From Phycisphaeraceae bacterium (lineage in GTDB: Bacteria; Planctomycetota; Phycisphaerae; Phycisphaerales; SM1A02), in the NCBI GenBank assembly GCA_019636755.1, contig JAHBWZ010000006.1, positions 1 to 64,000 on the forward strand: a stretch of DNA of 64,000 nt, in the 5' to 3' direction. Under the pieces are notes generated by a model. That model did no database searches. It was given only the letters and a program-made list of their open reading frames with translations, and had not been told where the DNA came from. Made by a program: the position numbers and the translations under genes. This document shows, in pieces, positions 1-64,000 of this stretch (position 1 is its first letter; each line of letters starts with the position of its first letter).

Positions 1-20
1 CCTCTGTCCCCCCGCCGCCG

Positions 21-58
<38 letters not shown>

Positions 59-59
59 C

Positions 60-1205
60 TCACAGCCCCAGACCCTTCGCGATGATCGTCCGCTGGATCT
101 CCGACGTCCCGGAATACAGCGTGCTGCCCATCGCGTCGCGCATCTCCCGCTCGAACGGGAACTCGGTCATGTAGCCGTATCCGCCGTGGACCTGGATCGC
201 GTCCATGCAGTTGCGGATGAACGCGTCGGACGTGTGCAGCTTCGCCATCGCCGCGTCCACCTCCGCGTTGCGGCCGAGTCCCTTGAGCCAGCCGATCCGG
301 TAGACCAGCGCGCGCGAGGTCTCCAGGCGGACCTTCATGTCGACGATCCGGTTCGCGACCGACTGGAAGCGGCCGATCGCCTGGCCGAACTGCCGCCGCT
401 GCCGCGCGTACGCGACGCACTCCTCCAGTTGCCGGCGCATCGTGCCCAGGCACGCGGCAAGGATGGAGCCGCGCTCCCACTCCATCGAGCAATTGAAGAC
501 GTCGGCCCCCCGCCCCTCGCGGCCGAGCCGCTGCTCGACCGGCACGCGGCAATTGTCGAAGATGACCTCCGCCATCGGACTGGTCCGCAGGCCCATCTTC
601 TCGATCTTCCGGCTCACCGAGACGCCGGGCCGGTCCATCTCGATGATGAACGCCGTGATGCCCATCGGCCCCCAGGCGGGATTGACCGTGGCGTACGCGA
701 CGATGACGTCCGCCACCTGTGCATTCGTGACGAACATCTTGGTGCCGTTCAGGACGTAGTCATCGCCGTCGCGCTCGGCGCGGGTCCGCATGGAGAAGAC
801 GTCCGAGCCGGCCTCCGGCTCGCTGGCGCCGTTCGCGCCGATGAGTGCGCCGTTGCACAGCCCGGGCAGATACCGCTGCTTCTGCGCCTCGGTGCCGTAG
901 AGCAGGATGGGAATGGAGTTCGTCCAGAGATGCGCATTCATTGAGAAGATGAGCCCCTGGTCGCGGGAGCCGTAGCCCAGTCCCTCCATGACCGCCATGG
1001 TCGTGAGCAGGTCGGACCCGCCGCCGCCGTACTGCTCCGGGATCGGCAGGCCCAGTACGCCGAACGCCGCGCACCGTTCCCACGCGGCGCGGGAGAATGC
1101 CTGGGCGCGATCGGCCTCGATCATGTCGTGCGCCAGTTCGCGCCGTGCGAACTCGATGACGGCATCCTGCAACTGCTGCTGGTCGTCGGTCAGGCTGAAG
1201 TCCAT
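60..1205 (-). CDS. acyl-CoA dehydrogenase
   Basis: A 381-residue FAD-dependent acyl-CoA dehydrogenase of normal family length. It oxidises acyl-CoA to 2-enoyl-CoA and passes electrons to ETF. Recognisable segments are the N-terminal helical domain, the flavin-binding stretch EPEAGSD near residue 129, the middle beta domain, and the C-terminal QVHGGYGYMTEFP and SGTSEIQR motifs. The position that is Glu in short- and medium-chain enzymes (YEGT) is Ser here (YSGT). The catalytic base is therefore probably E244 in the motif MEWER, the place used by isovaleryl- and long-chain-type enzymes (inference from family knowledge). The start at 1205 opens with MDFSLTDDQQ, a standard family N-terminus. It is the last gene of the ETF operon, 44 bases after the quinone oxidoreductase gene, so substrate oxidation and electron disposal are co-expressed. 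The exact acyl substrate cannot be told from the sequence. Confidence 0.95.
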   Translation of the reverse strand: MDFSLTDDQQQLQDAVIEFARRELAHDMIEADRAQAFSRAAWERCAAFGVLGLPIPEQYGGGGSDLLTTMAVMEGLGYGSRDQGLIFSMNAHLWTNSIPILLYGTEAQKQRYLPGLCNGALIGANGASEPEAGSDVFSMRTRAERDGDDYVLNGTKMFVTNAQVADVIVAYATVNPAWGPMGITAFIIEMDRPGVSVSRKIEKMGLRTSPMAEVIFDNCRVPVEQRLGREGRGADVFNCSMEWERGSILAACLGTMRRQLEECVAYARQRRQFGQAIGRFQSVANRIVDMKVRLETSRALVYRIGWLKGLGRNAEVDAAMAKLHTSDAFIRNCMDAIQVHGGYGYMTEFPFEREMRDAMGSTLYSGTSEIQRTIIAKGLGL

Positions 1206-1249
1206 CGCATCCTCTCCATGGGCGGCGCCGCTGCCGGCCGCGCGCCCGG

Positions 1250-2908
1250 CTACATCTTCCGGTACGCCGGTCCGCTGCCGCCTTCCCGCGGCGTCCAGCG
1301 CGGTCCGAGCACGTCGGTCGCGCGGCAGTCGATGCAGTTGGGCGCGTCGATCACGAGGCGCCCGTCCTTCCATTCGTACACACCGGCCGGACAGAGCCGC
1401 TCGTAGAAGCGTCCGACCGCCTCCGGCACTTCCGGCCCCGTCACCAGGTGCCCCGGGATGTCGTCGCGCGTCCCGTTGCCGGACAGGAAGACCGACTCCA
1501 GTTTCTGCGCACGGCGCGCGGCGCCGTCGCCGTCCTCCGGCACGGCCGTCCGTGCCACGTCGGCGTCGGCGGGCACCAGCCGCACACCCTTGGGCAGCGC
1601 CCCGCGCGTCAGCGTGGACAGCACGGCCGTCGCGATGCCCCGCACCTGGCCGCGGGCGAACGCCGCCCTGAAATTGCGATGGCGGCGGAGGTCCGCGTAC
1701 GTCGCCGACGCGCGCATCGCCTGGTCGTACGCCGAGAGCGGCGCCGCGTCCGGCGCATCGGTCCGCAGTGCCTGGACGATGGCGTCGGCGGCACACACGC
1801 CCGAGCGCATCGCGTGATGGATGCCCTTGAGCGCCGGCACGTCCACGAATCCCGCCGCGTCGCCCACGATGACGACGCCGTCGCCGGAGAGCCGCCGGGG
1901 AAGCGCGTGCAGCCCGCCCTCGGGAATGGTCCGCGCGCCCCACTCCACGCGCTCGCCGCCCGCCAGCATCGCGGCCACCCAGGGATGCGCGCGATACCGC
2001 TCCATCAGGGTGTGCACGTCCAGGTCGCCGCGCGGCGCGTCCAGACCCGCGACCAGGCCGATCGAGAGCAATCCCTCGCCCGTTGGCCCGTCACCCATTG
2101 GATAGATCCAGCCGCCGCCGAAAGCATCCCGCGGCAGCGGCCAGCCGATCGTGTGCATGACCGCGTCGACCGCGCGCGGGACCGACCAGAGCTCCTTGAC
2201 GCCGAGCGCGTAGATCTGCGGCTGCGGACCGGCCAGGTCGTTCGCCGCGATGTACGCCTGCGCCAGCGGCCCGCGCGACCCCTCGGCCAGGACCGTCACC
2301 CGCGCGGCGATGTCGACAGGCGGCACATGCGCGGGACCGGGCGTGCCGTCGCGACCGAGCCCCGACGCCACCGTCCGGACGCCCAGGATCCGGCCGCCGC
2401 TGTGCACCAGGAGTGCCTCGACCGGCTGTCCGGTCATCACGTGCACGCCGAGCGCCTCGGCGCGCTCCCCCATCCACCGGACGATCTCGCAGATCGACGC
2501 GACGGACTTTCCGTGGTTCCGCATGGGCGGCGGCACGGGCAGCGGGATGGCGCGCCGCGCGGTCAGCAGGCGCACGCGGTCGCGCGCGACCCGTCCGCGC
2601 AGCGGCAGCGCGGCCTCGTCCACCTCCGGGAAGAGTTCGCGCAGTACGACGGGATCGACGACCGCGCCCGAGAGGCAGTGACCGCCGAGCGTCGCGGCCT
2701 TCTCCAGGACGCCGATCTCCAGCGGGCGCCCCGCGCTCGCGGCGCGCTGCGCCAGCCGGATCGCGGCCGCCAGTCCCGCCGGCCCCGCGCCCACGATGAC
2801 GACGTCCAGCGGGATTGCCTCCGGCGAGGGATCCTCGCGCAGCAGACAGCGGTCCACCGCCGGCGGCGCCTGGTAGTCACGCGCGAGGAAGGTGGAACGT
2901 GCCGTCAT
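1250..2908 (-). CDS. electron transfer flavoprotein:quinone oxidoreductase (ETF-QO), incomplete Fe-S ligand set
   Basis: A 552-residue membrane-associated flavoprotein that takes electrons from ETF and reduces quinone. It shows the FAD-binding GAGPAG at about residues 40-45, the ETF-QO motif GGHCLSGAV, a second FAD motif VIVGDAAGFVDVPALKGIHHAM, and the C-terminal ferredoxin-like module starting CPAGVYE. The 4Fe-4S cluster of the family uses four cysteines, one in CPAGVYE and three in a C-x2-C-x2-C motif. Here C506, C525 and C528 are present, but residue 531 is Thr (codon ACC), and the loop that follows is shorter than usual. Either the cluster is built with another ligand or it is lost or altered. 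I chose the ATG at 2908 because it lies 17 bases after the etfA stop. An upstream ATG at 2965 would overlap etfA. The gene sits between etfA and the dehydrogenase. Confidence 0.93.
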   Translation of the reverse strand: MTARSTFLARDYQAPPAVDRCLLREDPSPEAIPLDVVIVGAGPAGLAAAIRLAQRAASAGRPLEIGVLEKAATLGGHCLSGAVVDPVVLRELFPEVDEAALPLRGRVARDRVRLLTARRAIPLPVPPPMRNHGKSVASICEIVRWMGERAEALGVHVMTGQPVEALLVHSGGRILGVRTVASGLGRDGTPGPAHVPPVDIAARVTVLAEGSRGPLAQAYIAANDLAGPQPQIYALGVKELWSVPRAVDAVMHTIGWPLPRDAFGGGWIYPMGDGPTGEGLLSIGLVAGLDAPRGDLDVHTLMERYRAHPWVAAMLAGGERVEWGARTIPEGGLHALPRRLSGDGVVIVGDAAGFVDVPALKGIHHAMRSGVCAADAIVQALRTDAPDAAPLSAYDQAMRASATYADLRRHRNFRAAFARGQVRGIATAVLSTLTRGALPKGVRLVPADADVARTAVPEDGDGAARRAQKLESVFLSGNGTRDDIPGHLVTGPEVPEAVGRFYERLCPAGVYEWKDGRLVIDAPNCIDCRATDVLGPRWTPREGGSGPAYRKM

Positions 2909-2925
2909 CCGGTTTCCGTCGCGGG

Positions 2926-3921
2926 TCACGCGCCCTGCGCGCGGCGGATCTCGCGGGTCAGGCACGGCACCAGTTCGAAGAGGTCGTGCACGCAGCCGTA
3001 CGTCGCATGTTCGAAGATGGGTGCGTCGCGCCTGGTGTTCACGGCCACGATGACGCGACTGCCGCGCATCCCCGCCAGGTGCTGGATCGCGCCGTCGATC
3101 CCGACGGCCAGGTAGAGGCGCGGCGCGACCGTCTTCCCGGTCAGTCCGATCTGCCGCTCATGCGGCTGCATGCCGGCGTCGACCGCGGCGCGCGATGCGC
3201 CGACCGCGCCGCCCAGCGCATCGGCCAGGTCTTCCAGCAGGCGGAAGTTCTCGGCGCTCTTCAGGGATCGCCCGCCGGCCACGATGATCTCGGCCTCCGT
3301 GACATCCGGGCGCTCGCCGCCCACGCGTTCGCTTCCGCGCGGTTCGACGCCGTCCGATGCCGCCCCGTCGGGCACGGGAATCGCCTCGACCGGACCGGTG
3401 GCATGCGTCGCGGGCGTCCTGGCCTCGAACGACGCCGGACGGATCGTCAGGACGATGCGCGCGTCCGCCGGCAATCGCTGTTCGACCAGGGCGCGACCTC
3501 CGTACGCCGAGCGACGGACCAGCAGGTGCCCGCCGTCGACCGCGACCGACTGGCACGCGTCCGCCAGCGACGCGCCGAGCCGGACGGCCAGGCGCGGCGC
3601 AACGTCGCGCGCCACCGCCGTGGCGGCCATCATGACGACGGAGGGCGCGATGGCATCGACCGCGCTCGCGCACGCACGCGTCCACGCCTGCGCCGATCCC
3701 GGGCCGGGCACGTCACCGCTCATCGTGTACACCGTCCCGGCGCCCAGCGCCTGCGCGCGCGGCGCCTGCGTCTCCGCCCCGTCACCGATGAGCAGCGCCA
3801 CCAGCGGCGCCGAGCGCGCCTCGGCGAGCGCTGTCCCCGCACCGAAGAGCCGTGCGGTCGTCGGGTGGAGCACGCCGTCGCGGAGTTCCGGGATGAGCAG
3901 GAGAGGCGCCGCCGTACTCAC
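2926..3921 (-). CDS. etfA: electron transfer flavoprotein alpha subunit
   Basis: A 331-residue ETF alpha subunit that binds FAD and, with EtfB, shuttles electrons from acyl-CoA dehydrogenases to ETF-QO. The N-terminal half is the poorly conserved ETF fold. The C-terminal FAD domain (about residues 205-331) is clear, with the motifs [37 protein letters not shown] and GAIQHLAGM. It starts with GTG (3919-3921), which overlaps the etfB stop as GTGA, typical of translational coupling. The loop at about residues 165-205 is longer and more variable than in textbook EtfA. It is the second gene of the operon. Confidence 0.95.
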
Positions 3922-4706
3922 AGGACGCGCGCCTCCTCGCGCAGTCTGCGGACGAGTTCACGAGCCACGTCGTCCGGCGCACCGTCCAGGAACGTGCATG
4001 CGGGCCTGGGCGGCAGCGGCAGGACCCGGATCGGGGCCGGGGCGCGTGACGCGCCGGCGCTGACCGCGTGGATCGGATCTCGCTTCGCTTTCATGATCCT
4101 GGGCAGCGGCGGCGACTTCGGCTCGACGAGTCCGCGCTCGCAGGTGAGGAGCACCGGCAGGCGCACCGTGAAGCGCTCCAGCGCCCCTTCCACGCGGCGC
4201 GTGACATGCAGCACGCCCTGGCCCGCGGCCGTCGCATCCAGCCTGACCACGCCGCCGACATGGGGCAGGTCCAGGCACTCCGCGAGCGCGGGGCCGAAGG
4301 CGCCGCCGTCGGTATCGATGTGCCGGACGCCGCAGAGCACCAGGTCGAACGCACCCATCCCGCGGATCGGATCGGCCAGCGCGACGGCCATCGACACGTC
4401 GTCGGCCATGGTGCCTTCGTCCAGGGCGGCGAGGACGGCCCGGTCGGCGCCCATCGCAAGCGCGTGCCGCAGGACCTCGACATCACCGTCGCCGCCGCCC
4501 GCCAGCGCGACGATCTCGGCAACGGCCTGCCCCTCCTCCCGCAGGCGCACCGCCGCGGCAAGCGCGATCTCGGCGAAGGGGTCGCAGACAAAGCGCAGGC
4601 CGGCCGGATCCGGTCCCCCGCCATCCGGCCGGAGGGTGATCGGGGCCCGGGAATCGGGCACGCGTCGGACAGGGACAAGAAGGCGCATCGAGGCGTCCGT
4701 GTTCAT
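3918..4706 (-). CDS. etfB: electron transfer flavoprotein beta subunit
   Basis: A 262-residue ETF beta subunit, the AMP-binding partner of EtfA. Conserved stretches are [30 protein letters not shown], the loop [20 protein letters not shown] and the C-terminal [11 protein letters not shown]. It is the first gene of the four-gene electron-transfer operon and ends in a GTGA overlap with etfA. The start is uncertain: ATG 4706 or the internal ATG at 4688, which would begin [12 protein letters not shown] as most EtfB proteins do. Neither has an obvious Shine-Dalgarno sequence. A TACACT hexamer at 4738-4743 (minus strand) could be the -10 of the operon promoter, but no good -35 is seen. Confidence 0.93.
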
Positions 4707-5720
4707 GGCGGCACACCGCGCGCCGGCCCCGCGCGAGAGTGTACAGGGGGGCCAATGTCCGGGTGGACAGGGGCCGGGGTCCGGGGTCCGCGGACCGGGG
4801 GCCAGTGTCCGGAAGCCGGCGTCCGTGGGCGTGCGAGGTCACACGCAGGTATCCGGGGGATGCGTGACGCCCCGGCGCTCGGGACGCGACAGGCGTGGGA
4901 CGCGCTCTCGCCTGTCCGAGACCAGCGCCTGTGTGTCCGCCTGCGCGGTCGCGACACCTCCCGCGGCGCATCCCGTCGGATGCGGTCATGCCATCACAAC
5001 CGGCGGATCATGCGGAAGCCACGGCGCGATGCCCGGCAGCGGCCACTCGAGATCGAGCGGTGTCTCCTGCAACGCCTGCTCGACGACTTTCGCCCCGGAC
5101 AGCATCGTTGCCGCGGAGACGCTGAGTGCGGCGGCGGCGCGGGCCTTCATGCGTATGGGCTTCTCCAGCGTGGACCGGACGCAGAGCCGTCCGCGAGGGA
5201 CACGATGCCCGATGCCGGAGCCGCGCGTGAACAATCAGAATGCGCCGCATCGCCGTCCTCGCCCGATGCGGCTTCGAGCATGGGCGCCATGTCGTCATGG
5301 GCGGGCGGCGTGATCATGGGCGGAGTCCGCTTCCATGCGCTGCAGGACGAGTTGTCGATGCTGATGGGTGGACATCGGCGCCTGCGGCTGCGGCCCGGAC
5401 CGCCTGGGCATCGGGCGCCCGGGACAGGCACCCGCGCCCGGCCGCAGGCGGCCCGGGCGTCGTCCTTCGGCCTGACCGTGGCCGGTGAGGCTGACCTCGA
5501 TCGGACGAGGTGCCCGATGCAACGACCGTCGTCACGCGCAGGCGCCGAGTCGATGGCGGCAGACCGCAGGCGCACTCGGGCGCATGCACGATCAGGGCCG
5601 CTTCCGGATGGGAACGCGATGACCGCGCCGGTAGCGTGGCCACCGCTGCGGTGACCGTCGGACGTCCCTTCGCCTGGTCAGGCGGAGGTCACGTCGCGCC
5701 ACGCACCCGAGGAGTCCTCG
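4707..5720. other. intergenic kilobase with degenerate GTCCGG-rich repeats
   Basis: No confident gene is seen between the etfB start and the secreted protein at 5721, apart from one weak small ORF listed separately. Bases 4744-4850 carry imperfect, irregular repeats of a GTCCGG core, including the inverted pair TGTCC-GGG-TGGACA near 4757. Many long open frames cross the region on both strands, but they lack domains and look like products of GC-rich sequence. Confidence 0.6.
4986..5150 (-). CDS. hypothetical small exported peptide (weak)
   Basis: A 54-residue open frame starting MKARAAAALSVSAATMLSGA, which resembles a short signal peptide, followed by a Pro- and Trp-containing tail. A GGAGAAG element lies about 12 bases before the ATG, and third codon positions are mostly G or C, as in real genes here. 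No family is recognised and the supporting evidence is slight. It may be a chance ORF. Confidence 0.3.
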   Translation of the reverse strand: MKARAAAALSVSAATMLSGAKVVEQALQETPLDLEWPLPGIAPWLPHDPPVVMA

Positions 5721-6932
5721 ATGACCCGCGCCACGCCGTCTGCGTCGTCAGCCTTCACCCGTCGCCTGCCGATTCACGGGGCCCTGCCCGCCGCCAGCCT
5801 TGTGATCACGCTCGCCGCGCCGGCCACGCTCGTCGGCCAGGGCATCGATGTCCGCGTCAACACGGATCCGCCGGGTCGCGTCCAGAACGAGACCAGCCTG
5901 GTCGTGCACGCGTCCATGTCCGGCACCATGCTGATCGTCTTCAACGACTTCCCCTGGGCCGGCGGACCCGGCATCGGCGTCGCGCGCAGCACCGATGGTG
6001 GCACGACCTGGACGCACATCAACCTGACCAACCTCCTGGACAAGCCGCACCTCACGTCCGATCTCCGTCCCGCCAGTCCGTGGTACGGCGTGAAGTACGC
6101 GGCATGGATCCGCGACTTCGCCACGACCGGCCCGTGGAGCGACATCTACTTCTCCGCGGGCACCGGTGCCCCGCCTGCGTTCGCGCCCGCGCAGCGGATC
6201 TCCGACCTTCCCCCGGGCGTCGCGCGATCGCACGGCCCGAACGTGGCCGTGGCCGCCGACGGATCGGTGCATGTCGTGTGGCTGGACTTCGACGTCACGA
6301 CCGGCGGCCAGACGCCGGGGATGCTGTACCTCGACAGTTCGTTCGACGGCGGCGTGACCTTCGGCGTCGATCGCCCGGTGACTGCCCTGCCGTTCCTGAC
6401 CGTGCCGAACCGGCTGTCGAACTTCGCGGGCGCCGCCGACGTCGTCGCGCGGAGTTTCCCGTGCCTCGCGACATCGCCCCTCAACGCGATGGAGATGTAC
6501 GTCGTCTGGCCGGCGGATCCCGACGTCCCGCTGGCGGGCGACGAGTCCGACGTCTTCTTCACGCGGACGCTGGACGGCGGCGCCACGTGGAGCCCGCCCA
6601 TCCCGGTCAACGACCTTCCGTTCCCGTCACCGATCGACGCCTTCGGCCAGCGCTGGCTGGGCGAGTACCTGGGCCTCGCCGTGGACGCGACGTCGATCCG
6701 CCTCGCCTTCACCAGTTCGACCACCGATGCCTTCGGTGACATCTTCTTCGACCGCATCCGCCTCTGCCCCGAGGACCTGGACGGGGACACCGTCGTGGGA
6801 TTCGCCGACATGCTGATCCTGCTCGCGCGGTTCGGTCCCGCCCTGCCCGGAGAACCGGCCGACTTCGACGGCAACGGCCAGGTCGACTTCGGCGACCTGC
6901 TGCAGCTGCTGTCCCGCTGGGGGCCATGCTGA
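5721..6932 (+). CDS. secreted BNR/sialidase-like protein with C-terminal GC-type dockerin
   Basis: A 403-residue secreted protein. Residues 1 to about 40 form a signal peptide (hydrophobic LPAASLVITLAAPATLVG). The body has repeated BNR/Asp-box-like motifs (STDGGTTW, SFDGGVTF, LDGGATW), which in the sialidase superfamily mark beta-propeller blades. No catalytic sialidase residues can be assigned, so an enzymatic role is not claimed. The C-terminus has two calcium-binding-type repeats, DLDGDTVVGFADMLILLARFGP and DFDGNGQVDFGDLLQLLSRWGPC. This is the GC-type dockerin of Phycisphaerae-like planctomycetes, thought to anchor exported proteins. A GAGGAGT ribosome site precedes the ATG. The gene stands alone between two minus-strand units. 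Confidence 0.85.
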   Translation: MTRATPSASSAFTRRLPIHGALPAASLVITLAAPATLVGQGIDVRVNTDPPGRVQNETSLVVHASMSGTMLIVFNDFPWAGGPGIGVARSTDGGTTWTHINLTNLLDKPHLTSDLRPASPWYGVKYAAWIRDFATTGPWSDIYFSAGTGAPPAFAPAQRISDLPPGVARSHGPNVAVAADGSVHVVWLDFDVTTGGQTPGMLYLDSSFDGGVTFGVDRPVTALPFLTVPNRLSNFAGAADVVARSFPCLATSPLNAMEMYVVWPADPDVPLAGDESDVFFTRTLDGGATWSPPIPVNDLPFPSPIDAFGQRWLGEYLGLAVDATSIRLAFTSSTTDAFGDIFFDRIRLCPEDLDGDTVVGFADMLILLARFGPALPGEPADFDGNGQVDFGDLLQLLSRWGPC

Positions 6933-6997
6933 TGCTGCGAGGGCGCGGCCCCGGGACGGCGCCTCACCGGACGATCGGTCGGGCGCGTGATGCTCCG

Positions 6998-7675
6998 TCA
7001 GGCGTGGTGAGCGTACCCGGCGCGGCGACGACGCCCGCCCGCGCCTGCCGCGAGCAGGAGCAGTGCGAGCGCGCCCGGTGCCGGCGTGATCATCACGGAG
7101 TCGAGCCCGACCGTCTCTGCGCCGATCGCGCTGCCGTACTCGGCGCCGATCAGGAGCGCGGTCACGTTTCCGAGGACGCTCTCGATCAGCTCCTGGGACG
7201 CGAGTGGTCCGTCGGCGCCGAAACCGACATGCCAGTGGCCCGCGACCAGTGGAATGACGCTCTGCGTCCACTGGTCGACCATCGGGTCGGCGGCGAGCGC
7301 GGTCAGCCGGATGCCTCCCGACTCCAGCACCACCCATCGCCCTTCCGCGAGGGAGTCGACGTTCGTCCGGATGCTGAACGAGAGGGCACCGCCCGCGCAG
7401 GAGGAGAGATCGCCGGTGAATGACAGCGGCGCATGAAAGAAGCTGTAGAAGGCATCCGGATCGGTCATCCGGATGAAGCCGTCCGGGTCGCCGCCTGCGG
7501 CCAGCCACGTGACCGGGTAGTTGCCTGCGACGGCGCCGGCCAGCGTCCGCGTCTGCACCTTCCATCCCTCGCTGGTGTCGCTGAACAGTGACTCGACGAA
7601 CCCCGCCGACGCGCCCGCCGATGACAGGGTCATCACCGCGGTCAGCACGAGTCCGCTCGTTCCGGAAAGTCGCAT
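6998..7675 (-). CDS. exported protein with PEP-CTERM-like sorting tail
   Basis: A 225-residue protein with an N-terminal signal peptide (SGLVLTAVMTLSSAGASAG) and a laminin-G/concanavalin-like beta domain, suggested by SEGWKVQTRTLAG and the GGDPDGFIRMTDPD stretch. The C-terminus is a proline-glycine turn, a hydrophobic helix and a basic end (APGALALLLLAAGAGGRRRR). This resembles PEP-CTERM exosortase-sorted proteins, although the motif is PAPG rather than PEP. I chose ATG 7675 because GGAGAG lies 9 bases before it. The frame stays open to 7855, but that extension is Arg-rich and unlike a signal peptide. No specific function is recognised; a role at the cell surface is inferred. Confidence 0.75.
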   Translation of the reverse strand: MRLSGTSGLVLTAVMTLSSAGASAGFVESLFSDTSEGWKVQTRTLAGAVAGNYPVTWLAAGGDPDGFIRMTDPDAFYSFFHAPLSFTGDLSSCAGGALSFSIRTNVDSLAEGRWVVLESGGIRLTALAADPMVDQWTQSVIPLVAGHWHVGFGADGPLASQELIESVLGNVTALLIGAEYGSAIGAETVGLDSVMITPAPGALALLLLAAGAGGRRRRAGYAHHA

Positions 7676-8062
7676 CGGTCGGCTCTCCATACCGTGTCCG
7701 GCGCCACGCCGGATCGGCGGGTGGCGCGCGCCGGGATTCCGGCGCGGGTCCAGCGTACACGCGCTCCGATGCGGGGCAAGCACGCGGGGCGGTGAATTGC
7801 GCGTGCGCCACTGGCATCGACCGTACGCCAGGCGCCGGGCACCGGATGCGCGCATGGGCGCCGCGTGCGGCGGCAGGTTTCCGGACGGCCATCCGACCGT
7901 CGGCGGCCGCGACCCGGGCTTCTCCGGCGGTCGTGCCGCTGCGACGACGCGGTGCGGCCAGGGCCATCACCTCGCCGCGGTGTCTTTCCGCCGGTGCATC
8001 ACACGCCCCGCCACGGCGCCGGTAGTCTGTCGCGGCCGACACCCAGGGAGCCCTCGGCACGC

Positions 8063-11000
8063 ATGACGACGCACCGGCCGCGCCTGATCGATCTGTTCGA
8101 CGACACCTTCGACCCGCCCGCGCGCGCGCGCGGCAGACAGGACGTGCGGGCAGGACGCGTCGTTCGACTGACGTGGAACGCCGAGATGGTGCGGGCCACC
8201 GTGCGCGACGCCCATGAGCACGTCGTCGAATTGGGGGCGTGCGAGATCGGCGAGGATCGATCCACGCTTGTGGCGACATGCACCTGTCCGGTGCTCCGTG
8301 CCTCGGATTCCGCGCTCTGCAGACACATCCGGGCCGTGCTCGCCTCACTGTCGCGGCGTCCGGACATCCTTGATGCAATGCGCATAGACGCACTGACGGT
8401 GGTCGACATCCGCACGACCCGACCCGCCGAGTTCGCCCGGACCCTCGAGATGGTCCAGCGGAGCGACGTGCGCGGTGCGCCCGCGCCGATCATCGAATCG
8501 GCCCCGGACCTGCGCGCATGGTGGGCGCAACTCGGTCAGGCAGGTGCGGATCCCGGTGCGTACTCGCGAAGACGCGCTGATCCATGGCCGGCCGACCACC
8601 AGGTCATCTACCGGGTGGACCTCGACGACCAGTCCGATCCAGGCACCCTGCTGGTCCACTTCGGGGTGCGGACCCCGATGCGCGGCGGTGGATGGGGCGC
8701 CATAAGGCCGAGAAACCTCGGCAGGGACGACAGCGCTCGCCTGCCCGACCCGTCCGATCGTCAGATCGTCTCACTGCTCCATGGGGCCGCCACATCCGCC
8801 GATCCGTGGGCGCATCACCGACCGAGCACCCAGGCGCGACTCACGGGTGCCGTTCAGCGGACGCTGATCGAACTGATGGCGCGGTCCGGTCGCTGCATGC
8901 CGGCGCCGGACGGGACGACCACGCCCGCGAGCGACTGGTCACCGATCGCGTGGGATTCCGGGGCACCGTGGGAACTGGAACTCGCGCTGGAGCCGCAGGC
9001 GCGGCGCTCCGGGCCGCAGTATGTGCTGCGCGGGTGGCTGGTCCGGCCGGGCGACAGGATCCCGGCGCGACAGGTCCGTCGCGCGACGACCGGAGGCCTC
9101 GTCTTCCTGGATCACGCGGTCGGCCCGCTCCGTGATCCCGGCCACGCCGCGTGGATCGAGACCCTGCGGGAACGTGGCGAGCCGGTCGTCATGGCGAACC
9201 AGGTGGATCGACTGCTGGACCTGATCCACCGCGAATCGGCCCCGCCGGTGCTGCGCCTCCCCGATGACCTGCGCATCGAGCGCGTTCCCGGCCAGCCCGT
9301 GCCGCGCATCCGGATCTTCAGCGACGGGCCCTCCGCGGCGCGCCGCCACGATACCGGTCGACGACCGCTGCTCGCCGCGCTCTCCTTCCGATACGGGGAT
9401 GACCTTCTCCTGCCCGGCGACACCCGCAACGGCGTCTACCAGGTCGATCCGCGGCGGTACCTTGAACGCGATCTCCGCGCCGAGAACGCGGCGCGCGAGA
9501 CGCTGTTCCAGGCAGGCTTCCAATCGGTGGACAGCCACCCGGACGGACCACTGCCAGAGGCGGCGTTCACCCTGCTGCCGAAGCAGCTGCCGGACGCGCT
9601 CGCATCGCTCCTCTCAGCGCAATGGGAGGTCGAAGTCGAAGGCGCGCCGTGCCGTCGCGCCAGCGCGATCAGGGTGCGCGCCCGCGCCAGCGGGATCGAC
9701 TGGTTCGCGCTGGAGGGCGCGGCTGATTTCGATGGATGCGCGGTGGAGCTCCCGGTTCTGCTCAGGGCACTTGCCGACGGGGAGCGGTTCATCCGGCTCG
9801 GTGACGGCACGACCGGGATGCTCCCGGAGGCGTGGATCGAACGCTTCGGTCCGCTGGCGGACCTGACCCACAGGGATGACGCGGGCCAGGTCGCGTTCCG
9901 ACCCGCGCAGATCGGACTCCTCGATGCGCTGCTGGAGCGCGATCCGGAAATCGAGTTCGATGCGCAGGTCCGGCAGGCGCGACGGCGCCTCAAGTCCCTC
10001 TCGATGATCCGACCGCAGCGCGCCCCGCGCGGGTTCGTCGGCACGCTCCGTCCCTACCAGGAAGAGGGCCTCGGCTGGCTGCACTTCCTGCAGGCGCTCG
10101 GATTCGGCGGGTGTCTCGCCGACGACATGGGACTCGGCAAGACCGTCCAGGTGCTCGCGCTCCTGGCGCAGCGCCGGAATCAGCGCCTCCGCGATCGGTC
10201 GACGACGCCGCCGTCGCTCATCGTCGTCCCCCGGTCGCTCCTGTACAACTGGGCGTCGGAGGTCCGGCGGTTCACGCCGGATCTGCGCGTGCTCGCCTTC
10301 GCCGACGCGGACCGCTTCGACCGCCTGGACATCGGCACGCGCACGCCATCGGGACGGACCCGGAAGAGCGCCACCGCAGGTCCGACGCCGCGGGTACCAC
10401 CCTGCTCGAGCGACGCGCTCGCACGGGCGTTCAACCCGTACGACGTCATCCTGACGACCTACGGCACGCTCCGGATCGACATTCCCGTGCTGTGCGGCGT
10501 GCGGTTCGATTACGCGATTCTCGACGAGGCGCAGGCCATCAAGAACGCGGGCACCGCATCCGCGAAGGCCGCGCGCCGCCTCCAGGCGTCCCATCGACTG
10601 GCGATGTCAGGCACGCCGATCGAGAACCACGTGGGCGAACTCTACAGCCTGTTCGACTTCCTCAACCCGGGCATGCTCGGCCGCAGCGCCGCACGGATGA
10701 CGGACGCAGTCAGCCGGCCGGTGATCGTCAACGGCGGCACCGGCACCGGGACGCCTGCGTCGCGCACCGCGGCCGGCGACCACCGGAACGAGGCGTTCTC
10801 GCTCCTCGCCCGGACGATCCGACCATTCGTGCTCCGTCGCACCAAGCAGGATGTGGCGAAGGACCTTCCGGAGAAGGTGGAGCAGACGATTCCATGTGAA
10901 CTCGGCCCGCGGCAGCGGAGGCTCTACGACGATCTTCGGGCCCACTACCGCGGGACAGTCCTGGCGCAGATCCGTTCGTCCGGGCTTGCCCGATCGAAGA

Positions 11001-11590
11001 TCATGGTCCTGGAAGCACTGCTGCGGCTGCGACAGGCCGCGTGTCACTGCGGCCTGGTCGACCGCGCGCACATGAACGTGCCGAGCGCCAAGATGGACGT
11101 GCTCATGCCGCACCTTGCCGAGGTCGCGGCAGAGGGTCACAAGTCGCTGGTCTTCTCCCAGTTCACCAGCCTCCTCTCGATCGTCCGCGCACGGCTCGAT
11201 GCCGAGGGCGTGCCGTACGCGTACCTGGACGGACGGACGCGCGACCGCGCCGCCCGCGTCCGCGCGTTCCAGGAGGATCCGGCGTGCCGGGTCTTCCTCA
11301 TCTCGCTCAAGGCGGGCGGCGTCGGCCTCAACCTGACCGCGGCGGAGTACGTCTTCCTGCTGGACCCCTGGTGGAACCCGGCCGTCGAAGCGCAGGCGAT
11401 CGATCGCGCCCACCGGATCGGCCAGACGCGCCGCGTCCTGGCCTGCCGCCTGATCGCGTCGGACACGATCGAAGAGCGCGTGCTGGAACTGCAGCGATCG
11501 AAGAAGCACCTGGCGGAATCGATCATCCGCGCGGACGCCGGACTGATCCGCTCACTGACGGTGGAGGACCTGAAGGTGCTTCTGTCCTGA
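8063..11590 (+). CDS. SWIM zinc-finger SNF2-family helicase
   Basis: A 1175-residue SWI2/SNF2-type DNA translocase. The N-terminus carries a SWIM zinc finger with C73, C75, C86 and H88 (CTCP...LCRH). The ATPase core has Walker A LADDMGLGKTVQ at about residue 686, the DEAQ box (ILDEAQAIKNAGT) at about 820 and motif III MSGTPIENHVGELYSLFDFL. The C-terminal helicase half has SLKAGGVGLNLTAAEYVFLL, DPWWNPAVEAQA and DRAHRIGQTR. Bacterial homologues (RapA/HepA relatives) remodel protein-DNA or RNA polymerase complexes; the target here is unknown. CAGGGAG is a plausible ribosome site before ATG 8063. No methylase, nuclease or other defence partner is adjacent, so a defence role is not supported. It is convergent with the DUF4143 ATPase gene. 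Confidence 0.93.
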   Translation: MTTHRPRLIDLFDDTFDPPARARGRQDVRAGRVVRLTWNAEMVRATVRDAHEHVVELGACEIGEDRSTLVATCTCPVLRASDSALCRHIRAVLASLSRRPDILDAMRIDALTVVDIRTTRPAEFARTLEMVQRSDVRGAPAPIIESAPDLRAWWAQLGQAGADPGAYSRRRADPWPADHQVIYRVDLDDQSDPGTLLVHFGVRTPMRGGGWGAIRPRNLGRDDSARLPDPSDRQIVSLLHGAATSADPWAHHRPSTQARLTGAVQRTLIELMARSGRCMPAPDGTTTPASDWSPIAWDSGAPWELELALEPQARRSGPQYVLRGWLVRPGDRIPARQVRRATTGGLVFLDHAVGPLRDPGHAAWIETLRERGEPVVMANQVDRLLDLIHRESAPPVLRLPDDLRIERVPGQPVPRIRIFSDGPSAARRHDTGRRPLLAALSFRYGDDLLLPGDTRNGVYQVDPRRYLERDLRAENAARETLFQAGFQSVDSHPDGPLPEAAFTLLPKQLPDALASLLSAQWEVEVEGAPCRRASAIRVRARASGIDWFALEGAADFDGCAVELPVLLRALADGERFIRLGDGTTGMLPEAWIERFGPLADLTHRDDAGQVAFRPAQIGLLDALLERDPEIEFDAQVRQARRRLKSLSMIRPQRAPRGFVGTLRPYQEEGLGWLHFLQALGFGGCLADDMGLGKTVQVLALLAQRRNQRLRDRSTTPPSLIVVPRSLLYNWASEVRRFTPDLRVLAFADADRFDRLDIGTRTPSGRTRKSATAGPTPRVPPCSSDALARAFNPYDVILTTYGTLRIDIPVLCGVRFDYAILDEAQAIKNAGTASAKAARRLQASHRLAMSGTPIENHVGELYSLFDFLNPGMLGRSAARMTDAVSRPVIVNGGTGTGTPASRTAAGDHRNEAFSLLARTIRPFVLRRTKQDVAKDLPEKVEQTIPCELGPRQRRLYDDLRAHYRGTVLAQIRSSGLARSKIMVLEALLRLRQAACHCGLVDRAHMNVPSAKMDVLMPHLAEVAAEGHKSLVFSQFTSLLSIVRARLDAEGVPYAYLDGRTRDRAARVRAFQEDPACRVFLISLKAGGVGLNLTAAEYVFLLDPWWNPAVEAQAIDRAHRIGQTRRVLACRLIASDTIEERVLELQRSKKHLAESIIRADAGLIRSLTVEDLKVLLS

Positions 11591-11636
11591 TGACAGACGA
11601 AGCTCGATGCAGCGGAGTAAAGGGCACTGTCGGTAC

Positions 11637-12821
11637 CTACGCAGTCAGTTCCGGCACACCGCGCTTGAACGACTGCCTTGTGATAAACACCGCTTCGGCG
11701 GAGTGGGGATGGGCCTCGTGGAACGCGTCGACCGCGCGGTGGTGCCGTTCGGTCGGGGACTCCCATGAGACCTGGATCGGTACCGCCTTGCCATTCCGCT
11801 CGACGACGAAGTCGACCTCGCCGCCGCCGGCGCCATCGTCTCGCCAATAGTGAACGGTACGGAAGTGGCGACGCAGGAGCAGATATGCCGCGCATTCGAA
11901 CTGCTTGCCACGATCTGCGCCGGTCGCGGTGACGACCGCGCGTCGCAATCCGGTGTCGATCGGATAGAACTTCCGGTTGCGAGCAAGCTGCCGCCGCGCC
12001 GAATGGGCGAAGTAGGTTGTCCCGAGCGCGAAATAGGCGCTCTCGGCCGCATCGATGTAGAGGCCTGCGGTGTCGGGCGCAAGCCCGAGGGCCGCGGAGA
12101 GCCTGCGTGTGCTCGTCTCGGAACCCGCCGATTCGAGCAGCATCTGGACGAGCTTCCGCAGTGGCAGCGCCGAACGTGCAGCGACGCGCTCGCGGATGTC
12201 GCGCTCGACGATGTCGTTGAAGTAGCCGCGCAGGATCGTGTCGCGGTCGGGCGACCGCACGACGGCGGGGAAGCCGCCGCTCTCCAGGAATTCGGCAAGG
12301 GTGGCCCTTGGCTTCGCGGAGCGGAATTCGTCAAGGTCGAACGGGAAAAGCTCGACGCTGTGGTGGCGGCCCGTCAGCGTCGAGCCGATTTCGCCTGAGA
12401 GCAGGTGCGCATTCGAGCCGGTGACCACGAAGCGCCGGTCCTTCGGCCGATCGAGCTGGATGCGAAGCCACTTCTGCCAGCCGCTGACCCACTGGATCTC
12501 GTCGAGGAAGTAGGTGGCACCCTTTCCGCGGTCGGCTTCGAAGGCACTCACCATGGTGTCCAGCAGGCGGTGATCGAGCGAGGTGGCAAGGCGAGGGTCT
12601 TCGAAGTTGAGGAAGAGGCACCGCTCGCGGTCGAGTCCGTAGCGGCCGATCAGTTGCTGGAGCAGCGTCGACTTGCCCCCTCGCCGTACACCCTGCACGA
12701 CAAGCGCGAGGTCGGGGCGGAGCTCAACCGGAAGCGAGAGCGTCCGCGGCACCGATCCGGGCGGCGGAGCGTCCCAGAAGCTCCAGTCCCGCGCGATGTC
12801 GAGCAGCGTCGCATGGTCCAT
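11637..12821 (-). CDS. AAA ATPase with C-terminal DUF4143 (nuclease-like) domain
   Basis: A 394-residue protein of the widespread AAA_14/DUF4143 family. It has Walker A GVRRGGKST at residues 44-52, Walker B YFLDEIQ at 104-110 and sensor VVTGSNAHLLSGE. The C-terminal DUF4143 part includes YPIDTGLRRAV, FECAAYLLLRRH and GGGEVDFVVERNGKAVPIQVSW. The E-V-D-F...Q-V pattern resembles a PD-(D/E)xK fold. The biological role of the family is not established; members often lie in mobile or variable regions, as here beside insertion sequences. ATG 12821 begins MDHATLLDIA. It lacks a ribosome site, but a TATACT -10 hexamer ends 7 bases before it, suggesting a leaderless message. Confidence 0.9.
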   Translation of the reverse strand: MDHATLLDIARDWSFWDAPPPGSVPRTLSLPVELRPDLALVVQGVRRGGKSTLLQQLIGRYGLDRERCLFLNFEDPRLATSLDHRLLDTMVSAFEADRGKGATYFLDEIQWVSGWQKWLRIQLDRPKDRRFVVTGSNAHLLSGEIGSTLTGRHHSVELFPFDLDEFRSAKPRATLAEFLESGGFPAVVRSPDRDTILRGYFNDIVERDIRERVAARSALPLRKLVQMLLESAGSETSTRRLSAALGLAPDTAGLYIDAAESAYFALGTTYFAHSARRQLARNRKFYPIDTGLRRAVVTATGADRGKQFECAAYLLLRRHFRTVHYWRDDGAGGGEVDFVVERNGKAVPIQVSWESPTERHHRAVDAFHEAHPHSAEAVFITRQSFKRGVPELTA

Positions 12822-12828
12822 GGTGCCC

Positions 12829-12834
12829 AGTATA
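12829..12834 (-). promoter_or_regulatory. -10 element (TATACT) of the DUF4143 gene, leaderless start
   Basis: TATACT on the minus strand ends 7 bases before the ATG, so transcription would begin at or one base before the start codon. The -35 window (TGGTCA at 17-bp spacing) is a poor match. No Shine-Dalgarno sequence lies between. Confidence 0.5.
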
Positions 12835-13110
12835 CTCGTCAGATGCCAACATGACCAGTGCAATCGTCGGATGCCGCGAGCGGAGCGCTGTGGTACGGGA
12901 GACGGCCATGTGTACAGGGGCTCCCAGGGTGGGGGTGGCTGCCCCCACTGGCGTGTTGCACGGGCACTGAGCGGCGACAGACCGACGCCGCAGAGCCGCG
13001 TGAGTTGCGCTCGACGGATCGTCTTCATCTCGCGAGTATCCGTCCGACCATCCGCATCCTCGCAGCGGTTCCGGTCGGGGTTCGGATCTGGTATGGCGCT
13101 GATGCTGCCG

Positions 13111-13460
13111 TCAGCGATCGGGCGGCAGGTGGGCGTCGGGATGCGACTGCTTCCAGACGTCCGGCAGGAAGGTGTCGAGCGTCGACGACCGCGCGTGCGG
13201 CATGCGGCCCAGGACGTCCTTGAGGTACGCCCACGGCTCGATCTCGTGCAGCCGCGCTGAGCCGATCACGTTGAAGAGCGCCGCCGCCGACTCACCGCCG
13301 GACTCGCTGCCGGCAAAGAGCCGGTTCTTCCGCCCGATCGCCACGCCACGCAGGGCACGCTCACAGGCGTTGTTGTCGATCTCCAGTCGACTGTCGGTGG
13401 TGAATCGCCGCAGCGCTGCTTCAAGCTTCAGCGCGTACATCTGTAGAGGATCCAGTTCTT
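13111..13460 (-). pseudogene. IS66-family transposase (TnpC), C-terminal fragment
   Basis: About 115 codons match the end of IS66-type TnpC. The diagnostic stretches are SRLEIDNNACERALRGVAIGRKNRLFAGS, the following GGESAAALFNVIGSARLHEIEPWAYLKDVL, and a terminal PDVWKQSHPDAH. The N-terminal and central catalytic parts are missing: the frame runs upstream into the IS3-family element at about 13460, and no IS66 sequence resumes on the other side. It is therefore a decayed remnant, cut by IS3 insertion with deletion or by recombination. Its stop codon is intact. No function is expected. Confidence 0.85.
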
Positions 13461-13481
13461 TGGACAAGAGGCGAGTGGTAT

Positions 13482-14390
13482 TCAGGCGACCAGACGATCC
13501 TGCTCGAGGAAGCGCTGGCGGACCTGTGACAGCGTGAGGTAGCGGTGTCGCTGGAGGATCCAGGTCTCGTTGAAGCGTCGGGCGAAGTCGTGGAGGGCGT
13601 CGCGCAGCTCCGCGACGGTGTCGAAGCGGCGCAGCCACAGCAGCTGCTCCTTGAGCGTGCGGATGAACCGCTCGGCGCAGCCGTTGCCCTCGGGACTGCG
13701 GACGAAGCTGGGGCTGCTGCGGATGCCGAGGAAGGCGATCTCCTCCTGGAAGGCGTGCGAGTCGGACTGGCTGCCGTGGTCGTGTCGGAGCTGAAGCTCC
13801 CTCCCGGCGATGCCCTCTGCGAAGCCGCCGAAGACCCGCCGGACGGCCTGGCGGACCGGCTCGAGGGCCTCGAAGCGCGGGCCGCGCCGCGCCGCGTGGA
13901 TGCCCAGGCACTCGCCCGTGCAGTGGTCGATGAGGACGAAGATCGTGGCGTTGCCCTCGCCGGTCAGGCAGCCCGTGGCGTCGATGGCCCGCATCTGGTC
14001 GGGGCGATCGGTGACGATCGTTCCCTCGTGCGAGCGCGGCCAGGGCGGCAGTCCCCGTCTCGAGGGCGCCAGCAGCCCGTGCTCGCGCATGAGCCGCAGG
14101 ACGCGGCGAGGCGCGGCGCAGACGCCTTCGTGGCGCAGCCGCGCCCATGCCTTGCGGGAGCCCTCGCCGACCCATTCCGAGCCGCCGAGGACGGCGCGGA
14201 TGCGATCCACCAGCGCCGAATCGGGCATGGCGCCGACCGGTCCTCTCCGCCGAGCGGGGGCGGGACCGGAGCGCGGCGACCGCGCATCGCGACGATGCAG
14301 CTGCGCGGTGGACCGGGGCAGACGCCACGCGCTGCAGACGCAGGCAAGGCCGTAGGGTCGGTTCACGGAGGGCGAGAGGACCTTGCTCAC
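13482..14390 (-). CDS. IS3-family transposase OrfB (DDE integrase core)
   Basis: About 302 residues if it starts at the GTG at 14388-14390, which overlaps the orfA stop as GTGA. In IS3 elements OrfB is usually made by a -1 frameshift from OrfA; no clear A-rich slippery heptamer is seen here, so coupled re-initiation is an alternative. The rve-type core shows the acidic triad in MRAIDATG, RHDHGSQSDSHAF and FVRSPEGNGCAERFIRTLKEQ, the D-D-E spacing typical of the family. An N-terminal HTH-21-like helical part (RIRAVLGGSEWVGEGSRKAWARLRHEG) precedes it. The frame is uninterrupted, so the element could be active. Confidence 0.87.
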   Translation of the reverse strand: MSKVLSPSVNRPYGLACVCSAWRLPRSTAQLHRRDARSPRSGPAPARRRGPVGAMPDSALVDRIRAVLGGSEWVGEGSRKAWARLRHEGVCAAPRRVLRLMREHGLLAPSRRGLPPWPRSHEGTIVTDRPDQMRAIDATGCLTGEGNATIFVLIDHCTGECLGIHAARRGPRFEALEPVRQAVRRVFGGFAEGIAGRELQLRHDHGSQSDSHAFQEEIAFLGIRSSPSFVRSPEGNGCAERFIRTLKEQLLWLRRFDTVAELRDALHDFARRFNETWILQRHRYLTLSQVRQRFLEQDRLVA

Positions 14391-14800
14391 AGCATCGGCC
14401 TCCGTGACGGAGGGCGGAGACCGTCCTCCAGCAGGTCGATCTTCCGCTCCAGCAGCTCGATGGTCATCGCCTGGTCGCCGACCTTCGCCTTGAGGTCGTG
14501 GATCAGGCCGTCGCGATGGTCCGGCTCGCGGCTCTGCAGCGCGGCCTGCATCCCGGCGAGCGCCTCGTCGCGCCACTGCGCCAGGCGCGAGGTGGAGACT
14601 GCGGCCTCGCGCGACACCGCGTCGAGCGGCTCGCCCTTGAGCAGCCGGAGCACGATCTCCGTCTTGCGGCGCGAGCTCCACCGTCCCTGGTCGCGGCGCG
14701 GGTGCTCCCCGGCCGCGCGGCCGGCGGGAACTCCGGTCGGCCTGCGGCCTCCCTCCGTTCCCGCCGGCGACTTCCGTGTCGTCCTGGTCATGCTGGACAA
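14387..14800 (-). CDS. IS3-family transposase OrfA (helix-turn-helix)
   Basis: A 137-residue DNA-binding OrfA. The helix-turn-helix is RRKTEIVLRLLKGEPLDAVSREAAVSTSRLAQWRDEAL, followed by a leucine-zipper-like coil (LIHDLKAKVGDQAMTIELLERKIDLLE), the usual layout. The first 35 residues are low-complexity, and the true start may be an internal codon. It ends by overlapping orfB. Confidence 0.85.
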   Translation of the reverse strand: MSSMTRTTRKSPAGTEGGRRPTGVPAGRAAGEHPRRDQGRWSSRRKTEIVLRLLKGEPLDAVSREAAVSTSRLAQWRDEALAGMQAALQSREPDHRDGLIHDLKAKVGDQAMTIELLERKIDLLEDGLRPPSRRPML

Positions 14801-14856
14801 TGTGCGTTGGACTCCAAGTTGCTGTCCAACCGAACCGTGTGCCTACCCAGTACGGA

Positions 14857-16317
14857 TCACGTGTTCCTCCTGCTGGTTGTGTCCCGGGCGACGGGTCGGG
14901 CCGTGACGGGCTTCATTGACGATCGCGGCCCGGCGTGCTGCTCCGTGAGCAGGCGACCAAGCGCCGCCGCCTGGGCCGAAAGCTCCGGCACGGCCGTGGA
15001 CTCCCAGAGCCGGCCGCGCCGAAGAGGTCCGATCGCCGAGAGCCGGGACTGGACGACCGCGTCCCGCCCGACGAGAAGACCGGAGTCCGTGGTCCGAAGG
15101 CCGAGGCGGTTCGCCTCGGGGCTCGCGAGCCCGTGCGCGATGAGCCCGTCGATCATGGGTGAGCCCCAGCGGCACGGGTCTGGCTCGGGACCGGTGCAGA
15201 GCACGATCGCCTCCGCGTGCAGTGTCTCTGCGCGTAGTGCGCCCGGTGAGGTGAGCTCGCAGCGGAGCCACGAAGTCAACCGCGTGACACTCCGCACCTG
15301 GCCACGAACGACACGCAGGCGACCCGCTTCCCTCAGCACACCGATCTCTGCCGCGCATTCGGGCGGCAATCGATGCCGGTGAACGTCCCAGAACGGCGCG
15401 AGCCGATGGATGAACCGAGCCTGCTCGTCGTGACTGAGCGCGGACCAGAGTTCGCCGGTGCGAGAACGCAGGGCATCGATCGCAGTGCGCCACCCATGGG
15501 AGTGCGCTGCCCGGCGGATCGCGCCACGAAGTTCTCGCAGTGAGCCCGTGGCAAGGCCATCGCGCCATTCGGCCAGCATGGTTGGATTGCTCTCGCCATG
15601 GACACGCGGAAGCAGGCCCCGACGCGAGATGGCCGTCATCTCCCCGGCGAACCCGAGCCGAGCCAGCGTGATCGCGGCATCGCACATGGTCAGCCCGGTC
15701 CCGACCAGGAGCACGCGCCGCGCTCTCATTGCGATCTGCACCATGCCTTCTTCATCCCACGGCGAATGGAGCACCATGGGTGCGTCGATCACCGGCTCGA
15801 TCGCATCGGGGACACGGGTCGGACCATGGCCCAGCGCAAGCACCGCGTGATCGACCCGATGCACTTCGCCACCGGTATCCACGACCCGCAGCCCTTCGCC
15901 ATCCTCGTCGATCCATTCAACGCGCCCGCGCACTCGACGAAACGACACCTGCGCGCCTGCCGCCGTGATCTGATCGGTCATCCGGACTTCGGTGTAGTCA
16001 CCGAACCACGACCGCGGCAGGAATGCCGCCGCCTCGACCTGGTGTCCACGCGTGAGGCACCAGTCAAGGAAGTCTGTCGGGCGACCGGGATCAAGACTCA
16101 TCCTGCACGCGGGTACATTGAGAAGGAGATGCTCGCCCGGAGTGGAGTAGGCCACCCCGTATCCCACTCGAGCACGAGGCTCGAACAGGACGATGTTGAG
16201 GCGGCTGGTCGCAGCACGCGCCAGGTGATACACGACCGAGGCGCCGCTGAATCCACCTCCGATGACGGCGATCCACGTCTCATTGCCGGCGCGGCGACGG
16301 GTGCTGGAGACAATCAC
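14857..16317 (-). CDS. FAD/NAD(P)-binding oxidoreductase co-transcribed with cysteine dioxygenase
   Basis: A 486-residue flavoprotein of the NAD_binding_9 type. It has FAD-binding GGGFSG at residues 20-25, the family signature LLNVPACRMSLDPGRPTDFLDW, a second dinucleotide fold VLLVGTGLTMCDAAITLARLGF, and a later LCTGPEPDPCRWG segment. It starts with GTG (16315-16317), overlapping the dioxygenase stop as GTGA, so the two are translationally coupled and share the sigma-54 promoter. The partnership suggests it works on the product of cysteine oxidation, on cysteine-derived sulfinates or on a related thiol compound, but no substrate can be read from the sequence. The frame extends upstream to 16443, but that part overlaps the dioxygenase coding region. 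The IS3 element ends 28 bases beyond its stop. Confidence 0.85.
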   Translation of the reverse strand: MIVSSTRRRAGNETWIAVIGGGFSGASVVYHLARAATSRLNIVLFEPRARVGYGVAYSTPGEHLLLNVPACRMSLDPGRPTDFLDWCLTRGHQVEAAAFLPRSWFGDYTEVRMTDQITAAGAQVSFRRVRGRVEWIDEDGEGLRVVDTGGEVHRVDHAVLALGHGPTRVPDAIEPVIDAPMVLHSPWDEEGMVQIAMRARRVLLVGTGLTMCDAAITLARLGFAGEMTAISRRGLLPRVHGESNPTMLAEWRDGLATGSLRELRGAIRRAAHSHGWRTAIDALRSRTGELWSALSHDEQARFIHRLAPFWDVHRHRLPPECAAEIGVLREAGRLRVVRGQVRSVTRLTSWLRCELTSPGALRAETLHAEAIVLCTGPEPDPCRWGSPMIDGLIAHGLASPEANRLGLRTTDSGLLVGRDAVVQSRLSAIGPLRRGRLWESTAVPELSAQAAALGRLLTEQHAGPRSSMKPVTARPVARDTTSRRNT

Positions 16318-16820
16318 GCGCTGACTCCCGAGACGATCCGGTACTCGCGCATGAGGGGACGAGGGCGATAGACATGCAGGGTCACGAGTGGTTCGGAACT
16401 CGCCTCGTCGTTGCCCATCGCGTGGATGTCCTCGCCGTCGCACGACACGATCGAGCCGGGAAGGAAGCGGTCCTCTTCGATCAGCGTGACGCGGTCATCT
16501 CCGACCACTTCATACCGCTGCTCCGTGGCCACTCCCTGCAGGATCCGGACGATGCAGTGAGACCCGCCGTGGTCGTGGGCAGGACTGAACTGCCCCGGAA
16601 GCCAGACAATGAGGACGACGAGTTCCCGGGTCGTCGCCGCCAGTTCAAACCGCGTGCAGCGGTCCGGCGCTGCGTGCCGCAGGCCCTCCAGGACGCAGTC
16701 CTGTGACCGGACTCTTGCCAGGGCCGTCCGAGGGCCTCCGGATCGCAGGTCTTCGAGGAGGCGGGCGAGCGCCTCCGGGGCGAGCGGCGTCAGGGGCGGA
16801 CGCGGAGAGGTCGGCAGCAT
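16314..16820 (-). CDS. cysteine dioxygenase (cupin, type I)
   Basis: A 168-residue non-haem iron dioxygenase that oxidises cysteine to cysteine sulfinate. The iron ligands are H82 and H84 (SPAHDHGGSHC) and H133 (EDIHAMGN). C89 sits where mammalian enzymes have the Cys of the Cys-Tyr cross-link, a position that is Gly in many bacterial enzymes. Y151 (LHVYRP) matches the Tyr partner, so the protein cofactor could form. Specificity for cysteine is inferred from these motifs; a 3-mercaptopropionate-type activity is less likely but possible. The ATG lies one base after the predicted +1 of a sigma-54 promoter, and no ribosome site precedes it. It is the first gene of a two-gene operon. Confidence 0.88.
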   Translation of the reverse strand: MLPTSPRPPLTPLAPEALARLLEDLRSGGPRTALARVRSQDCVLEGLRHAAPDRCTRFELAATTRELVVLIVWLPGQFSPAHDHGGSHCIVRILQGVATEQRYEVVGDDRVTLIEEDRFLPGSIVSCDGEDIHAMGNDEASSEPLVTLHVYRPRPLMREYRIVSGVSA

Positions 16821-16832
16821 GACTCGGCTGAG

Positions 16833-16847
16833 GCAAGAACCGTGCCA
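16833..16847 (-). promoter_or_regulatory. sigma-54 promoter (-24/-12) of the cysteine dioxygenase operon
   Basis: On the minus strand the sequence reads TGGCACG-GTTC-TTGC, a full match to the RpoN consensus with correct GG-GC spacing. Counting from the -12 C at 16833, transcription starts at about 16821, one base before the ATG. A sigma-54 activator gene lies divergently 110 bases away. Confidence 0.85.
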
Positions 16848-16896
16848 GTGATCTGCACGGCGTCCGGAGGCTGCCCTCCCCGCATCGGGGTCATCG

Positions 16897-16920
16897 CCCG
16901 TGATATCTGGTAGTCACGGG
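16897..16920. promoter_or_regulatory. inverted repeat, candidate upstream activator site
   Basis: A perfect 7-bp inverted repeat, CCCGTGA-N10-TCACGGG. Its centre is about 88 bases upstream of the predicted sigma-54 start site and about 48 upstream of the regulator ATG. That is a typical distance for an enhancer site of a sigma-54 activator, and it could also serve autoregulation. It is inferred to bind the product of the gene at 16957. Confidence 0.6.
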
Positions 16921-16940
16921 TGCGAGATGTCATGGTCACC

Positions 16941-16949
16941 TGCTATATT
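16941..16949 (+). promoter_or_regulatory. extended -10 promoter of the sigma-54 activator gene
   Basis: TGCTATATT gives an extended -10 (TGn-TATATT) ending 7 bases before the ATG at 16957. No good -35 is present, as expected for extended -10 promoters. Transcription would begin at the start codon, and no Shine-Dalgarno sequence is seen. Confidence 0.55.
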
Positions 16950-16956
16950 TCACGGC

Positions 16957-18483
16957 ATGGAGAATCGCCGGGAACTCGAGCTCGCCCTCTGGCGTGAGGC
17001 GTGCCGACACATCGACATCGCCGGATCGCTGCCGGATCTGTTTGAGGCGATCCGGACCGCGGTGCCGGTCGAGTCCATGTGGATCTTCGCGGTCGACGGC
17101 CCGCGCGTGGTCCTGGTGGCCGAAGCCCCCGCCGGGCCGAGCACACGCAGGTTCTCGGTCTCGGGGGAAGCGGCGCGGCAGGCCTCCCGGTTCGCCCGGA
17201 GAGGCGGGCTCTCACTCGTCAATCCCGCGCGCCCGGGCAAGAGCCTCGTCCGAGGGCTCCTGCCCGCCGTCGGTCCCGAGCACGCCATCGCGGGCGGACT
17301 GCAGCGCGATGGCGAAGCGGAAGGCGTCGTGATCTGGCGGCTCGCGCCGGAGCAGGACCTGACCGATGAACACGCCGAGTCGCTCGCCGCCACCCTCGAA
17401 GCGCTCGCCGTCGCGCTGGACACGTCGCGACGCTTTCACGAACTCGAGGACCTGCGTCGAGCCGCCGAAGCCGACCGGCAATCGGCGCTTCAACGGCTCG
17501 GCCGCGCGTCGCTGACCGAACCCATCATCGGGGCTTCCAGCGGTCTGAAGTCCATCATGGATCGTGTCGCCATGGTCGCGGCACGGGATGTTCCCGTGCT
17601 CATCCTCGGGGAGACGGGGTCGGGCAAGGAAGTCGTCGCCCGTGCGATCCACGAGCGGTCCAACCGACATGAAGGCCCCTTCCTTCGCGTCAACTGCGGC
17701 GCGATCCCGCCCGAGCTCATCGACTCGCACCTCTTCGGACACGAGAAGGGCTCGTTCACGGGCGCAACCGACCAGAGGCTCGGCTGGTTCGAACGAGCCG
17801 ACAACGGGACGCTCTTTCTCGACGAGATCGGCGAACTCCCGCTCGCGGCACAGGTCCGCCTGCTCCGCGTCCTTCAGGAAGGCCTGCTCGAACGAGTCGG
17901 TGGCCAGCACTCGATCCGCGTCGACTGCCGGATCGTCGCCGCAACCCACCGCGATCTCACATCGATGGTTCGAGAGCGCACATTCCGCGAAGATCTCTGG
18001 TACCGACTCGCGGTCTTTCCACTCATGCTGCCACCGCTGCGTGACCGGCTGGACGATCTTCCGGACCTCGTCCGCCATTTCGCAGATCGTGCTTCGACAC
18101 GGTTCGGACTCCCTGAGTTCGAAGTCCATCCAGAGGATCTGACCGCCCTCAGGTCATACGCCTGGCCGGGCAATATCCGCGAACTCGCCTCAGTCATCGA
18201 TCGTGCTGCTCTGCTGGGGCAAAGTCATCGCCTCGCACTCGATGCAGCGCTCGGCGTCGGCGGCTGGCGCGCCCCGGCTGCCTCTGTCCCGCCGACCTGC
18301 GGTCAACCGGATGCCGTGACACCACTGGCGCACACGGTTCGCCGCGCCATCGAGATCGCACTGCAGGCCTCGCGAGGACGTATCGAAGGCGCCGGTGGCG
18401 CTGCTGAACGCCTCGAGGTCAACCCGAACACCCTGCGTTCGAAGATGCGGAAGCTGGGAGTAGACAAGTCCGCCTTCCGATGA
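16957..18483 (+). CDS. sigma-54-dependent transcriptional activator (GAF-AAA-Fis)
   Basis: A 508-residue bacterial enhancer-binding protein. Residues 1 to about 160 are a GAF-like sensor, and a coiled linker (about 160-185) follows. The AAA+ core has Walker A GETGSGKE (218-225), the sigma-54 contact loop GSFTGA (265-270, a Ser variant of GAFTGA) and Walker B GTLFLDEIGELP (284-295). The C-terminus is a Fis-type helix-turn-helix (ERLEVNPNTLRSKMRKLGV). The domain order matches NorR-like activators. It is divergent from the cysteine dioxygenase operon, which has a sigma-54 promoter, so it is very probably that operon's activator. The ligand sensed by the GAF domain is unknown; cysteine, a derivative or a redox signal are guesses. 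The frame is open upstream to 16900, but the start at 16957 fits the promoter and begins MENRRELELALWREA. Confidence 0.92.
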   Translation: MENRRELELALWREACRHIDIAGSLPDLFEAIRTAVPVESMWIFAVDGPRVVLVAEAPAGPSTRRFSVSGEAARQASRFARRGGLSLVNPARPGKSLVRGLLPAVGPEHAIAGGLQRDGEAEGVVIWRLAPEQDLTDEHAESLAATLEALAVALDTSRRFHELEDLRRAAEADRQSALQRLGRASLTEPIIGASSGLKSIMDRVAMVAARDVPVLILGETGSGKEVVARAIHERSNRHEGPFLRVNCGAIPPELIDSHLFGHEKGSFTGATDQRLGWFERADNGTLFLDEIGELPLAAQVRLLRVLQEGLLERVGGQHSIRVDCRIVAATHRDLTSMVRERTFREDLWYRLAVFPLMLPPLRDRLDDLPDLVRHFADRASTRFGLPEFEVHPEDLTALRSYAWPGNIRELASVIDRAALLGQSHRLALDAALGVGGWRAPAASVPPTCGQPDAVTPLAHTVRRAIEIALQASRGRIEGAGGAAERLEVNPNTLRSKMRKLGVDKSAFR

Positions 18484-18509
18484 TGCCCGGCGAGCGCCTC
18501 CGCTCACCT

Positions 18510-18573
18510 GGCATCACCCCCACGGGGCATCACCCCCACGGGGCATCACCCCCACGGGGCATCACCCCCACGC
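18510..18573. repeat. four tandem copies of a 16-bp unit
   Basis: The unit GGCATCACCCCCACGG is repeated exactly four times in a row, the last copy differing only in its final base. It begins 27 bases after the stop of the sigma-54 activator. Copy number in such arrays varies by slippage. Confidence 0.97.
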
Positions 18574-18695
18574 ACGGGCCGCGGCAGGACATGCCCGGAC
18601 GAGCGACCTGACACACCGGATGCAGGCGAAAGCCCCGTCCTCGGAGCAGTGAACCGCCAGGCCCGCGGCCGCACACCCGGCGCGCGTACGGCGAC

Positions 18696-18735
18696 AAAAA
18701 GAGGCAACTCCGCCGGATCAGCCGGCGGAGTTGCC
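18696..18735 (-). terminator. rho-independent terminator of the 16S rRNA unit
   Basis: A perfect 14-bp stem (arms 18703-18716 and 18722-18735) with a 5-base loop is followed on the minus strand by TCTTTTT. It lies about 165 bases after the 16S 3' end. No 23S, 5S or tRNA comes before it, so the 16S gene is transcribed alone. Confidence 0.92.
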
Positions 18736-18894
18736 TTGAGATATCGTGAAACAGTTGGGTGCCATTGCGTTGCGTTACCGCAACGCTCTCCGCCGAAGCG
18801 GACGAGGGTGTGCTGACGATCCCGGACGAAGATCGCTCTTCGCGTCCGGCGGACCGATCCGGTCCACCGGCGACTGTCCGGGTCTAAGGAAATC

Positions 18895-20398
<1,504 letters not shown>

Positions 20399-21058
20399 TT
20401 TCCGTTGAACACGACCGGACGAGTCCGGCCGTGCCGAATTCGGAGAGAAGGTTTGCCTGGACTGGTGACGAGCGGTTCCCCGCTCGCCCGGTCCCACCCA
20501 TCCGTCTCCGGCGAAGGAGCCCGGACAGGGTGCCGGCAGGCGGCTAAACCTGCCGGAGTTTCGGACATCACTACCGCCACCCGACCGATGGTCCGGGGAG
20601 GAGCATCAGGGGGTGGAAGTGCGCTTCTTTCAAGAATCGACTTTGGTATCACAAGGATGTCCCGGGACGGACGGCTGTGACCATCCGGCCCGTGGATTCT
20701 GACGCGGCCCGGTCGCTGTGAAACGAACCGAGCCACGGTCACATCCTCGCGGCGTACCCAACTGTTCACTTGTCAAGGATCGGACCGGACCAGATCGATC
20801 CGGCGGCTGATCGGGCTCCCGACCGGGGGCTCTCTCAACCGAGCGGGGCATTGTACAGACGCCATCGATCGTGTCAACCTCCCCTGCACCCTGAGCGCCC
20901 GGGAATCTACGAACCGATGCGACCGCGTCGTGCGTCGGGCCCGGACCCCATCGCCCGCCGCCGGCTCTGTCCCACCCGCGGACAGCCTTCATCGGGCGCG
21001 TGCCAGCCGTTCGGGGCAGGCACCCGGCAGCAATTCTGCCGGCGGTACGCCCTGCCGC
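20399..21058 (-). other. 16S rRNA leader and intergenic region
   Basis: It contains the rRNA promoter (20850-20877) and a leader of roughly 440 bases with strong hairpins. One is a compound stem at 20459-20494 (GGACTGG...CCGGTCC outside, CGAGCGG-TTCC-CCGCTCG inside). Another is an 8-bp stem at 20533-20556. These are candidates for RNase processing stems. A second TTGACA-containing stretch at 20755-20780 (TTGACAAGTGAACAGTT) may be an antitermination signal or a second promoter without a clear -10. No protein gene is supported. Confidence 0.6.
20850..20877 (-). promoter_or_regulatory. sigma-70 promoter of the 16S rRNA gene
   Basis: On the minus strand TTGACA (20872-20877) is followed after 16 bases by TACAAT (20850-20855). 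This is a near-consensus housekeeping promoter pointing at the 16S gene. Transcription should start near 20843, followed by GC-rich leader sequence. Confidence 0.85.
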
Positions 21059-22234
21059 TCACGGCCGCTCACCCCTGCGTGCAGCCCCGCAGGAGCCCTT
21101 CGCCGATGCCGTCGGCCGGATCATCGATGCCGCATCGCCGGCGGTTGGGCCATCGGTGCCGCCTCGCCCCGAGGGTGCGACCGGCGCACGATGTCCGCGC
21201 CAGGGCCTGACGGCGCACACCGCGACGATGACGAACGTGGCGCCCAGCCGGCGCAGGTGCCGGACGGTGCGCCGCGCGGTGGCCCCGGTTGTCAGCACGT
21301 CATCCACAACGATCACGATCCGCCCGCGCACGCGCCGCGCGTCCGCCATCCCGACGCGATCCCGGCGCCGGCCGATTCCGCGTGCCCCGCGCCGTCGCCC
21401 GCCCGCCGAACGGGTCGCCGCCTGCCGTCCCCTCGACCGATTGCGGAGCGGCTGCGCGACCTCGGCACACAGGGTGCGCGCCGTCGCCTCGGCGATGAGA
21501 CTGGCGTGGTCGATCCCGCGCAGCAGCCGTCGTCCGGCCGGCATCGGTACCGGCACCACGACCGCCCCCGGCAGCCCGGGTTCCGGCATCACCGCCGCCG
21601 CGTTCCGGCAGGGCGCCGCGCGCCGCGGCGGCCGGGACGGGGCGCCCGGCGACCGGATCCCCGCGTCCCGCATGGCGCAGAGGATCCGGTGCCCGAGTGC
21701 GGTCCCGAGGTGGCGCCCGAGCGGTCCTGCCCCGGCGATTCCGGTGGTCCCGCCGAACTTGAGCGCGAGGATCGCCTCGCGCAGCGAGCCCCGGTACTCG
21801 CCCAGCCGGACGACCATGTCCGCGATCGGGCCTTCCGCGGCGCAGACCGGGCAGGACCACGGCGCCGACCGGGGCGGCGCGGACGCGCTTCCCGCGCCGC
21901 CGGGACCGTCGGACCCCGGCGGGTCCCGCGTCGCACCACACCCAGGGCACCATCGATCCGCATGATCCGGGATCCGCACCCCCGCCGGCTCGCCTCGAGC
22001 ACGGCCGTCCAGCCGGGCCAGTTCGGCCAGAAGGCGCTCGGTCCGTCCGTCGGTCCCCAGCCAGGCGCCGAGCATCCGATCGAGACCGTGAAGTGCCGCG
22101 TGGAAGGCCGGCGCCCCGGTGCGCAACGCGCGCCCCACCGCACGGGCGACGGCCCCGGCGGCCGAGATCGCCCGCCCGGAAAGGCCGCCGCCGCGCGGTG
22201 CACGCCGACCCGATCCGCGCCCCCGCGTCCGCAT
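21059..22234 (-). CDS. ComF-family phosphoribosyltransferase
   Basis: About 391 residues from the ATG at 22234. ComF proteins take part in DNA uptake and may act with PriA in recombination. Two Cys pairs (CPGCGA and CPVCAA) form the N-terminal zinc-ribbon-like module. The phosphoribosyltransferase fold has AILALKFGGTTGIAG, the VVPVPMPAGRRLLRGIDHA segment and the PRPP loop IVIVVDDVLTTGATARRT. It is longer than the usual 230-250 residues: the N-terminus before the Cys pair is long and low-complexity, and several start codons are possible (22351, 22234, 22075). The Arg/Gly-rich stretch between the PRPP loop and the preceding domain is also expanded. No competence genes are nearby. Confidence 0.8.
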   Translation of the reverse strand: MRTRGRGSGRRAPRGGGLSGRAISAAGAVARAVGRALRTGAPAFHAALHGLDRMLGAWLGTDGRTERLLAELARLDGRARGEPAGVRIPDHADRWCPGCGATRDPPGSDGPGGAGSASAPPRSAPWSCPVCAAEGPIADMVVRLGEYRGSLREAILALKFGGTTGIAGAGPLGRHLGTALGHRILCAMRDAGIRSPGAPSRPPRRAAPCRNAAAVMPEPGLPGAVVVPVPMPAGRRLLRGIDHASLIAEATARTLCAEVAQPLRNRSRGRQAATRSAGGRRRGARGIGRRRDRVGMADARRVRGRIVIVVDDVLTTGATARRTVRHLRRLGATFVIVAVCAVRPWRGHRAPVAPSGRGGTDGPTAGDAASMIRPTASAKGSCGAARRGERP

Positions 22235-22341
22235 GGATGCATCGTCCCCGCGCGCGGTCGCGCACGCCGCACGCGCCGCACAATCGCCGTCCGCCGCCGC
22301 GCCCCCGCCGCATACGCGCTTCAGGAATAATCCGCGCCCGC

Positions 22342-23610
22342 ATGCCGGCACCGGACACGTCCATCCTCATCATCGGCGCCGGCATCGTCGGCCTGGGCAC
22401 CGCGCTCGCGCTCACGGCACGCGGGGAGCGCTCCGTCACGGTCATCGACAAGGAATCCGACCTGGCGCAGCACCAGACCGGGCGCAACAGCGGCGTCATT
22501 CACGCCGGGCTCTACTACCGTCCGGGCTCGCTGAAGGCGACCCTCTGCCGGGAGGGTCGGGATCGACTCGAGGCATTCTGCACCGCGCATGCCGTTCCGT
22601 TCGAGCGCTGCGGCAAGCTGGTCGTGGCGACGGATGCGGCGGAACTGCCGCGCCTTGACCAGCTTGCCGAGCGCGGCCGGGCCAACGGCCTGGCCGGCCT
22701 CGAGGTCCTCGGCCCGCAGGAGATGCAGCGCGTAGAACCCCGGGTGCGGGGCGTGCGGGCGCTCTTCGTCCCGCAGACCGGCATCGTCGACTACGCGGAG
22801 GTCTGCAGAACGTACGCGCGCGTCTTCCAGGAGCGCGGTGGCCGACTGGTCCTGGGCGCCGCGTTCGCCGCCGCCCGGCGTGACGGAGCCACCCCGCTGC
22901 ACGCGACCCGCCCGGATGCGCAGCCGGAGCACCCGCGTGGCCACCATCCGCGCTGGATCATCCGGACGGACAGCGGGCGCCTGCCGGAGATCGTCGCCGA
23001 CACAGTCATCAACTGCGCCGGACTGCACGCCGACCGCATCGCGCGCGCGCTCGGCGCGCGCCCGTCCCTCCGGATCGTGCCGTTCCGCGGCGAATACCAC
23101 GAACTCGCCCCGCACGCATGCCGGCTGGTCCGGAACCTGATCTACCCCGTTCCCGACCCGCGCTTCCCGTTTCTCGGCGTTCACTTCACGCGCATGATCC
23201 GTGGAGGCGTCGAAGCCGGTCCGAACGCAGTGCCCGCACTCCGGCGGGAAGGCTACACCTGGCGCGACATCTCGCTTCGCGACTGCGCCGAGGTTCTCGG
23301 CTACGTCGGCTTCCGCCGGCTCGCGCGGCGGCACTGGCGCATGGGCGCGGGGGAGATTCACCGGTCGCTCAGCCGCCGGGCATTCCACCGCGCGCTGGCG
23401 CGGTTCATCCCCGATCTCGCGTGCGCGGATCTGCGTCCGGCCCGCGCCGGCGTGCGTGCGCAGGCGCTGGCGCCGGACGGCTCGCTCATCGACGACTTCG
23501 CCATCGAATCGGTCGACGGCGCGATCCATGTGCTCAATGCGCCGTCGCCGGCCGCGACCGCATCGCTGGCGATCGGGGAACGCATCGCCGACCTCGTGCG
23601 CCCGGTCTGA
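22342..23610 (+). CDS. lhgO: L-2-hydroxyglutarate oxidase/dehydrogenase
   Basis: A 422-residue FAD-dependent oxidoreductase of the DAO family that oxidises L-2-hydroxyglutarate to 2-oxoglutarate, usually passing electrons to the membrane quinone pool. FAD-binding IIGAGIVGLGTALAL is at the N-terminus. Family-specific stretches are QTGRNSGVIHAGLYYRPGSLKA, VPQTGIVDYAEVC, VINCAGLHADRIAR, VPFRGEYHEL and the C-terminal HVLNAPSPAATASLAIG. The insert at about residues 185-205 (after AAFAAARRDG) is longer than usual. It is divergent from the ComF gene. The ATG at 22342 follows a weak CAGGAA element. Confidence 0.9.
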   Translation: MPAPDTSILIIGAGIVGLGTALALTARGERSVTVIDKESDLAQHQTGRNSGVIHAGLYYRPGSLKATLCREGRDRLEAFCTAHAVPFERCGKLVVATDAAELPRLDQLAERGRANGLAGLEVLGPQEMQRVEPRVRGVRALFVPQTGIVDYAEVCRTYARVFQERGGRLVLGAAFAAARRDGATPLHATRPDAQPEHPRGHHPRWIIRTDSGRLPEIVADTVINCAGLHADRIARALGARPSLRIVPFRGEYHELAPHACRLVRNLIYPVPDPRFPFLGVHFTRMIRGGVEAGPNAVPALRREGYTWRDISLRDCAEVLGYVGFRRLARRHWRMGAGEIHRSLSRRAFHRALARFIPDLACADLRPARAGVRAQALAPDGSLIDDFAIESVDGAIHVLNAPSPAATASLAIGERIADLVRPV

Positions 23611-23652
23611 TCACGCTTCGGGCCGCCGGGCGCCACCGCCCCGGAAGCCGGT

Positions 23653-24747
23653 TCACGCGCCGGGCGGCTGATCCCAGTATCGCCGCGCGGGGTCGCGGTA
23701 GAGTTCGATCATCCGCGCCGCGATGCGGCGCGGATGGTGCCACCGCTCGACAAACCGGCGCCCGGCCGTTCCGATTCCGGCCAGGCCTGCCCGGTCGCGC
23801 ACGAGGGACGCGAGCACGTCCACGAGCGACGTCGCATCCGCGCTGACGATCGGCAGCTCGCTGCGCATGGCCCCGGGGATGCGCGCGAGATCGCTGTCTC
23901 GCAGGAAACACACGACGGGCTTCGCCATCGCCATCGCTTCCACCGCGAAGCCGCCGTACCAGCCGACATGCATCTGATCGACGATGATGTCGGCACGACG
24001 GTAGAGGCGCATGGCCTCGTCGCGCGGCAGACCTTCGACCAGGGTCAGCCGGATATCCGCGCCGCGCGCCTGCAGCGTGCGCACCGCGGACTCCACGAGA
24101 TCCGTCCCCTTGATCAGTCGACTGGTCGGCGCATGCACGATCTCGATGGTGCCCGGCGCACCGGTCGGCGGGACGGCCTGGAGGTCGTCCGGGTCGACGG
24201 ACGCGTACGGCAGGAACTCTGCGCCGGGCACCACGGCCAGGAGGTCCGGATTCAGACAGAACATGCGGTGCACGAACCGTGACACGAACGCGATCCCCCG
24301 GCGCTTGCCTGCATCCAGCCCCTCGTGACAGAGTCCGGGGCCCTGTCGATGTCCGCAGCAGGAGTCTGCGAAGTGAGCGCGGCAGTACGCTGTCTGCCGG
24401 GCATCGCACCCCTGCCACGTCATGAACAGCGTGCGCCCGGCGGCGCGAAGCAGCGGCAGGTCGATGCCGGCGCTGCAGATCCGCGGCAGAAACGACTGTC
24501 CGAAGTTGAAGTGGATGACGTCATGGCGACGTGCTTCCCGCAGGGCGCACACGGCGCGACCGAGCAGGCGGCGCGCGGCGGAGCGCCCCCCCAGCCCGAG
24601 ATCACGATCGACGTGGAAGCCCATCCACGATCGCCGCGCCACGACGACGCGGCTCTCCACGCCCAGCGACCGCTCCGCGATCGAGAGTCCGGAGGGGTGA
24701 CCGCCCGTGTCGGTCGGACAGTGCAGCACGCGCATCGCCCGGGTCAT
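23653..24747 (-). CDS. glycosyltransferase (GT4-like) with cysteine-rich insert
   Basis: A 364-residue GT-B-type glycosyltransferase. The C-terminal nucleotide-sugar half has IVHAPTSRLIKGTDLVESAV, the RADIIVDQMHVGWYGGFAVEAMAMAKPVVCF acceptor/donor motif and a terminal WHHPRRIA. In the N-terminal half, directly after WQGCDARQ, lies a cluster of six cysteines (YCRAHFADSCCGHRQGPGLC). It is a close paralogue of the gene at 25667, which has a different Cys cluster at the same point. Its start overlaps the stop of the upstream epimerase gene by ATGA. It is the last gene of the left polysaccharide sub-operon (26839, 25667, 24744, 23653). The sugar donor is unknown. Confidence 0.85.
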   Translation of the reverse strand: MTRAMRVLHCPTDTGGHPSGLSIAERSLGVESRVVVARRSWMGFHVDRDLGLGGRSAARRLLGRAVCALREARRHDVIHFNFGQSFLPRICSAGIDLPLLRAAGRTLFMTWQGCDARQTAYCRAHFADSCCGHRQGPGLCHEGLDAGKRRGIAFVSRFVHRMFCLNPDLLAVVPGAEFLPYASVDPDDLQAVPPTGAPGTIEIVHAPTSRLIKGTDLVESAVRTLQARGADIRLTLVEGLPRDEAMRLYRRADIIVDQMHVGWYGGFAVEAMAMAKPVVCFLRDSDLARIPGAMRSELPIVSADATSLVDVLASLVRDRAGLAGIGTAGRRFVERWHHPRRIAARMIELYRDPARRYWDQPPGA

Positions 24748-25670
24748 CCCTGCTGACCTGCGGCCGCGCGAGCGCCGCGTACCGGCGGTACACCGATCGT
24801 CCGGCGCACCGCCTCCGTGAGCGGCGTGGTCGACACGGGTACCAGCGCGTGCAGTCGCGACACGTCGGCAATCAGGTCGGTCCGGCGCGGCGCGGCACCC
24901 GTCTCGAAGCGCACGGGGAGCCCCGCCGCGTCCGCGAGCATCATCGCGAGACCGCGGATGCTGACGGCCTCTGCGCCGCCGAGATTGATGCTCGGCGGCA
25001 GCGCCGTCCCGGCGAGCGCCGCCCCGGCGAGCGACAGGAGGTCCTGCACGAGGTCGTCGACGAAGCGGAGCGAGATCCGCAGTCCGCCGTCATCGGCCAC
25101 GCCGTCGGGCCGCGGCTGGAGCAGGATGGGCTCGCCGGCTGCGATCCGGGCGATGAGCTGGGGGACGAGCATGCCCTGCTGTCCCGGACCGAACACGCCG
25201 AACAGACGGAGCGCGACCGCTGGAAACGAAGGACGCAGCAGCGCGATCAGTTCCTCTCCCATCACCTTGCTGAGCGCGTATGGATCGTCCCGCCGCAGCG
25301 GACGCGACTCCGTGAAGGGCTCGAACCCGCAGGCATAGACGTTCCCGGTCGATGCATAGGCGAAGTGCCGGGCGCCCGCGTTCGCCGCGGCCCTGGCGAC
25401 ACGCAGGGCGCCCAGTGCGTTGACCTCGAAGAGATCCTCGCAGCCCTCGGGAAAGCGGCGGTAGTGCGGCGACTGGCAGAGGTACCAGGCCGCGTCGACG
25501 CCGTCCGGCAGGATGATGGGATCACGGACGACGTCACAGGCATGGATGTCGAGTGACGCATCCGCCACGCGGTCGAGGCATGTCACCTCAGCGCCGGACG
25601 CGCGCAGACGGGCGGCGAGCCGCCGTCCGATGAAGCCGCCGGCGCCGACGATGACCGCGCGCATGCTCAT
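24744..25670 (-). CDS. NAD-dependent epimerase/dehydratase (extended SDR)
   Basis: A 308-residue extended short-chain dehydrogenase that probably modifies a nucleotide sugar. The NAD-binding GAGGFIGRRL lies near the N-terminus, YASTGNVYACG contributes the Ser, and the catalytic YALSK follows. LRLFGVFGPGQQGMLVPQ and FVDDLVQ are typical of UDP-glucose 4-epimerase relatives. It is coupled by ATGA overlaps to both neighbours, glycosyltransferases at 23653 and 25667. Its exact substrate is not determinable. Confidence 0.87.
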   Translation of the reverse strand: MSMRAVIVGAGGFIGRRLAARLRASGAEVTCLDRVADASLDIHACDVVRDPIILPDGVDAAWYLCQSPHYRRFPEGCEDLFEVNALGALRVARAAANAGARHFAYASTGNVYACGFEPFTESRPLRRDDPYALSKVMGEELIALLRPSFPAVALRLFGVFGPGQQGMLVPQLIARIAAGEPILLQPRPDGVADDGGLRISLRFVDDLVQDLLSLAGAALAGTALPPSINLGGAEAVSIRGLAMMLADAAGLPVRFETGAAPRRTDLIADVSRLHALVPVSTTPLTEAVRRTIGVPPVRGARAAAGQQG

Positions 25671-26836
25671 GCCGCGCCTGCCCGTGCGTAGGCCGCGGCA
25701 AGCCGCTGCGCGAAGGCCGCCGGGGAGTGGTATCGCTCGATGTAGGCCCGGCCACGTCGACCCAGATCATGGAGCAGCGCGCGGTCACCGGCGAGTCGGA
25801 GGAGCGTCGGCGCGATCGTGTCCGGCCGGATGTTCACGATCGGGCACTCGGCAGGTGCGAGCAGGTACCGCTCCGGGTCCCGGATGAAGCAGAGCACGGG
25901 CTTTCCAAGCGCCATCGCCTCGTTCGCGAAGTATCCGTGGAACCCGATCAGGCACTGATCGAAGATGACGTCCGCCGAGCGGTACAGTTCCAGCGCCTCC
26001 CGGTTGGGGACGCGTTCGACCAGCACCAGGTCCACGGCGCAGCCGGCTTCCTTCATGCGCTCGACCGCCGCGAGCAGGTGCTCCGTGCCCTTGAACGCGC
26101 GATGGTTGGGCGCATGCACGATCCGCAGCGGCCGATCGGCGGCAGGATCCGGGAAGGACGGCCTGTAGCGCGCGCCCTCCTCGGCGTCCAGGTCCACCGG
26201 CCAGTAGTAGAGATCGTTCATGCTGCCCGGCGTGTAGTGCGTCATGTCGCCCATCGAGAACACCGCCGTCACCAGTGCCCGCGCCTGGCCGAAGGCGCGC
26301 TGCTGCCGATCATCTTCGCAGACGCATGCACTCCCCGGGGCGGGGCAGGCGGTACAGCAGTTCGGCTCGCCGAGCGCCCGCGTGGCCGCGGTCGTCCGCA
26401 CATCCGCCCCGTACGCCCAGAGGAAGACCTGCTTGCCCAGCCGACGGAGCAGCGCCAGTTCGGCCCGGTCGATCGTGAACCGCGCTTCGGGGGGCAGGAG
26501 GCCGCGGTCCAGGTAGAAGTGGAACCGGTCGAAGCGGAGGACCGCCCAGAGGAGGACGGCATACGGAACGACCGCGCGCAGAACCGGTACGCGCATGATC
26601 GGCCGGAGATTGATGTCGAACGCCCGCGTCACGAAGTAGGTCTCGTAGACCAGCGAGCGCGCGTCAACGCCCAGGCGCCGCTCCGCGCGGGCGTTGACCG
26701 CCATGTTGATGATCGGCGTCCCCGCCCAGAGACTGCGGCGCACCGGCCGCGGTCCCTCCCGCCCGGACCGCGCCTGCAGGAGCCGTGCCGTCCGCTCGAT
26801 CGCACCGAGCAGGATGCGCTGCAGCAGGCGTGGCAT
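25667..26836 (-). CDS. glycosyltransferase (GT4-like) with cysteine cluster
   Basis: A 389-residue GT-B glycosyltransferase paralogous to that at 23653. They share IVHAPNHRAFKGTEHLLAAVE, LVERVPNREALELYRSADVIFDQ and FHGYFANEAMALGKPVLCF. After LWAYGADVR it carries CCTACPAPGSACVC, six cysteines in 14 residues, at the same place as its paralogue's insert. A metal-binding or disulfide role is inferred. The start at 26836 (MPRLLQRILLGA) lies two bases after the stop of the upstream gene; the frame is open further but would overlap that gene deeply. It is probably cytoplasmic or membrane-associated. Confidence 0.85.
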   Translation of the reverse strand: MPRLLQRILLGAIERTARLLQARSGREGPRPVRRSLWAGTPIINMAVNARAERRLGVDARSLVYETYFVTRAFDINLRPIMRVPVLRAVVPYAVLLWAVLRFDRFHFYLDRGLLPPEARFTIDRAELALLRRLGKQVFLWAYGADVRTTAATRALGEPNCCTACPAPGSACVCEDDRQQRAFGQARALVTAVFSMGDMTHYTPGSMNDLYYWPVDLDAEEGARYRPSFPDPAADRPLRIVHAPNHRAFKGTEHLLAAVERMKEAGCAVDLVLVERVPNREALELYRSADVIFDQCLIGFHGYFANEAMALGKPVLCFIRDPERYLLAPAECPIVNIRPDTIAPTLLRLAGDRALLHDLGRRGRAYIERYHSPAAFAQRLAAAYARAGAA

Positions 26837-26838
26837 GG

Positions 26839-28683
26839 TCACGCGACCGGCTCCGCCGGCACGGTGCGCAGACCCGGGGCGGTCTCGCCGCGCGGCACAC
26901 GGACGTCCGGGCGCGCGCCGACTGCGTCGGTCACCGCCCGCCCGAGCACGTCCACGATGACCGCGGCGGAGTGATACCGGTCGTACCACCGACGGGCGTC
27001 CACCGCGAGCTGCGCGCGTGCCGCCGGGTCCGTCTGCATGCGGCGGAGCGCATCCCTGATCCCGTCCGGCGTCCTCGCGTTGAGCACGGGTGGCAGTTCC
27101 GGAAAGCACCATCGGTGCCGCTCTTCATCCACGTGGAGCAGCGCAGGCGTGCCGTGGCGCATCGCCTTCGGTGTCAGGCTGCCGAAGGCGCCCAGGAAGA
27201 ACTGGTCCGCCACCACGTCACACGCCGCGATCATCTCCGACATGCGCCGGTTGGGCAGCGGCGCGATCCAGCGGACCCGGTCGGCGATGCCCAGTTCGGC
27301 CAGCAGGGCGCGCGAGGCATCGACGGTGGCGCCCCAGTCCACGAACACCGCGGCACCGCCGGGGCAGTCGTAGGTCAGAAACGCGGCCAGGCCCCGGATC
27401 AGGACGTCATTGCCTTTCTCCCAGTCCGGGTGTCGCTGCGGCTCCCAGTGCTGCCGGGCGGGATGAAAGACCAGGAAGGTCGCGTCCAGTTCCCGCAGCA
27501 GTCGCGCCCGAAGCGCGCGGCCTGAATGCTCCGGAACATCGGTCTCGTTGACCGGATGCGGCACGAACCGCGCCTGATCGAGTCCGAGCCGGCGGGCGGA
27601 GATGATGTTGTCGCAGTTGGTGATCAGGCTGGCCGCCGCCAGCCGGTAGGTCAGGGCGCAGAGACGACCCTGTGCCGTCGCCTCGAACGGGATGTTCCGG
27701 ATCGTGCCGTGTTCGTACGCCAGGTAGGCCGGGTGCCCGCAGATGAGCGGCAGAATGCCGTCCGTGGAGTACCCGATCACGGCGTCGTACTCGGCGAGCA
27801 GCGGCCGCCAGCATGCCGCGGCCGACCGGTACGGCTCGAGGTCATCGCGCTGCAGCATGTCGGCACGCTGCGGGAAGCAGCGCCGGAACGCCGCGATGAG
27901 CGCGTCCACGCGCTCGTCGAACTGCCCCTCGACCGCACCGTGATCTCCCCCGCTCAGCGCGACCAGGCGCCGGCCGTTTCTCCAGACCTGGGCACAGAAC
28001 CGCGCGGGAAGCAGCACGACCTCGACCGCGACCATCACGGCAATGCCGGCCGCGCGGAGCAGGAACCGTCCGGGGACTCCCAGGACGGCCGGCCCGCCGG
28101 CGAGCGCACCGTCGATGCGCCGCGCCGCGGCCTCGGCCCGCCGGACCGCCCCGCGCAGCCGGGCGACGGACGTCCGCGCCTTCGCCAGCGCCCCGCGTCC
28201 CCGCGCGCGGAGCCCACGGCCGATGTCCCGCAGCGCACGTGCGGCCAGAACGATCCGCGACGATGGATTGGCGTACGCCCAGCGGCGCAGCGCAAGCATC
28301 CGCCACCAGAATGCCGCTGCGCCGACCCGACCGCGTCGGCGGGCGAGCAGATACCGGATGCAGGTGCGCTGCGGCCCCTGCGCGAACCAGCGCGGTCGAC
28401 GGAACCCGTGCAGATCCACCCGGCTCCAGTCGGGCCGGAACTGGTCGCGCACATCGCCCGTGAAGTCCGCGTCCTCCCACTCGGGGCACCCCATGATGTG
28501 GAAATAGTCATAGCAGATGACGTCGCAGTCGAACCCCGCCGCATTCATCGCCCTGGCATTGAGATACGCGTTGTTGGCGATGTTGCCGATGTGGAGCACA
28601 CGGAGCGGGTGCACGCCCCGGGACCCGTCGGTCCCGCTCGGCGCGGCGGCATGCGACCGGCGTGCGTCAGACCCTTCCAGCAT
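26839..28683 (-). CDS. large glycosyltransferase, GT-B fold
   Basis: A 614-residue protein with a glycosyltransferase-like frame: N-terminal LRVLHIGNIANNAYLNARAMN, a central YDAVIGYSTDGILPLICG and YEHGTIRNIPFEATAQG, and a C-terminal half with LVFHPARQHW, KGNDVLIRGLAAFL, RVRWIAPLPNRRMSEMIAACDVVADQF and SLTPKAMRHGTPAL. A basic and hydrophobic insert (about residues 130-235), with a possible membrane segment GIAVMVAVEVVLLPARFC, makes it longer than usual. GGGAGG precedes the ATG. It is the first gene of the left sub-operon, behind the promoter at 28742-28770. Donor and acceptor are unknown. Confidence 0.8.
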   Translation of the reverse strand: MLEGSDARRSHAAAPSGTDGSRGVHPLRVLHIGNIANNAYLNARAMNAAGFDCDVICYDYFHIMGCPEWEDADFTGDVRDQFRPDWSRVDLHGFRRPRWFAQGPQRTCIRYLLARRRGRVGAAAFWWRMLALRRWAYANPSSRIVLAARALRDIGRGLRARGRGALAKARTSVARLRGAVRRAEAAARRIDGALAGGPAVLGVPGRFLLRAAGIAVMVAVEVVLLPARFCAQVWRNGRRLVALSGGDHGAVEGQFDERVDALIAAFRRCFPQRADMLQRDDLEPYRSAAACWRPLLAEYDAVIGYSTDGILPLICGHPAYLAYEHGTIRNIPFEATAQGRLCALTYRLAAASLITNCDNIISARRLGLDQARFVPHPVNETDVPEHSGRALRARLLRELDATFLVFHPARQHWEPQRHPDWEKGNDVLIRGLAAFLTYDCPGGAAVFVDWGATVDASRALLAELGIADRVRWIAPLPNRRMSEMIAACDVVADQFFLGAFGSLTPKAMRHGTPALLHVDEERHRWCFPELPPVLNARTPDGIRDALRRMQTDPAARAQLAVDARRWYDRYHSAAVIVDVLGRAVTDAVGARPDVRVPRGETAPGLRTVPAEPVA

Positions 28684-28741
28684 CGCCGCCTCCCGCGACG
28701 TCGGGCGATCCGGGCTTCATCGCGTCGCAGATCATCATGGG

Positions 28742-28770
28742 ATTCTAACAGGCCGCTGAAGGACTCCGAA
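28742..28770 (-). promoter_or_regulatory. promoter of the left polysaccharide sub-operon
   Basis: On the minus strand TTCGGA (28765-28770), a 17-bp spacer and TAGAAT (28742-28747). The -10 matches five of six consensus bases and the -35 three. It lies about 60 bases upstream of the glycosyltransferase start at 28683. Confidence 0.5.
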
Positions 28771-28870
28771 GGGAAGGGAGCGACCGGGTCCACGCCCGGT
28801 GCTCTGCGGCGATCGATCCCGCTCCCCCGGCGCGCATCGAGCCGCCGGACCGGAGACCCGGTTCATGCGT

Positions 28871-28897
28871 CGAGCGCCCCCGGATCGCCGGGGCTCG
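28871..28897 (-). terminator. GC-rich hairpin after the deacetylase-like gene
   Basis: A stem of CGAG plus CCCCGG arms with a small bulge and an ATCG loop, about 40 bases after the stop at 28937. There is no U tract, so it is only a possible terminator or mRNA 3' end stabiliser separating the two sub-operons. Confidence 0.35.
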
Positions 28898-28936
28898 ACC
28901 GTTCCCCGGCCGACACCGCGTCCAAGGCGCGCCGTT

Positions 28937-30016
28937 TCAGTCCGCCATGAAGTACTCGGGATGGATCACGACCATGCACCGCGCGCCATCCGGCAACCGG
29001 CGCAGTGCATCGAGCACGACGTCGAGTTCCACGGACCAGTGGAAGATCCCGCCGGCCGCGGACCGGCCGGCGACCACCCAGCGTCCGCATCCGACGGGCC
29101 AGACCTGCATGTCGACGTCCCAGCGACAGGTCGGATTCCCGGTCAGGAATGTCCGCATCCACGCCTCGGATCGCACGCCACCGCCGGGCCCCGCCTCGCA
29201 GTATGCCCGGGCCTCATCGGGCACGGCCGGATCCCGGGCGATCGCAAGCGTCCCCTCGTACTCGAGTCCGAGTGCACGCTCGTCAAGGACCTCGAGCGGA
29301 AGCGCCCGACCGTCCGCCGAACGCGCGTCGCGCGGCCAGAGGCGCCGCCCGGCGAAGATCTCCGAGTTCGCCGCGCGATAGACCGGCGCCGAGTTGTGCG
29401 CCACCGTCCCCCGCACACCGGCACCCTGGCTCCGCAGCCATGCGATCTCGCCCGCGACATGCGCCGGTCCGTCCACGCCGGAGAAGAGAAACGCTCCGAG
29501 CGCATCGTTGTGCAGTCCGATCTCGCATCCGCACACGATCAACGCGCGCACCAGCGGCCGCAGCGCCGGGTTGCGGATGAACGTCGAGCCGCGGAAGACG
29601 CCGTAGTACTGCGCGGTGTGAAGCAGGTAGAAGCTGCCCGGAAGCCCGCGGCTCGCCAGGAACCGTGCACAGCGCAGGGCCATCCCCGGATCGGCGTCGA
29701 CGTCGTGCCGGAAAACGATCGTGCGCCGCGATCCGTCCCGATCGCGGACGAACCGGTGCATCGGCAGCACGCGCACCCGCTCGAGTTCCTCGATCGCGTG
29801 GATGAACTGCCTGTACAGGTGGAACGGCGCCGCCAGCGGGCGATAGTTCTCCATCGCCTGTGCGTGATACGACGCGAACTCGTCGACATCGATGGCCTCC
29901 ACGGCCCCGGTACGGCCCGTCGGTGCGTCCGCATCGCGCGACGCGGACGGGGACGCTGCGCCGTCAGGCGACCTCCGCGCGAGGTGCGCACGAAGCCTCG
30001 CCAGGAGCGGTGACAT
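28937..30016 (-). CDS. polysaccharide deacetylase-like protein
   Basis: A 359-residue protein with a degenerate NodB/CE4-type fold. The metal-site motif is FRHDVDADPG, followed by GSFYLLHTAQYYGVF, a histidine motif in CEIGLHNDALG, AHNSAPVYRAANSEIF, and a terminal MVVIHPEYF. The same series of motifs begins the 906-residue protein at 31649, so the two are paralogues. In the export locus it may remove acetyl groups from, or otherwise process, the polysaccharide. The full CE4 catalytic set cannot be confirmed, so activity is uncertain. ATG 30016 has AGGAGGA 10 bases upstream; the ORF is open to 30064. No signal peptide is apparent, which argues for cytoplasmic action. Confidence 0.7.
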   Translation of the reverse strand: MSPLLARLRAHLARRSPDGAASPSASRDADAPTGRTGAVEAIDVDEFASYHAQAMENYRPLAAPFHLYRQFIHAIEELERVRVLPMHRFVRDRDGSRRTIVFRHDVDADPGMALRCARFLASRGLPGSFYLLHTAQYYGVFRGSTFIRNPALRPLVRALIVCGCEIGLHNDALGAFLFSGVDGPAHVAGEIAWLRSQGAGVRGTVAHNSAPVYRAANSEIFAGRRLWPRDARSADGRALPLEVLDERALGLEYEGTLAIARDPAVPDEARAYCEAGPGGGVRSEAWMRTFLTGNPTCRWDVDMQVWPVGCGRWVVAGRSAAGGIFHWSVELDVVLDALRRLPDGARCMVVIHPEYFMAD

Positions 30017-30095
30017 CACGGCGTGTCCTCCTGCGCCCCGGAGGAAGCGGGCCGGGACGCGCATCCCCGCGCCGCGCCGGGCTGCCCCGCGCGCC

Positions 30096-31652
30096 TCATG
30101 TCCCCGTCCTCCCGACTCGCGCGATGATCATCGTCTCGAGGGCCGATCCGCCGGCCGACTTGCGGACCGGTTCGACCGCGATGTCCCGGCAGCCGCGTCG
30201 CAGGAGATGCGCCCGCACGCGCGCCGCACTCACGTCGTTGTAGAAGCAGCCATCCTTCGCATTCCACCCGTACCGATGTTCGGAAAGGTCGGGAAACCAG
30301 CCGCGGTAGCAGGTCACCATGATCCACCTCGAGGACGCCTGCAGCATCGCATCGATGTACGCTTCGATGTCGTAACTGTTGTCGATCGTTCCGCTCGAGA
30401 GAACCGCGTCGAACCGCTCGTCGATCGGATCCGCGATGAAGTCCACCGACTCGTACCGGTGGCGCGGGTTCCGGCGATGCCGCCGGCACCACTCCGTGGA
30501 GGCTGGACACAGGTCGAAGCCGGCGTAGCGGCGATCCGCCAGGGCGTCGGCGTACCCGACCGCGATCCCGCACCCGAAGTCCGCGACGGACCGGATCTCC
30601 TGATCGGTGCCGTCGAAGGACCGGATCCAGGCGATCGCCCGCTCATGCATCTCCCGCCGTGACCCGTACATCCACTCGAACCAGGCCACATCAGCGCCGT
30701 GGTCGAGCCAGGTGCGTCCGAACTCCCGGGGTCGCCATCGCGTGGCCGGCGCGTCGACGTATCCCAGGTCCTGCATCGTCGATCCTGCGATGCTGTCGAA
30801 GGACCGGCGCAGCCCGCCGTCCCACTGCGTCCAGTCAGGGAATCGCGCCACGCCTGCATCGGCGCCCCGGTCGGCAAGCGAGTTGATCCGCTGCTCCAGC
30901 GCAGCGCGTACCGTCTCCCCGTCGATCCCCTCCAGTCCGCAGAACCCGGCGACCTCGATGATCTGCTCCGCGGTGACGCCCGTGTAATCCAGTTCCCGCC
31001 ACGCGTCCCGCGGAATCCGCTGCAGTTCCGCCCGATAGCGCGCATTGCACTGCGCCCAGTAGTACGCGCACATCTCGAACCGGCTGTAGCGCTCCCACTG
31101 CTCGAATGCCGGTTCCCCGGGGCGCGGACGCGGCCGGGCGAAATCGGAGGTGTCGAGTTCGATCGGAAGCCCCGCGGCCGCGTTGAACGCGCGCTGGCTC
31201 AGCGTCCCGGGATCACCGCACTCGCGGTAGATCGTCCCGAACATGCCGTTGTGCCAGTCGATCAGAGAACGCACCACGTCCCGTCCGTCCCGCTTGAGGA
31301 AGATGAATCGTGCGCCGAGCCGCCGATGCAGGATCTCCACGAACGGCCCGTACGTGACGCTCTTCTCGCCGTGAATGCCGTCGCGACGCATCCCATCGAG
31401 GACGCGAGGCTCCACCTGCGCCGCGATGACGGCCTCCGGGTCCGGTAGTCGCCCCTCGAGCGCGAGGCGGGTCTCCACGTTGAGATTCGGCATCGGCTCC
31501 ACGTGGCATGTCCCGTTCCTCGCGACACCGAGAATGCGCGCGAGCGAGGTGGAGCCGGAACGGGCACACGAGATCACGAAGAAGCACCCGGAGGACCCCT
31601 CGGGACCCGGCCGGTCGACATGCTGCCCATCCGGTGGCACTGGTCCGGTCAC
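30096..31652 (-). CDS. sulfotransferase-methyltransferase fusion protein
   Basis: A 518-residue two-domain protein. Residues about 20-300 are a PAPS-dependent sulfotransferase: the 5'-phosphosulfate loop is FVISCARSGSTSLARIL (25-41), and FIFLKRDGRDVVRSLIDWH is the 3'-phosphate-binding segment. From about residue 355 a class I SAM methyltransferase follows (SVADFGCGIAVGYADAL, GFDLCP, FDAVLSSGTIDNSYDI). The two activities suggest both sulfation and methylation of the sugar polymer by one protein. It starts with GTG in a GTGA overlap with the upstream 906-residue gene. An internal frameshift or assembly join is not suggested, since the linker (MYGSRREMHERAIAWIRSF) reads as ordinary protein. Confidence 0.85.
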   Translation of the reverse strand: MTGPVPPDGQHVDRPGPEGSSGCFFVISCARSGSTSLARILGVARNGTCHVEPMPNLNVETRLALEGRLPDPEAVIAAQVEPRVLDGMRRDGIHGEKSVTYGPFVEILHRRLGARFIFLKRDGRDVVRSLIDWHNGMFGTIYRECGDPGTLSQRAFNAAAGLPIELDTSDFARPRPRPGEPAFEQWERYSRFEMCAYYWAQCNARYRAELQRIPRDAWRELDYTGVTAEQIIEVAGFCGLEGIDGETVRAALEQRINSLADRGADAGVARFPDWTQWDGGLRRSFDSIAGSTMQDLGYVDAPATRWRPREFGRTWLDHGADVAWFEWMYGSRREMHERAIAWIRSFDGTDQEIRSVADFGCGIAVGYADALADRRYAGFDLCPASTEWCRRHRRNPRHRYESVDFIADPIDERFDAVLSSGTIDNSYDIEAYIDAMLQASSRWIMVTCYRGWFPDLSEHRYGWNAKDGCFYNDVSAARVRAHLLRRGCRDIAVEPVRKSAGGSALETMIIARVGRTGT

Positions 31653-34369
31653 CGGGTCAGCCTCTGCAATGCCCGCTTCATGCAGGATCCCGGGGCCGTC
31701 TTCGCCAGTCGATGACAGACGCGGGAACGCCTGCCGCTCTCCAGGATGAAGGTCGCGATCCGCGTCCGCATCGCCCGGACGCGGTCGACGGAGTCCTCGA
31801 CGATCGCATGCAGCCGGTCATCCGCGCGCTCCCGCGGCCCGTAGCCCCACGACCGGTTCCGTCGCCCGCACCGGCGCTCGAAGACGGCAAGATCCTCCGC
31901 GGAGAGTTCGGACTGCCATCGCATGTCCAGCATCGGAAGCCGGATTCCGTCACGTCCCTCGGCGTACTGCGCCGCGTAGAAGTCCGCGCCCGCGAAGGCC
32001 TGCGTCGGAAGTCCCTGGTGCAGTCTGAGCAGCGCGTACATCCCCTGGTTCCCCGAGATCGGGTGATGGGGCCACTCGCCGTACCGCAGGGATGCCTCGC
32101 TGTACCGGAGTCCGACGAACGCACCGACGCGATCGAGTTCCGCGATCGGCTGCTGCAGCATGTCCTCGTATCGCAGGTCGAGCGCGTCCGGGTCGCCCGT
32201 GCGCCAGGGCATGGCACGCGCGGCCGGCTCGAACCAGTCGATCGCCGCCGTCGCCGGGACCTTGAACTTCCGCATGTAGCTCGCCACCACGGCGCGGCCG
32301 TCCCGGACGACGCGGATCTCCCGCGGGCGCACACGTGGATCATCCAGGTGTGCGCCCAGCCGGGCCGGCGACGGATTGTTGATCACGATCCAGCGCTTCC
32401 CGGTGTGCCCGGCGAGCTGTACGAAGAAGTTCTCCGCCGGATCGAATCGCGCCGCGAACGCAGGCCACAGGTCACAGGCGCTCCCGTGCAGCAGGCAGAG
32501 TCGTCCCGGATCCCCCTGCCAGAGGTCGAGAAACCGCTCGGGCGGACCGACGAGGAGCGCCTCGGGATGACTCGCGAGGACCGTGTTGATCCACGTCGTT
32601 CCGGTGTAACTGATGCTCCGGAGGCAGATGACGGTCACCGCGGGTTCGGGGACCGGCGCCGCGGGGACCTCAAACGCGCGAAGGTCGATGCTGCCGGCCG
32701 TCAGATCGCGCGCGAGCAGCGTCGCCGCGAGTGCGTCGCCGAGGAAGCGTGCTCCCCGTCGGGAGAGCGCGCCGCTCGCCAGCAGGCAGTCGCCGCCGAT
32801 CGCGTTCTCCAGTCCCGTCACCGGCGCGCCCAGGATCCGCTCGATCCGACCCCGATCCTCGGGCGTCCCGGCCGCCGGCCGCATGAAGAAGATGAAAGCG
32901 GGCGCGCGCGGTCCCGCATCCGCCGTGGCGGTGCGCAGCCCGGCAAGAACGTCGTCCGGAGTGCCGGGATCGAGACCGATGCAGATCGCACCGCCGCGGG
33001 CGTTCGCCAGCAGGCGCCTGATCGCGTCCTCCAGGTCCGAGGTGCCGGCGCCGACCACCAGGGTCCGCACGACCGCGCCCTGCATCGCTGCGGCGCGCAT
33101 CGTGCGTTCGACGACGGCCGACGGCTGGTCGAAGACCATGAGCGACGGCGACGCGAGCCAGGCACCGCCGACAAGCACCACGTCCACGCAACCCGTGGAG
33201 GAAAGCGGCGCGTCGGCCAGTCCGAGTCCGTTGGTGACGACGATGGACTCGGTCGGCATCCCCGTGTCGAGCCGGCGGTCGTGGACGACAAGGGATGCGC
33301 GGGCGCGGCCCGGGACCGCCGCCGACGATGCCTTCCTGACGCCTTGCGGATCTCCGGCGCCGACCGCCGGGCGCATCGTCGGCGCCGCGAACTCGCTCGT
33401 GCGCGCTCCGTAGTAGCACGGGTGGGTCGTGAAGATCACGGCCTCGCCGGGTCTCACGCGATCGAGGGCGCCGTCGAGATCATCGAAGTCACCGGGCCCC
33501 GATCGGAGTCCGCGCGCCGCCGGATCCCGTCGACGGTTCCAGGTCTGATGAATCCGGCCGTTCCCGGTCTCCGCCATGATCCCGAGGTACCCCGGCACCG
33601 CATAGGTGTCATGTGCTTCATACTCGAGGCCCAGGTCCGCGAGACCGACGACGTGCAGCGGCGCCCACTTCCCGTCATGGATGACCTCGGGAACGTCGAT
33701 GATCTCCGCGTCATTGCCGCCCGGCATGCAGTGATTGCGGAGCCGCTCCCGGAAGATCTCGTAGTTCTGCGCGCCGTAGACCGAGGTGTGATTGTGCGCC
33801 GCGGCGCCCACGATCTGAAGGCCGAGCCCGCGCAGCCACTCGAGTTCCCGCGTCATCGCCTCGGCGCCGTCCACGCCGTGCTCCTGGTAGACGTGAAGGG
33901 GATCGATGTGCAGCCCGACCTCGTGACCCAGTGCCGCAATGCGTCGGTAGCACCAGGCCATGGCCGCATTCCGCCGGAACACCCCGTCGACGAAGCGACC
34001 GTAGTACGCGGCCGTGTGGAGGACGTAGTGCGTCGCCCCGATTCCGCGCTCCGCCTCGAGTTCTGCGAGCCGGAGCGCCGCGACGAGGTCCGCATCGATG
34101 TCGTGGCGGATGACGACGGTCACGCGATCAGCCGGCGCCCCCTCCCGCATGAAGGCGGCCATCGTCCTGAACTGCACCATCGGAATGCGCCGCAGGCGGT
34201 CCAGCAGGTTCGCGTACTCCCGGAGGGGCGAAGCGCACAGGCGGTCCGGGTTCTCCCGGAGGTCCGGACCGTAGGTCCGATGGACCGAGCTGTTCACCTG
34301 CCGGAGCAGGACGACGAGATCATCATCGGAGTCTTCGACCCGGTATGGCAGGCTCCTACGCGCGGTCAT
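31649..34369 (-). CDS. three-part fusion: deacetylase-like, unknown middle domain, sulfotransferase
   Basis: A 906-residue protein. Residues about 45-330 are deacetylase-like (IRHDIDAD at 87-94, HEVGLHIDPLH at 149-159, AAHNHTSVYGAQNYEIF, TTHPCYY at 314-320), paralogous to the gene at 28937. Residues about 370-565 form an unrecognised alpha/beta region (ESIVVTNGLGLADAPLSS, VDVVLVGGAW, RTLVVGAGTSDLEDAIRRLL). From about 575 a sulfotransferase follows, with the PAPS loop ICLRSISYTGTTWINTVLAS (581-600) and REIRVVRDGRAVVASYMRK. It probably couples removal of a blocking group to sulfation of the exported glycan. ATG 34369 overlaps the end of the ABC ATPase gene by 14 bases. It was chosen because further upstream the frame is antisense-like and Arg/Ser-rich. 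Confidence 0.8.
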   Translation of the reverse strand: MTARRSLPYRVEDSDDDLVVLLRQVNSSVHRTYGPDLRENPDRLCASPLREYANLLDRLRRIPMVQFRTMAAFMREGAPADRVTVVIRHDIDADLVAALRLAELEAERGIGATHYVLHTAAYYGRFVDGVFRRNAAMAWCYRRIAALGHEVGLHIDPLHVYQEHGVDGAEAMTRELEWLRGLGLQIVGAAAHNHTSVYGAQNYEIFRERLRNHCMPGGNDAEIIDVPEVIHDGKWAPLHVVGLADLGLEYEAHDTYAVPGYLGIMAETGNGRIHQTWNRRRDPAARGLRSGPGDFDDLDGALDRVRPGEAVIFTTHPCYYGARTSEFAAPTMRPAVGAGDPQGVRKASSAAVPGRARASLVVHDRRLDTGMPTESIVVTNGLGLADAPLSSTGCVDVVLVGGAWLASPSLMVFDQPSAVVERTMRAAAMQGAVVRTLVVGAGTSDLEDAIRRLLANARGGAICIGLDPGTPDDVLAGLRTATADAGPRAPAFIFFMRPAAGTPEDRGRIERILGAPVTGLENAIGGDCLLASGALSRRGARFLGDALAATLLARDLTAGSIDLRAFEVPAAPVPEPAVTVICLRSISYTGTTWINTVLASHPEALLVGPPERFLDLWQGDPGRLCLLHGSACDLWPAFAARFDPAENFFVQLAGHTGKRWIVINNPSPARLGAHLDDPRVRPREIRVVRDGRAVVASYMRKFKVPATAAIDWFEPAARAMPWRTGDPDALDLRYEDMLQQPIAELDRVGAFVGLRYSEASLRYGEWPHHPISGNQGMYALLRLHQGLPTQAFAGADFYAAQYAEGRDGIRLPMLDMRWQSELSAEDLAVFERRCGRRNRSWGYGPRERADDRLHAIVEDSVDRVRAMRTRIATFILESGRRSRVCHRLAKTAPGSCMKRALQRLTR

Positions 34370-35768
34370 GGCTGGCCACCCATTGTCTCGAGATGCCGGC
34401 ATCCGGAAGCCGGTGGACTTCGATCGCCGCCTCCGGCTCGACGATGTTGACGCGCCCCAGCGCCCAGTCCTCGGATGACGACAGGCTGCGGAACAGGCAG
34501 GTCCGGAGCACCTGGCAGTGGAACAGCGCAGGACTCTCCCAGGGTATCCGGTCGCCGGGCGGCGCAAAGGCGAGACTCCAGTAGTACCGGCCTCCGCCGA
34601 GTGGATTCCTCGGCAGCGTGAGACGCAGTTCGTAGGCACCGTCGAGGTCGTTGAGCACCCGGGTCGGACGCAGCACGCGATCACACGGGTCGAACAGCAC
34701 GTTGCCGAGTTCGGTCACCCGGATTCCGTACTCGTCCGACCAGAGCTGCGCGAAGAACCGGACCGGGCCCGGAATCGGCCGCCGCGTGCGGAACCGGATG
34801 CGGAGTGCACAGGGTCGGTCATGCAGCACCTGGTCGGTCTCCCTGTCCGACCCGTCGAGCATGACGGCCGAGTCGACCCGGATCGCGCCGGTACCGAGCG
34901 CCGCGCCGTCCGCGGCACCCGGCGCCGCATCCTCCATCTCGTCCGACTCGTCATGGACGGGAAGACCGGGGGGTACGGACGGCCCGGCACCCTGCGGCAC
35001 ACCCTGCTCCGGATCCACGAGCAGCATCCGCCGATACGTGGCCACCACTTCGGACGGCTCGCCGTCATGCGCAATCCGGCCGTCCATCATGATGAGGGCG
35101 CGCGAGCACATCCGGCTGACGAGTCCGGGGCCATGGGTCACGAACAGGACGGTGCTCCCGGACCGGCAGATCTCCGCGATGCGCTCCCGGCACTTCGAGA
35201 TGAAATAGCCGTCGCCTGCGGCAAGCGCCTCGTCGATGATGAGGACTTCAGCCGCATCCTGGAACGCGACGGCGGCGGCAAGTCGCGATCGCATCCCGTT
35301 CGAGTAGAACTGGATCGGGACGTCCTCGAATCCCCTGAGTTCGGCAAAGTCAAGAATGTCACCGACGCGCCGCGCGACCAGCCTCCGCGTGATTCCCATC
35401 GCGAGCGATCCGAAGTAGACGTTCTCACGACCGGTGAACTTCGGATTGAACCCGACCCCGAGCGAGAGCAGCGCACGCGTCTCGCCCTGCACCACGGAGC
35501 TTCCGCGGGTCGGCCGCGAGAGCCCGGAGATGATTCTCAGCAGCGTGCTCTTGCCAGCGCCGTTCCGACCGAGAATCCCGACGACCTCGCCGCGCCCGAC
35601 GGTCAGATCGATGCCGCGCAGCGCATGGACGGCGCGTGAGAACCGATCCCGGTCCATCCAGGGAAGCAGGATGGACTTGAGCCACCCGCGCCCGTAACCC
35701 GTGTAGATCCGGTAGATCTTGTGCACGTCCCGGACCTGGATGATCGGATCGACGCTCTGAGCGCTCAT
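34356..35768 (-). CDS. ABC transporter ATP-binding protein, polysaccharide export (Wzt type)
   Basis: A 470-residue ATPase. Walker A is GRNGAGKST (67-75), the signature is YSNGMRSRLAAAVAFQ (the polysaccharide-exporter version of LSGGQ), Walker B is VLIIDEALAAGD, and the switch His is in LFVTHGPG. The long C-terminal part (about 280-460) has the beta-rich character of the Wzt carbohydrate-binding domain (IRVDSAVMLDG, LRIRFRTRRPIPGPVRFFAQ, YELRLTLPRNPLGGGRYYWSLAF). In O-antigen systems that domain recognises the finished chain. It pairs with the permease at 35765, whose stop overlaps its ATG. Together they export the polymer across the inner membrane. Confidence 0.92.
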   Translation of the reverse strand: MSAQSVDPIIQVRDVHKIYRIYTGYGRGWLKSILLPWMDRDRFSRAVHALRGIDLTVGRGEVVGILGRNGAGKSTLLRIISGLSRPTRGSSVVQGETRALLSLGVGFNPKFTGRENVYFGSLAMGITRRLVARRVGDILDFAELRGFEDVPIQFYSNGMRSRLAAAVAFQDAAEVLIIDEALAAGDGYFISKCRERIAEICRSGSTVLFVTHGPGLVSRMCSRALIMMDGRIAHDGEPSEVVATYRRMLLVDPEQGVPQGAGPSVPPGLPVHDESDEMEDAAPGAADGAALGTGAIRVDSAVMLDGSDRETDQVLHDRPCALRIRFRTRRPIPGPVRFFAQLWSDEYGIRVTELGNVLFDPCDRVLRPTRVLNDLDGAYELRLTLPRNPLGGGRYYWSLAFAPPGDRIPWESPALFHCQVLRTCLFRSLSSSEDWALGRVNIVEPEAAIEVHRLPDAGISRQWVASHDRA

Positions 35769-36589
35769 AGGTGATCGACAACCGTGCTTCGCACGTAGCG
35801 GTGAAAGACGATGGCCACCGCGGCGCTCATGACGGAGATCGTGACGCACACCAGGGTGTCGACCGCCGGCGAGACGACGGCGCGACCGGCATCGCCGAGG
35901 ACCAGCATCTTCGGGACCGCGACGAAGTACGCGACCGGGTTGATCGTCGCCAGCGGACGGAGCGACTCGGGAAGATCCGAAGCGGCATAGAGCACCGGGG
36001 AGAGGAAGATCCCGATGCGAAGCGCGACCGGCACGATGCGCCGCAGATCGGGAAGCATGACGGCAATGCCGCCGATGACCGACGCAACGCAGACCATGAA
36101 GACGGCGAAGAGCAGGTAGTACGGGACAAGCAGCAGCGCGGCGGCGGAGAGTCCGCGCGTCATCGCGATGAGCGAGAGCAGCAGGACGGATGCGATGAGC
36201 GTCTCGATCAGGACCTGCACGACCGAGACGACCGGAATGAGTTCGATCGGAAAGTTGATCTGCCGCACGAGCGGCGTATGCGACTGATAGGACGCCAGAC
36301 CGCGCGAAACGCAGTTCGCGAAGAACAGCCAGGGAACGAGGCCCGCGAACATCATGACGGCAAGGTCGAGTCCCGACGCGCCGCCGGGCGTACTGCCCCG
36401 GAAGACGACGTAGAGAAGCACGTACGTTCCGAGCAGCAGCAGCGGCTCGAGGACCGCCCAGAGGAGTCCCGCGGCGGTGCCCGCATAGGACTGGCGGACT
36501 TCGTACCACGTCAATTCCGTGAGGACATGCAGCCGGTGCAGAGTCCGGCGGCGCGCCGGGGAAAGCGGGTCATGGGCCACGGACGTCAT
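35765..36589 (-). CDS. ABC transporter permease, polysaccharide export (Wzm type)
   Basis: A 274-residue ABC-2-type membrane protein with six predicted helices, for example GLLWAVLEPLLLLGTYVLLYVVF, LAVMMFAGLVPWLFFANCV, VVSVVQVLIETLIASVLLLSLIAM, LLLVPYYLLFAVFMVCVASVI and VSPAVDTLVCVTISVMSAAVAIV. The cytoplasmic N-terminus has the amphipathic LTELTWYEVRQSYAGT motif of polysaccharide exporters. It has ATGA overlaps on both sides, with the asparagine synthetase stop and the ATPase start, so expression is coupled. It is the transmembrane half of the exporter. Confidence 0.92.
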   Translation of the reverse strand: MTSVAHDPLSPARRRTLHRLHVLTELTWYEVRQSYAGTAAGLLWAVLEPLLLLGTYVLLYVVFRGSTPGGASGLDLAVMMFAGLVPWLFFANCVSRGLASYQSHTPLVRQINFPIELIPVVSVVQVLIETLIASVLLLSLIAMTRGLSAAALLLVPYYLLFAVFMVCVASVIGGIAVMLPDLRRIVPVALRIGIFLSPVLYAASDLPESLRPLATINPVAYFVAVPKMLVLGDAGRAVVSPAVDTLVCVTISVMSAAVAIVFHRYVRSTVVDHL

Positions 36590-38643
36590 GTCTGGGTCGC
36601 CTCCCGGACCGCGATCGCCGCTCGTGCGGAACCGGCCTCGCCGCGCCCCTGCACCGTGTCCGCAAAATGCCTCTGGATCCACTCCACGCTCAGCAGTGAC
36701 CAGATCAGCAGGCGATGATTCTGCTGGCCGTTGAAGTGCTCCTCCAGCCGGCGGGCGATCTCCGCCTGGTCGAACCAGGGACGCGTGGTCGTACGGCGGT
36801 CCAGGAGAATCTCCTTGATGTAGTCCATGGAGGGCCCGCGGTACCAGTTCGCATCCGGCGGTGAGAACCCCTGCTTGCGCCGGTACACGAACTCCGCCGG
36901 AAGGTTCTGTTCCATCGCGCGCCGGAGGACGAGCTTGCCGTCGGCGGTCTCGAACGAGGCGGTACCCGAGGGTCCGTCCGTCGCGGGCAGCCGGATCTTC
37001 GCCGCCGCGGGAATCCGGAAGGCGAGATCGGCCAGCGCGTTGTCGAGGAACGGCACGCGCGTCTCCAGCCCGTGCGCCATCGACACATGGTCGTCCGTGA
37101 TCAGCAGGCCCTGGAGGAACGTGCGGAACTCGAAGTGCAGCACGCGGGCGAGCTTCGCGTCGATGTCGAACGCCCCGGTCCGGTCCGTCGGAAGCCCGCG
37201 CAGCACGTCTTCCATCGCCGCGCGTGCCGCGGGCAGGTGGGCGCGCATCTCCGGCGAGAAGATGCGGGGCAGTTCCTCCGCCGGGAGCAGCCGGTGCCAG
37301 GTGGAGAACAGCGCGGCGTCCAGCGCCGCGGCGTCCGGTGCCGAGAACGCCGGCCGATAGCGCCAGGGGTATCCGGCAAAGAGCTCGTCCCCCGCGGTCC
37401 CGGCGAGGCAGACCTTGACGAACCGGCTCGCCAGTTTCGCGACGTACCAGTTCTGGTGGCACATGCCGACGCGCGGATCATCCATGTGCCAGGCGATGCG
37501 CTCCATGGCGGCGGGCATGTCTCCCGCGTGGAGGACGACGGCGTAGTGCTCGGTCTGGAGGAGGTAGGAGAGCTGCTCCGCGTCGGCGCGCTCGTCGAAT
37601 CCCTGCTCGATGCCGTTGACGTTGGTGAGATCGAATCCGCCCGTGAACGTCATGAGGCGCGGAATCGATCGACCCGCGACCGCGACGATCGAGCCGCTGT
37701 CCATGCCGCCCGAGAGGTACGAGCCGACCGGGACATCGCTGACGAGCTGGCGCGTGACCGCCGCGCGGAAGGCCTCCGCCACCTGCCCCGCCAGATCCTC
37801 GGGGCGTCCCAGGTCCGGCTCCGGCGCCGGGAAGGCGTCATGAAACCGGCGCAGCACGGGCCGCCGGGCGGACGCCGGCGCACACTCCAGGAACTCGCCC
37901 GGCTGGAGCAGCGACACGCCCTCCCAGATCGTGCTGCGGCCGAAGACGTTCTGGAACGTCATGTACTGGGCCAGCCCGTCCCGCGACATGACGGCGGGGA
38001 CGATGCCGGAGGCGAAGAGCGCCTTCGCCTCGCTGGCGAAGAGGAGCATGCCGCCCGAGATCGCGTAATACAGCGGCTTCACACCGAAGCGATCGCGCAC
38101 GAGCACGAGCCGGTTCTCGACGCGGTCGTAGATCGCCGCTGCGAACATGCCGTCCAGGCGCGGAAGGCCGCGTTCGCCGTACTCCTCCCACAGATGCAGA
38201 AGGACCTCGGTGTCGCTGCGCGTCCGGAAGGTGCAGCCCCGCGCGGCGAGTTCATCCCGCATCGCCTGGTGGTTGTAGATCTCACCGTTGTACACGACCC
38301 ATGTGCGCCGGTCCGACGACGCCATCGGCTGGTGCCCGGTGTGCGTCAGATCGATGATCGAGAGCCGGCGATGCCCGAGCCCGACACTGAACCGGCAGCG
38401 CGACGTCTCATCGTGGAAGTAGGCGCCACCGAAGACCGCCAGGTGCTCGTTGAGGTGCCGGAACTCCGGATCGGCAAAGGCGCACCAGTGCGCGCCGCGT
38501 CCCGTCGCCGGATCCGGCGGCGTGAAGAGCGCGTACCCGGCATCGTCCGGGCCCCGGTGCGCCAGGGCATCACACATCCGGCGCAGCGCCCGCGCATCCA
38601 CCGGCTGCTCGCCCAGTCCAACGATGCCCGCGATTCCGCACAC
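36586..38643 (-). CDS. asnB: asparagine synthetase (glutamine-hydrolysing), polysaccharide-locus copy
   Basis: A 685-residue class II amidotransferase. The start is the GTG at 38641-38643, because the next codon gives the catalytic N-terminal Cys (CGIAGIVG). GATase motifs are HRGPDDAGY, GHRRLSIIDL and VYNGEIYNH. The synthetase domain has the ATP loop SYLSGGMDSGSIVAV and LAGTAGDELFAGYPWRY. Inside a polysaccharide operon such paralogues often amidate sugar carboxylates rather than aspartate (an inference, as in uronamide-containing O-antigens). AGAGG and GGAGG elements precede the GTG, and a strong hairpin lies about 25 bases upstream. Its end overlaps the Wzm-type permease start. Confidence 0.9.
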   Translation of the reverse strand: MCGIAGIVGLGEQPVDARALRRMCDALAHRGPDDAGYALFTPPDPATGRGAHWCAFADPEFRHLNEHLAVFGGAYFHDETSRCRFSVGLGHRRLSIIDLTHTGHQPMASSDRRTWVVYNGEIYNHQAMRDELAARGCTFRTRSDTEVLLHLWEEYGERGLPRLDGMFAAAIYDRVENRLVLVRDRFGVKPLYYAISGGMLLFASEAKALFASGIVPAVMSRDGLAQYMTFQNVFGRSTIWEGVSLLQPGEFLECAPASARRPVLRRFHDAFPAPEPDLGRPEDLAGQVAEAFRAAVTRQLVSDVPVGSYLSGGMDSGSIVAVAGRSIPRLMTFTGGFDLTNVNGIEQGFDERADAEQLSYLLQTEHYAVVLHAGDMPAAMERIAWHMDDPRVGMCHQNWYVAKLASRFVKVCLAGTAGDELFAGYPWRYRPAFSAPDAAALDAALFSTWHRLLPAEELPRIFSPEMRAHLPAARAAMEDVLRGLPTDRTGAFDIDAKLARVLHFEFRTFLQGLLITDDHVSMAHGLETRVPFLDNALADLAFRIPAAAKIRLPATDGPSGTASFETADGKLVLRRAMEQNLPAEFVYRRKQGFSPPDANWYRGPSMDYIKEILLDRRTTTRPWFDQAEIARRLEEHFNGQQNHRLLIWSLLSVEWIQRHFADTVQGRGEAGSARAAIAVREATQT

Positions 38644-38668
38644 GACCTCTGCACGCCCTCCGGCGGCC

Positions 38669-38687
38669 GGTCCCGCCTGGCGGGACC
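38669..38687. other. palindromic hairpin upstream of the asparagine synthetase start
   Basis: GGTCCCGCCTGGCGGGACC folds into a strong stem about 25 bases before the GTG. The surrounding stretch (38690-38780) is rich in irregular GATCCG and GGTCC motifs. It may affect read-through or translation within the operon, but nothing shows that it is regulatory. Confidence 0.4.
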
Positions 38688-38835
38688 CGATCCGCCCATG
38701 TGATCCGGTCAGGACCCGTCCGGACCCGCTCAGGATCCGATCGGGCTTCGATCCGACTCCGGTCCCGTCCGGCGCGCCCGTGGGCGCGGCGGTGGCCCGC
38801 ACCGCCGGCGCCGGCCGCACGCCGGCACGACCGGA

Positions 38836-39852
38836 TCACCCGTTGCTCACCCCCCCGATGGCCAGCTGCTTGCCCTTGAGGCCGAGCGCGTCCTCCCGCC
38901 GCCAGTCGATCAGCGACTGCATGCCTTCCTCCAGGTCGATCGACCAGCGGAATCCGAGATCGCGCTCCGCCGCCTTCGGGCAGCCGATCCGGTTCGTCAC
39001 GAAGGTGAGCCCTGCCTTCTCATACTGGATCTGCTGATCGCTCCCGGTGAGCGAGAGGAGAAGTTCAGCCAGTTCCCGCAGCGAGGTCCCGATGCCGCGT
39101 CCGACGTTGTAGCAGCGCCCCGGCGTGCCCCGGTCCATGGCCAGGACATTCGATCGCGCTACGTCGGTGACGTGCACGAAGTCATATCGCTGAGAGCCGT
39201 CGCCGAAGACGACCGGTGGCAGACCGGACTCGATCCGGTCCAGCATCCTGTGCATCACCGCGATATAGGCGCCCTTGTAGTCCTGCCGCGGTCCGTAGAC
39301 GTTCATGTACCGGAGCCCGATCCAGTCAAGCCCGTATCGCCGGCCGAGGCTCCGGAAGAAGTGCTCGCCCGCGATCTTGGTCGCGCCGTAGAACGTGTCG
39401 TTGTTGTACGGATGCTCCTCGGTCATCGGGATCTCGAGCGCGTCTCCGTAGACCGATGCCGAGGAGGAGTACACGACGCGCCGCACGCGATTGCGGATCG
39501 CCGCCATCGCGACATTGAAGGTCCCGCGGACATTGACCTCGAACGCGGTCTCGGGGTATTCGTGGCACTGCAGGATCCACAGCGCCGCCAGGTGGAAGAC
39601 CGTGTCACAGCCCTCCATGGCCTTCTCCAGGATGTCGCGCTGCAGGACGTCTCCGCCGTGCGGGAAGATCGTCACCCGCGGATCGCGCAGCGCCTCGGAC
39701 AGGTTGTGCAGCGAGCCGCGGAAGAAGTTGTCGTAGACGACGATCTCGCCGACATCGGTCTGCAGCAGTTCGTCGACGACGTGGCTGCCGATCAGCCCTG
39801 CCCCACCGATGACGAGGACCTTCCGACCCGACAGAGTGCTCTCGACCGACAC
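38836..39852 (-). CDS. NAD-dependent epimerase (UDP-glucose 4-epimerase-like)
   Basis: A 338-residue extended SDR. NAD binding is by VIGGAGLIGSHVVDELL, the active site is YSSSASVYG with YGATK, and GLRYMNVYGPRQ and YDFVHVTDVARSN are sugar-nucleotide epimerase signatures. It is the first gene of the main polysaccharide operon. I take the GTG at 39850-39852 (VSVESTLSG) as the start because AAGGAG lies 7 bases upstream. An ATG-initiated frame extends to 40110 and would read the tandem 16-bp repeats as a repetitive peptide, which is unlike the family. It supplies a modified nucleotide sugar for the glycosyltransferases. Confidence 0.9.
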   Translation of the reverse strand: MSVESTLSGRKVLVIGGAGLIGSHVVDELLQTDVGEIVVYDNFFRGSLHNLSEALRDPRVTIFPHGGDVLQRDILEKAMEGCDTVFHLAALWILQCHEYPETAFEVNVRGTFNVAMAAIRNRVRRVVYSSSASVYGDALEIPMTEEHPYNNDTFYGATKIAGEHFFRSLGRRYGLDWIGLRYMNVYGPRQDYKGAYIAVMHRMLDRIESGLPPVVFGDGSQRYDFVHVTDVARSNVLAMDRGTPGRCYNVGRGIGTSLRELAELLLSLTGSDQQIQYEKAGLTFVTNRIGCPKAAERDLGFRWSIDLEEGMQSLIDWRREDALGLKGKQLAIGGVSNG

Positions 39853-39864
39853 GCGTCTGCTCCT

Positions 39865-39960
39865 TGTTCCGGCTGATCCCTGTTCCGGCTGATCCCTGTT
39901 CCGGCTGATCCCTGTTCCGGCTGATCCCTGTTCCGGCCGATCCCTGTTCCGGCCGATCCG
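39865..39960. repeat. six tandem 16-bp repeats abutting the ribosome site of the epimerase gene
   Basis: The unit TGTTCCGGCTGATCCC occurs six times without gaps; the two copies farthest from the gene carry a C in place of one T, and the last also ends in G. The array touches the AAGGAG ribosome site (39860-39865, minus strand), so copy-number change would alter the 5' leader directly before the first gene of the polysaccharide operon. Confidence 0.97.
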
Positions 39961-40184
39961 GACTCGACCGGGAGTTCCGGGGACCTCGATGGCTGCGATT
40001 CCTCTCGGGATGCCGATCCCGGTGGCTCCGGACCGCGGCGGCGGATGCCTTCCGACGGCTCCCCGCGGGGTGCGGGGGACGGCATGGCGCAAGGCGGGTC
40101 GGCTGGTCACCGGCGCCGTACCCGGGCGTGGCCGCGGCCGGCCGGTTGCCGGGAGCCGAGGGTCGGATCCGCCACGACGTGCGG

Positions 40185-40213
40185 AAGATATGACCCCCCG
40201 TCGCGGGTGTCAA
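40185..40213 (-). promoter_or_regulatory. sigma-70 promoter of the main polysaccharide operon
   Basis: Minus strand TTGACA (40208-40213), 17-bp spacer, TATCTT (40185-40190). The start site would be near 40178, leaving a leader of about 325 bases that contains the tandem repeats before the epimerase start at 39852. Confidence 0.75.
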
Positions 40214-40347
40214 TGAACTCGGTGCCGTTGCTCACCGCGTCCGGCATCCTCATATCCTCCCGCCCATGACACGGCCACCGACGCGGCGGATGCACACGCG
40301 ACGCGCCCCGGAACCGGCGCGTTCCGGACGCGGCGGTACGTGAGGGC

Positions 40348-42336
40348 ATGTGCGGGCTGGCGGGCATCATCGCGGAGGCACCGTTCGACGGCTCGATCGC
40401 CGGCACGCTCTGCGCCGCGCTCCGCCACCGCGGCCCGGACGGCGCCGGGATACTCGTCGGATCACCCGATCGTCGACCGGTCCCGTCGTACGACGCTCTG
40501 CCGCCGCACGGTGGCGCCGGCGCGGACGCGCCGCGCGGCGCACGATATGCATTCGCGCATACGCGCCTCGCGATCCTCGACCTCACCGCGCACGCGCGGC
40601 AGCCGATCTGCACCGCGTGCGGACGGTATGCGCTCCTTTTCAACGGCGAGATCTATGACCATCTCTGTCACCGGCCGGACCTCGAGCGCGCCGGCGCCAC
40701 GTTCCGGTCGCACGGCGACGCGGAGACGCTGCTGGCACTGCTGGCGCACCGGGGCGTGCAGGCACTCGGCGGCGTCACCGGCATGTACGCGCTGGCGTTC
40801 ATCGACTTCGAGCGCCGCACCGTCACGCTGACGCGCGACCCCTTCGGCATCAAGCCGCTCTTCATCGCCCGCCGGCCGGGCATGACCGCCTTCGCCTCCG
40901 AGCCCGCCGCGCTGCTGCGCCTTCCGGGCATCCACGCCCGCGCCGATCATGCCCGGGCGCTGACCTACCTGCGATCCGGACTCACCGACCACGACGACGG
41001 GACGATGTTCGCCGGCATCGATCACGTTCCCGCCGGACATCTCGTGGAGATCCACCTGGACACCGGGCGGCCGGGGCCGCCCCGGCGCAACGCCGTGGTC
41101 CCGACCGCGCCACCACCCGAGTCGGGCGTGCATGCGGATCTCGCGAGCGCCGCGGCGGCCCTCCGCGCCCGACTGGAGGCGAGTGTCCGCCTCCACATGC
41201 TGAGCGATGTCCCGATCGGCACCGCGCTCTCCGGCGGCATCGACTCCTCGGCGATCATCGCGCTGATGCGCCGCGTGCTCGGCCCGGGGCCCGAGATCCA
41301 TGCGATCGGCTTCTGCGCGGACGATCCCGCCATCGACGAGACGCGCTGGATCGATCGCGCGGCCGAGGCCGCCGGTGCCCGGGTGATCCACGTGCGCGCC
41401 GATGCCTCCGGCCTCGCCGCCGATCTGTCCTCGCTCGTCCGCGCGCAGGGCGAGCCGTTCGGGTCAACAAGCCTCTTTGCTCAGTGGTGTGTCTTCCGCG
41501 CGGCGCGGGAACACGGCATCAAGGTGATGCTCGACGGCCAGGGCGCCGACGAACTCTTCGCGGGATACCGGCCGTTTGCGGCAGCGCGGATCGCGTCCCT
41601 GCTGCGCCGTGGACGGCTTCCGGCCGCGGCGCGTCTGCTGGGCTCGGCGGCGCACCTTCCCGGCGGCGGGCTCCGCCTGGGCGCCCGCGCCCTGCGCGAT
41701 GCCTTCCCGGCATGCGGCATCGCCGGCGGGGATCCATCGCTGATCGACCGCGGGCATCGGCGTCAGGGACGGCGCCGGGCGGAGACCCCGTGCCGCGCGA
41801 ACTCGCCGTGGGCCACGCGCGGGTCGGAGGTCCTGACCGATCAGCTCCGGCTCGCCGTCGAGCGGCTCAGCCTGCCCATGCTGCTGCGCTACGAGGATCG
41901 GAATGCGATGGCATGGTCCGTCGAGAGCCGCGTGCCGTTCTGCACGTCGGATCTTGCCCGATTCGCCTTCGCCTGCGACGAGTCCCTCCTGATCGGCAGC
42001 GACGGCATCGGCAAGCGCGTGCTGCGCCAGGCGATGCGCGGCCTTGTACCGGATGAGATCCTCGACCGGCGCGAGAAGATCGCGTTCGCCACCCCGGAAC
42101 GGGCCTGGCTTCCGGCCCTGCTTCCGCAGATCCGCGCCGCACTGATCGACGGGCCCGGTCGCGCCATTCCCCTGCTCGACCACGCCTCAGTCGTGTCCCG
42201 GATCGAACGGATCTCGCCCGCGCCGCCGGGCGCCGGCCGGTCAGCCCGGACGTTCGACCGCGCCGGCACCCCGGCGCTCTTCCGCGCCTGGTGTCTCGCG
42301 GCCTGGACGGAGACGTTCGATGTCCGGTGGTCATGA
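40348..42336 (+). CDS. asnB: asparagine synthetase (glutamine-hydrolysing), second copy
   Basis: A 662-residue class II amidotransferase, divergent from the main polysaccharide operon. It starts Met-Cys, giving the catalytic Cys after Met removal (MCGLAGIIAE). Motifs are LRHRGPDGAG, FAHTRLAILDLT, LLFNGEIYDH, TRDPFGIKPLF, the ATP loop ALSGGIDSSAIIAL, MLDGQGADELFAGYRPF and MAWSVESRVPF. It resembles exosortase- and polysaccharide-associated AsnB proteins more than a housekeeping enzyme, which is an inference from context. It is not a recent duplicate of the copy at 36586, since the two differ widely. A GAGGG element lies just before the ATG. Confidence 0.9.
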   Translation: MCGLAGIIAEAPFDGSIAGTLCAALRHRGPDGAGILVGSPDRRPVPSYDALPPHGGAGADAPRGARYAFAHTRLAILDLTAHARQPICTACGRYALLFNGEIYDHLCHRPDLERAGATFRSHGDAETLLALLAHRGVQALGGVTGMYALAFIDFERRTVTLTRDPFGIKPLFIARRPGMTAFASEPAALLRLPGIHARADHARALTYLRSGLTDHDDGTMFAGIDHVPAGHLVEIHLDTGRPGPPRRNAVVPTAPPPESGVHADLASAAAALRARLEASVRLHMLSDVPIGTALSGGIDSSAIIALMRRVLGPGPEIHAIGFCADDPAIDETRWIDRAAEAAGARVIHVRADASGLAADLSSLVRAQGEPFGSTSLFAQWCVFRAAREHGIKVMLDGQGADELFAGYRPFAAARIASLLRRGRLPAAARLLGSAAHLPGGGLRLGARALRDAFPACGIAGGDPSLIDRGHRRQGRRRAETPCRANSPWATRGSEVLTDQLRLAVERLSLPMLLRYEDRNAMAWSVESRVPFCTSDLARFAFACDESLLIGSDGIGKRVLRQAMRGLVPDEILDRREKIAFATPERAWLPALLPQIRAALIDGPGRAIPLLDHASVVSRIERISPAPPGAGRSARTFDRAGTPALFRAWCLAAWTETFDVRWS

Positions 42337-42381
42337 CGTGCGGACGCGCCGCACGGCGCCGGCGATCCCGGTGACCCGAAA

Positions 42382-42455
42382 CGCGCCCGGGAGGATTCGA
42401 ACCTCCGACCTTCGGTTTAGGAAACCGATGCTCTATCCTGCTGAGCTACGAGCGC
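42382..42455 (-). tRNA. tRNA-Arg (anticodon CCT)
   Basis: A 74-nt cloverleaf. The acceptor arms GCGCTCG and CGGGCGC pair fully, allowing one G-U. The anticodon stem TCGGT/ACCGA encloses the loop TTCCTAA, giving anticodon CCT, which reads AGG. The T arm is GGAGG-TTCGAAT-CCTCC. The discriminator base is G, and the 3' CCA is not encoded. Confidence 0.95.
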
Positions 42456-42505
42456 CGCGAACCGGCATGGTATCGCCCGCGCCGCCCGACAGCCGCACGG
42501 TGGGA

Positions 42506-42781
42506 TCAGGTGGAGCCCGGACCGGACTCCATGCGGGCCTTGATCAGGCGCTCGCCCTGCTCCGCCGTGATGGACCCCTCGGCGATGTAGGCGGCGATCT
42601 CGCGCCGCGACCGCTCACGCGCCGACGTCGCGAGGATCTGCCGGAGGGTGATGAGCGACGACCAGATGACGAACGTGACCGCCAGAATGACCGGGACGAG
42701 ATTCCTCCCGACCGCCTCCGAGAGGCCGCTCACGGAGGCGAATGCAGGACAGGCGTGTACGGTAATCTCAGCGATGAACAT
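42506..42781 (-). CDS. small membrane protein, unrecognised
   Basis: A 91-residue protein with one membrane helix (NLVPVILAVTFVIWSSLITL) followed by a basic stretch and a short C-terminal helical motif, REIAAYIAEGSITAEQGERLIKA. This tail resembles short domains found at the ends of many small bacterial membrane proteins, where the I-A-E-G-x-I-T pattern recurs. No function is known. It is divergent from the glycosyltransferase at 42963, with tRNA-Arg just downstream. ATG 42781 is the only reasonable start in frame. Confidence 0.65.
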   Translation of the reverse strand: MFIAEITVHACPAFASVSGLSEAVGRNLVPVILAVTFVIWSSLITLRQILATSARERSRREIAAYIAEGSITAEQGERLIKARMESGPGST

Positions 42782-42962
42782 GGTTCCCGTGCCTTTCAGG
42801 TCCTCTCATTCTGCGGTGCCGTGACGGATCCGGCAATCGGGCCGGAGACGCACCGGGCGCGCCACGCATCGAGAAGCGGGCCTCATTGGGGGTCCGTCCC
42901 GAATGATTGCACCGGACACGGGCCGGGCCGGTCCGCCATGATGATGCTCCGCCTGCACGCCG

Positions 42963-44606
42963 ATGTCCCGGACCGCTGAACCCGTGGCCGAACTGATCGA
43001 ATTCCCTCTGCTGGTGTACCTGTTCGCGATTCTCGCGGGCTTTACGCTCCTCGGCACCCATCGCGCGATCCTCGCGATATTCACGCGCCCGGTCCCGCAC
43101 GGGTCCGCGCCACCGTGCAGCGGCCAGGTCGCGACAGGCCCGCCTGCGGGAGGTCCGGCCCCGCCGCGCATCACGATCCAGGTCCCGCTGTTCAACGAGC
43201 CGACCGTCGCCGCACGGGTGATCCGCGCGGTCGCGGCCATCGACTATCCACCCGATCGACTGGAGATCCAGGTCCTCGACGACTCGACGGACCGGACGTC
43301 CGCAATCGTCTCGCAGACGATCGACGGGATCCGCGCCGAGATGGGGGCCGGGGCACCCGGCCTCGAGCACCTCCGCCGCGATCGCCGCGACGGATTCAAG
43401 GCCGGCGCGCTCGCGGCGGGGCTCGCCCGCGCCACCGGCACGTTCATCGCGATCTTCGACGCCGACTTCATACCGCCACCGGAGTTCCTGAGGCGGACAC
43501 TGCCCTTCCTTGAGGACCCGCGCGTGGCGGTCGTCCAGGCGCGCTGGACGCATCTGAATCGAACGCAGTCGCTGCTGACACGCGTGCAGGCGCTCACGCT
43601 CGACGCGCACTTCGTCGCGGAACAGGCCGTCCGTGCAGCCGGTGGTCGCTGGCTGACTTTCAATGGCACCGCCGGTGTCTGGCGGCGCAGCGCCATCGAT
43701 GACGCCGGCGGCTGGCTCGCGCGGACGCTCACCGAGGATGCCGACCTCTCCTACCGCGCCCAGCTCCGCGGTCACCGGATCCTGTTTCTCCCGGGACTCG
43801 AAGCGCCCGCCGAACTCCCGACCGGACTCTCCGCCTGGGTCGGCCAGCAGCGACGCTGGACGACGGGCCTGGTGCAGAACGCGATGCTCCTGGCGAGGCC
43901 GATCGTCTCGTCGCCGGCGCCGTGGCGCATCCGCCTGGAGGCGATGCTCCACCTGCTCGCGCCGCTCGCGTACCCGCTGCTCGTCGGGCTGGTGCTCGTC
44001 GGTGCGCTGGCGGCCTTGCTCGGGTATACCCCGATCGCCGTCCCCCGGAGTGTCCCGCTCGCCGCATGCTGGATCTCGCTTGCCGGCGGGTGCGTCGCCA
44101 CGGCCGCCTGGCTGCTGCGCGCCCAGCGCGCGCTCGGCCGGCCCGTCCTCGCGCAGGTGCCGGTCGTCGTCGCCACGATGATGCTCGGCATCGGCCTCGC
44201 GTGGCAGCACACCACCGCCGTCATCCGCGCCGTGCGCGGCCGGCCGGGCGACTTTCTGCGCACGCCGAAGGTCGGCACGGACGCCCCGGCGCGCGGCACG
44301 GCGAGACGGGGGAACCATGGCGCCGGATCGCCGCGCCTCGGATCGAGGGCACCGCGCGTGGCGCGCGGGTCCGTCGAATGCGTGCTCGGCATGACGGCGG
44401 CCGCCGCTGCGTGGGCGGGCTTCAGCGCCGGGCACGCCATCGTGAGCCCGGTCTTCCTGTCGCTCTTCGCGGTCTCGTTTCTGGGCGTCGGTGTCGCGCT
44501 GCTGCGGGATTCACGTGCGGCGGGCCCGCCGTATGAGGCGTCCACGCGGACCGTCAGGGTGTCCCCAGCACCGTCGGCGGAGGCTCCGACCCGGGCCATC
44601 GTGTGA
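42963..44606 (+). CDS. membrane glycosyltransferase family 2 (cellulose synthase-like)
   Basis: A 547-residue processive-type GT2 enzyme. There is an N-terminal helix (EFPLLVYLFAILAGFTLLG). The catalytic domain has PLFNEPTVAARVIRAV, the UDP-binding VLDDSTDRT, the D-x-D-like IFDADFIPP, the TEDADLS acid and QQRRW. Three to four C-terminal helices follow (LLAPLAYPLLVGLVLVGALAALL and others). It resembles CsbB/glucomannan synthase-like proteins that extend a glycan while extruding it. The end overlaps the convergent lipoprotein gene by about 50 bases. GTG 42982 is an alternative start, as no clear ribosome site precedes the ATG. Confidence 0.9.
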   Translation: MSRTAEPVAELIEFPLLVYLFAILAGFTLLGTHRAILAIFTRPVPHGSAPPCSGQVATGPPAGGPAPPRITIQVPLFNEPTVAARVIRAVAAIDYPPDRLEIQVLDDSTDRTSAIVSQTIDGIRAEMGAGAPGLEHLRRDRRDGFKAGALAAGLARATGTFIAIFDADFIPPPEFLRRTLPFLEDPRVAVVQARWTHLNRTQSLLTRVQALTLDAHFVAEQAVRAAGGRWLTFNGTAGVWRRSAIDDAGGWLARTLTEDADLSYRAQLRGHRILFLPGLEAPAELPTGLSAWVGQQRRWTTGLVQNAMLLARPIVSSPAPWRIRLEAMLHLLAPLAYPLLVGLVLVGALAALLGYTPIAVPRSVPLAACWISLAGGCVATAAWLLRAQRALGRPVLAQVPVVVATMMLGIGLAWQHTTAVIRAVRGRPGDFLRTPKVGTDAPARGTARRGNHGAGSPRLGSRAPRVARGSVECVLGMTAAAAAWAGFSAGHAIVSPVFLSLFAVSFLGVGVALLRDSRAAGPPYEASTRTVRVSPAPSAEAPTRAIV

Positions 44607-45405
44607 TGACCGGACCGCGCGGCCGGACGCTGCGGAGCAGTCGGATCGGCTCTTCGTTCCGCCAGATGACCCGGCCCGCCGGCCAGGGCCTGAGCGTTCC
44701 GTAGAGTTCCCACTGGTCGGAGCCGCCGACCGTCACCAGGTACGCGGTCCAGTCCAGCCGGAACCGGTCTTCGCCGTCCTGCGCAGGCGGGTCCCCGGCC
44801 AGGAGGACCACGCCGGCGCCGCCCATGGCGCGCAGCGCGCGGTCCAGGACGTGGGTCAGTCGCATGCGCGCCGCCTCGGCCTCCGCCGCCGTCGATCGGC
44901 TGCGATTCTGCACGGCGCCGATGACGATGCGGACGCGATCCGGTGGACACGACATCGACCGGTCGGCCGCTTCCAGGAGCATCCCGGCCACCGCGAGGGC
45001 ACCGGGATCGGGTCGCGCGGGACGCCGGGGAAGCGGCGTTTCGTCGGGCAGACGAGCGGCGCGATCGCCCCCCGGCTCGGCCGTGATCGTGTCCAGCGCA
45101 TGAACCGAGGATGGGTCCGGCGGCGGTGACGACGGCACCGGCGGATGTCCACCGGTCGCGGGTCGGGTGTCCGCCGACCGGACATCCGATGCGCCGGGCC
45201 CGGCCTCCGACGCGACGGTGCGGGCCTGTGCCACCTCCGGAGGCGCGACCTCGGGATGCGCGGACCTCGGCGCGGGCCGGACCCCCGCCGAGGCGCAGCC
45301 CGCCGTGAAAACGGGCCAGCCCGCCATGAGAAGGGCGCAGACCGTGCCATACAGTCGGGCGCGGGTCCGGGAGGTCAGCGCGTGGTTATCCGATCCTGTG
45401 ATCAT
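44554..45405 (-). CDS. lipoprotein, possibly LpoB-like
   Basis: A 283-residue lipoprotein. The signal peptide is RLYGTVCALLMAGWPVFTAGC, with lipobox FTAG before C37. A low-complexity, Pro-rich linker (about 38-130) leads to a folded C-terminal domain with VRIVIGAVQNRSRSTAAEAEAARMRLTHVLDRAL and DWTAYLVTVGGSDQWELYGTLR. The strand pattern around GAVQNRS recalls the penicillin-binding-protein activator LpoB. The similarity is weak and the assignment tentative. ATG 45405 was chosen for the signal peptide. It is divergent from a 63-residue gene and convergent with the GT2 gene. Confidence 0.7.
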   Translation of the reverse strand: MITGSDNHALTSRTRARLYGTVCALLMAGWPVFTAGCASAGVRPAPRSAHPEVAPPEVAQARTVASEAGPGASDVRSADTRPATGGHPPVPSSPPPDPSSVHALDTITAEPGGDRAARLPDETPLPRRPARPDPGALAVAGMLLEAADRSMSCPPDRVRIVIGAVQNRSRSTAAEAEAARMRLTHVLDRALRAMGGAGVVLLAGDPPAQDGEDRFRLDWTAYLVTVGGSDQWELYGTLRPWPAGRVIWRNEEPIRLLRSVRPRGPVITRWPGSEPPPTVLGTP

Positions 45406-45469
45406 GGAGGTGCGGCCGATCCAGAAAGCCCTGATCGCACCGTGACACCGGTGCGAGGAGAACCATTCC

Positions 45470-45661
45470 ATGGCCACGAAGGACCGGATCATCGCAGCAA
45501 TCCAGCAGTTCAATCCATCCGCGACGCGGCAGTGGCTGGACGGTTTCACACCCGATGAACTTCGTGAATACCTCGACCACCTCGAGTATGCCAGTCGGCC
45601 GCGCCCGGACCGGAGTCCGTGGCCCGCACGGTTCACGACCATCGACCGACCGGCGGCGTGA
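45470..45661 (+). CDS. small conserved-looking hypothetical protein
   Basis: 63 residues: an acidic/basic, predicted helical protein (KDRIIAAIQQFNPSATRQWLDGFTPDELREYLDHLEYA) with an Arg/Pro-rich tail. A strong GAGGAGAA ribosome site lies 8 bases before the ATG, which supports a real gene. No family is recognised. Confidence 0.65.
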   Translation: MATKDRIIAAIQQFNPSATRQWLDGFTPDELREYLDHLEYASRPRPDRSPWPARFTTIDRPAA

Positions 45662-45702
45662 TCGCGGCGGCACCGGCCGCGGGTGCGGACCCGGGACCGA
45701 TC

Positions 45703-46197
45703 TCAGGATCGTCCCGCGCCACGGGTCTGGTTCATGACCTCGTCGAGTCGACGCTTCAGCATCCGGACATTGACGAGCGAGCGGACGCGCGTCAGCAGTT
45801 CCAGCTTGTTGACGGGCTTCATGAGGAAGTCATCTGTCCCGCACTCGATCGCCCGCTCGAAGTCACCGACCTCGTGCAGCGCGGTCACCATGATCACGAC
45901 GATGTCGCGAAGCGCCGGACTGGACTTGATCCTCTGACAGACCTCGAACCCGCTCATCCGCGGCATCATCACGTCCAGCAGCACGAGATCCGGCGGATCC
46001 CGCTCGATGATCGCCATCGCCTCCACCCCGTCCGTGCAGGTGGTGATCCTGCAGGGCAGTTCCTCGAGGTAGGCGTGCATCAACTCCAGATTCTGGAGGT
46101 TGTCGTCCACCAGCAGGATGGACGCCTCCGAGAGATCGGGATGCAGGTCGACCGACTCTGCCGTCTCCAGAAGCGACGCCTTCCGCGCCTCGGACAT
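45703..46197 (-). CDS. single-domain response regulator
   Basis: A 164-residue CheY-like receiver. Acidic pocket DD (ILLVDDN), phosphoacceptor Asp in VLLDVMMPRMSG, Thr in VIMVTAL and Lys in LMKPV are all present. A 25-residue N-terminal extension and a helical C-terminal tail (RVRSLVNVRMLKRRLDEVMNQ) follow, as in PleD- or cyclic-di-GMP-phosphodiesterase-linked receivers, but no output domain is attached. The GGAGAG ribosome site sits 7 bases before the ATG. No histidine kinase is nearby, so it is an orphan. Confidence 0.9.
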   Translation of the reverse strand: MSEARKASLLETAESVDLHPDLSEASILLVDDNLQNLELMHAYLEELPCRITTCTDGVEAMAIIERDPPDLVLLDVMMPRMSGFEVCQRIKSSPALRDIVVIMVTALHEVGDFERAIECGTDDFLMKPVNKLELLTRVRSLVNVRMLKRRLDEVMNQTRGAGRS

Positions 46198-46588
46198 TGC
46201 CAGACTCTCCACGTGATGGGCCGCCGGCCCGGGCGGCGGGAGCCGGCATGGTACCCGGTCCCCGGCGCGCCGTCGAACGAACGGAGCGGTTGCCGTCGAT
46301 CTCGTGGGTCCGACCAAGGACATCCACAATGGATCGTGTTCCGGCGGTACCCGCGCTACAAGGCTTGGAAGGCCGGGGGCTTTCTGGTACACTGGCCCGT
46401 CCGATAGGCCGGTCCACCGGCCGGACATCGTTCCCCGGCGGGCCTCGGTCACGACGACCGGCGTATTCCGATCACGCTGTCGACCGCCCCCGGGGCTCCC
46501 CAGGTTGCACGCCCGGCTTCGGCGAACCAGGCCGCGGGGTGCGCCGGGCGATGTCCCGGGATCTCCCGGACTGTTCACTGGAGCCACC
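46198..46588. other. intergenic region between response regulator and the gene at 46589
   Basis: It contains the promoter at 46365-46393 and a leader of about 190 bases for the plus-strand gene. No gene is supported. Confidence 0.6.
46365..46393 (+). promoter_or_regulatory. sigma-70 promoter upstream of the gene at 46589
   Basis: TTGGAA (46365-46370), 17-bp spacer, TACACT (46388-46393). It leaves an unusually long leader of about 190 bases before the ATG. Confidence 0.6.
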
Positions 46589-47077
46589 ATGATCGTCACT
46601 CGACACCCCTGGCAGGATCGATTCAGCGAGCCGGGCGTCGCGGCCCTTCGTGCCGGACTGGGGCAGGACGCACAGAGCGTGTTCGACCGCCTCCGCACAG
46701 AGCTGCTCGCGGTCAAGGGCATGACGGAACGGGTGGCGTGGTACGGCCTGTGCTGGTGCTGGTGCCTGGAGTATCGACAGCGCGGGGAAGCGGACCCCGT
46801 CGGGATCATCATCCCGAGCCCGACCGACCTCCAGTTCGCGATGCCGCTGGAGCAGGCGTTTGTCTCGAGCCTCCCCTACCGCAGGCTCAAGCGGGGCATC
46901 CGGGAGGGGCTCGATCTCGGCCGGGCGCCGTTCGACACGCGCTGGGCTGTCTGGTCAGTCGGCCAGGCGCCGTCGATCGACGACCTCTCCGATCTTCTGG
47001 CCCGGCGCCTGTCGCACCGCCCCGAGCCCGCCGCGTCCACGCCCGCCCGATCGCCGCGCGCGGCCAGGGCCTCCTGA
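46589..47077 (+). CDS. hypothetical protein, possibly DUF3788-like
   Basis: A 162-residue cytoplasmic protein. Its features are an aromatic-cysteine motif VAWYGLCWCWCLEYRQRG, a following beta strand GIIIPSPTDLQFAMPL, and a helical end with an Arg/Ala-rich low-complexity tail. The strand-loop pattern recalls DUF3788, but this is a guess. CTGGAG lies 7 bases before the ATG. The gene is transcribed away from the response regulator. Confidence 0.65.
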   Translation: MIVTRHPWQDRFSEPGVAALRAGLGQDAQSVFDRLRTELLAVKGMTERVAWYGLCWCWCLEYRQRGEADPVGIIIPSPTDLQFAMPLEQAFVSSLPYRRLKRGIREGLDLGRAPFDTRWAVWSVGQAPSIDDLSDLLARRLSHRPEPAASTPARSPRAARAS

Positions 47078-47138
47078 CCCGCCAGCGCCCCCGCGCGGGG
47101 TGACGCGACGGCGGCGATGTCTGCCGGCACTGGGCACC

Positions 47139-48005
47139 TCAGGGCGCCCGCGGATTCGCGTGCCATCCGCCGTCCCGCCACCACGGCCGATCGACATCCA
47201 CGTCGAGCATCTCCGCCAGTCGAGAGACATCGATATCGGGCAACGGCTCGCGCGACGCGGCACGAAGCAGGATCGCGGGTGCGGTTTCCCCGCCCCACTG
47301 CATCACCCACACCTCGGCGACCAGCATCCGCAGGAGCGCCTCGTCCGGAAGCGCGCGCGGCAGGGTGCTTCGTGCGCCGGAGAGATCCTCGCGCATCCGG
47401 CGGCCGCCGCCGGGAAGCAGCGGATCCATCGCCTCCAGGAGCATCGCGAGATCCGGATCCTGCAGCATGCGGGCCGCGCGCGCGTTGTCACCCGTCCGCC
47501 ATGCCGAGAGGCCGTCGAACAGTCGCGCGAGCAGGTCGTCCGAGACGGGGGAACGCCGCGCGTCCTCGTCGCTCACCATGACGGGCAGCGCGCCGTGCGC
47601 GAGTCCGAGGGCGAGCAGCCGGTCGCGCCGCGCCGGCACCACCTCCAGGTCCGCAAGCGCCAGGCACGCGCTCCCGGCGAGGCGCCATGGATCGAGGCGG
47701 CCGGCCAGCGCATAGAGCGTGCGCGCCAGTTCAACGGCCCCCTCGTCCCGTTCGACGTCCACGACCTCCTCGGCGAGTTCGAAGTACCGGATCGGATCCG
47801 CCGGGGAGAGGGACGCGAGCCGCGGCGCCCATCGTGCCACGACCGCGCCCGCCGGCACCGGCAAGTCCGATGGCGCGTTGCCCTGGATCGTCGTGGACTC
47901 CGCGGTCCCCGCCCATCCGTGCAGGGCGCACACGACCAGCAGTCCCGTCAGCGCGCCGGCTGAGCGCCGCGCAGCGCTCGAGAGAGGCGGGCAGCGATCA
48001 TTCAT
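47139..48005 (-). CDS. exported protein, last gene of the ExbB/ExbD operon
   Basis: A 288-residue protein with an N-terminal signal peptide (RRSAGALTGLLVVCALHGWAGTAES). The rest is predicted to be mostly helical, in TPR-like pairs (PIRYFELAEEVVDVERDEGAVELARTLYALAGRL; LLARLFDGLSAWRTGDNARAARML), and ends DRPWWRDGGWHAN. No family is recognised. The start overlaps the stop of the 967-residue gene (ATGA). It is inferred to be a periplasmic partner of the operon's machine. Confidence 0.75.
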   Translation of the reverse strand: MNDRCPPLSSAARRSAGALTGLLVVCALHGWAGTAESTTIQGNAPSDLPVPAGAVVARWAPRLASLSPADPIRYFELAEEVVDVERDEGAVELARTLYALAGRLDPWRLAGSACLALADLEVVPARRDRLLALGLAHGALPVMVSDEDARRSPVSDDLLARLFDGLSAWRTGDNARAARMLQDPDLAMLLEAMDPLLPGGGRRMREDLSGARSTLPRALPDEALLRMLVAEVWVMQWGGETAPAILLRAASREPLPDIDVSRLAEMLDVDVDRPWWRDGGWHANPRAP

Positions 48006-50905
48006 GGTGTGTGCTCCTGCGCTTCGAAGAGGACGGCAAGAATGTCCAGGAGCGACTCTTCGATCGTGCGCGACTGCACGAGGATCTCGTCCGCGGCCGC
48101 GTGGCGCCGCCGCAACGCAGCCAGCCGATCCCGGAATGCCGGCCGATCTTCCGGCGGGAGCGATGCGACCGCGATGCGGCCCAGGACGTCGAACCCCGTG
48201 ACCTGTTCCGCCACCATGTGCTGGAGCGGCGTGGTCGCGGCCCGCAGCCGGGCACGCCGGCCCCAGGCGACGAGCGACGCATCGGCCGGATCGAGCGCCG
48301 TCTCGGCGCGTCTGACCCATGCGTCGGCCATGGCCCCCGCCGCGACGACCGGATCCGAGGATCGCAGCAGCCGATCGCGCTCGCCCGCCAGCGCTGCGTC
48401 CGTGCGGATCTGCATCGCCCTGCGGATGAACGTGGTCGCGAGTTCAAGGCCCATCTCGTCCAGCCGGTCCATGCCGGCGTCGAGGCGCCGGAGCACACGC
48501 TGCACGAGTTCGCCGCGCGCGGCGACCATCCAGCTTCGGCCACGCCCGACCGGGACCGGGCGGGATGTCAGCACCGAGATGAGATCGGCAAGGTCGTCAT
48601 CGCGCCCGCGCACCTGCGGCAGCGCATCGACGATCGCGATGAGCACGTTCGTCCCGTCGGCAAGGTCGGCCTGAACGAGCGATCGAGCGGCCGCGCGGAG
48701 CGGTGTGGCGCCCGCGACGACCAGGCCGGCCAGCGTCCGCGCATCTCCCGGCGCCAGGTCCGTCCATCGCCCCTGTCGGATCGCCTCCAGGACGTCGATG
48801 CGCTCCTCGGTCGTGCGGGCCTGGCGGAGTCGCGCCTCGAGCTGATTGTCCGTCGACGGCACGCGGACAGGTCGTCCGGACATCGCACGTGGATCGGCGG
48901 GCGGCGCGATCAGCAGGGTCGCCGCCTGCTCCAGCGCGGCGTCGGCCGTGGCGAGTTCATCGTTGAGGATCGCCCAGCCTGCCTCTGCGAGCAGCGAGGC
49001 AAGCACCAGGGACTCCATCCGCGCGACGTCAGCGGTGTCGGACGGCCTCGCCTCCAGCGCGGCCCGCAGGCCGTGCCATGTCGCCAGCGCATCCTCGTCG
49101 AAACGGCGCATGCGGACCGGCGCCGCCGGCTCCGGGATCCCGGGCCAGGTCGCCGCGACACGCGCATGCACGCGATTCCGCTGCGCCAGCGTGGCATCGG
49201 GGGCCACGACGAACGTGAGGTCGAACCACGGCAGGAAGTCCGCCTGCGCCAGCAGACTCGTGAGCACCCAGAGCTGCTGGGATCCGATGCGCTCCTCTCC
49301 ACCCTCGAGCCAGCGGAGGATCTGCGCGCGGACCGGTCGGCTTGCGCGGTAGTCCAGGGTCGAGAGGAGCCTGCCGAGGACGCGGGCGGGAGGACCGTCG
49401 CGCGAGGCGTCGAGCGGAGAGACCAGGATTCGCTCGATCGCGCGGAGCCCCGCGATCTGCCTCCGCGCGTCATCCGGGAGCCGCCGCTGCACGGCGAGCC
49501 AGGTCTCCCACGCGTCCGCGTACCGCTCGTCGGTGGCGATCCGCGGCACCATCCACTGCACCGCGGCATCGCTCCACGCCGCCGCCGCCGGCAGGAAGCC
49601 CGGCTGCGGCATCGTGCCGCCCGGAGGCAGCGAGACCGCCAGCTGACCGCGCGCCAGGTCGCGGATCAGCGGCGTGAGCGTCGACGACATCGACAGGTCA
49701 CCCAGCACACCGGCAAGCCAGGCACCGCGCGCCACGTCTCCCGGATCGAGCAGGAGGCCGGACGGCGGCGCCACCGGGAGGAACAGCCGGCGCGCGATCT
49801 CCGGTCGACCGGCGGCCTCCGCGAAACAGCGGTGCACCGCGCGCATGATGTCCCGTGCATCACTCTCGCCCTGGTGCAGCCAGTCGCGCGCGGCGAGTTC
49901 GATGGTGCGGGTCCATCGCTCGAAGACCGCGGTCTCGCCCTCGTCCGCCATCGCGAGCGCCTCGGCGATGCCGCCGAACTCGGCGAGGATCGCGCGGGCG
50001 CCTTCGTCCACACGGTCGCGATGCGGCGGAAGCGTCGTGCCGCGGAAGGTCGGATACGGGCGGAAGCGCGCGATCGCAGGCCCCGCGGATCCGTCCCGAT
50101 CGGCGTCGATCATCGGGCTCGCCGCCGTCCCGTCGCGCGCGACACGACCGGCCGCGGCGTCGCCGTGGACCATCGCGCCCCCGTCCACGGAATCTCCGGG
50201 CCTCTCGGCCACCATCGCGCGGATCAGGACGACCGCGAGCATCGCCACCAGGAGCACGATCAGGATCGCGAGTTTCGCCAGCGACCAGGGGTCGCCCTGC
50301 ACGATCTCCGGTGCCATGCGCCGCGTGGCCTCACCCAGCCGCTCGGTCAGCCCGGGCGGTGCGATCCCCTCGGGCATACCGGCGATCTCGCCGAGTTCGA
50401 CCCGGGGTCCGCCGGTGCGCGCATTGTCGTTCAGCCCGCGCAGCACGCGCACCAGGCCATCCGGTCCCACGCCGTACGAGGCCGCGAGCGCCACCAGCCG
50501 GCCACGGCTCCGCCGATTCCAGCCGCCGCGACCGACCAGCACCGCGAGGACGTGGCGATCGAACGCGGTCAGTCGATGCTGCCGGGGCGTCAGCACCCGT
50601 CGCCTCGACGCGGCGCTCCCGTCCGGCGCGGACGCGCGCCCGGCCGCGCCGGCCCGGACGAACGGGGCGCCGCCGCCGCCGGGCGCAAGGCGCGCGATCA
50701 TCGCGTCCGCGCTCCGGCGGAGCATCGCCCGCGCCGCCTCCGCCTCGGCGCTCCCGCGCGCCGGGTGCCTGTAGATGCGCTCCAGTCGCGCCGCCAGCGC
50801 CTGCTCGATCTCCGCCCGGCCCGGCCGCCGGCCGGTCAGGCCGAGCAGGCGCTCCGGCGGCTCGGTGGATGCGACGCCGATGAAGCGCAGGCAGGGATCA
50901 CGCAT
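48002..50905 (-). CDS. large single-span membrane protein of the ExbB/ExbD operon
   Basis: A 967-residue protein. Its N-terminal 70 residues (RFIGVASTEPPERLLGLTG...AEIEQALAARLERIYRHP...AARAMLRRSADAMIARLA) resemble the degenerate J-domain-like segments of planctomycete proteins. A basic region (about 80-200) precedes one membrane helix (LAKLAILIVLLVAMLAVVLIRAMVA, about 209-233), and a large, mainly helical extracytoplasmic part follows. No enzymatic motif is seen. ATG 50905 overlaps the end of the upstream gene by 8 bases. The ORF is open to 51115, but that part is Arg/Trp-rich and reads over the neighbour. It may be a scaffold linking cytoplasm and envelope. Confidence 0.8.
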   Translation of the reverse strand: MRDPCLRFIGVASTEPPERLLGLTGRRPGRAEIEQALAARLERIYRHPARGSAEAEAARAMLRRSADAMIARLAPGGGGAPFVRAGAAGRASAPDGSAASRRRVLTPRQHRLTAFDRHVLAVLVGRGGWNRRSRGRLVALAASYGVGPDGLVRVLRGLNDNARTGGPRVELGEIAGMPEGIAPPGLTERLGEATRRMAPEIVQGDPWSLAKLAILIVLLVAMLAVVLIRAMVAERPGDSVDGGAMVHGDAAAGRVARDGTAASPMIDADRDGSAGPAIARFRPYPTFRGTTLPPHRDRVDEGARAILAEFGGIAEALAMADEGETAVFERWTRTIELAARDWLHQGESDARDIMRAVHRCFAEAAGRPEIARRLFLPVAPPSGLLLDPGDVARGAWLAGVLGDLSMSSTLTPLIRDLARGQLAVSLPPGGTMPQPGFLPAAAAWSDAAVQWMVPRIATDERYADAWETWLAVQRRLPDDARRQIAGLRAIERILVSPLDASRDGPPARVLGRLLSTLDYRASRPVRAQILRWLEGGEERIGSQQLWVLTSLLAQADFLPWFDLTFVVAPDATLAQRNRVHARVAATWPGIPEPAAPVRMRRFDEDALATWHGLRAALEARPSDTADVARMESLVLASLLAEAGWAILNDELATADAALEQAATLLIAPPADPRAMSGRPVRVPSTDNQLEARLRQARTTEERIDVLEAIRQGRWTDLAPGDARTLAGLVVAGATPLRAAARSLVQADLADGTNVLIAIVDALPQVRGRDDDLADLISVLTSRPVPVGRGRSWMVAARGELVQRVLRRLDAGMDRLDEMGLELATTFIRRAMQIRTDAALAGERDRLLRSSDPVVAAGAMADAWVRRAETALDPADASLVAWGRRARLRAATTPLQHMVAEQVTGFDVLGRIAVASLPPEDRPAFRDRLAALRRRHAAADEILVQSRTIEESLLDILAVLFEAQEHTP

Positions 50906-53576
50906 CCGGCGCCTCCTTCGCATCCGCGGGCGGCGCCCCATCGACGGGCGGCAGTGTCGCGGCCAGGTGCAGCAGCCGCGCACGCCAGGGTTCCGGACCG
51001 TACTCGGGATGGAACGCCACATGCTGCGCCATCGAGCGCGCGGCGCGCCCCGGATCGATCCGCGCCAGCACCTCCAGGTGATGCGTCCGCGCCTCGAACC
51101 AGTCGTCGCTCCCATCCGGCAGCGCGGTCAGGAGCGTGTGCCACAGCGCGAGCGCACGCGCCGGATCTCCGCCCCGCTCCTCCACCAGCGCCATGCCGCG
51201 CAGGAGCGGGCGGCTGCGCGGATGGAGCTGCAGCAGTTCCTCGAACAGCGCTTTCGCCCGGGCGCGGGATCCGTCGTCATCCCGGTGCAGGAAGAGTTCC
51301 AGCCACGCCTCGGCCGCGCGCGTCCGGATGGCCAGGTTGTCCGGACGTTCCAGCGTCGGATCCTCACGCCCGATGATCGCGGCCAGTCGATCCCCGCTTC
51401 GCGCCACCACGACCGCGTACATGCGATCGTCGTCGTCGCGCTGCTCCCGCCATGCCCGCTCGGCCTCCATGAAGAGCAGACGGTCCGAGGCGGCGGCCCA
51501 GCGCGACTCCGGATCGTCAACCGCCATCCGGTCCGCCATCGCGAGCGCCTCGTTGAAGGCGCCCGACCACAGTCGCTCGCGGATCCGCCGGTACACAAGC
51601 TCGTCCGCCCACGCGCGGCGCGCGCCGGTCCCGTCCGCAACGTGTGCTTCCATCGCGGCGAGCACGGCGCGCGCCTCGGGCAGCCGGCGCACGTCGCTCG
51701 ACAGCGTCACCTCCAGCAGCCGCAGTCCCAGGGCCGCCAGCGCCTCGACCCGCGGCCCGTCCTCCGGGTGCGTCCGGGCCGCGTCGCGGAGGAAGAGCGG
51801 CTGCGCCACCTGGAGGAACCGGTCCGCCAGCCGGGCGCGTTCCGCGGCATCCTCCTCGCGCCGCATGAGCGTGAAGAGAATGTCCGCCGCCGTCCGCTGC
51901 GACGCCGCCGACGCCGGGTGGTTCTCATCCACCGCCAGGAGTTCGCGGGCCAGCGACTCCGACGGCACCGGGGCATGCACGGCGCGCCGCATCATCGCGG
52001 TGACCGCGCGGGAATCGTCCGGATACCGCGCGACGAACCGCTCGGCGAGATGATCGAATGCCGACCGCGCATCCTCCGAACCCGACGCCAGCAGGACCTG
52101 CTCCGCGCTGACGACCGCCATCCAGAGCGACTCCCTGCCGCGCTCCCCCTGGTCCAGGCTTGCGACCTCCAGGAACTGCTCGACCGCCGCGTCGTACCTG
52201 CCGAGCGCGTAGTGGACCCACCCGAGCAGGCGCCGCCCGTCCAGGGCCGCGTCGGGGAACCGCACTGCGTCGGCATGCGCCAGCGCCTCGGTCAGCCGCG
52301 CCCGTGCCTCCTCGCGCGCGGCCCGGGCCTCGGCGTCCGATCCGGACTCGGCGGCCTCGTCGCCGCGCCGCGCGGCCAGGGAGCCGAGCACGTACGGTCC
52401 GGCGAATCCGCCGATGGCGAGTCGCCCGGTCCCGTACCGCCGCGCCAGTCCGTGCAGGATCGCGAACTCGCCGTCGTGCGCAAGCGACGCGAGCGCCGTC
52501 CCGAGGAGGCGCGTCGCCGCGGCGGAGGCCTCGGCGCGCAGGCCGCGCGAGGCGGCCAGCCGCAGGATCATCGGGGCCACGACGCGGTCGGAGGCCTGCT
52601 CCCGCCGGATCTCGCGCTCCGCCTCGTCGAACTCCCGGCACTCGAGTAGCACGACGATGCGCCACGCGGCCGCCTGGCCGCGCAGCGGCGCCCACGCCTC
52701 CTCGACCACGAGAAGCTCCACCCACGCGAGCGCGGTCGCCGCCGATGCCGTCAGCGTCTTCGTCAGCGCCATCCCGAGGATCGTCCGCGCGAAGGACTCC
52801 TCCCCGCGCAGGACGCGCGAGACCTGTTCGGGGACCGGCTGTCGTTCGTCCACGTCAAGCAGGCGCGCGAATCGCCGCTCGGCGGACTGCGCGTCCTGCG
52901 CCCGGCCCTCCAGGCGGGCGAGGTGATACTGCGTCCAGGCCGCGAGGAACATCGCCTGGCGGAGCCGTCCCTGCAGCCGTCCGGCCTCTGCCTCCAGCGT
53001 GATCGCGTCACTGATCCCGGAGCGTGCCAGGCGGTTGAGCTGGGACTCGACGCGCGCCGCGAGCGCCGGCTCGATCGCGGTGAGCTCCCGCTCCAGGTCG
53101 CGCAGGCTCCGGATCGCATCCGCGCGCTCCTCGGCGGTACAGAGATCCATGCGCTCACGTTCGGCGATCTCCTCCGCCACCCGGAAACGGATGCGCAGCA
53201 GCGGAATCCGGAGTTCCGGACCGCTGCGCTGCAGCGGTCCGGCCAGCAGCGCCTCCAGCCGCGCCGCATAGCGTGCCTGCAGGGCCGGATCGTCCGACCG
53301 GTCCAGCAGGTCGGCGTACAGGTCACCGATCCGCGCCGCGATGCGATCGACGCGTTCGGGCGGCGCATCGACGAGCCGATCCTCGAGATGCAGCGCGAGA
53401 AGCGCATCGAGGCCGAGCCGCTCCAGGTATGCCTCCACTTCGTCCGCGCGGACCGGGCCGGACAGCCCGATCAGCGCGAACAGCAGCGACACCGCTCGAA
53501 CCGCTCTCCCCGGGCGGACATCGCCGCGCGAGGTCGCATGGAACGCAGGCCGGTCTCGGAGCATCACGAGGCGCAT
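50898..53576 (-). CDS. exported TPR-repeat protein of the ExbB/ExbD operon
   Basis: An 892-residue protein with a signal peptide (RAVSLLFALIGLSGPVRA, cleavage about residue 44) and many TPR-like helical pairs. Examples are GRRLLGWVHYALGRYDAAVEQFLEVASLDQ, ERLWSGAFNEALAMADRMAVDDPE and RALALWHTLLTALPDG. Such repeats act as periplasmic scaffolds. It starts one base after the upstream exbD stop. ATG 53564 is an alternative start. No catalytic domain is seen. Confidence 0.82.
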   Translation of the reverse strand: MRLVMLRDRPAFHATSRGDVRPGRAVRAVSLLFALIGLSGPVRADEVEAYLERLGLDALLALHLEDRLVDAPPERVDRIAARIGDLYADLLDRSDDPALQARYAARLEALLAGPLQRSGPELRIPLLRIRFRVAEEIAERERMDLCTAEERADAIRSLRDLERELTAIEPALAARVESQLNRLARSGISDAITLEAEAGRLQGRLRQAMFLAAWTQYHLARLEGRAQDAQSAERRFARLLDVDERQPVPEQVSRVLRGEESFARTILGMALTKTLTASAATALAWVELLVVEEAWAPLRGQAAAWRIVVLLECREFDEAEREIRREQASDRVVAPMILRLAASRGLRAEASAAATRLLGTALASLAHDGEFAILHGLARRYGTGRLAIGGFAGPYVLGSLAARRGDEAAESGSDAEARAAREEARARLTEALAHADAVRFPDAALDGRRLLGWVHYALGRYDAAVEQFLEVASLDQGERGRESLWMAVVSAEQVLLASGSEDARSAFDHLAERFVARYPDDSRAVTAMMRRAVHAPVPSESLARELLAVDENHPASAASQRTAADILFTLMRREEDAAERARLADRFLQVAQPLFLRDAARTHPEDGPRVEALAALGLRLLEVTLSSDVRRLPEARAVLAAMEAHVADGTGARRAWADELVYRRIRERLWSGAFNEALAMADRMAVDDPESRWAAASDRLLFMEAERAWREQRDDDDRMYAVVVARSGDRLAAIIGREDPTLERPDNLAIRTRAAEAWLELFLHRDDDGSRARAKALFEELLQLHPRSRPLLRGMALVEERGGDPARALALWHTLLTALPDGSDDWFEARTHHLEVLARIDPGRAARSMAQHVAFHPEYGPEPWRARLLHLAATLPPVDGAPPADAKEAPDA

Positions 53577-53577
53577 G

Positions 53578-54003
53578 TCATCGTCCCGTCAGCCAGGTCA
53601 CCCGTTCGAACCCGGCATCGTGTGCCACCTGGAGCGCGGTCGTCGCGAAGCCGACGGCCACCCCGTCTCCGACCGCGATCACCATGCCCACGCTGCGCGG
53701 AAGCGGATCGATCGCCGCCTGCAGTTCCGCCCTGGTCCGCACCACGCGCCCGGCGATCCGGTAGCCCGGCGCGCCCTCGAACACGTCCACGTCGATCCGC
53801 TGCGGCAGCAGGTCGGCGAAGGCGCTCGAACCGTCGTCCCGCTTCGTCTGGATGTCGGGCTCCAGCCGGTCTTCGGGGGGATTGAGCACCATCGTCACCA
53901 GGAAGTAGATGAGCAGGAGAAACGTCACGTCGATCATCGTGGCCAGGTTGAGCGTCACCCGCTCGTCCCGCCTGGCCCGTTCCTTTCCTCGTGCAAACCG
54001 CAT
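53578..54003 (-). CDS. exbD: ExbD/TolR-family protein (second of two)
   Basis: 141 residues. A basic N-terminus, then a transmembrane helix with the ion-pathway Asp D25 (LNLATMIDVTFLLLIYFLVTMV), then a periplasmic domain with VDVFEGAPGYRIAGRVVRTRAELQAAI. The family uses proton flow through ExbB/TolQ pentamers around an ExbD dimer to drive periplasmic partners. It is 51 bases downstream of the other exbD. The periplasmic part is divergent from that of the first copy, so the two may form a heterodimer. Confidence 0.92.
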   Translation of the reverse strand: MRFARGKERARRDERVTLNLATMIDVTFLLLIYFLVTMVLNPPEDRLEPDIQTKRDDGSSAFADLLPQRIDVDVFEGAPGYRIAGRVVRTRAELQAAIDPLPRSVGMVIAVGDGVAVGFATTALQVAHDAGFERVTWLTGR

Positions 54004-54054
54004 GGTGGGTCGTTCCTGCCTGCCCGGCGCCGGAGCGCCGGAACGGCGCCGGGG

Positions 54055-54486
54055 TCATCTCCCCGGCATCCGGGAGCCGGTCGTCGCGACCTGCGCGCCG
54101 CCGAGTCCGAGGTCGTGGAGGACATCGATGACGCGATTGACCTGCTGCGCCCGCGCGCTGCGATCCGCCCGGAGCGTGACCGCCACGGCGGTCGGAGAAC
54201 CGCCGCGCCGTGCGACCTCATCGGTGAGAATCCGGCGCAGGTCCGTGAGCGTCACCCTGTTTCCGCCGACGACGAGCGTCCCGTCGGCGTGGACGTTGAC
54301 GATGACACCAGCCTCCGCCGCGGCGCGCTGCGTCCCGCGCTCTTCGGGCAGCGTGAGCGGATCGCGGACCTCGCTGGCGAAGCGCGCGGTGGTCATGAAG
54401 AAGATGATGAGCAGGAAGACGACGTCCACCATCGGCGTCATCTCCACGATCGCGAGTCGAGCACGACTGGTCCGTCCGAATCTCAC
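54055..54486 (-). CDS. exbD: ExbD/TolR-family protein (first of two)
   Basis: 143 residues. Starts with GTG overlapping the exbB stop as GTGA. The transmembrane segment EMTPMVDVVFLLIIFFMTT carries the family Asp (D21). The periplasmic domain ends with the ExbD-typical helix-strand pattern DRSARAQQVNRVIDVLHDLGLGGAQVAT. It is a canonical ExbD and probably the main partner of the adjacent ExbB. Confidence 0.94.
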   Translation of the reverse strand: MRFGRTSRARLAIVEMTPMVDVVFLLIIFFMTTARFASEVRDPLTLPEERGTQRAAAEAGVIVNVHADGTLVVGGNRVTLTDLRRILTDEVARRGGSPTAVAVTLRADRSARAQQVNRVIDVLHDLGLGGAQVATTGSRMPGR

Positions 54487-55220
54487 GCGGGCATCCCCGC
54501 CATCGGCGCGCTGCCCGCCCGGAGCGCCGTGTCCGCCGGCGCGCCGGCCGCCTCCAGCGAGAGCACCAGGCGCTCGATCTCCGCGGCCGACTCGGACGCG
54601 TGGGCATCGATCCGGTTCCGGAAGAACGTGAACAGCGCCACGCATGGAATTGCCAGGATCAGCCCGAGGAGCGTGGTGACCAGGGCAAGCGAGATGTTCG
54701 CCGCGAGTTCCTCGCTGTTGCCGGCAGCGCTGCGCGAGAGCGATTCGAACGCGCCCACCATGCCGAGCACCGTTCCGAGCAGGCCGAGGAGCGGCGAGAT
54801 CGCCCCGATCACGCCCAGCGCGTCGGTGGACCTGTAGAGTCGCGCCGTCTGCTCCTCGCCCGCCTCCTCCAGCGTGTCCTTCAGTTCGAAGGCCCCGAAC
54901 GCCGACCGCTGGAACCGCAGCAGTCCGGCGCTCATGATCCGGGTGAGATAGGAGTCATTCGCCGGGTCCAGGCAGTAGGCGAGCGCCCCGTTGACGTCGT
55001 GGACCTGGAGATGCCGCTCGAGCGCCGCGACCTGGTGCGGCGGCAGGAGCGACCGGCGCCGGATCTGCCAGAAGTGCATGACGACGAGCGCGAGTGCGGC
55101 CACGCTGAGCGCGATGATGATGTACGCGATCACACCGCCGCTCCGGACGGTGTCGAGCCAGGTCGACGGTGCCCGCTCGCCGTCGGCGGCCTGGGCGAGA
55201 AACAGGACGAGGTCTGTCAC
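54483..55220 (-). CDS. exbB: ExbB/TolQ/MotA-family proton channel protein
   Basis: A 245-residue three-helix membrane protein. The first helix is GGVIAYIIIALSVAALALVVMHFW. The conserved core is LGVIGAISPLLGLLGTVLGMVGAFE, and the third helix is NISLALVTTLLGLILAIPCVALFTFF, with the family Thr and Pro residues. It starts with GTG and overlaps both neighbours (GTGA). It is expected to form the stator-like motor of this operon with the two ExbDs. Confidence 0.94.
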   Translation of the reverse strand: MTDLVLFLAQAADGERAPSTWLDTVRSGGVIAYIIIALSVAALALVVMHFWQIRRRSLLPPHQVAALERHLQVHDVNGALAYCLDPANDSYLTRIMSAGLLRFQRSAFGAFELKDTLEEAGEEQTARLYRSTDALGVIGAISPLLGLLGTVLGMVGAFESLSRSAAGNSEELAANISLALVTTLLGLILAIPCVALFTFFRNRIDAHASESAAEIERLVLSLEAAGAPADTALRAGSAPMAGMPA

Positions 55221-56491
55221 GGAGTCGCTCCATCACGCGCGGTCGTTCCGGGCGTGGATACAGGGAGAGGAAGCGTCAGGTCCGAGCGCACGGGATGTCC
55301 CGGGAACCTGCGCTGAAGTTCGGTCGAGAGCACGTCCGCCGCCGGTGCGGCGCCGAGCGCACTCAGCGCGTCCCGCGCCCACGCGACGCAGATGCCGGCG
55401 AGGACCGGCTGATCCGCCGCGTGGCGGGCCGGAACGCGGAGCAGCGCCAGGATGCCGCGCTCACGCGTCTGCGGATCCGCGTCCAGCAGGCGCGCCCGGC
55501 CGACCGCGGCATCGGCCCACGCCCGCGCCCAGGCGGGCTGCGCCGGATCCGCCGAGATCGTCTCCAGGGCCGCGACCGCGCCGGCCACCGCGGCGGGCCG
55601 GGAACCGTCCGGGTCGGGGGGGGCCATCGAGTCGACGATCCGCGCGAACAGCGCGGGAATCCGTTCGGCGCGTCCGCGCGGGGGCGGTCCCGCCAGCGTG
55701 ACGGGGCCGCCGTCCCCGAGCTGGCGGCGGACGGCGGCCAGGTAGAGCCGCGCCCGCTCGGCGGCTTCCGGGTCGCCCTGCGGGTCGTATGCCGCCAGGT
55801 CGCGCGCCAGTCGCATCGCCGCGGCGCGCGACGTGAAGAACGGTGCCGCCTGCGGTGCCAGCCCCGTGCGCTCGTCGATCACCACCGGCAGCGCGCGGTA
55901 GGCCTCCACCGCGAATCCCGCGCCGCGCAGCCTGGACGACTCCAGCGCCGGTACCACCGCGCCGGCGAGGTCACCGCGCGCCAGCCGGCAGCGGAGCAGG
56001 CCCTCCTGCACCACCAGCGCCGACTCGCCCGTCGTTGAGCGCAGCACGCGCTCCCATCGCTCGAAGAGCGGCTCCGCGAGCACGTGGTCGCCCCGCTCCA
56101 GGCGCGTGCGCGCCCGCCAGAGGTCCTCCGCCATCGCGCGGCGCGCGATCCACTCGGGATCCCGCTCGCGCGGCCCGCGGATGGCGCGCACACGATCCCA
56201 GGGAACGACGATCGCAGGCTCCACCGGCGCCCCGATGGGCCCGTCCGGCACCAGCCGGACGCCGGCGTCATCGATGCGCTCGATCGCGCCGACGAGCGGC
56301 GGCGCGCCCCCTCGGCGCTCGACCGTCGACACGCTCATCGGCGCCGAGGGCGCGGCAGGACTCGCGTGTCCGCCCGGGAGACCCCACGGTCCGCCCGATC
56401 CCAGCACGAAGAGCGCGGCGAGCGCGGTCATCGACCGCCCGCCCTGCCGCCCGCGGGCCACCGCCCCATCATCGACCGGACGGCGCGACAT
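55217..56491 (-). CDS. exported helical-repeat protein of the ExbB/ExbD operon
   Basis: A 424-residue protein. An N-terminal hydrophobic stretch (MTALAALFVLGSGGPWGLPGG) suggests export. A beta-hairpin-like region (GAIERIDDAGVRLVPDG...IVVPWDRVRAIRG) follows, then helical TPR-like repeats (RMAMAEDLWRARTRLERGDHVLAEPLFERWERVL is the clearest, allowing for a shifted first residue). AGGAGGAG lies 9 bases before ATG 56491, which supports that start even though it overlaps the vWA gene. ATG 56431 is an alternative. No known family. Confidence 0.78.
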   Translation of the reverse strand: MSRRPVDDGAVARGRQGGRSMTALAALFVLGSGGPWGLPGGHASPAAPSAPMSVSTVERRGGAPPLVGAIERIDDAGVRLVPDGPIGAPVEPAIVVPWDRVRAIRGPRERDPEWIARRAMAEDLWRARTRLERGDHVLAEPLFERWERVLRSTTGESALVVQEGLLRCRLARGDLAGAVVPALESSRLRGAGFAVEAYRALPVVIDERTGLAPQAAPFFTSRAAAMRLARDLAAYDPQGDPEAAERARLYLAAVRRQLGDGGPVTLAGPPPRGRAERIPALFARIVDSMAPPDPDGSRPAAVAGAVAALETISADPAQPAWARAWADAAVGRARLLDADPQTRERGILALLRVPARHAADQPVLAGICVAWARDALSALGAAPAADVLSTELQRRFPGHPVRSDLTLPLPVSTPGTTARDGATP

Positions 56492-57509
56492 ACCGGTAGA
56501 CTCCTCCTGATTCGTCCGCGATCTCGCGGAGCTGATGCTGACTGCTCGGATCGCCGAACGCGATCGTGTTGACGATGACGCGTCGGCCGGCGGCGTTGAG
56601 CTGGGCGACGTATCGCGCCGTGTCCGGCGGAATCTCGCCGTCCGTCATGAAGAAGATGACGTCCGGCCGGGTCGAGAGTTCGAACACCTGTCGGAACGCG
56701 TCGCCGGGCTGCGTGCCGCCCTCGGGCGTCACCTCGCGCAGCCACCGGACGAAGCGATCGACGACGGCCCGGCGCGCCGAGAGCCAGCCGCGCTGCATCG
56801 GCGGCATCTCGGTGCCCGTTGAGAAGAACACGACGAAGAAGGACGCATGGTCCGGCAGTCGCTGCACGGAGCGGCCGAGTTCCTCCAGGGCCTGCTGCAT
56901 GCGGCTGGTCGGCGACCCGAGCCCCATCGAGCCCGAGCGATCGACGATGTACGCGAAGCGGCTGCCGCGCGCGGTGATCCCGAAGAACGACGCGGACCCC
57001 GAGCCACCGGAGAGCCCCCCGCCGCCGGCGGCGGCACCGGCGGATCCGAGCGTCCCGATGATGCCCGCGCCGACGTCGAGCGTCGGCGCCTCGAACATCG
57101 GCAGCAGTTCCGTCTCCGGCGAGAGCGGCGCATCCGCGGCCTCGCTCAGCGGGTCGGACGTGAGGTCGCTGAGGTCGACCGGATCGAGTTCGGTGAGTTC
57201 GTCATCCGGCAGCAGCGTGAACTCGAAGGCGATCGGCGCTCCGGCACGCTCCTCGCCCGCCGCCCGGTAGGTCACCGCGAGCCAGATGAGCACGCAGATG
57301 TGGATCACCGCGCTGACCGCAACCCCGAATGCGAGGATCCGCCCCAGCCGCGCCCGGAAGACCCGACCCCGCAGGTCGGCGGCGATGCGGACCAGGTCCG
57401 CCTCCCGGCCGGTGGTCGGTCGCATATCCGGCGGCGCCGCGATCGGACGACCGGGGCGGTCGACCGAGGCGTTGCCGGGAATGTCCGTGGTCCGATCGAT
57501 CCGTCGCAC
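56469..57509 (-). CDS. TonB-like anchored von Willebrand factor A protein
   Basis: A 346-residue protein and the first gene of the eight-gene operon. After a 55-residue cytoplasmic part comes one helix, ILAFGVAVSAVIHICVLIWL (59-78), with S66-x3-H70, the S-x3-H motif by which TonB's helix engages ExbB/ExbD. An acidic/Pro linker (about 85-145: LPDDELTELDPVDLSD and on) and a Gly-rich hinge follow. The vWA domain (about 180-345) has a complete MIDAS: D190, S192 and S194 in DRSGS, T266 in TPEGGTQ, and D290 in MTDGE. It looks like a TonB-type energy transducer with a vWA head instead of the TonB C-terminus (inference). The start could be the GTG at 57507-57509 or ATG 57425. Confidence 0.88.
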   Translation of the reverse strand: MRRIDRTTDIPGNASVDRPGRPIAAPPDMRPTTGREADLVRIAADLRGRVFRARLGRILAFGVAVSAVIHICVLIWLAVTYRAAGEERAGAPIAFEFTLLPDDELTELDPVDLSDLTSDPLSEAADAPLSPETELLPMFEAPTLDVGAGIIGTLGSAGAAAGGGGLSGGSGSASFFGITARGSRFAYIVDRSGSMGLGSPTSRMQQALEELGRSVQRLPDHASFFVVFFSTGTEMPPMQRGWLSARRAVVDRFVRWLREVTPEGGTQPGDAFRQVFELSTRPDVIFFMTDGEIPPDTARYVAQLNAAGRRVIVNTIAFGDPSSQHQLREIADESGGVYRYVAPSGR

Positions 57510-57888
57510 TCCTGTGGCCGCCGGCCGCGCGCCGCGGCGGATGCATCATCCGCGCGCGTGCCTCTCGAACGACAGGCCCGGGGGATTATCGGCACCGCTT
57601 CGGTGCCCGCCTTGACCGGCCGACCGACAATGGTTCCAATCCGACCCGGCCGGCCGTCCTCCCGCCTCGGCTCCGGCGCCGATGCACGGGGCGCGGGCGT
57701 GCCTCACGCAAGGTCCGCGCGGCGGACCAGGCGGACGGAATCGACCCGGACGCCCGCCCGCGGACACCGGATACCGCGGACCGCCCTTCGGCATCACGGC
57801 GGGTCTCCCGCGGTGCGGCCGATCGGCGGCGCCCGGCGCCCCCGCCGCCGCTCGCCGTGCCCGCTCGTACATCCGCGCAGTCATCGCC
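57510..57888. other. divergent region between the vWA operon and pyrH
   Basis: It contains a strong hairpin (GGCACCG-CTT-CGGTGCC, 57591-57607) without a U tract, and a weak plus-strand promoter candidate for pyrH at 57612-57640, TTGACC-N17-TCCAAT. A minus-strand GATAAT for the vWA operon lies at 57584-57589 without a clear -35. No gene is supported. Confidence 0.45.
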
Positions 57889-58617
57889 ATGACAGATACG
57901 CCAAAGCCACGATATCGTCGCGTCATTCTGAAAATCAGCGGCGAGAGCTTCTGCCGGACGGGCCAGTTCGGCATTGATCCGGAGGAACTCGATTCGATCG
58001 CCGGCGAGATCGCCGACGCCGCGTCGCTGGGGACGGAGATCGCCGTCGTGGTGGGCGGCGGCAACATCATTCGCGGCGGGTCGCTCGCGGCGACCGGGCG
58101 GATCGACCAGTCGACCGCCGACTACATGGGCATGCTCGGCACGGTGATCAATGGCCTGGCGCTCAAGGAGGCGCTCGAGCGGCTCGGCCGGCCGACGCGG
58201 CTCATGGCCGCCATCGCCATCCCCGCGGTTTCCGAGCCGTTCATCCGCGGCCGGGCGCTGCGGCACTTCGAGAAGGGACGGATCCTGGTCCTCGCCGCCG
58301 GTACCGGGAACCCGTTCTTCACCACGGACACCTGCGCCGCGCTCCGCGGGACCGAACTCGGTGCGGACATCCTGCTCAAGGCGACGAAGGTGGACGGCGT
58401 CTACACCGCCGATCCCGCGGTGGACCGGACCGCCACGCGCTTCGACCGCCTCTCGTTCACCGAGGCGATCGAGCGGAAGCTCCGGGTCATGGACCTGACC
58501 GCCCTGACGATGTGCATGGAGCGGAAGCTGCCGGTCATCATCTTCGACTTCAAGCGCCGCGGGAACATCCGACGTGTCCTTGCCGGCGAGCCGATCGGCA
58601 CGCTCATCGAGGCATGA
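57889..58617 (+). CDS. pyrH: UMP kinase
   Basis: A 242-residue uridylate kinase that phosphorylates UMP for pyrimidine nucleotide synthesis; the enzyme is hexameric in bacteria. Motifs are RRVILKISGESF, VVVGGGNIIRGG, DYMGMLGTVINGLAL, LAAGTGNPFFTTDTCAALR, LLKATKVDGVYTADP and the C-terminal FDFKRRGNIRRVLAGEPIGTLI. It stands before frr, the normal bacterial order, but the usual upstream rpsB and tsf are absent. The ATG gives MTDTPKPRYRRV; the frame is open to 57682 without family similarity. No strong ribosome site is seen. Confidence 0.96.
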   Translation: MTDTPKPRYRRVILKISGESFCRTGQFGIDPEELDSIAGEIADAASLGTEIAVVVGGGNIIRGGSLAATGRIDQSTADYMGMLGTVINGLALKEALERLGRPTRLMAAIAIPAVSEPFIRGRALRHFEKGRILVLAAGTGNPFFTTDTCAALRGTELGADILLKATKVDGVYTADPAVDRTATRFDRLSFTEAIERKLRVMDLTALTMCMERKLPVIIFDFKRRGNIRRVLAGEPIGTLIEA

Positions 58618-58713
58618 GTCCCGCCCCCGCGGGCGGGGCGCCGGTCCGGAGGCAGCCTGTATGATCTGCCCGGAACTCCGTGCTGCCCGACGGCACGGTT
58701 CGGAGGCTCATGC

Positions 58714-59283
58714 ATGACGCTTGACGGAATCGCGCGAGAGTGCCGGAGCCGGATGCAGAAGTCCGTGGAGTACCTGGAGAAGGAACTCCGCGGCATCCGC
58801 ACCGGCCGCGCATCGACCGCGCTCATCGAGTACATCAAGGTGGACTACTACGGCAGCCCGACCGACCTGCGGGAACTGGCGGCGGTCAGCGTTCCGGAGT
58901 CGACCAAGCTCCTGGTGAAGCCGTTCGACCCCTCGGCCAAGGGCGAGATCGCCCGCGCCATCGAGTCGGCGAATCTCGGCCTGAATCCGCAGATCGACTC
59001 CGACTCGATCCGGATCAATGTCCCACCGCCGTCCGCCCAGCGCCGCGCGCAGCTCGTGGCGCAGGTCCGCAAGCTGGCCGAGGAGACGCGCGTGGCGATC
59101 CGCAACGAGCGCCGCGATGCCCTGAAGCAGATCGATACGATGGTGAAGAACAAGGACAACCACCTCTCGGAGGATGCCGGCAAGCATGCCAAGGATGAGG
59201 TGGAGTCCCACACGAAGCACTTCACGAAGCAGGTGGACGACCTGAGCGCGCGCAAGAGCGCCGAAGTCGAGGACATCGGATGA
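58714..59283 (+). CDS. frr: ribosome recycling factor
   Basis: A 189-residue RRF that, with EF-G, splits post-termination ribosomes. Family stretches are MQKSVEYLEKELRGIRTGRAS, YYGSPTDLRELAAVSVPE, VKPFDPSAKGEIARAIESANLGLNP, IRINVPPPSAQRRAQLVAQVRKLAEE and RNERRDALKQI. A GGAGG ribosome site is 7 bases before the ATG. It lies 96 bases after pyrH, and the gap holds a small GC-rich hairpin (CCCGCCC-N4-GGGCGGG). Its TGA stop overlaps the ATG of the next gene. Confidence 0.97.
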   Translation: MTLDGIARECRSRMQKSVEYLEKELRGIRTGRASTALIEYIKVDYYGSPTDLRELAAVSVPESTKLLVKPFDPSAKGEIARAIESANLGLNPQIDSDSIRINVPPPSAQRRAQLVAQVRKLAEETRVAIRNERRDALKQIDTMVKNKDNHLSEDAGKHAKDEVESHTKHFTKQVDDLSARKSAEVEDIG

Positions 59284-61649
59284 TTCCCCGGCACGGACAC
59301 GGGACACGCGCGATGACCGGATGCGCCGCGGACCCTCGCCCGAGGGGCCGGACCGGCGTCCGCGGCGGCCGGGGCCTGCGTTGCGCGGCCGCGGCGCTTG
59401 CCGCGCTGCTCGCGCCCGCGGCGTCGGCGTCGATCGCTGCATCCGATCCGCCCGCGCCGCCCGCGGGCCCGATCCCGATCGGCAGCGCCGGGACCCTGGT
59501 CACGCGCAGCGGGACGGTCGTGCTGCTCGTGGACATGCTGCCGGATCCGACCGGCGCCGGCGCGGTCCGCATCGAGGGAGACAACCTGGTGATCGACTTC
59601 CAGGGGGCGCTGCTCTCCGGCCGCCACGCCGACGCCCTGCCGGACAGCGCGGTCGGCACCGGTGTCTCGGTCCACGGACGGAACATCACGATCCGGAATC
59701 TCGTGGTGCGCGGCTACCACGTCGGGATCTCCGCCTCGGACGTCGAGGGCCTGGTCCTGGAGGACGTGACCATCACCGACGGCTGGCGCCCTCGGCTGCG
59801 GTCGACGCCGGAGGCGGAGGACCTCTCCGACTGGATCCGGCCGCATGAGAACGACCAGGGCGAGTGGCGCCGGAACTCCGGCGCCGGCATCGCCGTCTCG
59901 AACAGCCGCGACGTCACGCTCCGCCGCATCACCGTGCGCGGGACCCAGAACGGGATCCTGCTGGAGAATGTCCGATCGGCGCGGGTCTACGACAACGACT
60001 GCTCGTTCCTTTCCGGCTGGGGACTCGCGCTCTGGCGCACGACGGATTCGATCATCTCCCGCAACGCGTTCGACTTCTGCATCCGCGGCTACAGCCACGG
60101 CGTCTACAACCGCGGCCAGGACTCCGCGGGCATCCTGCTCTTCGAACAGTGCTCGCGGAACGTCTTCGCGGAGAACTCCGCGACCCACTGCGGCGACGGC
60201 ATCTTCGCCTTCTCCGGGCGCGAGGCGCTGGGCGAAGTGGACGTCCGGAAGACCGCCGACGGCGAGGTCGATCTCGCGTGGTACCGGCGGCGCGGCAACA
60301 CGGACAACGTCTTCGTCGACAACGACCTCTCCTTCGCCGCGGCACACGGACTGGAGTGCACGTTCGGTTTCGGCAGCGTGATTGCCGGCAACCGATTCGA
60401 GGGCAATGCCATCTGCGGAATCTGGGGCGGGTACTCGCAGGACACGCTCATCCGGGACAACGACTTCATCCGCAACGGCGACCGCGGATACGGCCTCGAG
60501 CGAGGCGGCGTCAACATCGAGCACGGCATCCGCAACCGGATCACCGCGAACCGCTTCGCGGACAATCTCTGCGGGGTCCATCTCTGGTGGGATGATGACG
60601 GGGCGCTGCTCCGCACGCCCTGGGCCCGTGCCAATCACGTCGACTGCTGCACCGCGACGATCGACGACAACCACTTCAACGGGGATCGCACCGCCCTGCA
60701 CCTGCGGGACACGCGCGGGACGACGCTCCTTTCCGGCAACCGCTTCGACCGCGTGCCGGAGGACATCCGCGCGGAGGGCACCAGTCCGCGCGATACACAG
60801 GCACCGGCCGCAGCCGAGTGGCCCCCGGAGGCGCCGTCGGTGACCGTGCTCGGAGAGCGGACCCCGGTCGGGGCGCGGCGCGGGGCGCCGGGCATCCCCG
60901 CGGGTCGCGCCGCCATCGTCATGACAGAGTGGGGTCCGCACGACTGGTCCGGGCCGGTCCTCGTCCGGGCGCAGGGCCGCGTCAATCACGACTTCTGGCG
61001 CGTGGTCGGACTGGACCCCGGCGTGACCCCGATGTCGGTCGTCGAGGCCGACGGCGATGTGCGGCTCGGACGCGGGCCTGAGCCGGACCTGCTCACGGTC
61101 TTCACCGAGCAGCGCGGCGTACTGGTGCCGTACACGCTCCGCGTGGTCGGGAACGCTCCGGGCGCCGCACCCGCCGCGCGCGGTGTCCTCTTCCGCACGC
61201 GCTGGTCCGGGCTCGTCTTCCCGTGGCGGCGCGACCCGCGGACCGATGAGGCCGGCTGGCGCGACGACGCCGCAACGCTGGGCCTGGACATCACGCCCTT
61301 CCGCGTGGACTTTCCGTTCGGCAGCGGCGGCCCGCTCGACCTTCCGACGATGATCGGCGGGAACCTGCGGGGTGCGGAGATCGGCGCCGACCGCTTCGGG
61401 CTGATCCTCAACAACACCGTCACCGTTCCCCCGGGACGATGGCGCCTCCGCACCCTCTCGGACGACGGCATCCGCGTCCGCCTCGGTGACCGGATCGTCA
61501 TCGAAGACTGGACGCACCACGCGCCGCGCATCCACACGTACGACTTCGACGTCGCCGAGGAGATCGAGAAGGACATCCGCGTGGAGTGGTTCGAGATCGA
61601 CGGCTACGCGATCCTGCGGCTGGAATTCGAGTACCTGGGCGCGCCATAG
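59280..61649 (+). CDS. secreted right-handed beta-helix protein with C-terminal PA14-like domain
   Basis: A 789-residue secreted protein. After an Arg/Gly-rich n-region comes the hydrophobic AAAALAALLAPAASASIAAS, a signal peptide. Residues about 75-500 are parallel beta-helix repeats of the NosD/PbH1 type (ITIRNLVVRGYHVGISASD, VTLRRITVRGTQNGILLENV, NTDNVFVDNDLSFAAAHGLE). A C-terminal domain (about 625-789) with WSGLVFPW, RTLSDDGIRVRLGDRIVIEDW and DIRVEWFEIDGYAILRLEFEY looks like PA14, a sugar-binding module. A role in polysaccharide binding or cleavage is inferred; no catalytic residues are assigned. ATG 59280 overlaps the frr stop (ATGA); ATG 59313 is an alternative. Confidence 0.85.
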   Translation: MIPRHGHGTRAMTGCAADPRPRGRTGVRGGRGLRCAAAALAALLAPAASASIAASDPPAPPAGPIPIGSAGTLVTRSGTVVLLVDMLPDPTGAGAVRIEGDNLVIDFQGALLSGRHADALPDSAVGTGVSVHGRNITIRNLVVRGYHVGISASDVEGLVLEDVTITDGWRPRLRSTPEAEDLSDWIRPHENDQGEWRRNSGAGIAVSNSRDVTLRRITVRGTQNGILLENVRSARVYDNDCSFLSGWGLALWRTTDSIISRNAFDFCIRGYSHGVYNRGQDSAGILLFEQCSRNVFAENSATHCGDGIFAFSGREALGEVDVRKTADGEVDLAWYRRRGNTDNVFVDNDLSFAAAHGLECTFGFGSVIAGNRFEGNAICGIWGGYSQDTLIRDNDFIRNGDRGYGLERGGVNIEHGIRNRITANRFADNLCGVHLWWDDDGALLRTPWARANHVDCCTATIDDNHFNGDRTALHLRDTRGTTLLSGNRFDRVPEDIRAEGTSPRDTQAPAAAEWPPEAPSVTVLGERTPVGARRGAPGIPAGRAAIVMTEWGPHDWSGPVLVRAQGRVNHDFWRVVGLDPGVTPMSVVEADGDVRLGRGPEPDLLTVFTEQRGVLVPYTLRVVGNAPGAAPAARGVLFRTRWSGLVFPWRRDPRTDEAGWRDDAATLGLDITPFRVDFPFGSGGPLDLPTMIGGNLRGAEIGADRFGLILNNTVTVPPGRWRLRTLSDDGIRVRLGDRIVIEDWTHHAPRIHTYDFDVAEEIEKDIRVEWFEIDGYAILRLEFEYLGAP

Positions 61650-61870
61650 GCGGCGCGATCGACCCGCGGCGGGCGCCTTCGCCTCACCCGGGGCGCTCAC
61701 GCGCGCACGGGAGCCGCTGACCCGCCGGCGCGGTGGCCGGGGTCGGATGCGCGGTGTCGACGCCCCCGTTCACAGGGTGGAATCCCGATAGACGCCCGCG
61801 CGGGACTTCGTACCGTGGCGCCAGGCCCTGGGCAGTCGGCCGGACTCGCCCTGGGGGAAGGAGTCCACGC

Positions 61871-64000
61871 ATGCGTCCCCGGACCGAAGCCATCACCCGT
61901 TCCCGGCATACCGTCCTGCCCGTGGCGGCACTTCTCGGCGTGCTGCTCACCGCGGTCGGCGTGGCGCGCGCAGAGACCGTGGACGTCTACGCGTACAACA
62001 ATGCGTTCAGTCTGAACCCGCCCGGACAGCCCATCGCGCATCCGGTCATCACCGTCGGGGACACGGTGCGCTGGGTGTGGCTCCAGGGGAATCACACCAC
62101 CACCTCGGTCGCCGGCAGCCCGGAGACGTGGAACGCACTGCTCAACTCGTCAAGCCAGACGCATGCGCACACGTTCACGCAGGTCGGACTCTGGTGGTAC
62201 TACTGCATCCCGCATGGTTCCGACAATGGTGACGGCACCGCCAGCGGCATGTCCGGAACCGTCACCGTGCTTCCGGCCGGACCCGGTGCCTGCTGCCTGC
62301 CGGGCGGTGCGTGCCTGGTGCTGGCCCCGGCAGCGTGCCTGGGCGACGGCGGGTCGTACGAGGGCGACGGCACGAGCTGCATGCCCGATCCGTGCACCGT
62401 CGAGCCGATCGTCACGGTCCTCGTCGCGGATCGCGACAACATCCTGTACGAGACGGTGGACGGCTCGATCAGCAACGCGCAGGGATCGTCGCTCTACGTG
62501 GGCAACCAGAACAGCGGCGCCCGCCGCCGCAGCGTGCTGCGATTCGACCTTGGCGCGATCCCGCAGGGGGCCGTGGTGCAGTCCGCGTCCCTGCGCCTGC
62601 GCTGCAACCAGTCCTCGGGCGCGCCGTTCCCGGTCACCCTGCATCGCCTGCTCGCCGACTGGGGCGAGGGCACCTCGCAGGCCGGGGGCAACGAGGGCTC
62701 CGGCGCTCCCGCGACCGCCGGCGACGCGACGTGGCTGCATCGATTCCACCCGGACCTCTTCTGGGCGACGGCCGGCGGCGACTTCGTCTCCACCACGAGC
62801 GCCTCGGTCACGATCGCGTCCGGCAACACGCTCTACACGTGGACCGGCGGTGGGATGCATGCTGACGTCCAGCACTGGATCGACATGCCCGCGATGAACC
62901 ACGGCTGGATCATGCGCGGCGACGAGGCGTCCAGTTCCAACTCGAAGCGGCTGGACAGCCGGCACGTGGCCACCGAGGCCAACCGTCCCACGCTCACCGT
63001 GACCTGGCTGCCGCCGGCGCCGGGCGGCGCCTGCTGCTTCAGCGACGGCACCTGCGAGGCGATGTCCGAAGCGTCGTGCATCGACATGGCAGGAGTCTTC
63101 CAGGGAACCGGGACGCTGTGCGACCGCGTCGCGTGCCCGATCGTGCTGGCGAAGTATGTCGACGCGCTGCCGCGACCCGCGGTGGCCGTGCCTGCCGTCG
63201 GGGTACCCGGCGGTCCGGCGCACTACGAGATCGCGATGACCGAGCAATTCCAGCAGCTCCACCGGGACCTGCCCCCCACGCGCGTCTGGGGATACGCCGG
63301 CACCTATCCCGGGCCCACCATCGAGGCCCGGAGGCACCAGCCCGTCACCGTGACCTGGACGAATGACCTGCGCGTCCACGAGACCGGGGAACTCCGCACG
63401 ACGCACGCGCTCACGGTCGATACCTGTCTGCACGGACCGCACCACACCGGCACGGTCCCGGTCGGCATCGTGCACCTGCACGGCGGCAAGGTGGCGCCGG
63501 AGAGCGACGGATACCCGGAACTCGCCTTCCCGCCCGGACAGTCGTCTCCCGTCTACACGTATCCCAACGACCAGCCCGCGGCGACGGTCTGGTACCACGA
63601 CCATGCGCTGGGCATCACGCGGCTCAACGTGATGATGGGCATGGCGGGGTTCTACCTGATCCGCGATGACGAGGAGGACGCCCTCGGTCTTCCGTCCGGC
63701 GAGTACGAGATCGCGATGGCGATCCAGGACCGCGCATTCCACCCGGACGGGTCGCTGCGGTATCCGGACATGTGGCACGAGCACTTCTTCGGCGACGTGA
63801 TCCTGGTCAACGGCAAGGTCTGGCCGTACCTCGACGTGGACCGCGGCCTGTACCGGTTCCGCGTGGTGAACGGCAGCAACAGCCGTGCGTACACGCTGTC
63901 GCTGTCGGACAGCGCGTCGTTCCGGCAGATCGGAACGGACCTCGGACTGCTGGAGGCACCGGTCACGCTCACTGAACTGACGCTCCTGCCCGGTGAGCGC
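61871..64000 (+). CDS. secreted cupredoxin-DNRLRE-multicopper oxidase fusion (3' end beyond window)
   Basis: The first 710 codons of a gene open to the window end. A signal peptide (VLPVAALLGVLLTAVGVARA) precedes a plastocyanin-like domain with type-1 copper ligands H75, C112, H115 and M127. A GACC repeat (PGACCLPGGACL) and a DNRLRE-type beta domain (about 175-385: ILYE..., SVLRFDLGAIPQGAVVQSASLRLR) follow, then a second GACC repeat (GGACCFSDGTCEAM). From about residue 425 comes a CotA-like multicopper oxidase with IVHLHGGKVAPESDG and VWYHDHALGITRLNVMMGMAGFYL. The rest, including the type-1 site of domain 3, lies outside. GGGGGAAGGAGT is the ribosome site. The protein probably oxidises metals or phenolics at the cell surface (inference). 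Confidence 0.9.
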   Translation, partial: MRPRTEAITRSRHTVLPVAALLGVLLTAVGVARAETVDVYAYNNAFSLNPPGQPIAHPVITVGDTVRWVWLQGNHTTTSVAGSPETWNALLNSSSQTHAHTFTQVGLWWYYCIPHGSDNGDGTASGMSGTVTVLPAGPGACCLPGGACLVLAPAACLGDGGSYEGDGTSCMPDPCTVEPIVTVLVADRDNILYETVDGSISNAQGSSLYVGNQNSGARRRSVLRFDLGAIPQGAVVQSASLRLRCNQSSGAPFPVTLHRLLADWGEGTSQAGGNEGSGAPATAGDATWLHRFHPDLFWATAGGDFVSTTSASVTIASGNTLYTWTGGGMHADVQHWIDMPAMNHGWIMRGDEASSSNSKRLDSRHVATEANRPTLTVTWLPPAPGGACCFSDGTCEAMSEASCIDMAGVFQGTGTLCDRVACPIVLAKYVDALPRPAVAVPAVGVPGGPAHYEIAMTEQFQQLHRDLPPTRVWGYAGTYPGPTIEARRHQPVTVTWTNDLRVHETGELRTTHALTVDTCLHGPHHTGTVPVGIVHLHGGKVAPESDGYPELAFPPGQSSPVYTYPNDQPAATVWYHDHALGITRLNVMMGMAGFYLIRDDEEDALGLPSGEYEIAMAIQDRAFHPDGSLRYPDMWHEHFFGDVILVNGKVWPYLDVDRGLYRFRVVNGSNSRAYTLSLSDSASFRQIGTDLGLLEAPVTLTELTLLPGER

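Follow-up and report, generated by a model that had tools for sequence, protein, structure and literature searches.

A 16-bp tandem array directly precedes the epimerase gene of what is likely a polysaccharide export operon in a Phycisphaeraceae bacterium, and the question raised by this locus is whether the array acts as a switch for that operon or is an ordinary intergenic minisatellite with a small or no effect on expression. The latter reading was found to explain the data best, with a probability of roughly 0.68. It was reached by scrutinizing the window (i.e., the whole stretch of 64,000 nucleotides that was analysed), a larger sample of the same genome, and orthologous loci elsewhere. 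The features of the locus are the following, with the units of the array listed in the direction of the epimerase gene (minus strand):

40185–40213, minus strand: predicted sigma-70-type promoter, TTGACA-17-TATCTT (consensus scan)
39853–40178, minus strand: predicted leader of 326 nt, taking transcription to begin 7 nt downstream of the –10 hexamer
39854–39965, minus strand: 16-bp tandem array of 7 units, including the degenerate 5′ unit and the last unit that bears the Shine-Dalgarno (SD)
39950–39965, minus strand: degenerate 5′ unit, GAGTCCGGATCGGCCG
39934–39949, minus strand: unit with one change, GAACAGGGATCGGCCG
39870–39933, minus strand: four identical units, GAACAGGGATCAGCCG
39854–39869, minus strand: diverged last unit, GAACAAGGAGCAGACG (13 of 16 bases as in the core unit)
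39860–39865, minus strand: SD AAGGAG, within the last unit and 7 nt before the start codon
38836–39852, minus strand: NAD-dependent epimerase/dehydratase gene with a GTG start (Pfam PF01370, E-value of 4.2e-55)

The array was delimited by TRF at positions 39857–39959 (period 16, 6.4 copies, 96% matches, score of 178), and its five clean units, flanked by the degenerate 5′ unit and the diverged last unit, are near-identical head-to-tail copies beyond chance, as in a VNTR. The pattern of two successive units occurs at this single place in the genome. Of the 16 positions of the SD-bearing last unit, 13 are as in the core unit, a likeness that is equalled or bettered by only 18 of the 1,640,390 other genomic 16-mers, and this match indicates a common origin of array and ribosome-binding site, the site having either been duplicated outward or evolved inside the array. 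The first-pass annotation had described six copies that abut AAGGAG; the array itself proved real, while the AAGGAG is situated inside its last, diverged unit instead of merely next to it. At its 3′ terminus, the 16S rRNA gene of the window carries the usual anti-SD. The 64 kb gave no rRNA family match besides this gene (18901–20396), which is thus apparently unlinked to 23S and 5S there.

The GTG start of the epimerase gene (39852–39850) agrees with the gene caller and, within a few residues, with the N-termini of orthologues. By this agreement with the orthologues, the array is not part of the epimerase protein. The genes that follow in the same direction encode an asparagine-synthase-like amidotransferase, a Wzm-like permease, a Wzt-like ATPase, and sulfotransferase-like proteins. 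The permease and ATPase resemble Wzm/Wzt galactan or O-antigen exporters at NCBIfam scores below the curated cut-offs, and because of these scores the earlier label of polysaccharide export operon, which the gene set fits, is retained as likely rather than proven. A weak 10-bp array (3.1 copies, 81%) was also seen at 38708–38739, in the gap that separates the epimerase gene from the operon gene after it. A plasmid search with the epimerase returned distant relatives only.

Upstream of the array, a consensus scan of positions 39700–40450 revealed a single promoter-like match (shuffled sequences scoring 0.0 ± 0.2), located ca. 220 nt upstream of the array, and no terminator-like site. The leader of 326 nt predicted from this sigma-70-like match is in line with the leader of about 325 bases behind a strong promoter that had been annotated beforehand, and under this model the array probably forms the end of the transcribed 5′ leader. 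Folding of the leader was no better than that of shuffled sequences (z-scores of +1.31 and +0.44), and Rfam (gathering threshold, 64-kb window) returned only the 16S rRNA and one tRNA, with no match in the leader, so neither approach points to a structured RNA leader or riboswitch. The tRNA gene (42382–42455, minus strand) is situated between called genes at 40348–42336 (plus strand) and 42506–42781 (minus strand). The start of the contig carries a run of ca. 50 C residues (positions 8–57, 87%). No well-started upstream ORF was found: of the three starts that open an ORF across the array, ATG 40085 and TTG 40092 lack an SD (+0.4 kcal/mol each) and GTG 40110 has a weak one (–3.9 kcal/mol), vs. 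–7.2 kcal/mol for the GTG start of the epimerase.

The SD, the 7-nt spacer, the start codon, and the promoter all lie outside the clean repeats and are thus unchanged when units are gained or lost, so that a change in copy number should alter the length of the leader only, by 16 nt per unit. When the whole leader was folded with 3 to 12 copies, the SD had a predicted unpaired probability of 0.65–0.70 and a predicted opening energy of 4.4–4.8 kcal/mol throughout. At 0, 1, and 2 copies, the predicted unpaired probability was 0.21, 0.52, and 0.67, and the predicted opening energy 6.4, 4.0, and 6.7 kcal/mol, respectively. Because the predicted folding differs between 0, 1, and 2 copies, a big contraction could affect expression. 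Copy number was therefore not found to alter the reading frame, promoter spacing, or ribosome site in the manner of phase variation, with a predicted accessibility that is flat at 3–12 copies, though not at 0–2.

The orthologue loci examined numbered 14 of 100 (i.e., the ten best of 20 non-own loci and 4 of 80), or 13 distinct ones given that L009 and L048 are apparently the same record; L010 offered 249 nt of upstream sequence only. An array at the gene start was absent from all 14. By eye, a GGAG- or AAGGA-type site precedes the start in 11 of them, with none in L011, L014, and L015, and weak unrelated repeats occur up to 400 nt upstream in two (11 bp × 2.2 in L008 and 10 bp × 3.3 at 76% in L014). 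Likewise, a DNA search of 101 genomes with positions 39600–40347, considering five candidates per genome, gave matches in 22 genomes (own included), of which 7 other genomes matched in the coding part and the rest over at most 64 bases; among the matches listed, none covered the array. With the ribosome site and promoter unaffected by copy number, its predicted accessibility flat from 3 to 12 copies, and the orthologues examined lacking the array, the switch for the export locus that had been proposed was not borne out.

To place the array in its genomic setting, clean arrays (i.e., TRF units of 5–40 bp, a match rate of 93% or more, and 3 or more copies) were counted in 821,088 b of the genome (20%, window included), in stretches picked by position and not at random. 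This yielded 25 arrays, or 30 per Mb, and the same density without the window (23 in 757,088 b). To gauge chance, 449,413 b (including the window) were compared with ten resampled copies: the real sequence held 13 clean arrays with 3 or more copies, vs. 1 in all ten resampled ones combined. The units of the 25 arrays measured 7–17 bp and mostly differed from one array to the next, save at duplicated loci, and the arrays sampled stand beside genes without a known common function. According to a simple gene caller of our own (coding fraction of 0.83), 21 of the 25 were intergenic, with units of 7–17 bp that were a multiple of three in one case only. The remaining four were coding and had units of 9, 9, 12, and 12 bp, all multiples of three, as expected when slippage is filtered by the reading frame. 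Three relatives were sampled as well, and clean arrays were few or lacking in two of them (G009 with 2 in 400 kb and G031 with 0 in 400 kb, vs. 14 in G088). Missing mismatch repair was considered as a cause of the abundance of arrays and was unsupported, as a search for MutS_V gave one match above the cut-off. A dispersed repeat of ca. 150 bp (L136:3121–3270; 81–92% identical, with partial inverted matches) was also encountered; matches to it, some of them short, occur in 13 of the 41 stretches sampled from the genome, counting the stretch in which it lies.

The first-pass annotation had further taken the equal unit length of a second array at 18510 as a hint of a common 16-bp generator, and had suggested a genome-wide survey of such arrays. 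In the 20% of the genome sampled, 16-bp units accounted for 2 of the 25 clean arrays, both in the window, amid unit lengths of 7–17 bp. Moreover, TRF rows at period 16 formed the peak on resampled sequence (27 of 205, vs. 10 of 85 on the real sequence), and because these weak chance rows peak at 16 too, the equal unit length provides no clue; period 16 was thus rejected as a special class, and a shared generator tied to 16 bp was not supported. A general process such as slippage, unlinked to one unit length, may have made both arrays of the window. The second array (18510–18572) consists of 3.9 perfect copies and follows the end of a called gene by 27 bp and the 3′ terminus of the 16S rRNA gene by ca. 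330 bp; it is not near a start codon.

The position of the arrays relative to gene starts was also considered. Five of the 21 intergenic arrays were situated 0–30 nt from a called start, vs. 2.2 expected from random intergenic placement (P of 0.06), or six when one start-overlapping array was counted (P of 0.016), and the relatives gave 4 of 12 vs. 1.6 expected (G088, P of 0.07) and 1 of 2 vs. 0.3 expected (G009, P of 0.30); this bias is a weak hint only, because our gene caller is prone to putting starts directly behind arrays. Among the 601 sampled genes with 150 nt of upstream sequence, four had a clean array reaching –25 or closer. According to a published survey, bacterial short repeats lie mainly downstream of gene ends (PMC12699852).

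That such arrays change in copy number, as had been presumed for the epimerase array, was confirmed at duplicated loci elsewhere in the genome. Between loci with flanks that are 96–99% identical over 118–150 b, a CCGCGAT array differed by 8 vs. 12 full units and, by the same flank criteria, a GTTCGCG array by 8 vs. 2 and 2 full units. The copy number of the epimerase array probably differs between cells or strains. The GTTCGCG array (L144:2201–4250, L144:1–500, and L139:2530–2960, with 8, 2, and 2 units) is located between an SD-bearing ATG and a gene body whose start looks signal-peptide-like by eye, with flanks that are 96–98% identical. In a layout shared with this group, two genes that are 98% identical (ca. 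555 aa, no Pfam match; L142:1700–2200 and L158:2740–3200, on C7 and C13 of G000) carry before their called starts up to three arrays with 7-, 8-, and 12-bp units, the copies of which differ between the two, and in both the gene body is in a frame other than that of the upstream SD-bearing ATG. Across the four loci of duplicated heptamer-array genes (one of which is cut by the contig end), the gene body was off-frame from the SD-bearing ATG in 4 of 4, so that a simple on/off frame switch, with frames read from that ATG, was not demonstrated there.

Among known systems, the array resembles bacterial intergenic minisatellites or VNTRs in its near-identical head-to-tail units, the mostly intergenic position of such arrays, the frame-compatible unit lengths within genes, and the copies that differ between duplicated loci of this genome; unlike in those, the last unit doubles as the SD. 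In Moraxella catarrhalis uspA2, as reported in PMC4679880, 6–23 copies of the 4-bp unit AGAT are located in the 5′ untranslated region, and expression in one strain peaks at 18 copies. The tandem repeats are likewise situated between promoter and start codon (the promoter being a predicted one here), but the present unit is 16 bp long and had no predicted effect above 3 copies. The TAACTGA heptamers of marine Beggiatoaceae are likewise direct repeats that occupy the ribosome site, immediately ahead of start codons, but they involve one unit genome-wide and rarely an SD (PMC4679880), whereas the arrays sampled here differ in unit and the epimerase array keeps a strong SD. Haemophilus influenzae hmw1A shares a repeat tract before a surface-structure gene; its 7-bp units lie between the predicted promoters P2 and P1 and more copies lead to less expression (PMC8262952), whereas the predicted promoter here is ca. 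220 nt upstream of the array. Finally, the pil1 leader of Streptococcus gallolyticus likewise has its repeats between promoter and operon, and its GCAGA repeats are reported to act via a translated leader peptide and a premature terminator (PMC3894217), neither of which was evident here in consensus scans for a well-started leader ORF and a terminator.

A phase-variable or graded switch, in which, as with uspA2, the number of leader copies would set how much mRNA the export operon yields or how well it is translated, could be argued from the position of the array in the predicted leader of a likely surface-polysaccharide operon, from the mutability of arrays in the same genome, and from the effect reported for leader repeats on uspA2 (PMC4679880). 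This reading is nevertheless unlikely, given that the copies leave the SD, its spacing, the start, and the promoter alone, that the predicted SD accessibility hardly changes between 3 and 12 copies in a leader that folds no better than its shuffles, that the orthologues examined have no array, and that similar arrays occur throughout the genome beside genes without a known common function. We hold it to be very unlikely that a leader peptide from ATG 40085 crosses the array and alters initiation at the proper start, as in pil1. The frame of this ATG is indeed open through the array, and by computation the copy number modulo three would decide whether it stops 58 nt into the epimerase gene, stops 245 nt into it, or becomes fused to the epimerase; however, the ATG is devoid of an SD (+0.4 vs. 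–7.2 kcal/mol for the epimerase's own start), and positions 39700–40450 contain no terminator-like site.

Slightly less credible still is a role of the units as iterons for a regulatory protein or as ribosome decoy sites, even though they are identical, have a fixed 16-bp spacing, and, in duplexfold with the full 15-nt 16S tail, pair at –9.4 kcal/mol (core unit) and –8.2 kcal/mol (SD unit). The two-unit pattern is found nowhere else in the genome, and single units (at most 2 mismatches) occur at 15 places outside the array. A regulon was dismissed as an explanation for these 15 places (reversed control 0), since an order-3 Markov control predicts 10–20; three of the four that fall within the sample are inside called genes. 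Similarly, the pairing of –9.4 kcal/mol looked strong, but 12.7% of 19-mers drawn at random from the genome attain it; against just the CACCUCCUU core, the unit pairs at –4.4 kcal/mol, an ordinary value that 36.6% of random 19-mers reach. It is scarcely conceivable that the array is coding, with a true start further upstream and the repeats as an N-terminal extension: the epimerase frame is open back through the array to GTG 40110, but orthologous proteins start at GTG 39852 or a few residues from it, this GTG has a strong SD, and each 16-bp copy would shift the frame.

The ordinary minisatellite reading would have the 16-bp segment at the epimerase ribosome-binding site duplicated repeatedly, head to tail, via replication slippage or unequal recombination. 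Such growth leaves identical middle units and diverged end units, as are seen here. Gain or loss of units would then shift the length of the leader by 16 nt each, presumably with a small or no effect on expression.

The papers listed in a literature search included none on phase variation driven by repeats in Planctomycetes or Phycisphaera. If the array is indeed ordinary, it warns against inferring a switch from one array without a genome-wide count (ca. 30 per Mb in the sampled part of this genome). A broader and quite unlikely possibility is that some high-GC Phycisphaerales carry many unrelated, fast-changing minisatellites that are biased to ribosome-binding regions, so that leader length or the upstream frame would constantly be re-drawn in many genes, the export operon included, yielding diffuse genome-wide variation in expression rather than a few contingency loci. 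Were this to be true, the Planctomycetes would lend themselves to studying the influence of genome-wide repeat length on translation.
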